IMG/VR virus record: IMGVR_UViG_3300032284_001178
Span: 1 to 21,255 of that record
Reading direction: 5' to 3' (one strand)
DNA length: 21,255 nt
DNA from: a virus
Each line of letters starts with the position of its first letter. The stretch's first letter is position 1. Shown in pieces: positions 1 to 21,255 of the stretch. The notes under the pieces are model-generated. The model ran no database searches. It had not been told where the DNA came from and saw only the letters and a list, made by a program, of their open reading frames with translations. A program made the position numbers and the translations under genes.

Positions 1-241
1 CCGACAACTCCTTTGCCGAGACGATGTGCCAGCCGCTCGCAATTGCTTCCTCTCGAAGTGCCCTCGCCACAGAAGCAGCGGATGCGTTGCCGTAGCCGCC
101 AGCCTGGAACCGCCTGCGGATCTCATGCACGCCGGCTTGGTCGTCAGGAGCAAGGCGGTCAATCCACGTCACCGGCTTCGCCGGCCTGACCCTTTCCGCT
201 ACGGCGTCGGCCAGCCCGACGCTTCGGCTTTTCGCTTTCAC
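1..241 (-). CDS. Small hypothetical phage protein, 3' end cut by window edge
   Basis: I read this frame by hand. It opens at a GTG (239-241) preceded at seven bases by a strong AAGGAG ribosome binding site, and stays open for 80 codons to the window edge. The product begins MKAKSRSVGLADAVAERV and continues with a TWIDRL-APDDQ segment, then a helical stretch (about residues 36-80) containing SAASVARALREE. This spacing resembles a helix-turn-helix, but I cannot prove DNA binding. A later GTG at 172 is an alternative start giving a shorter overlap with the gene upstream. The protein resembles small conserved late-operon proteins I recall from planctomycete prophages; no function is known to me. 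It overlaps the 3' end of the preceding gene in another frame by 83 bases (14 if the later start is used). Confidence 0.6.
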   Translation of the reverse strand, partial: MKAKSRSVGLADAVAERVRPAKPVTWIDRLAPDDQAGVHEIRRRFQAGGYGNASAASVARALREEAIASGWHIVSAKELS

Positions 242-386
242 GTTCCGGCTCCTTGAGGTGTATCCAGCCGTCCTCGTCTGGGATGCCGCCGCCCGCCACT
301 TCGTCTTCATCCTCGTCGCTGTCAAACGGCGAGATGTCCGCAGGCGGCTGCGTCTTGGGCTTCGGCTTGGAGCGGCTGCGTCCCAT
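159..386 (-). CDS. Hypothetical 75-residue charged protein
   Basis: The frame starts at an ATG 21 bases after the stop of the zinc-ribbon-like gene and ends at TGA. The protein has a basic N-terminus (MGRSRSKPKPK), an acidic middle (DSDEDEDE, residues 22-29), a GGG turn, the segment DEDGWIHLKEPE (about 38-49), and a basic tail rich in K, R and G. The acidic and DEDGWIHLK parts look conserved from memory of related prophages. The last 28 codons are also read in another frame as the start of the next gene and look like low-complexity sequence, so this C-terminus may be a by-product of the overlap. No clear ribosome binding site precedes the ATG. Function unknown. It could be a shadow frame, but the operon would otherwise have an unexplained gap here. 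Confidence 0.5.
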   Translation of the reverse strand: MGRSRSKPKPKTQPPADISPFDSDEDEDEVAGGGIPDEDGWIHLKEPERESEKPKRRAGRRRSGKGQAGEAGDVD

Positions 387-407
387 GCCGTTAGAGTGGC
401 AGGCGTG

Positions 408-863
408 TCAAGCAGACGGGGCTTTGCCCCACTTGCCGGCAGGGCACTCTTGGTCGGCCCACGACAATTTGCTGACGTACCCAGCGACCCGCGACACGGG
501 GCATCCGCATAGCTGGCAGGCGTCGTTTTGCAGGTGCTCGCACGTCAGGCATATGTCGTGGCGGCGGATGATCTCCTCGTCGCTCGCCATCGGCATACCG
601 GCGGCGACGTGTTGGACGGTGGCGGCGGCGAAGTTCCGCACTTTCTCAAGGAACGACGGGGCGTCGGTGCGGGCGAGGTCGGGCTGCGGTGCTGGCGGCT
701 GCGGATCGTAGCCTGCCTTCGGTGTGCGAGGATACGCCGGATGCTCAACGTCAATCGTCCACTCGTCGCCCTCCTGCGAGACGACGCACGGCAGCACCTC
801 GTCAAGCATGTATCCACGCTCGGTGCACCGGGCCTCAAGGTATGAGCGGTGGCAGGTGATCAT
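408..863 (-). CDS. Zinc-ribbon-like cysteine protein of the late operon
   Basis: I chose the ATG at 861-863 because it overlaps the upstream stop as TGATG; a longer reading from 947 would run 84 bases into the previous gene. The 151-residue product has an N-terminal part starting MITCHRSYLEARC (Cys 4, 13, 26) with EWTIDVEHPAYPR, a proline-rich linker (about 47-62), a helix (70-90), and a C-terminal cluster: CLTC at 105-108, CQLCGC at 116-121 and CPAGKW at 140-145. Two CxxC pairs eight residues apart suggest a metal-binding ribbon. Proteins with this C-terminal pattern are common at the end of phage tail modules, but their role is not established. Structural, assembly or DNA-related roles are all possible. 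Confidence 0.75.
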   Translation of the reverse strand: MITCHRSYLEARCTERGYMLDEVLPCVVSQEGDEWTIDVEHPAYPRTPKAGYDPQPPAPQPDLARTDAPSFLEKVRNFAAATVQHVAAGMPMASDEEIIRRHDICLTCEHLQNDACQLCGCPVSRVAGYVSKLSWADQECPAGKWGKAPSA

Positions 864-1531
864 GGGAGTGGGTTTGCCATAACCATTACTATGTCTGATC
901 CTGGCTGGGTGACTGACAGTATGCCAGTGATCGCTTCTCCCGCGCATAGCGCGTCCTCTGGAAATGCGTGCTGACTTTCGGAATTGCTCGCAAATAAACC
1001 CCAGTAGCTGTACGACGCTATGTTTATGCCGGACACGACATGCAAAACAACTATTTCAAAGTACAGTTCGTTTGTATATTCATTAAGTGAAAACCTAAGT
1101 AACGACGTTCCAGAGCATGTGTCGCATAAAAGCAAAAGGTTTTGTGGAGTAGGGATAGAAAGCTGCCAGAGTCCGCAGCTAGTCCGAGGCAACGTGTAAG
1201 TGGCCGATGATGTAACTGGATTTGGCCCGCCTCCACGATAATAGACGCCTGTGCCTCCACCTCCTGTTCCAGATATAGTCACCGACACCGAGCTCGGTTG
1301 TTTTATGGTTGAGCCTGAGCAGTAGCACTCGCACGGATTCGGACTGCACGTCGTCCCGACGCCCTTGAACGTCTCCCCCGTCCCTTGGCACTGACACTGC
1401 GGCTTGACCGTGCAAGTCGTGCCTTCGCAGCACGCGCCCTCCTTGCAGGCTTGCAGGCACTCGGCTTCGGTGGTGTAGCCGCCAGACGATGCGGACACAC
1501 CAGAAAACGTGGATACCTGCCTGCACGCCAT
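860..1531 (-). CDS. Cysteine-rich tail-region protein
   Basis: I use the ATG at 1529-1531; a TTG at 1535-1537 overlapping the upstream stop is possible and would add two residues. The 223-residue product has twelve cysteines in its first 71 residues (3, 25, 29, 34, 35, 40, 46, 48, 62, 67, 69, 71), including the runs ACCEGTTC and CQCQGTGETFKGVGTTC. The number and spacing suggest either a disulfide-knotted or a metal-binding module. A glycine-rich linker (about 91-105) leads to a beta-rich remainder (about 110-223) with hydrophobic strands and few cysteines. There is no obvious signal peptide. Its place after the tape-measure and tail-tip genes suggests a virion tail-tip or adsorption component; that is inference. 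The stop overlaps the next start as TGATG. Confidence 0.75.
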   Translation of the reverse strand: MACRQVSTFSGVSASSGGYTTEAECLQACKEGACCEGTTCTVKPQCQCQGTGETFKGVGTTCSPNPCECYCSGSTIKQPSSVSVTISGTGGGGTGVYYRGGGPNPVTSSATYTLPRTSCGLWQLSIPTPQNLLLLCDTCSGTSLLRFSLNEYTNELYFEIVVLHVVSGINIASYSYWGLFASNSESQHAFPEDALCAGEAITGILSVTQPGSDIVMVMANPLP

Positions 1532-1533
1532 GC

Positions 1534-2199
1534 TCAATAGCTCGCTTGGAATGAAATTGCGACTTGAAGCGATCCTTCCTGGCGAACAATAGATCCATCA
1601 GCGGAAGAGGCGTTTGGCTGGAAAGCCACAAACGAGGAGGATGCAGGAACACCTGTCATGCGATGGCACTGATCGAGCGTGCCAACAATGTCATAATATC
1701 GCGTCGGCCCTCCCGAAAACTGAAAACCGGAGCCGTAACCGTAGTTATCTCGACATTGCATTTCGCTCAGTTCCTTATAAGTTTCCGTAGTGAACGCGCT
1801 ATACATCATCTTGCTGTACGCAAATCTGAGCACCCATGCGGTTCCAGTAACATACAGCAATAGATATGCAACGCACGTTGCGTCAGGTTGCGCCGCAAAG
1901 TCGTGCCGCCATGTTGTCCCGTCAGACGATTTCTGCAACGAATAGGTGCCGTTGTACTGAGCACCGGCGAAACCTTCGGACGTGTACTCCGTGCCGTAAA
2001 ACCACGTGTTCTTCGCCCACTTGATGTAGTTCTGCGAAGAAATTGTCACAGTCGCGCTTGCCAGCGATTTCATGGCGTACTGAGAATCAGTTTGGCTGTC
2101 GTCCAAATAGCAATACCACCCACCGCAGCAGTTGCAGTTCTCAGCAGCGCTGCCGTTTTTTACGATGACCGAACCGTTCTTTGTGCCGATGTTCGTCAT
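1534..2199 (-). CDS. Hypothetical tail-region protein with N-terminal Cys cluster
   Basis: The ATG at 2197-2199 makes the ATGA overlap that is typical of this operon; a GTG at 2223 is an alternative that would add eight residues. The 221-residue protein has a cysteine cluster near its N-terminus (CNCCGGWYC, about residues 22-30), then a beta-rich region with many aromatic residues (SSQNYIKWAKNTWFYGTEY, TYSLQKSSDGTTWRHDF). It looks like a compact surface or carbohydrate-interacting fold, but I recognise no named family. It sits between two other putative tail-tip proteins and resembles the downstream Cys-rich protein in layout. Its A/T content appears higher than that of the upstream structural genes, which would fit a variable adsorption cassette. 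Confidence 0.7.
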   Translation of the reverse strand: MTNIGTKNGSVIVKNGSAAENCNCCGGWYCYLDDSQTDSQYAMKSLASATVTISSQNYIKWAKNTWFYGTEYTSEGFAGAQYNGTYSLQKSSDGTTWRHDFAAQPDATCVAYLLLYVTGTAWVLRFAYSKMMYSAFTTETYKELSEMQCRDNYGYGSGFQFSGGPTRYYDIVGTLDQCHRMTGVPASSSFVAFQPNASSADGSIVRQEGSLQVAISFQASY

Positions 2200-3062
2200 G
2201 TGCAGGCCGTAGTAGAGAGCCACTTGACGCCGCCGTTTTGACTACCAAGAACGCTAGTGCCGCTTGTGTTGTAGCCGTCGGCAGTTGTCAAATTGAATGC
2301 GACCAGAGAAATTTGAACGTCTTTACCTCCGTTCAACGACTGCAACAGACATTTTCCAATACCCGTGCTTGTGTTGGGAATGAATGACACAAGCCTGTTT
2401 GTCACAGAAAAAGACTCAAAGGTTGCGAGTCCATTTGGCGTGTCATGAATGATGTTAACCGTTTTCGCAGTTCCGTAGTCCCAACGCCCGTAGAACTCTC
2501 CTTCGGCTATCCCGCCTGGGCAACCCAATTGAATGACTGCCCATCGCGTCGAATAGCCGCCGTCTGCAAGCCACAGAATGCGAGCGGTGCCAAAGGCTGA
2601 CGTGCGAAACGTCGTCGCTCCAGGTTGCGGCTTGACGTACTCCAAAAACGAGTCCGTAGACACGTTGACTTGAGCTTGCACAACCCCACCAACCGCCACC
2701 TTGCCAATCTTGCCGCTCTCAATCGGTTCAACCGCCACGCACCAGGCCGTAGTCGTCGCGGAAGGCGTGCCGCCCGTCAGTACGGGCATTTCCTCAAACG
2801 ACGCCGTAGCGCCGCCTGACGATGACGTAGGCGTGATTGCCACGCCAGTGATCTCCAAGACGCCCCAACGAGCGACCGTGACGCTAGGCTGGCAGTAGCA
2901 CCATGTATACGGTTTGAGCACCGTTGAGCCGGGAACGCCAGACGTGCCGGCGTGAGCGCCGAGAACGAGGTCCGCCGCATCCTGTGCTCGATTCCACGCA
3001 CGAGCAGAGATTGCACCGCGTAGCGGCTGGCCCGGCTCTAGGCGACCGTCTGGGCGCGGCAT
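2196..3062 (-). CDS. Putative tail or baseplate-associated structural protein
   Basis: This 288-residue protein begins MPRPDGRLEPGQPLRGAISA and has an N-terminal anchor-like module (about 1-45, with ARAWNRAQDAADLVLG). I recall that module at the start of tail-associated proteins in planctomycete prophages, coupled to varied C-terminal parts. The remainder is beta-rich: the segment WCYCQPSVTVARWGVLEITG (about 53-72), a central region with YVKPQPGATTFRTSAFGTARILW, and a C-terminal domain from about 170. The start overlaps the stop of the previous gene (TAATG), and the stop overlaps the next start (ATGA). The position after the distal-tail candidate suggests a fibre or receptor-binding role. No catalytic motif is visible. 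Confidence 0.75.
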   Translation of the reverse strand: MPRPDGRLEPGQPLRGAISARAWNRAQDAADLVLGAHAGTSGVPGSTVLKPYTWCYCQPSVTVARWGVLEITGVAITPTSSSGGATASFEEMPVLTGGTPSATTTAWCVAVEPIESGKIGKVAVGGVVQAQVNVSTDSFLEYVKPQPGATTFRTSAFGTARILWLADGGYSTRWAVIQLGCPGGIAEGEFYGRWDYGTAKTVNIIHDTPNGLATFESFSVTNRLVSFIPNTSTGIGKCLLQSLNGGKDVQISLVAFNLTTADGYNTSGTSVLGSQNGGVKWLSTTACT

Positions 3063-3946
3063 TAGGTGATTCCTATGCCAAGAGCCGAGAAATCCGAGTC
3101 TTTGTAGACTTGATTGACATAAACACCCTTTGGTTTCTTCAAAAGGTCAGACGCACTTCCGTTTGCAACGGTTTCATACTTAACCCAAAGGTATTCGTGC
3201 CCTTTTTTCTCAATGCCGGTGATGTCCCCAATAGAAATGGCCGGAACCGTTTGCCCGGAGCCTGCATTTGGCGAGGCGACAAAACGATAGGACAACGACC
3301 ACGGCCCGCGTCCTTTTTGATCGTCCCACTCCTGCGAGCCGCTGCAACCCATGAACAGCACTTCGCCGGCAGCAAACCCTCTAAAAGACGCTCGATTGGT
3401 TGTTCCCGTCACCGTGGCAAGAGAACGAATGTACGTGTTCGTGACGTATGTGTTTGGCACGTCATACGTTTCCTGCCACTGCAATTGAGGCACAACAATG
3501 TCAACGCCGTTGACGCCGTTCCCATCAACACCGATTGCTTTGAATTGATAGTTCGCGCCTCCGAATCCAGCCGGATAGGCAGTTTCCGATTCTGCCTGCG
3601 TGATGTGCTGCGTTCCGCCGGTCGTGTCAAACGACCGGGCACGCTTCAAAGGCTCCGTGCCGTCTTCCGCACCATTCTTCTCGTACTGGATCGTGACTTG
3701 CCAAGCGTCGTCGCCCAAGTAGCTGACGCTGTATTGCTCGGCACGCAGCTGCATGCCAGACACGCCTGGATACTGCCAATACTGCCCGTAGGTCGTGATC
3801 TGTGTGTTGATTTCGGCGTGTAGCACAACGTCATCAGACGTGCCGAACACCTTGTACGACTTCACGTAAGAAGACGCAGCCTTCTTGCCCTTGCGGACAA
3901 TCGTCGCTTGTCGTGAGTCGCCGTCTTCAATCCAAGTGAGTGCCAT
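3062..3946 (-). CDS. Conserved tail protein after tape measure (distal-tail candidate)
   Basis: The gene directly follows the tape measure with a TAATG overlap, the position where siphophages encode the distal tail protein. The 294-residue product starts MALTWIEDGDSRQATIVRKG and holds motifs I recall as conserved in planctomycete prophages: FDTTGGTQHITQ (about 106-117), GNGVNGVDIVVP, RASFRGFAAGEVLFMG (about 190-205), SYRFVASPN, GDITGIEKKGHEYLWVKYE, and a C-terminus with YVNQVYKDSDFSALGIG. It appears to be an all-beta protein made of an N-terminal domain (about 1-110) and a C-terminal one (about 150-294). It is probably a virion component joining the tail tube to the tip. The distal-tail assignment rests on gene order, not on a recognised Dit motif. 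Confidence 0.75.
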   Translation of the reverse strand: MALTWIEDGDSRQATIVRKGKKAASSYVKSYKVFGTSDDVVLHAEINTQITTYGQYWQYPGVSGMQLRAEQYSVSYLGDDAWQVTIQYEKNGAEDGTEPLKRARSFDTTGGTQHITQAESETAYPAGFGGANYQFKAIGVDGNGVNGVDIVVPQLQWQETYDVPNTYVTNTYIRSLATVTGTTNRASFRGFAAGEVLFMGCSGSQEWDDQKGRGPWSLSYRFVASPNAGSGQTVPAISIGDITGIEKKGHEYLWVKYETVANGSASDLLKKPKGVYVNQVYKDSDFSALGIGIT

Positions 3947-6261
3947 TACGCTGCCACCGCCCCTTCATCGCCAATGTTCTCGGTGTTCTTCTGGATGCCT
4001 TCGAGCGCCTTCAGCTGACGCTCGGCAATCGTGGAACCGAAGCCCATGCCGCCAAGGTTGACGCTCGAGAACGTGCCTTGCGTCTCGACTTGCTTGGCGG
4101 CTTCCGCTGCCGCCTTCAAAAGTGCGTCTTGCTCTGGTGGTTTGATACCGCCGGGGGATGCTTCAACAATTCCAGAGACAGCGGTCGGCGTCACCTTTTG
4201 AGCGGCTAGGTCAACGGCTTCGCCGTACTTCTTTTGCTGTGCCTCGGTGAGCATGCCAGTGTCGCGCAGTGCGAAGAACTCGTCAGCCAGCGTGCGAAGT
4301 TCGTCCATCGTCTTCGCTTCGCCAACCGCGTTGATGACGTCGTCGCCTTGGCTAGAAAGCGTGCGGCGAAGGCTCGCCTTGCTGGTGAGTTGTCCTAGTT
4401 TTTCCGTTGACGCCGCCGCCGACTTGCGAAGGTTGTCGCCAAATGCCGTAGCGCCGGAAGTCCTTTCGTTGATGACGCGGCTGTTCTCGGTTTCCATTGC
4501 CGAAACGCTGCGGTCAGTGTTGGCTTGAATGGCATCGTTGCGGCGTTTGACTTCGTCGTTGCTTAGAGTGATGTTCCACCAGTTTGCGGTTTGGGCAATC
4601 TGGCTCCACATATGCTCCCACGCAACCGCGATGCCGGTGCCGAGGTCCGTGAATCCATTCTGGAACTGCGTTGACCAATTGACGAACGCAGACTGAAGAT
4701 CTGCGGTGCCGGTCTGCCACGCCGCCATCAGCCCCGTCATGGCAATGTCCATTGCGCCGCCAAGATCGCCACCGGAAATCGCGTCATAGATTCCCGTAAT
4801 CGTCGTTGACGCAATCGACTGCACTTCGCCAAACGTGGCAGTAAACGAGTCTTTGAGTTCCGGCGTCGTCACGACCAGGGCAGCGATGCCAGCCGCCACG
4901 AGCCCCAGCGGGCTCAACAGAGCACCCAGGATGCCACCAGCGACCGCTATCGCAGTGCCGAGAGCGTAGAACGCCAAGCCACAGCCGATGACCGCTACGG
5001 TGCCTTTGGCGATGCCTACGACCATCTGCTGATTCTCTTTGACGAAGCCCGTGACAGCCGTCGCCAAGTCCTCAATGAATCCGATGACGACCATGAGGGC
5101 CGGTGCCAGAGCGTCACCGAGAGCCAGCTGCGTGCCTTCAATCGCAGACAATGCAATACGGACAGAGCCGCCTAGGCCCGCATCCATCGCCTTGGCGGTT
5201 TTCATCGCCACGTCGTCAGCGGTCTTCATACCCTCTGACAGTTTGGCAACGCCGCCGGCAGACTTGGACAGCACGTTAGCACTCGTGATACCGAGCAACC
5301 CAAACGCCTTCGCCATCTTTGCCGTGCGTTCAGCGACCGGCATGTCCATCGTCGCCGTGTTGATCTCGTCCAAGATTTGAACGAGCGGCTTGAGATTGCC
5401 TGCTGCGTCTGTGTTGCTGACGCCGAACAGTTCTTGCAGCTTCCCGCCAGCACCAGCGGAAATCACAGACAGACGCCGCAACGCCGTTCCGGCCTCGCTG
5501 CCTTGGATGCCGACGTTGCCGAGAGCACCGAGAATCGCAGTCGTATCCTCGAGCGACATTCCGAGCGACTTCGCCACCGGGCCGGCGTACTTCAAAGACT
5601 CGCCAAGGCTATCAACCGTGTTGAACGTGTTGTTTGCCGCGTAGGTCAAGATGTCGGCTGCGTGTGCCGCGTCATCGGCACCTAGCTCAAACTGACGCAG
5701 CGTTGCCGCCATGATGCCGGCGGACCGCGTAGCGTTCGTGCCAGTTGCCCTGGACAAGTCCAGCACGGCGGCAGTCATGTTGTTGATCTCGTCTGGCTTA
5801 AAGCCAGCGCGACCAAGTTCAGTCATAAGGTTGGCAACCTCAACCGCCGTGAACGACGTGGTCGCACCAAGGTCGCGGGCCTTGTCGTTCAGCATTGAGA
5901 ACGCCGCTGCACCTTCTGGACCGAGCGAGCCAGTGACAGCCGCAGTCGCACGGATGGCGTCGTCAAACGATGCGAACTGCTTGAGTGACAACGCCACCGG
6001 AGCGGCTATCGCAGTGCCGAACACCGCCATCTTCGTGCCGACGCCTGCAAGCGAGTTGCCTACGCGGACAACGCTTTTGCTGATGCCGTTGAACGCCTTG
6101 AACATGCCGGCGATGCCGGCGATGCCGGCACCAACGCCGCCAAACGAGCCTAGCTTTGCGAGCCGCTTGTCAACGACCCCCATCGTCTGGAAAAACTGAT
6201 TGGCACGAGCGCCAATCTCGACAAACACACCGCCCATCCGAATGCTGCCGGCACTAGCCAT
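3946..6261 (-). CDS. Tail tape measure protein (TP901 type)
   Basis: This protein sets tail length and is carried inside the tail tube. The 771-residue product contains a TP901-family core at about residues 95-340, including FASFDDAIRATAAVTG, ATTSFTAVEVANLMTELGRA, AGIMAATLRQFEL and GNVGIQGSEAGTALRRLS. Alanine- and glycine-rich hydrophobic segments follow at about 412-465 (AKGTVAVIGCGLAFYALGTA, GLVAAGIAALVV), which could insert in the host membrane during DNA ejection. The C-terminal third is polar and helical. The start is an ATG preceded by GGAG at six bases. Taking about 0.15 nm per residue, the usual scaling, the tail would be roughly 115 nm. No lysozyme or peptidase domain is visible. It follows the chaperone extension by 15 bases, as expected for this module. 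Confidence 0.95.
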   Translation of the reverse strand: MASAGSIRMGGVFVEIGARANQFFQTMGVVDKRLAKLGSFGGVGAGIAGIAGMFKAFNGISKSVVRVGNSLAGVGTKMAVFGTAIAAPVALSLKQFASFDDAIRATAAVTGSLGPEGAAAFSMLNDKARDLGATTSFTAVEVANLMTELGRAGFKPDEINNMTAAVLDLSRATGTNATRSAGIMAATLRQFELGADDAAHAADILTYAANNTFNTVDSLGESLKYAGPVAKSLGMSLEDTTAILGALGNVGIQGSEAGTALRRLSVISAGAGGKLQELFGVSNTDAAGNLKPLVQILDEINTATMDMPVAERTAKMAKAFGLLGITSANVLSKSAGGVAKLSEGMKTADDVAMKTAKAMDAGLGGSVRIALSAIEGTQLALGDALAPALMVVIGFIEDLATAVTGFVKENQQMVVGIAKGTVAVIGCGLAFYALGTAIAVAGGILGALLSPLGLVAAGIAALVVTTPELKDSFTATFGEVQSIASTTITGIYDAISGGDLGGAMDIAMTGLMAAWQTGTADLQSAFVNWSTQFQNGFTDLGTGIAVAWEHMWSQIAQTANWWNITLSNDEVKRRNDAIQANTDRSVSAMETENSRVINERTSGATAFGDNLRKSAAASTEKLGQLTSKASLRRTLSSQGDDVINAVGEAKTMDELRTLADEFFALRDTGMLTEAQQKKYGEAVDLAAQKVTPTAVSGIVEASPGGIKPPEQDALLKAAAEAAKQVETQGTFSSVNLGGMGFGSTIAERQLKALEGIQKNTENIGDEGAVAA

Positions 6262-6276
6262 GTTTTTCTCCGGTAG

Positions 6277-6971
6277 CTAGATGTGCTTGTCCCATTTAGG
6301 CCCGAAAAGCCGCTTCAAATCCTCTGGCGTTGCCTCACGCGGCTTTGGCTTCTTGATGTATGGATGGAACTTCGTTGCGTCCGCTGGCGGCTTTGATTGC
6401 GTCCGATTGATGTTGTAGGTCTGTGCCAGCAAGGTTGCCGTGTGCCACCAATCTGCCTCTAGGCGACCATTGCGGGCTGCGATGAGTTGTCGGAATGTCC
6501 ACTCTCCTGGGTAGACGCCGAGGACGCCTGCGGCTTCCCAGATTGCTGACCAGATGCCTCCAGACTCGCCTCCGCTCGCTCCATCAGTTCCAGAGTCGCT
6601 TCGTCCATCTTTGCGGCTAGAAGTCCGATGGTCTTGCGGAGGCGTGGCGGGAAAAAATCGATAAGTTCCTGCTCAAGCACCTTGGCGGCAGCGTCCAAAG
6701 CGTCACCACGAAGACCGTCAAAAAACTCTTCCTTCGTCAACTTCTTGTCTTCAACCTGACGGCACAGAATCGCGTAGAGCGTCTCGGCAATCGTCGTGTA
6801 CTGCCCTCGGAGCACTTGCATCGTCGTTGCGATGCTTGACACGTCCACGATGTCAAACGGCACCTTCTGCCCTTCAACGTCAACCGTGACGTTGTCCTTG
6901 ACTCGCATGGCAGCGGCAATCGTCAACGCGACTTGCCACGGCCTGCCCTGGTCATCTCGAAATTCACGCAT
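6277..6971 (-). CDS. Tail assembly chaperone, -1 frameshift long form (G-T type)
   Basis: This entry is a composite of two frames. Translation starts at the ATG at 6971. At the slippery heptamer T TTT TTC (6651-6657) a -1 slip moves reading from codon 107 (Phe) into a frame that stays open for 124 more codons to TAG at 6277, giving about 231 residues. The extension contains WSAIWEAAGVLGVYPGEW, FRQLIAARNGR, DWWHTATLLAQTYNINR and KFHPYIKKPKPREATPEDLK. It looks like genuine protein and resembles the second chaperone part known before phage tape measures. No ATG, GTG or TTG occurs in that frame until inside the ATLLAQ motif, so independent initiation is unlikely. By analogy with lambda gpG/gpGT it would bind the tape measure and recruit tail tube subunits. 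The exact slip site is inferred; the -1 direction is fixed by the sequence. Confidence 0.82.
6459..6971 (-). CDS. Tail assembly chaperone, short form (G type)
   Basis: The unshifted frame gives a 170-residue protein ending at TAG. It starts MREFRDDQGRPWQVALTIAA, then has a mixed domain typical of tail chaperones (about 1-107, with MQVLRGQYTTIAETLYAILC and LTKEEFFDGL), a helix (about 108-134, RKTIGLLAAKMDEATLELME), and a disordered Gln/Ser-rich tail (about 138-170) without recognisable structure. That tail overlaps the -1 frame in which the conserved extension is encoded, a layout usual for frameshifting chaperone genes. A GAGG ribosome binding site lies just before the ATG, overlapping the TAG stop of the previous gene. 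The short form should be the major product, with the long form a minority. Confidence 0.88.
   Translation of the reverse strand: MREFRDDQGRPWQVALTIAAAMRVKDNVTVDVEGQKVPFDIVDVSSIATTMQVLRGQYTTIAETLYAILCRQVEDKKLTKEEFFDGLRGDALDAAAKVLEQELIDFFPPRLRKTIGLLAAKMDEATLELMERAEASLEASGQQSGKPQASSASTQESGHSDNSSQPAMVA
6651..6657 (-). promoter_or_regulatory. Slippery heptamer T TTT TTC for -1 frameshifting
   Basis: Read on the minus strand in the frame of the chaperone gene, codons 105-107 are GAT TTT TTC, which gives the pattern X XXY YYZ exactly. Both tRNAs can re-pair after a one-base backward slip. The -1 frame is open from a TGA about seven codons upstream to the TAG at 6277. The bases that follow are GC-rich (CCCGCCACGCCTCCGC), but I could not identify a definite stimulatory stem-loop by eye. 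A later slip before the zero-frame TAG at 6459 remains possible, though no better heptamer is apparent. Confidence 0.7.
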
Positions 6972-6975
6972 CCCA

Positions 6976-7338
6976 CTACCTCAACAATCTAGGGTCAGTC
7001 ATCTTTCCTTCGAGCGTGAACGTCGCCACGCCGTCTATCGGATCTGTCTCGCTAATGCCCGTCAGGACAGCCACGAACGAGAAGCCACTTACGCCACCGA
7101 AGACCGTGAACGTGCCGCCCGTGTGCATTTTCTGAAACGCCGTCCCGAGATCTGCGGCGTCGTTTAGTTCAACAGACACAGAGCACTCGTAGCCCGTGCT
7201 GTAGACGCTGGAATACCGACTTCCGTAGGCGTTCACGTCGATGGTGCGAGCCGACTCTGTCAGCGTCACGTTGCGAGCGCTGGCGATATAGCCACCATCC
7301 AGTTCGATGGTGCAATCTTTCCCCAGCGTGATCGCCAT
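6976..7338 (-). CDS. Tail tube-like protein, paralogue 3
   Basis: This 120-residue all-beta protein starts MAITLGKDCTIELDGGYIAS and ends its last strand region with DPIDGVATFTLEGKMTDPRL. The start motif TLGKD and the ending motif (P/N)(I/L)DG..T(F/Y).(L/V) are shared with the two genes upstream, so the three arose by tandem duplication. Between them come strands such as RNVTLTESARTIDVNAYGSR and YECSVSVELND. The size and position just before the tail chaperone fit a major tail tube subunit or a close relative. The start overlaps the preceding stop as TGATG. It cannot be said from sequence which paralogue forms the bulk of the tube. Confidence 0.78.
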   Translation of the reverse strand: MAITLGKDCTIELDGGYIASARNVTLTESARTIDVNAYGSRYSSVYSTGYECSVSVELNDAADLGTAFQKMHTGGTFTVFGGVSGFSFVAVLTGISETDPIDGVATFTLEGKMTDPRLLR

Positions 7339-7661
7339 CAGGTGAACTCTTTCGCCGTGACGTTGAACGTGACAGCACCATCAAGATTGATGTTTTCCGT
7401 GACGCTCATGACCGTAAACCCGCTGCCGGCGGCCTCAAGCGACGTGATGAGCGACGTCGGGTCGTGGCATTCGATTTCCCAAGTCTTCGTAATGAATCCG
7501 GCCTTCATCACCTTGCGACCAGGAGCACCAGAAGTGCCGCCGATGTTGCTGCGATTGCTGACATCGATGGACTCCACTTCCTGCGTAAACGTCGCGGAAA
7601 TGATGCCCGTGCCGAATGGTGCGGAATGCGTCGATGCGTCTTTGCCGAGAGTGATTGCCAT
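7338..7661 (-). CDS. Tail tube-like protein, paralogue 2
   Basis: This 107-residue product starts MAITLGKDASTHSAPFGTGI and ends with NINLDGAVTFNVTAKEFT. Its first seven residues (MAITLGK) are the same as those of the next gene, and its penultimate strand matches the motif shared by all three copies. The middle contains QEVESIDVSNRSNIGG and RKVMKAGFITKTWEIECHDP, which differ strongly from the other copies, so the duplication is old or the copies have separate roles. An AAGGA lies eleven bases before the ATG, which is rather far. It is probably a tail tube or tube-decorating virion protein. Confidence 0.75.
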   Translation of the reverse strand: MAITLGKDASTHSAPFGTGIISATFTQEVESIDVSNRSNIGGTSGAPGRKVMKAGFITKTWEIECHDPTSLITSLEAAGSGFTVMSVTENINLDGAVTFNVTAKEFT

Positions 7662-7679
7662 GATGTGCGTCGTTCCTTG

Positions 7680-8012
7680 TTAGGACTGGAATGTGCGGCT
7701 GCCCGAAACCGTGTAGGTGATGATGCCGTCGAGCGGCTGGCTTTCCGCGACGTTCGTGCAGACGTAGACGGCGTTTCCGGTCTGCGTGCCAGCAATCGTG
7801 AACGAACTGCCGACCGTCACGCCTGGATCATCAACGCATTCAAGTTCCACGGTCTGCTCAATCAGAGCCTTGCGGAACTTGCGGGACGTGTCGCCAAACT
7901 TCGTGACGTCAACGTCAGACGCCGAGTTCGTCACGGTGCAGGAGCGGGCGTTGGTGACGCCAGTGATGGTCACGTCTTTGCCAAGCGTGACAGTGACAGT
8001 GGTGCCGGACAT
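7680..8012 (-). CDS. Tail tube-like protein, paralogue 1
   Basis: This 110-residue product starts MSGTTVTVTLGKDVTITGVT and ends QPLDGIITYTVSGSRTFQS. It shares the TLGKD start and the LDG..TY.V end with the two downstream paralogues. The middle has SDVDVTKFGDTSRKFRKALI, a pattern typical of small phage tail tube subunits. It is the first gene after a 93-base gap carrying the repeated GGCAAT..AGACCGG element, so it may head a tail transcript or processed mRNA. An AAGGG ribosome binding site precedes the ATG by seven bases. Of the three, this is the copy I would guess to be the major tail protein, from its leading position; that is inference. Confidence 0.78.
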   Translation of the reverse strand: MSGTTVTVTLGKDVTITGVTNARSCTVTNSASDVDVTKFGDTSRKFRKALIEQTVELECVDDPGVTVGSSFTIAGTQTGNAVYVCTNVAESQPLDGIITYTVSGSRTFQS

Positions 8013-8074
8013 GCGGTGCCCTTGTGTGCGAGTGCCAGCGGTGCGGCTGGTTCGCTCACGGTATGGGCACTGGG

Positions 8075-8097
8075 GGCAATTTTAGACCGGGTATGCC
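8075..8097 (-). promoter_or_regulatory. Repeated intergenic element, copy B
   Basis: On the plus strand this reads GGCAAT, four variable bases, then AGACCGG followed by GTATGCC. It lies in the 93-base gap between the HK97-gp10-like gene and the first tail tube-like gene. Copy A (18702-18722) differs only by a two-base deletion and base changes in the spacer; copy C (12959-12974) shares the first sixteen or so bases. The ends GGCA and TGCC form a short dyad. Its role is unknown; operator, promoter part, terminator or RNA processing signal are all possible. Confidence 0.55.
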
Positions 8098-8105
8098 GCT
8101 CGGTA

Positions 8106-8780
8106 TTACTTCTTGTAGCCAAGCATGTTGCGGAATTGAGCCGGGATGTCGGGCTTCGCTTTTTCAAACCCCGGCTTCATGTACGGACGCTTTTTCACCT
8201 CGCGAGGTCCGACAATGAAGTTGCCGTAGTTGTTGTTGAATACGCCGACGTATGCGCCTCGGTACGTCCTGCCGGACTTGGCTTGGTACTTCTGAGGAAC
8301 CTTCCTGCCACCGTATTCCTTTACCGGATACTTCGTGTGCTGTACGAATACGTTCACGCTACCGCCGAACTCGTGCAGCTGGTTCAGCCACGGCCATTTG
8401 CTTGGGCCAATGACTACAGACGTGGTTTTGCGATCAAATTGTGCCTCAATGTCGTTCCGCAAAAACGCACTGGGCCGCCACGACGACAACTTGTTTTCTC
8501 GTGGCACGTATCGCACGTATGCCACAACCGGATAACCGTCTTTTTCGCCCACCCGCCAGAACTGGCCGCGATCAGGCCCGAGCGGCTTCCGACCTCCGCG
8601 ACCGCCGACAATCTGCCGCTGCGCCTCGCGGCGAACCAGCAAGGCAGCCTTTTGCAGCGCAATCGCAGTGCCAGGCCCAAGCAGTTTGGAAAGCTCGCCT
8701 TTGCTCCATCCGAACTTCGTGGCTCTTCTTCTGCCAGAAGCATCAACAAACGTGGTGCCGACGAATCCCGTCTTCGCCAT
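8106..8780 (-). CDS. HK97 gp10-like tail completion protein
   Basis: This protein of 224 residues has the pattern of HK97-gp10-like or minor-tail-Z-like proteins, which help complete the head-tail junction. An N-terminal helix (about 33-56, GPGTAIALQKAALLVRREAQ) is followed by a mixed region, the motif WPWLNQLHEFGG (about 128-139), and the C-terminal RPYMKPGFEKAKPDIPAQFR (about 197-216), both typical of the family. The protein is rich in Lys, Arg and aromatic residues. It is longer than the usual 120-150 residues; an insertion between the helix and the LHEFGG motif (about 60-125) accounts for much of this. The start has a very good ribosome binding site, GAGGTGAGGT, just before the ATG. The stop TAA is followed by the element-bearing gap. 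Confidence 0.82.
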   Translation of the reverse strand: MAKTGFVGTTFVDASGRRRATKFGWSKGELSKLLGPGTAIALQKAALLVRREAQRQIVGGRGGRKPLGPDRGQFWRVGEKDGYPVVAYVRYVPRENKLSSWRPSAFLRNDIEAQFDRKTTSVVIGPSKWPWLNQLHEFGGSVNVFVQHTKYPVKEYGGRKVPQKYQAKSGRTYRGAYVGVFNNNYGNFIVGPREVKKRPYMKPGFEKAKPDIPAQFRNMLGYKK

Positions 8781-8788
8781 ACCTCACC

Positions 8789-9253
8789 TCACGGGCTAGG
8801 CACCGAGTCAGCCGTAAACGTCCGGTAAGTCACGATAATCATCGCTCGCCACACGCCACGCTCGGACAACGCCTGGCCGGGGTTGTACTCAACGTCGATT
8901 TCGATAGGCGACGTGACGCCAGTAGGAAACGCCACTTGCCCCCACGAGTGCGCTCGAAGGTGCAACGCGATTTCCTCGGCAAAGTCCAGCATCGTGTCAA
9001 TGTCCGACTCTGTCGCTACTTGCCGCCCAAGGAACACATGCAGCATGTAGTCCACTTGCGAATGCGTCCGACTGACGCGAACTACCTTGGTTTCCGCTGG
9101 CTGGATGATGACCACAGGATCTACGAAGTCCTTTAGGTCAGCCGCGACAAGGTTCTTTCTCTTGATGGTCGGCTGTGCGTCCAACGTCGTGAAATGCGTG
9201 GCGCTCAAACCAGAGGACAACGCAACGGCAATGTCGCGTAGCGTGCTGCTCAT
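8789..9253 (-). CDS. Putative tail terminator / minor tail protein
   Basis: The 154-residue product has the length and layout of phage tail terminator proteins (lambda gpU-like): an N-terminal helix (MSSTLRDIAVALSSGLS), a strand-rich middle (VVIIQPAETKVVRVSRTHSQ), a helix (ESDIDTMLDFAEEIALHLRA, about 82-101), and C-terminal strands (VEYNPGQALSERGVWRAMII, then VTYRTF). The last pattern, in which a beta strand with RGVWRA precedes VTYR, is common to this group. It overlaps the small membrane-protein gene upstream by four bases (ATGA). With the gp10-like gene downstream it forms the head-tail completion block. The assignment is by pattern and order; sequence similarity to named members was not tested. 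Confidence 0.7.
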   Translation of the reverse strand: MSSTLRDIAVALSSGLSATHFTTLDAQPTIKRKNLVAADLKDFVDPVVIIQPAETKVVRVSRTHSQVDYMLHVFLGRQVATESDIDTMLDFAEEIALHLRAHSWGQVAFPTGVTSPIEIDVEYNPGQALSERGVWRAMIIVTYRTFTADSVPSP

Positions 9254-9408
9254 TGTGCTGCCCTTTCGAGTGCCATGCCGATCTCTACCGCCAGACTCGC
9301 TGCCTCTTTGCCCTCAGCCCATCGCTGCAAACGAGTGACGATGAACGGCCCCGCAAACGCGAGAGCGACGTAGGCAACCGCGACGGTAATGGTTTCGTGG
9401 TGGGTCAT
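9250..9408 (-). CDS. 52-residue single-span membrane protein
   Basis: I found this short gene by reading the gap. It starts at an ATG that overlaps the lectin-fibre stop by four bases (ATGA) and ends in a TGA that overlaps the next ATG by four bases, so it fills the space exactly. The product starts MTHHETITVAVAYVALAFAG, has one hydrophobic span at about residues 7-24, then TRLQRWAEGKEAASLAVEIGMALERAAQ, an amphipathic helix. The charge pattern suggests a cytoplasmic C-terminus. A holin-like or membrane-anchoring role is conceivable, but holins usually sit in lysis cassettes and no endolysin is seen here, so I give no function. Confidence 0.72.
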   Translation of the reverse strand: MTHHETITVAVAYVALAFAGPFIVTRLQRWAEGKEAASLAVEIGMALERAAQ

Positions 9409-10421
9409 GACACGGCCCATTTTTGTTTGAGATATGACTCAACGGCAGAGCGATTTGCGGTGGACAGTGCCGTGTCATAGGCAATGACTTCACACACGTC
9501 GCCGCTCCAGTATCCAAGCGAGGTGCTGCCAGATTTGGCCGTCCCGATCAGATAGCCGGGGTCGGCAGAGAAACTTCCGAGCGAACCGGATACCGTGTAG
9601 CTGGTCCCGTTGTGATAATACTGATTGCCTGTTGCCGATGATTCGACAATGCAAGCCACAAAAGCGCTTGTGATTGGAAGTTGGGTGCCAGTGATAGCTA
9701 GATTGTTCGTCGAAACGTCACCGCCAACATACGAATCGGAGCCTATGTACCGCTCGCGCAACATAAATGCGTTGAAATTTCCAGAGGCAGGACTAAGCCC
9801 GAACTGCACTAGCTCTTGCCCTGCTGATGTCGCAGACTTGGCGACAACAAAAACAGTCCTTGCGTTTCCGCTTACTGGCGTTGCGGAACCCTGCAAGAAA
9901 TTAGATGTGCCGTTGAAAGTGAGCGCATCCCGGCCATTTATCCGAGACGCTTTTCGCTGCGGCCCGCTTGATGCCGATGTGCAGTGGTTTGAGTTCCCCG
10001 ATTTGTCCTGCCACCTCGCAACCACGCCATCGTCGGCAACAAGCGAACCGAGAGAAGTGGCACTGTAGAGACTAGTCGCATCGCTGGCGTCAAGCCAGAG
10101 TTGAAGTCCAGTAGTAAACGGCAGCCACGTTGACATCGCCGCCCGCACCCAAGTGTTCTGCGCCGCCGCCAAATACAAGTACGACCCGTCATACGCGATC
10201 TGGCCTGCGGTGCCGGAAGCCGTTGCGGAAGCCGGCACCGACGCCCATGACAAGCCAGACGAGCCACCACCGAGCGACACGCTCACGATGTTGCCCGCAG
10301 CGTTCTTCGTGAACGCTTTCGAGTCGGCCCAGTTGATCGCCAACTCGTTCGTGTCGAGATCGCTGGTCGTCGGCACTGCGTTCGCCGTGTAGCTGCGCTT
10401 CGGCTTGATTTTGTTTGCCAT
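9405..10421 (-). CDS. Fibre protein with lectin-like (LamG-type) domain
   Basis: This 338-residue product has a fibre-type N-terminal part (1-55, MANKIKPKRSYTANAVPTTS then DLDTNELAINWADSKAFTKN), a short linker (about 58-96, containing GTAGQIAYDGSYLYLAAAQN), and a concanavalin A/LamG-like domain from about 105 to the end. Signs of the latter are GLQLWLDASDATSL, VARWQDKSGNSNH, GRDALTFNGTSNFLQ, ARTVFVVAKS and the final helix SAVESYLKQKW. Such domains bind carbohydrate, which suggests a receptor-binding or host-surface-binding role in the virion. Ribosome binding by GGGGTG lies before the ATG. It is the last of the fibre cassette and is directly followed by the small membrane protein gene. Confidence 0.82.
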   Translation of the reverse strand: MANKIKPKRSYTANAVPTTSDLDTNELAINWADSKAFTKNAAGNIVSVSLGGGSSGLSWASVPASATASGTAGQIAYDGSYLYLAAAQNTWVRAAMSTWLPFTTGLQLWLDASDATSLYSATSLGSLVADDGVVARWQDKSGNSNHCTSASSGPQRKASRINGRDALTFNGTSNFLQGSATPVSGNARTVFVVAKSATSAGQELVQFGLSPASGNFNAFMLRERYIGSDSYVGGDVSTNNLAITGTQLPITSAFVACIVESSATGNQYYHNGTSYTVSGSLGSFSADPGYLIGTAKSGSTSLGYWSGDVCEVIAYDTALSTANRSAVESYLKQKWAVS

Positions 10422-10424
10422 GCG

Positions 10425-12551
10425 TCACCCCGTCACTGTGAGAGTTGCCGATTGCGAGTAGCCGAGAGCCGCGCCGGTGGACGACGCGACGGACCGGTAT
10501 CTGGTGCCGTTGTTCGCCTGCGTCAGATTCGACAGCGACAGCGTCGTGTTCGTCGCACCGTTGATGTCGCTCCAGGTCGTGCCCGCGTCGAGCGAGGACT
10601 GCCACTGGTACGCGACTGACGCACCGCCGGTAGCCGTCGCAGACACGGTGAGGTTGGCCGAGGCGTAGGTGGTGCCGATGGTGGCCTGGGCGTACTGACC
10701 GGAGCTACTGCCCGCAAACGCCACGCTGCCACCCGCCATCGCGTCCCAGTTTGCCGATGTCGGCATCGTGCCCAGCGCCCACGCTCTGCCGTCGGCGCTG
10801 TGGCACACGTCCGTGCCGCTCGAGCTGCCGTTAAACGCCCAGAATCGCCCAGCCGCATATGAGATGCGGTCGCAGCTGATTGGCAGCGTGGACGTTCCCC
10901 ACGTCACGCCGTCGGCGGTGTAACGGGCCGTGGTGCCGTTGATGCCGATAGCCAGAACGCCGCTGCTCGCCATGTCCGAAAACAGGTCGAACGTGAACGT
11001 CCCGGTCGAGTCCTGAGTGCTGTACGGACTGCCGAACTGGGTGGCCGTCCACGACACGCCGTCGGACGATGTCCACAAATACGGGTACCAGATCGTCGTC
11101 GTGCCGCTGTTTGTCGGAGCCAATCCGGCGACGATCACCGTACCGTTCACCGACACAATCGGTTTTCGGCACGCCGTAGAAGGGTATGTGTTGTTGTTGC
11201 CCGGCTGCGGCAGCGTGCGGGAAGTCCAGTTTGCCCCGTCGGACGACGACAACACCGTCAACACCTTTTTGTTGATTCCAAAACCAAACGACGGGGCCAC
11301 TGCGACAAACCGCTGGCCGTTGTACGTCACGCCGTACGGCAGGCTTCCGGCGTAAAACGCGTAGTTACTGGCGACCCACGAGCCGGATGTCGTGGGTGAA
11401 TCGCTGTAGGCGATTTTGTATCCCGCCATCACAGTCCGCGTGCCGTTTGTCGCAGCCGTCAGCGGCATATCAGGCAGGCCAGATATCAGCCCAGCGTTGG
11501 CCGTGTCAGAAAACACCGTGGACCATGCCGAGCCGTTGCTTGTTGACACGACACCCGAAAAAGTGACGTTGGAATACGACGTGCCGTTGATCAGCTTGCT
11601 CGAGCCGACCACGCTCAATAGCGCGCCGTTAATGGCTGCCGCGCCCTGCGTCGGGGCGTTTGCCGTAATGTTCAGCGCCGCCAGCGTGATGTTTGTCGTG
11701 CTCGTGGCACTTACGCTCTGCGGTTGCGTGTTGAACGTGATGCCATACACCAGCGTCCCCGTGTAATCGCCGCCGTCGATTGTGTCTGACAGCGTCAGGT
11801 AGTTGCCTGCGGCCTGCTTGGCGTCGAGCACGGCCTGCAATCCCGACACACTCCCGATGTTGCTCGGAAAGTTGCTCGGCACACCCGAAAGGTTCGCCCA
11901 GGCGATGACCGGCAGGTTGTGGACGTGGTCCGAGCGGCTGGCGAGATTGGACGTGCCCGCAGACGCCACGCCGAGATTTGACGGCACAGCGTCCGACACC
12001 GTCAGGTTCGACGAGCCGCCGCCCGTGCCGTCCACGCCACGCGGAATACCAAAATCGAGCACGACGTTTGCACCGCCGTTGCTCGGCGTTGCCGTCACCG
12101 TAGCTGACCCTCCAGCGGCGAGAGTGGTGACATTTCCCACCGCGAAGCTGGGCGTTACGCCGTTGAGTCCAGACGCACCGCGAGGAATCGCAAACGAGAG
12201 CGTCAGGTTGCTGCCATTCGCCACGCCCGTCACAGAAGCGTTGCCGCTGCTCAACGTGGTCGTGTTGCCGACCAGCACCGTAGTCGGCGGGCCAGCCGGT
12301 ATACCGATGTCGAGCGAGGCAGCGTAGGACGTGCCCACGTTCTTCACGTAGGCCGCATTTCCGTAAGACAGCGTTGACGTGCTGTTGATGGTCAGCGAGC
12401 CAGCCACGACAGTGGCGTTGCCGGGCGAAATCGTGCCGATGGCTACGTTGACAACGCCGCCGTTCCCGACCGTCGCATTGACGACGGAGCCGTTGGAGAG
12501 CGAGACGTTAGCCGCACCCGGATTCGTGACTGTAACGACGATGTCGTTCAT
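10425..12551 (-). CDS. Multidomain fibre with blade-like repeats and Ig-like C-terminus
   Basis: This is the largest fibre in the window, 708 residues and almost without cysteine. Residues 1-175 form beta-strand repeats, each ending in a collagen-like short turn (IPAG at 84, IPRG at 122 and 169). Residues 182-260 contain LASRSDHVH and VLDAKQAAGNYLTLSD, typical of fibre shafts. From about 300 to 620 come at least six short repeats around a (S/T)-x-DG-x-W core (SSDGANWTS, SSDGVSWTA, TADGVTWGT, SADGRAWAL and two looser ones), suggesting a beta-propeller-like fold. Residues from about 623 make an Ig-like domain (YQWQSSLDAGTTWSDINGAT, then NNGTRYRSVA). It is likely a virion surface adhesin. The start overlaps the upstream stop as ATGA. 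Confidence 0.82.
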   Translation of the reverse strand: MNDIVVTVTNPGAANVSLSNGSVVNATVGNGGVVNVAIGTISPGNATVVAGSLTINSTSTLSYGNAAYVKNVGTSYAASLDIGIPAGPPTTVLVGNTTTLSSGNASVTGVANGSNLTLSFAIPRGASGLNGVTPSFAVGNVTTLAAGGSATVTATPSNGGANVVLDFGIPRGVDGTGGGSSNLTVSDAVPSNLGVASAGTSNLASRSDHVHNLPVIAWANLSGVPSNFPSNIGSVSGLQAVLDAKQAAGNYLTLSDTIDGGDYTGTLVYGITFNTQPQSVSATSTTNITLAALNITANAPTQGAAAINGALLSVVGSSKLINGTSYSNVTFSGVVSTSNGSAWSTVFSDTANAGLISGLPDMPLTAATNGTRTVMAGYKIAYSDSPTTSGSWVASNYAFYAGSLPYGVTYNGQRFVAVAPSFGFGINKKVLTVLSSSDGANWTSRTLPQPGNNNTYPSTACRKPIVSVNGTVIVAGLAPTNSGTTTIWYPYLWTSSDGVSWTATQFGSPYSTQDSTGTFTFDLFSDMASSGVLAIGINGTTARYTADGVTWGTSTLPISCDRISYAAGRFWAFNGSSSGTDVCHSADGRAWALGTMPTSANWDAMAGGSVAFAGSSSGQYAQATIGTTYASANLTVSATATGGASVAYQWQSSLDAGTTWSDINGATNTTLSLSNLTQANNGTRYRSVASSTGAALGYSQSATLTVTG

Positions 12552-12919
12552 GGTGCCTTCGGGATGAAATCGCCGGAAACGACAGTCCTAGTCACGCCGC
12601 TCGGAGAGATCCAACGCACGTAGTGCCGATACTTGATGGCGGGGGATAACGAAATCGTCTGCGTTTCGTTTACGCCCCAAGTAATCGTGCCGGCAGCTGC
12701 GTTCACAACCGTGATGGTCGGCGTGATTGCCGTCGCTCCGACAGCATTCACAGTGCCGCCACCACCACCAAAAAACCCGTTGGCAGAAACGACGTATACG
12801 CCTGCCGAGAACGTGTAGTTCGTAACATCCACGTCAAAGTCAATCGTGAACGCCATTTCGTCGCCAACGACGAGTTCAACCGTGACGTCGCCGGGCAACT
12901 GGGATACAACGACTGACAT
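12548..12919 (-). CDS. Small beta-rich fibre-associated protein
   Basis: This 123-residue protein begins MSVVVSQLPGDVTVELVVGD and is composed of alternating strands: MAFTIDFDVDVTNYTFSAGV, a glycine loop (FFGGGGGTV, about 49-57), ITVVNAAAGTITWGVNETQT, and KYRHYVRWISPSGVTRTVVS. I recall this strand-loop-strand pattern in small proteins encoded just before phage fibres, resembling the N-terminal domain of baseplate upper proteins (BppU-like); the match is only by eye. It probably attaches a fibre or forms a collar or base subunit. AGGAG lies nine bases before the ATG. The gap upstream carries copy C of the repeated element, so this gene may begin a fibre transcript. Confidence 0.68.
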   Translation of the reverse strand: MSVVVSQLPGDVTVELVVGDEMAFTIDFDVDVTNYTFSAGVYVVSANGFFGGGGGTVNAVGATAITPTITVVNAAAGTITWGVNETQTISLSPAIKYRHYVRWISPSGVTRTVVSGDFIPKAP

Positions 12920-12958
12920 TTCACAGGCTCCTAGTGGCTGGCATTGTCACGGAATAGC

Positions 12959-12974
12959 GGCAATTTCAGACCGG
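12959..12974 (-). promoter_or_regulatory. Repeated intergenic element, copy C (partial)
   Basis: The plus strand reads GGCAATTTCAGACCGG. It agrees with copies A and B over GGCAAT and AGACCGG, then diverges (CTAGG instead of GTATGCC). It lies in the 60-base gap between the repeat-bearing fibre gene and the small beta-rich gene. A short ACGG-A tract lies on the left of the element in all three copies. The function is unknown. Confidence 0.45.
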
Positions 12975-12979
12975 CTAGG

Positions 12980-13711
12980 TCAAAACGCCCCGCCGTCAAG
13001 CGTCGTGTTGTCAATGGTCGCGGACCATGTGCCAGCGGTTACGGTGCCCGTGCTCGTGAGACTCGAGCCAGTGACGCCAGATCCGAGCGTCGTTGCGTTG
13101 AGCACGTTCGTGCCGTTGATTTTGTACGCCATGCCGCTCAACAGGTTCAGATGCGTGCTCGATGTCCAGGCCGACGTGCTGGCCACCCAAGTGAACGTGT
13201 AGTCAGCCGCAGCGTGAATCGTGATGCCGCCACCATCTGCACCGGCATCGGTCGTGCTGCCTTTTGCCAACTCAATGTTTTTGTCAGCAACGGTCAGCGT
13301 GCTAGACGCGATGGTCGTCGTTGTGCCATTGACCGTGAGGTTTCCCGTGATGGTCAAGTTCTGCGAAATCGTGCCGCCGGTCAGAGGCAGATACGTTGAC
13401 GCAGCGGAAGAAGACGAAAGGTAGGAACTGTTAGCAGTCGCAGGCGTCAGATAGGTGCTCGCCGCAGACGATTGCGTCAAATAGGTGCTAGATGCCGTCG
13501 CCTGCGTCAGATAGGTAGACGCAGCCGTAGCGGTTGTCAGATAAGCACCTGGGCCGCCAATAGCCACAACGGTGGCAGAGCCGCCGGTGCCAACGCCGAT
13601 ATGAAGCACGCCGTCAACTTCCGAATAGGCGAGTTCAGATTGGGCAAGCGAGGCTGGAGCACCAGACGCACCACCAAGAGCACGCCTTCTGATACGAATT
13701 GTGTTGCTCAT
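12980..13711 (-). CDS. Fibre protein with five 10-residue YLT repeats
   Basis: This is a 243-residue low-complexity fibre. The N-terminus (1-45, MSNTIRIRRRALGGASGAPA, then QSELAYSEVDGVLHIG) is the usual virion-attachment module seen in phage fibres. Residues 57-106 are five tandem copies of a ten-residue unit, consensus YLTQATASST, followed by a sixth YLP; these probably form a triple-stranded shaft. Residues 110-170 hold LTITGNLTVNGTTTT and ADKNIELAKGSTTDAGADGG, known from trimeric fibres. The C-terminus ends LDGGAF. The start lies directly after the TAG stop of the previous gene. There is no enzymatic motif. Repeat number might vary between relatives. Confidence 0.8.
   Translation of the reverse strand: MSNTIRIRRRALGGASGAPASLAQSELAYSEVDGVLHIGVGTGGSATVVAIGGPGAYLTTATAASTYLTQATASSTYLTQSSAASTYLTPATANSSYLSSSSAASTYLPLTGGTISQNLTITGNLTVNGTTTTIASSTLTVADKNIELAKGSTTDAGADGGGITIHAAADYTFTWVASTSAWTSSTHLNLLSGMAYKINGTNVLNATTLGSGVTGSSLTSTGTVTAGTWSATIDNTTLDGGAF
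13394..13543 (-). repeat. Five 30-bp imperfect tandem repeats inside a fibre gene
   Basis: The repeats encode the ten-residue units of the fibre shaft. Copies at about 13448-13537 are most alike, with cores such as CAGATAGGTGCT and CAAATAGGTGCT on the plus strand; the outer copies have drifted. The unit length of exactly thirty bases keeps the frame, so copy number can change by unequal exchange without breaking the protein. Confidence 0.75.
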
Positions 13712-13990
13712 CTAAAAATTTCCCCCATCTAAAACTTGTGCGTCAATCGACGTAACCACCTCGGTCCACGTCGTAAGGTCTGTCTCGAGCCGGTATTCCT
13801 TTTGCAGAGACGTCACGAACACAACCATGCCGGCCTCACGCCGAAGCGACGGTATGCCATCTCGCTCTGTCAGGTCGGCCACGCTGCGATAGCCACCTTT
13901 GCCATACGCCGCGACGTGCGACGGGTACGGATCTGCCGTGTCAAATGGCACGACCGGAGCAAGTACGTTGGTGCCTTTCAGCTGCGTCAT
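13712..13990 (-). CDS. Small conserved structural protein ahead of fibres
   Basis: The 92-residue product starts MTQLKGTNVLAPVVPFDTAD and continues YPSHVAAYGKGGYRSVADLT, then ERDGIPSLRREAGMVVFVTS and TTWTEVV, ending VLDGGNF. This pattern (KGTNV.APVVPFDT, YGKGGYR.VAD, R.AGM.V.V) is one I recall in many phages, always next to fibre genes, but its function is not settled; it may be a fibre attachment or tip protein. The start overlaps the previous stop as ATGA. The stop TAG is followed at once by the ATG of the next fibre, whose last residues LDGGAF resemble the end of this one. Confidence 0.78.
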   Translation of the reverse strand: MTQLKGTNVLAPVVPFDTADPYPSHVAAYGKGGYRSVADLTERDGIPSLRREAGMVVFVTSLQKEYRLETDLTTWTEVVTSIDAQVLDGGNF

Positions 13991-14676
13991 GCGACCACCA
14001 GATTCACGGTTCCGGTGATTGGGTACGTTGAGCGATAAATGCCGTAGCTAGTCGCGGCTTGTCCTGTGAACGTGATAGTCCGCTGCGTCGTTTCCCAAGC
14101 CGAAGACGTCAGACCGCTAACGGCAAAGGTCGGCGTGCCAAAAAATGTCGGCAGCACGACGTAGATATAGGCAGTTGAAGCCGTAATCGTGCGGGACTGT
14201 GCCCGAGAGCCTCCCAAGTCGCTAGAGAGCGAAGCGGCAATCTGTGCGTCTGTAATCGTGTCGCCCGCAAATGCACCCCAATAACGCAATTGGAGCGTCG
14301 GAGAGATGCCAGCTGATTCCGCAGTGGCTATCGCGTGAACACGCACGGTCTGGCGAAACGCATCGCCGTAGTGAAATAGCGGAATGCCGTGGGGGGCTGT
14401 CACTTCGTAGGTCGTGTCGATGCCGTCAATCGTCTCTACGATGATGTCCGCTCGTTGCGGCTCGCCAAAAGGCAGAACGCCAGAGCGAATGATGAAGTCC
14501 CGGCTTTCCCACGTCTCAATGATGCCGCTTTCGTTCTGCGACTCAAAAGACGATTTGCCGATGGTGGCATTGACGATGCCGTAGTCCGCCCCGCGATAGT
14601 AGCGGACAGACTTTGACGAACTCGCCGCCAGTTGGTCAGCGAGCCAAGCCGCACCGTTGGCGAGTAAGTCGGACAT
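13987..14676 (-). CDS. Head-completion protein with fibre-like C-terminal extension
   Basis: I chose the ATG at 14674-14676 because GAGGTG lies five bases ahead; a TTG at 14694 is less likely. The 229-residue product has an N-terminal domain (about 1-105) with LANGAAWLADQLAASSSKSV, YYRGADYGIVNATIGKSSF, ESRDFIIRSG and TYEVTAPHGIPLFHYGDAFR. I recall this pattern in small head-tail connector proteins that act just after portal and capsid genes. From about 110 a beta-rich part follows, ending with YIYVVLPTFFGTPTF, FTGQAATSYGIYRSTYPITG and NLVVA, which resembles domains at the ends of phage fibres. Thus a connector module seems to be fused to a surface domain. The assignment of the first half is by pattern; the second half is inferred. 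Confidence 0.72.
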   Translation of the reverse strand: MSDLLANGAAWLADQLAASSSKSVRYYRGADYGIVNATIGKSSFESQNESGIIETWESRDFIIRSGVLPFGEPQRADIIVETIDGIDTTYEVTAPHGIPLFHYGDAFRQTVRVHAIATAESAGISPTLQLRYWGAFAGDTITDAQIAASLSSDLGGSRAQSRTITASTAYIYVVLPTFFGTPTFAVSGLTSSAWETTQRTITFTGQAATSYGIYRSTYPITGTVNLVVA

Positions 14677-14696
14677 AGGCACCTCAAACCACAAGA

Positions 14697-14738
14697 CCGC
14701 CGGCCAGGCGGAAAGGATGAAAACGCGCTGGCCGGCGG
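14697..14738 (-). other. GC-rich hairpin after the decoration gene
   Basis: An 11-bp perfect inverted repeat (CCGCCGGCCAG at 14697-14707 and CTGGCCGGCGG at 14728-14738) flanks a twenty-base loop. It lies in the gap between the decoration gene stop (14758) and the next start (14676). The transcript after the stem has no U-run, so it is not a typical factor-independent terminator; attenuation, mRNA stabilisation or processing are options. Confidence 0.6.
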
Positions 14739-14757
14739 CTTGCAGTGGGACGGGAAA

Positions 14758-15096
14758 CTAGCCGAGGTAGTTGATCGCCACCTTGACGAGAACGTCAGCC
14801 GAAGCAGCAGCTTCGATGGCGTTGCCGGCACGCTTGTTGCTGCCGACCGTCGTCGTGATGACGTTGTTCGTCGCGTCCCAATAGACGGTCGCGCCAGCGC
14901 TGATGGCACTGCCGCTCGCCTTGGGGAGGATGAACGCGCCTTCGACGGCGAGAGCGCCCTTGACGTTCGCCGGAATCGGATGGTCAGCAATGCAGAAAAG
15001 GTCGCCAACAACGACCACGTCGCCCACGCCAACAGCGGAGGACGGCGTGTAGTCGATGTGGTCAGGATCGCACTGATACGCTTGAGCAAGGCCCAT
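14758..15096 (-). CDS. Capsid decoration protein (DUF2190-like)
   Basis: I set the start at the ATG of 15094-15096, with GAGGTGA about five bases ahead; a GTG at 15105 lies inside that ribosome binding site and is unlikely. The 112-residue protein starts MGLAQAYQCDPDHIDYTPSS and has VGVGDVVVVGDLFCIADHPI, the motif GATVYWDATNNVITTTVGSN (about 69-88), and RAGNAIEAAASADVLVKVAI. These match the layout of the DUF2190 family, small beta proteins that stabilise capsids at or near the local symmetry axes. It directly follows the major capsid gene, the usual place. Hairpins flank it on both sides, which could set its expression separately from the capsid protein. Confidence 0.85.
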   Translation of the reverse strand: MGLAQAYQCDPDHIDYTPSSAVGVGDVVVVGDLFCIADHPIPANVKGALAVEGAFILPKASGSAISAGATVYWDATNNVITTTVGSNKRAGNAIEAAASADVLVKVAINYLG

Positions 15097-15140
15097 GAAA
15101 ATCACCTCGTTTCTTTGGTTGAAAGGTTTGAGTCATCATG

Positions 15141-15172
15141 CCGCCGGGCGGGTTTCGTCTCCCGCCCGGCGG
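15141..15172 (-). terminator. Perfect 12-bp hairpin after the capsid gene
   Basis: CCGCCGGGCGGG (15141-15152) and CCCGCCCGGCGG (15161-15172) are perfect complements around an eight-base loop. It is positioned 22 bases after the TGA of the capsid fusion gene. On the transcript no U-tract follows, so full termination is uncertain; a partial terminator or a structure protecting the capsid mRNA 3' end is as likely. Confidence 0.55.
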
Positions 15173-15194
15173 TCACGGTTTGCTTGTGTCAGTC

Positions 15195-17030
15195 TCAGGC
15201 GGTCGCCATGCGGAGGCACGACAGCGGTTCGGCCTTGGTCACGCCGAAGTCCATGTAGCCCCGCATCATGATGCCGAGGTTCTGGTAGTCAGGAGCCATC
15301 TGCTCGATGGTCGGAGCCTGCTGACCGTTCAAGAACACGACGTCAAGAGCCGGCAGATCCGCAGCATCGGCAAGCAGCCACCACGTCGAAGAAGACGTCA
15401 GGTAATTGCTGACCAGCACGCGATACCGACCAGCGAGGACGTTCGCGGACGGCTCAACCACCTTGCTCGACGTGCTGCCGAGCGAGGAAGCGATGAGCGC
15501 CGAGGTCGTCATCAGACGGGCCGCAGTCAGTTCCAGTTCCGGCGGCACAAGCAGCACGCGGGGAGGAATCGACAGCGGGTTGCCGTCCGGGTCGTTCAGC
15601 TTGCGGAACGCAGTCGTAGCAGCCGAGAGGCTATCGAACGACAGAGCGTTGCCGCTGCCAGCCGAAACGTACTGGTAGTAGCTGCCGTTGCTGTTTTGGA
15701 ACTCACCCCAAATCGTCTCATTCAGCGACAGAGCCGCACCACGCCCAATCCGCTGCGGGATCTGCGAAAGAGCGTTCAAGTCGTCGTTGATCATGTCCTG
15801 CCTGGTCAACGACGTCGTGATGCCGTAGGTTTCGGCGTTCAGCGAACGCTTGTAGTCCGAACCCTGCGCCAGCTTGAGGTCACCAGACGCGCCAACCTTC
15901 TGGAACTTGAACGAGCCATTCAACCGGAAGAGGTTGATGGCCTTGAAGTCGTTCACAGAACGCACGGCAGAAATGTCCTGCCACACGCTCTCAACAGCGT
16001 TGAAGCCGTTAAGCAGGAACTTGTTGACAACAGCCGAGAGCAACTGGCTGATGTCCTGCGTGGCAAACGCCGCTTTCAGAACCGGCTCGCAGTTGCCAGC
16101 CGAGATCCGACTCGAGCCGGTGTAGCCATTGGCACGAGCGGCTTCGATGATGACTTCGCTGATGCTCGTCGTGCGACGAGCCTTGTCGGCGGCTTCCAGC
16201 GTCCGGTCGTCAAACGCCTTCTCGGCGTTGGGCAGACCGCCCTGGAGGCACAGAGCCGCTTCAATCACTCGCTCGCTGCGGATGTCTTCCACAACGTGAA
16301 CAGCCGGGGCACGGCTCTCGCGGGTCGCAATGACCTTCTGCATGTCGTCCACCTTCTTGGTGAGAGTTTCGATGGTGGCCTTGAGCGTGTCGCTCTCGGT
16401 CGCCTCGACCTTGGGGGCTTCCACGGCGACACTCGCCGTGACTTCCACCGGCGTCTCAATGACGTCGGCAGGCGTTTCGTTGGCGTTGTCCGCCATGAGT
16501 AACTCCTCCGCTTCTTCAGCGGCGATGCGTGCGGATGTTGCGTCGTCCGCACCCAAGGTCACAAATGAGACTTCGCGCAACCTCGAAGCCTTTACGATTC
16601 GGACCGGACCCATGAAGGTCTGTCCGTTGACGGTTACGGATTCGCCGGCGGCGACCTTCTGATGCCGCATCACGTCGGCACCAACAGACGCCTGCCACGC
16701 GAACCCCTTCTCAGCCAGTGCCGTCACCTGACGAGCAATGTCCGAGTCAGCGAGAATCTCGCCTTCGACGTAGAGGCGACCACCTTCGGCGCGCACACTC
16801 GTCGCCTGCCCAAGAATCGAGCCAAGCGTGTAGTCGTGGCCCATGACCACGGGGATACGCTGGCGATACTTCATGCCTTCCAGGTCAATCACGATTGGCT
16901 CGTTAGACCAGCCCTGCCGGATAGCAGCGCCGGTGTAAGCCTCAATGGAAAACTTCTTGGTCGATGGCATGCCGTCGCCAGCCTCGGCGGCGACGAACTG
17001 CACGGGAATCTCGAGTGCGATCTTGTTCAT
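15195..17030 (-). CDS. Prohead protease / major capsid protein fusion
   Basis: This 611-residue protein joins two usually separate functions. The N-terminal part (about 1-170) looks like a prohead protease: MGHDYTLGSILGQA with a candidate catalytic His65, WQASVGA with a candidate Ser115, and LREVSFVTLGAD at about 151-162. A highly acidic, Val/Ala/Pro-rich linker (about 171-215) and a coiled coil (about 217-243, ATIETLTKKVDDMQKVIATR) follow, possibly serving as scaffold. The C-terminal part (about 255-611) resembles a Mu gpT-type or HK97-fold capsid protein, with YGITTSLTRQDMINDDLNAL, NETIWGEFQ, FRKLNDPDGNPL and RYRVLVSNYL. The protease likely cuts itself free during maturation. It starts four bases inside the portal stop (ATGA). 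Confidence 0.9.
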   Translation of the reverse strand: MNKIALEIPVQFVAAEAGDGMPSTKKFSIEAYTGAAIRQGWSNEPIVIDLEGMKYRQRIPVVMGHDYTLGSILGQATSVRAEGGRLYVEGEILADSDIARQVTALAEKGFAWQASVGADVMRHQKVAAGESVTVNGQTFMGPVRIVKASRLREVSFVTLGADDATSARIAAEEAEELLMADNANETPADVIETPVEVTASVAVEAPKVEATESDTLKATIETLTKKVDDMQKVIATRESRAPAVHVVEDIRSERVIEAALCLQGGLPNAEKAFDDRTLEAADKARRTTSISEVIIEAARANGYTGSSRISAGNCEPVLKAAFATQDISQLLSAVVNKFLLNGFNAVESVWQDISAVRSVNDFKAINLFRLNGSFKFQKVGASGDLKLAQGSDYKRSLNAETYGITTSLTRQDMINDDLNALSQIPQRIGRGAALSLNETIWGEFQNSNGSYYQYVSAGSGNALSFDSLSAATTAFRKLNDPDGNPLSIPPRVLLVPPELELTAARLMTTSALIASSLGSTSSKVVEPSANVLAGRYRVLVSNYLTSSSTWWLLADAADLPALDVVFLNGQQAPTIEQMAPDYQNLGIMMRGYMDFGVTKAEPLSCLRMATA

Positions 17031-18478
17031 TGGTTCGCGGCCTGGTCGGCCTCCTCCGGTGTTGCTGCGCCGTAGTTGCCTTCCGGCTCAAGGTCGATGA
17101 ACAACCCGAGTTCTTTCATCAGCGCAATTTCGGCGGCACGCTGGCGCAGTTCGTTCTCCCAGTTCTTGCCCTGCTTGGCGTATTCGTGAGCCAGCGTCGT
17201 CGTGTGCGTTCGCAGACGGGTTTCCGCTGCGTTGGCTTCCTTGGATGGGTCAACGTGTTCCTTGCCGTCCCAGACCCAAGCCCATTCCCATTCGCTCATG
17301 GGAGGCAGGCCACGCGGCACCAGGCCGAGCGGCACGGCTTCGTCAAGCCACATGCGAAGCGTGCGGTCAAGCATCTGCCGCTCTAGCTCATCACGCAGAA
17401 CACGCTGGTTGCTCGCGTAGACCTGATGATCCATGCGGCCAGATGCGTAGTTGTAAGACGACGAATCCAGCGCCGCGACGTTGTAGGGAATCTGCATGCA
17501 GCGGGCGATTTCGTTCAGAATCTCGCGCTTAAACATCGCGTAGGTGCTGGTCGGCTGCTCTGCCTTCAGCTGCGAGACGTTCCACCCTTCCGGCAGCGTG
17601 ACCATCGTCCGCTTCTCAATCGGCATCTCTGCGAATGCGTCAACGTCGTCAACCTCGGCGGCTGGCGAGTTTGAGTGCAAGAACGCTGCGAAGTCCGCAG
17701 CAGTCTCAGCAGCCGCAATCACGGCATCGGTGTATCGCCGCAGCTGTGCAAACAGCCGGATGGACGGTGCCACTTCCGAGACGCCGCGATGCTGCGCCGG
17801 TCGCTGCCGCGAGAACCAGTGAACGATGAGATTCGCCGGAATGCGGTTGAACTGGAAGTTGCTCACACGCCAGTTTGAGCCTGGGTGGTACTTGAGCACC
17901 TTGTAGGCAATGACGTTGCCAACGTCGTCAAACTCAAGACCGTCAACGATGCTGCCTTCCGGCGTCGTGTCTGGGATATACAGACCGACCGGCGTGGCAA
18001 CCATTTCCGCTTCGACCAGGCGGATGTCTAGCTGCACGCCTTCGAGCATCGGATTTGTGAAGAACATCGCAAACGCTTCGCCGTCAATCAGTTTTGACTG
18101 ACGCATCGTTCGCAACTTCTCAGCCAAGTTGACGTGCCACGACCAATCAAAGAACAGCCGCTCAATTTGCCGGTCTGCCTCTTGGTTGCCCGTGTTGAGT
18201 TGCAGACGTGGGCCGGTTCCGACCAGATCCGTGGCAAGCGTTTCGCAGATGCCAGCGAGGTAGGAGTTGTTATTGCGCTCGTAGCGGGCACGGTTGCGAA
18301 GCGTTCGACGCACGACCGGCGTCAGCGCACCGTCCATGCTGAACCAATCCGCGTTCGCCCAGTGGCGACGGTCGTCTTGGCTCTCGGCTGCGTCAAACCG
18401 GGCACGGATGACCCTTGCCGGCGTCGGCGCTTGCCGAGTCGGTTCCGGTCGCCCGAACCAGTTTGAGAACAGGCCCAT
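17027..18478 (-). CDS. Portal protein (lambda type)
   Basis: This forms the dodecameric ring through which DNA enters and leaves the head. The 483-residue product has the N-terminal RTLRNRARYERNNNSYLAGI (about 59-78), LVGTGPRLQ (85-93), the wing region with RLVEAEMV, the motif WFSRQRPAQHRGVSEVAPSI (221-240), and the conserved PYNVAALDSSSYNYASGRMD (331-350) near the stem, which identifies the lambda gpB-like family. The C-terminus is helical and acidic (EEADQAANQ). The length is close to the family's 480-530. The start overlaps the stop of the small joining protein (TGATG), so translation is probably coupled. The terminase docks onto it. Confidence 0.95.
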   Translation of the reverse strand: MGLFSNWFGRPEPTRQAPTPARVIRARFDAAESQDDRRHWANADWFSMDGALTPVVRRTLRNRARYERNNNSYLAGICETLATDLVGTGPRLQLNTGNQEADRQIERLFFDWSWHVNLAEKLRTMRQSKLIDGEAFAMFFTNPMLEGVQLDIRLVEAEMVATPVGLYIPDTTPEGSIVDGLEFDDVGNVIAYKVLKYHPGSNWRVSNFQFNRIPANLIVHWFSRQRPAQHRGVSEVAPSIRLFAQLRRYTDAVIAAAETAADFAAFLHSNSPAAEVDDVDAFAEMPIEKRTMVTLPEGWNVSQLKAEQPTSTYAMFKREILNEIARCMQIPYNVAALDSSSYNYASGRMDHQVYASNQRVLRDELERQMLDRTLRMWLDEAVPLGLVPRGLPPMSEWEWAWVWDGKEHVDPSKEANAAETRLRTHTTTLAHEYAKQGKNWENELRQRAAEIALMKELGLFIDLEPEGNYGAATPEEADQAANQ

Positions 18479-18675
18479 CAGTAGGTGCTCGGCGGCAAGA
18501 ATTTGTTGAACCGCAGGCCGCGAGACTTGTGCTCAACGGCTCGCTTGGCAGACAGATACTTGTCGGCTTCGATCTGCCAACGCAGATCGTGGGCCTCAAC
18601 TTCACCGGCATCCGTGCGGACGTGCTTCGGACCGGATGCGCTCTGCTCGATTTTCTGGCGCAGTTCGTCGCTCAT
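18478..18675 (-). CDS. Small gpW-like head-tail joining protein
   Basis: The 65-residue protein starts MSDELRQKIEQSASGPKHVR and continues TDAGEVEAHDLRWQIEADKY, then LSAKRAVEHKSRGLRFNKFL. Its size, its place right before the portal gene and its pattern (helix, beta hairpin with DAGEVEAH, helix with Q-I-A-D-K-Y) fit lambda gpW, which fills the opening between portal and tail. The similarity is at the level of layout only. It is the first gene after copy A of the repeated intergenic element and its stop overlaps the portal ATG. Alternatively it is a portal-associated adaptor of unknown kind. Confidence 0.68.
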   Translation of the reverse strand: MSDELRQKIEQSASGPKHVRTDAGEVEAHDLRWQIEADKYLSAKRAVEHKSRGLRFNKFLPPSTY

Positions 18676-18701
18676 GCGAGCAACGCTACGGTAAAGAACG
18701 C

Positions 18702-18722
18702 GGCAATCAGACCGGGTATGCC
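18702..18722 (-). promoter_or_regulatory. Repeated intergenic element, copy A
   Basis: The plus strand reads GGCAATCAGACCGGGTAT followed by GCC. It sits in the 48-base gap between the GNAT-like gene and the gpW-like gene, one base from the TAA stop codon. It is nearly the same as copy B at 8075-8097, more than 10 kb away. The flanking GGCA and TGCC form a short dyad. A role in transcription start, end or RNA processing is plausible but untested. Confidence 0.55.
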
Positions 18723-18723
18723 G

Positions 18724-19140
18724 TTAGACTTCAGCCCAATCCTCGCCACGTCGCTCAAAGAGAACGACGTCTGCCACGCCTAGCTTGCGGGCAATGTCTG
18801 CGGTGAACGGCGAGAACACAGCCAGCGGCTTCGCAGCGTCAATCACGCCGCACGCAATAGCAAATGCCGTAAGAGCCGTCGCCTTGCCAGTGTTGCGGTA
18901 GCGTTCCTCGACGAACTGCTCGAGAGTCTGCATGCCACGCCAAACGTGCGAGCATGCCCAAGCCACCATAGAGCCGTCAGCGTGCCATACGGCAATCGGC
19001 GTGCAGCTGCTTCCTTCGCCTTCGAGCACCTGGGCGACCTCTAGCTGAAACTCGCTAGACGGCTTGGTGAGCCGCGAGCGGATCGCCAGCATGTCCCGAG
19101 GGTCAAGGCCGTCAACCGTGGTGAGCGTGACCTGATTCAT
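18724..19140 (-). CDS. GNAT-like acetyltransferase-fold protein
   Basis: The 138-residue product starts MNQVTLTTVDGLDPRDMLAI and has features of the GCN5-related acetyltransferase fold: a strand with TPIAVWHADGSMVAWACSHV (about 47-66), a strand-helix joined by RNTGKATALTAFAIA (82-96) that resembles the acetyl-CoA loop (Q/R-x-x-G-x-A/G), and a C-terminal SPFTADIARKLGVADVVLFE (110-129) like the usual S-x-x-x-A-x-x-Y/L-x-K-x-G. The catalytic residue cannot be picked. Its ATG overlaps the TGA of the terminase 3' segment (ATGA). The substrate is unknown: a host protein, a virion protein or a small molecule. Similar proteins occur near terminases in related prophages, as I recall. Confidence 0.65.
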   Translation of the reverse strand: MNQVTLTTVDGLDPRDMLAIRSRLTKPSSEFQLEVAQVLEGEGSSCTPIAVWHADGSMVAWACSHVWRGMQTLEQFVEERYRNTGKATALTAFAIACGVIDAAKPLAVFSPFTADIARKLGVADVVLFERRGEDWAEV

Positions 19141-19352
19141 CGCAGCCGCTTTATCGTGATGACCTTCTTGCCGCCTTCGCCGGTGGGGATTGTCACTTTC
19201 TTTCGTTGCCTGCCGCCCGCCTCTGTCGCCGTTGGCTGCACGCCGGCAATCGACGCCGCAACGGCAGAACCAACCAGACCGTCAAACCAGTGGTTTTCCT
19301 TGCCCGCCGATTTCCATTCGTCCACGACTCGACCGCGTGCCTCGGTTCGCAC
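19137..19352 (-). CDS. C-terminal segment of terminase large subunit after amber codon
   Basis: This segment lies in the same frame as the terminase reading upstream and begins two codons after its TAG (19359-19361). It can be read from a GTG at 19352, but its sequence RTEARGRVVDEWK and ENHWFDGLVGSAVAASIAGV is the C-terminal end of the terminase nuclease domain, with the third metal-binding acid at D645 in the joined numbering. A basic, Gly/Lys-rich tail ends it. No good ribosome binding site precedes the GTG. Taken alone it would have no function I know. Either the terminase is made whole by read-through, the two parts act as a split enzyme, or the gene is broken. Its TGA overlaps the GNAT start. 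Confidence 0.7.
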   Translation of the reverse strand: MRTEARGRVVDEWKSAGKENHWFDGLVGSAVAASIAGVQPTATEAGGRQRKKVTIPTGEGGKKVITIKRLR

Positions 19353-19358
19353 CGGGAA

Positions 19359-21215
19359 CTAACTTGTGAGATGTTGCAGGAGCAACTCGTGGTCGCCCTG
19401 GTGGAGCGTGATTGTCTCCGGTGCTCCGATTCCCATGCGTAGCCGGGCCGCGACGAATGATTTCCAATAATTTGTGTCATACGTGACCGACCGTTGGCCG
19501 GCAGAGATTTGACCGATACGCCAGTTCAGCCCGAGCCGGTCGCCGCGAGCGCCCTTCTCCGCAAGCGGCGCCGATGACGCACCGATGCCTTTGCCGTGAG
19601 ACGGGTAGATAGATGCCGCGAACGCCGACTGCCGGCAGAATGTCCGCACGGTTGTCGTGGATCTGCCCCAGTTGGCATCGACCATCAGACGGTCAATCCG
19701 CACGGCTGCACCGTCTTCGCGTTTCCAATCACGACCGAGAAGGATTTCGACGGTCTTGTCCAAGCCGGCACGCAGCGCCGCCTCAAATCCCTGCTTGCTG
19801 ACGTTTGCCAGCGTCTTCTTTGCCGATGACGCTTCAAACACGCTTGCCGCTTGGTCTGGGTAGGTGCCGTATGCCACGACGTGACCGCCAAAAGACTCGC
19901 CCCACGACGCGACAAGCCAGTACAGCAGCTTTTCCTGCACGTCTACAAACGCAGTCAGCGTGTTGTGACCAATAGGAACAACGCCACGTGGAAGAGGGAT
20001 CGCCTTTGCAGCCAGCGCCCGCCGGTCCATTTTTTCGCTAGCGATGTCATCCGCTAGCGGCTGGTTCTGATACTCCGCAAAAAACGCCCCCTCACCACGG
20101 TCTATGCGGAGATTCCATGCGTGTTGAATAGCCGTAAGTTCGTCAGTGTGTTTTCGTTCCGGCCACGCAACTCGAGAGCCGGCGTCCATGTCAGACTGAC
20201 GCTCACGGTAGAAGTCATCCGCAGCCGTTGTCCCTTCGCCGCTGCGCTGCCCCTGCCGTCGCATCTCGGCGTACTGCCCCCACAAGTCGTCGTCTGCCGG
20301 CCACTCGTAGACCAGCTGCGAACGCTCGCCCTGCCATGCCGGATGCTTCGTGCGGTCTAGGAGCCGGTCAGCTAGGTCGTCCGGTCTGATGACCGTGATG
20401 GTGCAGAGTCCAGACATCCGCACGCCCGGCCCGCCAAGCCCCAGAATCGCACCAGACAGCACACGCTCGCGGGTAGCGACTTGGGACGGGCTGGCGGCGC
20501 TCTCGTCGGTCTGCGGGTCATCGCAAAGCACAAGCGACGGTCTGACGGTTACGCCGTCCGGTCTAGTGTGCTTGACGCCTCGGATGCGGCCCGTGATGCC
20601 GGCCACGCGAACGGCTGCACCGGCACACGGTGCCCCCTCAATCCAAGGCAGCGTGATTTTGTCTGCCAGCCACTCAAGGTGCGTAGCCTCGCCGCCGCAC
20701 GTTTGCCCGCGAGCACGGGCTGAAATGCCCTCCAGCGCACGGATAGGCCAGCACGCAGCCGGGAAGTCCTCGGCAAGCGTATCGTTCTGCTCTAAGTGAC
20801 TTTTGATGCTATCGAGCATCCCCGTGGCTATCGCTTGGTCAGCACCCACGAGCATGACGAAGGGGCGGTGCCCGTACAGCATCGCCCAGAGGCATGCCCA
20901 CTCGCAGAGCGTCGATTTACCAGAGCCGCGAGGCATGGCGAAGGCAAACAACTCGCCGGCCAGGACGGCACGTTGGATCTTGTCGATTGCCCGCAGATGG
21001 TCCGCAGACCACGCCAGCGGGAAGGACTCCGCACCGTAGGTTTCCGCGAACGCTCGGAAGTCCTGACGGCATGCCTTGTGACGCTTTGGCTCGGCTATTG
21101 GCGGTATTTCGCCAATGTCCCGACCGGCGGCTGACGCTTTGCGATTCCAACTGGCAGACTGCGATTTTCGGGCTGCGTAGGCGTCTTGCTTGGGGCGGCC
21201 CGGCTTGCGTGTCAT
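19359..21215 (-). CDS. Terminase large subunit, stopped by in-frame TAG
   Basis: This enzyme drives DNA into the prohead with ATP and cuts it with a nuclease. Visible are Walker A PRGSGKST (95-102), Walker B LVLCDD (228-233), the nuclease motif with FVDVQ (D425), and MVDANWG (D513). The product ends LLLQHLTS at residue 618, where a TAG stands where I would expect a Glu codon (GAG), as the frame goes on with FPVRTEARGRVVDEWK. The GpA-like or related type is suggested by the C-terminal NHWFDGLVGSAVAAS in the continuation. Without it the nuclease lacks its last acidic residue. The start is the first ATG after the window edge; the terminase small subunit presumably lies outside. Joined length would be 692 residues. 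Confidence 0.88.
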   Translation of the reverse strand: MTRKPGRPKQDAYAARKSQSASWNRKASAAGRDIGEIPPIAEPKRHKACRQDFRAFAETYGAESFPLAWSADHLRAIDKIQRAVLAGELFAFAMPRGSGKSTLCEWACLWAMLYGHRPFVMLVGADQAIATGMLDSIKSHLEQNDTLAEDFPAACWPIRALEGISARARGQTCGGEATHLEWLADKITLPWIEGAPCAGAAVRVAGITGRIRGVKHTRPDGVTVRPSLVLCDDPQTDESAASPSQVATRERVLSGAILGLGGPGVRMSGLCTITVIRPDDLADRLLDRTKHPAWQGERSQLVYEWPADDDLWGQYAEMRRQGQRSGEGTTAADDFYRERQSDMDAGSRVAWPERKHTDELTAIQHAWNLRIDRGEGAFFAEYQNQPLADDIASEKMDRRALAAKAIPLPRGVVPIGHNTLTAFVDVQEKLLYWLVASWGESFGGHVVAYGTYPDQAASVFEASSAKKTLANVSKQGFEAALRAGLDKTVEILLGRDWKREDGAAVRIDRLMVDANWGRSTTTVRTFCRQSAFAASIYPSHGKGIGASSAPLAEKGARGDRLGLNWRIGQISAGQRSVTYDTNYWKSFVAARLRMGIGAPETITLHQGDHELLLQHLTS

Positions 21216-21255
21216 CGGTCAACGCTCACGAATTACAAATTTCTGGCAGATCGGA

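Follow-up and report, generated by a model that had tools for sequence, protein, structure and literature searches.

The stretch of DNA analysed here, called the window below, is a virus record of 21,255 bases whose structural genes lie on the minus strand in the order terminase, portal, protease/major head protein and then the tail genes. The open reading frame at 15195-17030 (-) is a fused protease-capsid gene: its N-terminal part is matched by families of head maturation proteases and its C-terminal part by those of major head proteins. Among the tail genes, gene G (6459..6971, -) encodes in its zero frame a tail assembly chaperone of 170 amino acids. It lies between a major-tail-protein-like gene directly upstream (6976..7338, -; phrog_1407 major tail protein, E 4.7e-05) and the tape measure gene (3946..6261, -; PhageMin_Tail PF10145, 5.4e-47, and PHROG tape measure families), which is the site that G and T occupy in lambda. 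The -1 frame of G continues into a T domain (IWSAIWEAAG...WWHT...KFHPYI...; 6277..6555, -, stop codon included), and the T stop codon at 6279-6277 stands 15 bases before the tape measure ATG at 6261, the interval given in the preliminary description. Upstream of G are three tandem small genes (6976-8012, -; 120, 107 and 110 aa) which resemble paralogues, sharing 30-35% identity to the first and a common LGKD start; two of the three have weak matches to major tail proteins, and the phage may thus make several tail tube-like proteins.

Codons 105-107 of the open reading frame 6971-6459 read GAT TTT TTC (Asp-Phe-Phe) and place a T TTT TTC heptamer (6651..6657, -) in the X_XXY_YYZ phase for a -1 slip, exactly where it had first been noticed. 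Scans with the extension and with G gave 103 viral loci carrying both, 70 of them distinct, and in all 70 distinct sequences the seven columns of the heptamer are invariant and in the zero frame. Upstream in G the same relatives use GAC versus GAT at 553:192 and TTC versus TTT at 171:94. Among the conserved two-fold-degenerate codons of G only four are invariant, namely Asp105 GAT, Phe106 TTT, Phe107 TTC and Asp123 GAC, the last of which fits as well, since GAT before Glu would create a TGA in the -1 frame. A second heptamer, T TTC CCG (6648..6654, -), overlaps the first and is less conserved, being absent where Pro108 is replaced. A Shine-Dalgarno-like AGGA is common about 9 nt before the heptamer and is inseparable from the encoded Gln-Glu. 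A text search for TTTTTTC together with tail assembly chaperone matched no open-access paper, an absence that in itself proves nothing.

The -1 frame of the window is open from 6672 to the stop at 6279-6277, and a slip at the heptamer would leave 124 open codons (6651-6280) containing the motifs quoted above. It has no ATG, GTG or TTG before the conserved motif, its only such codons, TTG at 6432 and 6318, falling within the conserved motifs or beyond them; the earlier claims of a 124-codon, start-less extension thus hold. The extension lies in the -1 frame of G in all 70 distinct viral relatives. In these sequences -1 stops occupy 382 of the 7,349 codons that precede the heptamer, none of 2,818 between the heptamer and the T motif and none of 2,154 from the T motif to the G stop, while the +1 frame has 122 stops in the 2,818 codons between heptamer and T motif. 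As the sequences are related these counts are not independent events, for which a further 45 diverse loci, taken from bacterial genomes, compensate in part: here none of 2,726 codons is a -1 stop, compared with 135 of 4,259 codons upstream and with 74 stops among 2,726 codons of the +1 frame. A map of stop avoidance over 30 diverse sequences gave about 53 stop-making codons expected after the heptamer and none observed. Residue 112, the first well-populated position of the map, has 8.0 expected and 0 seen, and residue 104, just before the heptamer, has a -1 stop in 7 of the 30 sequences. Because the avoidance sets in no more than five codons from the heptamer, the ribosome is taken to enter the -1 frame at residues 105-112, which is the heptamer site. 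By comparison with the relatives, a chance explanation of the heptamer and the extension is excluded.

The mRNA of the window is predicted to form a 9-bp stem in which CGCCUCCGC (5' arm, 6636..6644, -) pairs with GCGGAGGCG (3' arm, 6567..6575, -), separated from the heptamer by a spacer of 6 nt (6645..6650, -). Most of the large viral group has the same stem nearly letter for letter, wobble bases included. In four relatives (L021, L025, L027 and L006) the spacing is unchanged but the stem is another one, its altered 5' arm being paired by a different 3' arm, and in twelve sequences a short hairpin, GGCTGCG/CGCAGCC, is possible over the same Arg-Leu-Arg encoded by other codons. Fold z-scores were taken against synonymous recoding that kept the protein, forbade -1 stops and followed pooled codon usage. 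The signal peaks 5 nt past the heptamer (mean z -2.85, 30 sequences), with upstream windows at +0.6 to -1.4; a weaker localised signal is present at the 45 bacterial-genome loci, with z of -1.3 to -1.6 at the heptamer and about 0 to -0.4 elsewhere. Three relatives (L026, L029, L037) give no clear stem signal in this comparison, and RNAalifold on an ungapped alignment found no pairs and no common structure, because the arms are out of register and of two types, as seen on folding single sequences. A downstream structure at a spacing of 5-9 nt, a common though not obligatory companion of such slips, is therefore predicted here in all but a few relatives, and the stem probably acts as a stimulator of slippage.

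The AlphaFold2 models and the substitution patterns give a consistent view of the two products. In G, residues 109-140 (6552..6647, -) form a C-terminal helix found only in the unshifted protein and residues 142-170 (6462..6548, -) a disordered tail (pLDDT <50); in the extension, the first 30 residues (6562..6651, -) are a disordered linker rich in Gly, Ser, Asp and Arg (pLDDT <50), variable but never with a stop, and are followed by the mostly helical T domain. Before the T motif substitutions are patterned by the zero frame; from that motif onward, and so across the loose tail of G, they are patterned by the -1 frame. Because models and substitutions agree, the stretch that codes the helix of G is read as the stretch that codes the GT linker, and that coding the loose tail of G as the start of the T domain. 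The C-terminal helix of G and the T domain are alternative ends, and the shift swaps one for the other instead of extending a near-complete G. The slip precedes the G stop by 189 nt in the window, by 159-267 nt across the viral set and by 138-267 nt at the bacterial-genome loci bearing TTTTTTC (L184 excluded); the slip is not near the 3' end of G, and GT does not contain nearly all of G but loses helix 109-140. For a slip at the heptamer the predicted junction peptide of GT is ...DFFPATPPQDHR..., also written ...ELIDFFPATPPQDHR.

The preliminary description had been less sure of the slip position, given that a later slip would keep the helix. On such a reading ribosomes would shift near the T motif, GT would retain the helix of G, and T TTT TTC would be kept only for its Asp-Phe-Phe. 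The mainly zero-frame substitutions between the heptamer and the T motif are what would be expected if all ribosomes read the zero frame there, but they are explained by selection on the helix of G itself. The total lack of -1 stops over this stretch, in the 70 viral as in the 45 bacterial-genome sequences and with some 50 expected in the 30 diverse ones, contradicts a late slip unless stops are avoided for another reason; moreover the synonymous positions of the heptamer are frozen, and the RNA stem stands at the heptamer and not later. We regard a late slip as very improbable and place the shift at the heptamer.

Relatives in bacterial genomes extend the comparison. A scan of the genome collection with the fused alignment gave no confirmed relative, and a scan with T alone gave four; these remote relatives come from Pirellulales and Phycisphaerales assemblies and from one assembly labelled Nitrosomonas. 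A survey of 392 genomes from the same phylum as the Pirellulales assembly (presumably Planctomycetota) found G homologues in 37. T was present at 72 of the 73 loci read, in the -1 frame at every one of the 72; at the remaining locus (L184) T was not found, the fetched sequence stopping at the contig end just past G. In every relative with a T domain the -1 frame is open and, as judged from sequence comparison, codes for protein. Of 71 distinct loci, 50 have TTTTTTC at the homologous slip site, the other 21 reading T TTC TGC (11), T TTT TCC (4), T TTT ACC (3), T TTC TTC (2) and A TTC TGC (1), so that a T TTY core is retained at 20 loci beyond the 50. Over the clade as a whole, conservation is stronger for the putative slip codon T TTY than for the full heptamer; in the window's own clade the heptamer is absolute. 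The T TTC TGC sub-lineage (L135, L136, L143, L147, L165-L170, L176) keeps T in the -1 frame, and this sequence would permit single-tRNA slippage only. Among the remote relatives, L107 has A AAA AAG and L111 has T TTT TTA, both in phase, while at L114 no heptamer was found at the site. The use of other canonical heptamers at L107 and L111 counts for a frameshift; the roughly 21 of 71 bacterial-genome loci, together with L114, that lack a full canonical heptamer and mostly have T TTY only count against it.

One 7.4-Mb chromosome (G354:C1) carries eight copies of the chaperone gene (L126, L151, L153, L155, L158, L159, L160), mostly with the slip context LADFFPAAKR, possibly representing many related prophages in one genome. 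Judging from its relatives, the host of the window virus is likely to be a planctomycete.

The extension matches a phage protein family weakly, below the curated threshold. The T domain of the window matches Pfam PF06223 (Phage_tail_T, the lambda T family) at 18.9 bits and E 0.002, the curated cut-off being 25.9 bits, and lambda T itself scores 54.1 bits. The same family is matched by 11 of 22 relatives (best 4.2e-05) and is the sole hit for all six bacterial-genome T domains tested, at 14.8-22.6 bits, again below the cut-off. G of the window has no match to PF06894 (Phage_TAC_2, the lambda G family) at E up to 1; a direct comparison with lambda G was not significant and detected no similarity, and profile comparison of T and G with individual lambda sequences yielded no match. 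Foldseek and VIA-align searches of solved structures gave no credible relative of G. Structural matches among viral models are weak, a few being named tail assembly chaperone and one, for T, Minor tail T domain. A tblastn search of 50,697 public phage records with G and T found no relative of either.

Taken together, these observations make it highly probable that a programmed -1 ribosomal frameshift, with an early slip on T TTT TTC, operates in the tail assembly chaperone gene of the window. The relatives thus support the preliminary description as regards the -1 frameshift, the heptamer and the start-less extension. Most ribosomes would stay in the zero frame and produce G, in which core residues 1-107 are followed by the C-terminal helix 109-140 and then by a disordered tail. 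A smaller share, paused at a stem 5-7 nt downstream, would slip back by one base on T TTT TTC, both slip codons being read by tRNA-Phe, and produce GT, with the same core, a disordered linker from the helix region read in the -1 frame, and the T domain. By analogy with lambda, G may coat the tape measure protein, and GT, the rarer product, may recruit the tail tube protein. That slippage takes place in cells, and at what efficiency, we infer from sequence. More broadly, we think it probable that this is a deeply conserved class of chaperone, widespread among phages and prophages in Planctomycetota, and that its members use a frameshift on T TTT TTC, stimulated by a stem, to switch C-termini between the helix of G and the linker plus T domain of GT; the helix would then serve a function of G only, and GT would not be simply G plus T.

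The six-T run also invites an explanation by transcriptional slippage, in which the polymerase would produce mixed mRNAs and ribosomes would not slip. The run is conserved, with seven T at L111 and a run of six A at L107. Six bases are short for efficient polymerase slippage, however, and the run is never longer in any of the 70 sequences even though TTT is synonymous for Phe107. A stem at a distance of 5-7 nt typically accompanies slippage by ribosomes, and at the bacterial-genome loci reading T TTC TGC the -1 arrangement persists where there is no T6 run, so we give this explanation very little credence. Next to none can be given to T being a separate gene that overlaps G and has its own start, possibly at a non-standard codon: GTG or TTG does occur between heptamer and motif in two viral relatives (L029, L030), but the other 68 of 70 have no ATG, GTG or TTG there and many have none in the whole T frame, nearly all bacterial-genome loci are alike in this, and the avoidance of stops back to the heptamer would be needless for a gene starting later. 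None of the close relatives has the extension as a gene with a start of its own. At the remote locus L111 a TAATG (3137-3141) lies across the G stop and immediately ahead of the T motif, and T could there conceivably have its own start alongside a frameshift at T TTT TTA.

Ribosomal frameshifting in the tail chaperone gene is itself a known trick of tailed phages. The present case extends it to a lineage of phages for which neither G nor T has a match in the public phage records searched, and adds a new slip-plus-stem element for frameshifting studies. The version in which ends are swapped provides a natural test of the role of the end of G in the building of tails of fixed length.

In lambda, whose G and GT underlie the assignment of function made here, G associates with the tape measure protein and GT brings the tail tube protein (PMC5009743). 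The preliminary description likened the chaperone gene and its extension to lambda G/GT, and the likeness stands for the kind of arrangement: the order is tail protein, G/T, tape measure, a -1 slip, predicted for the window, occurs at a heptamer, an N-terminal part is common to both products, the T domain is probably of the Phage_tail_T kind and the T frame is start-less. It does not extend to the details. The lambda heptamer is G GGA AAG in place of T TTT TTC and lies 15 nt before the G stop in contrast to 189 nt in the window, and the GT of the window has the C-terminal helix of G replaced and not extended. A conserved stem follows the slip in the window, unlike lambda as described in a review which counts certain tailed phages among the frameshift cases without stimulators (PMC5009743). 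The chaperone frameshifts of the SEA-PHAGES and Xu et al. sets concern the same kind of gene pair and the same mechanism, most being -1, but there the slip precedes the zero-frame stop by an average of 26 and 36 nt respectively (PMC10885494), as against 138-267 nt here. The frameshift predictor of that study uses nearness to the stop as a feature (PMC10885494) and would for this reason tend to miss the arrangement of the window; the T half, which as first suggested will also be missed by gene callers, is thus likely to be overlooked by both.

Many RNA viruses have stem-stimulated -1 frameshifts with tandem slippage. The window shares with them the X_XXY_YYZ heptamer, a spacer of 5-7 nt and a strong downstream stem; it differs in that the gene is a phage structural gene translated in bacteria and that the type of stem varies by lineage, being either a long-range stem of 9-12 bp or the short GGCUGCG/CGCAGCC hairpin. 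In dnaX a Shine-Dalgarno-like element acts as stimulator, for which the AGGA of the window lineage is at most a candidate.
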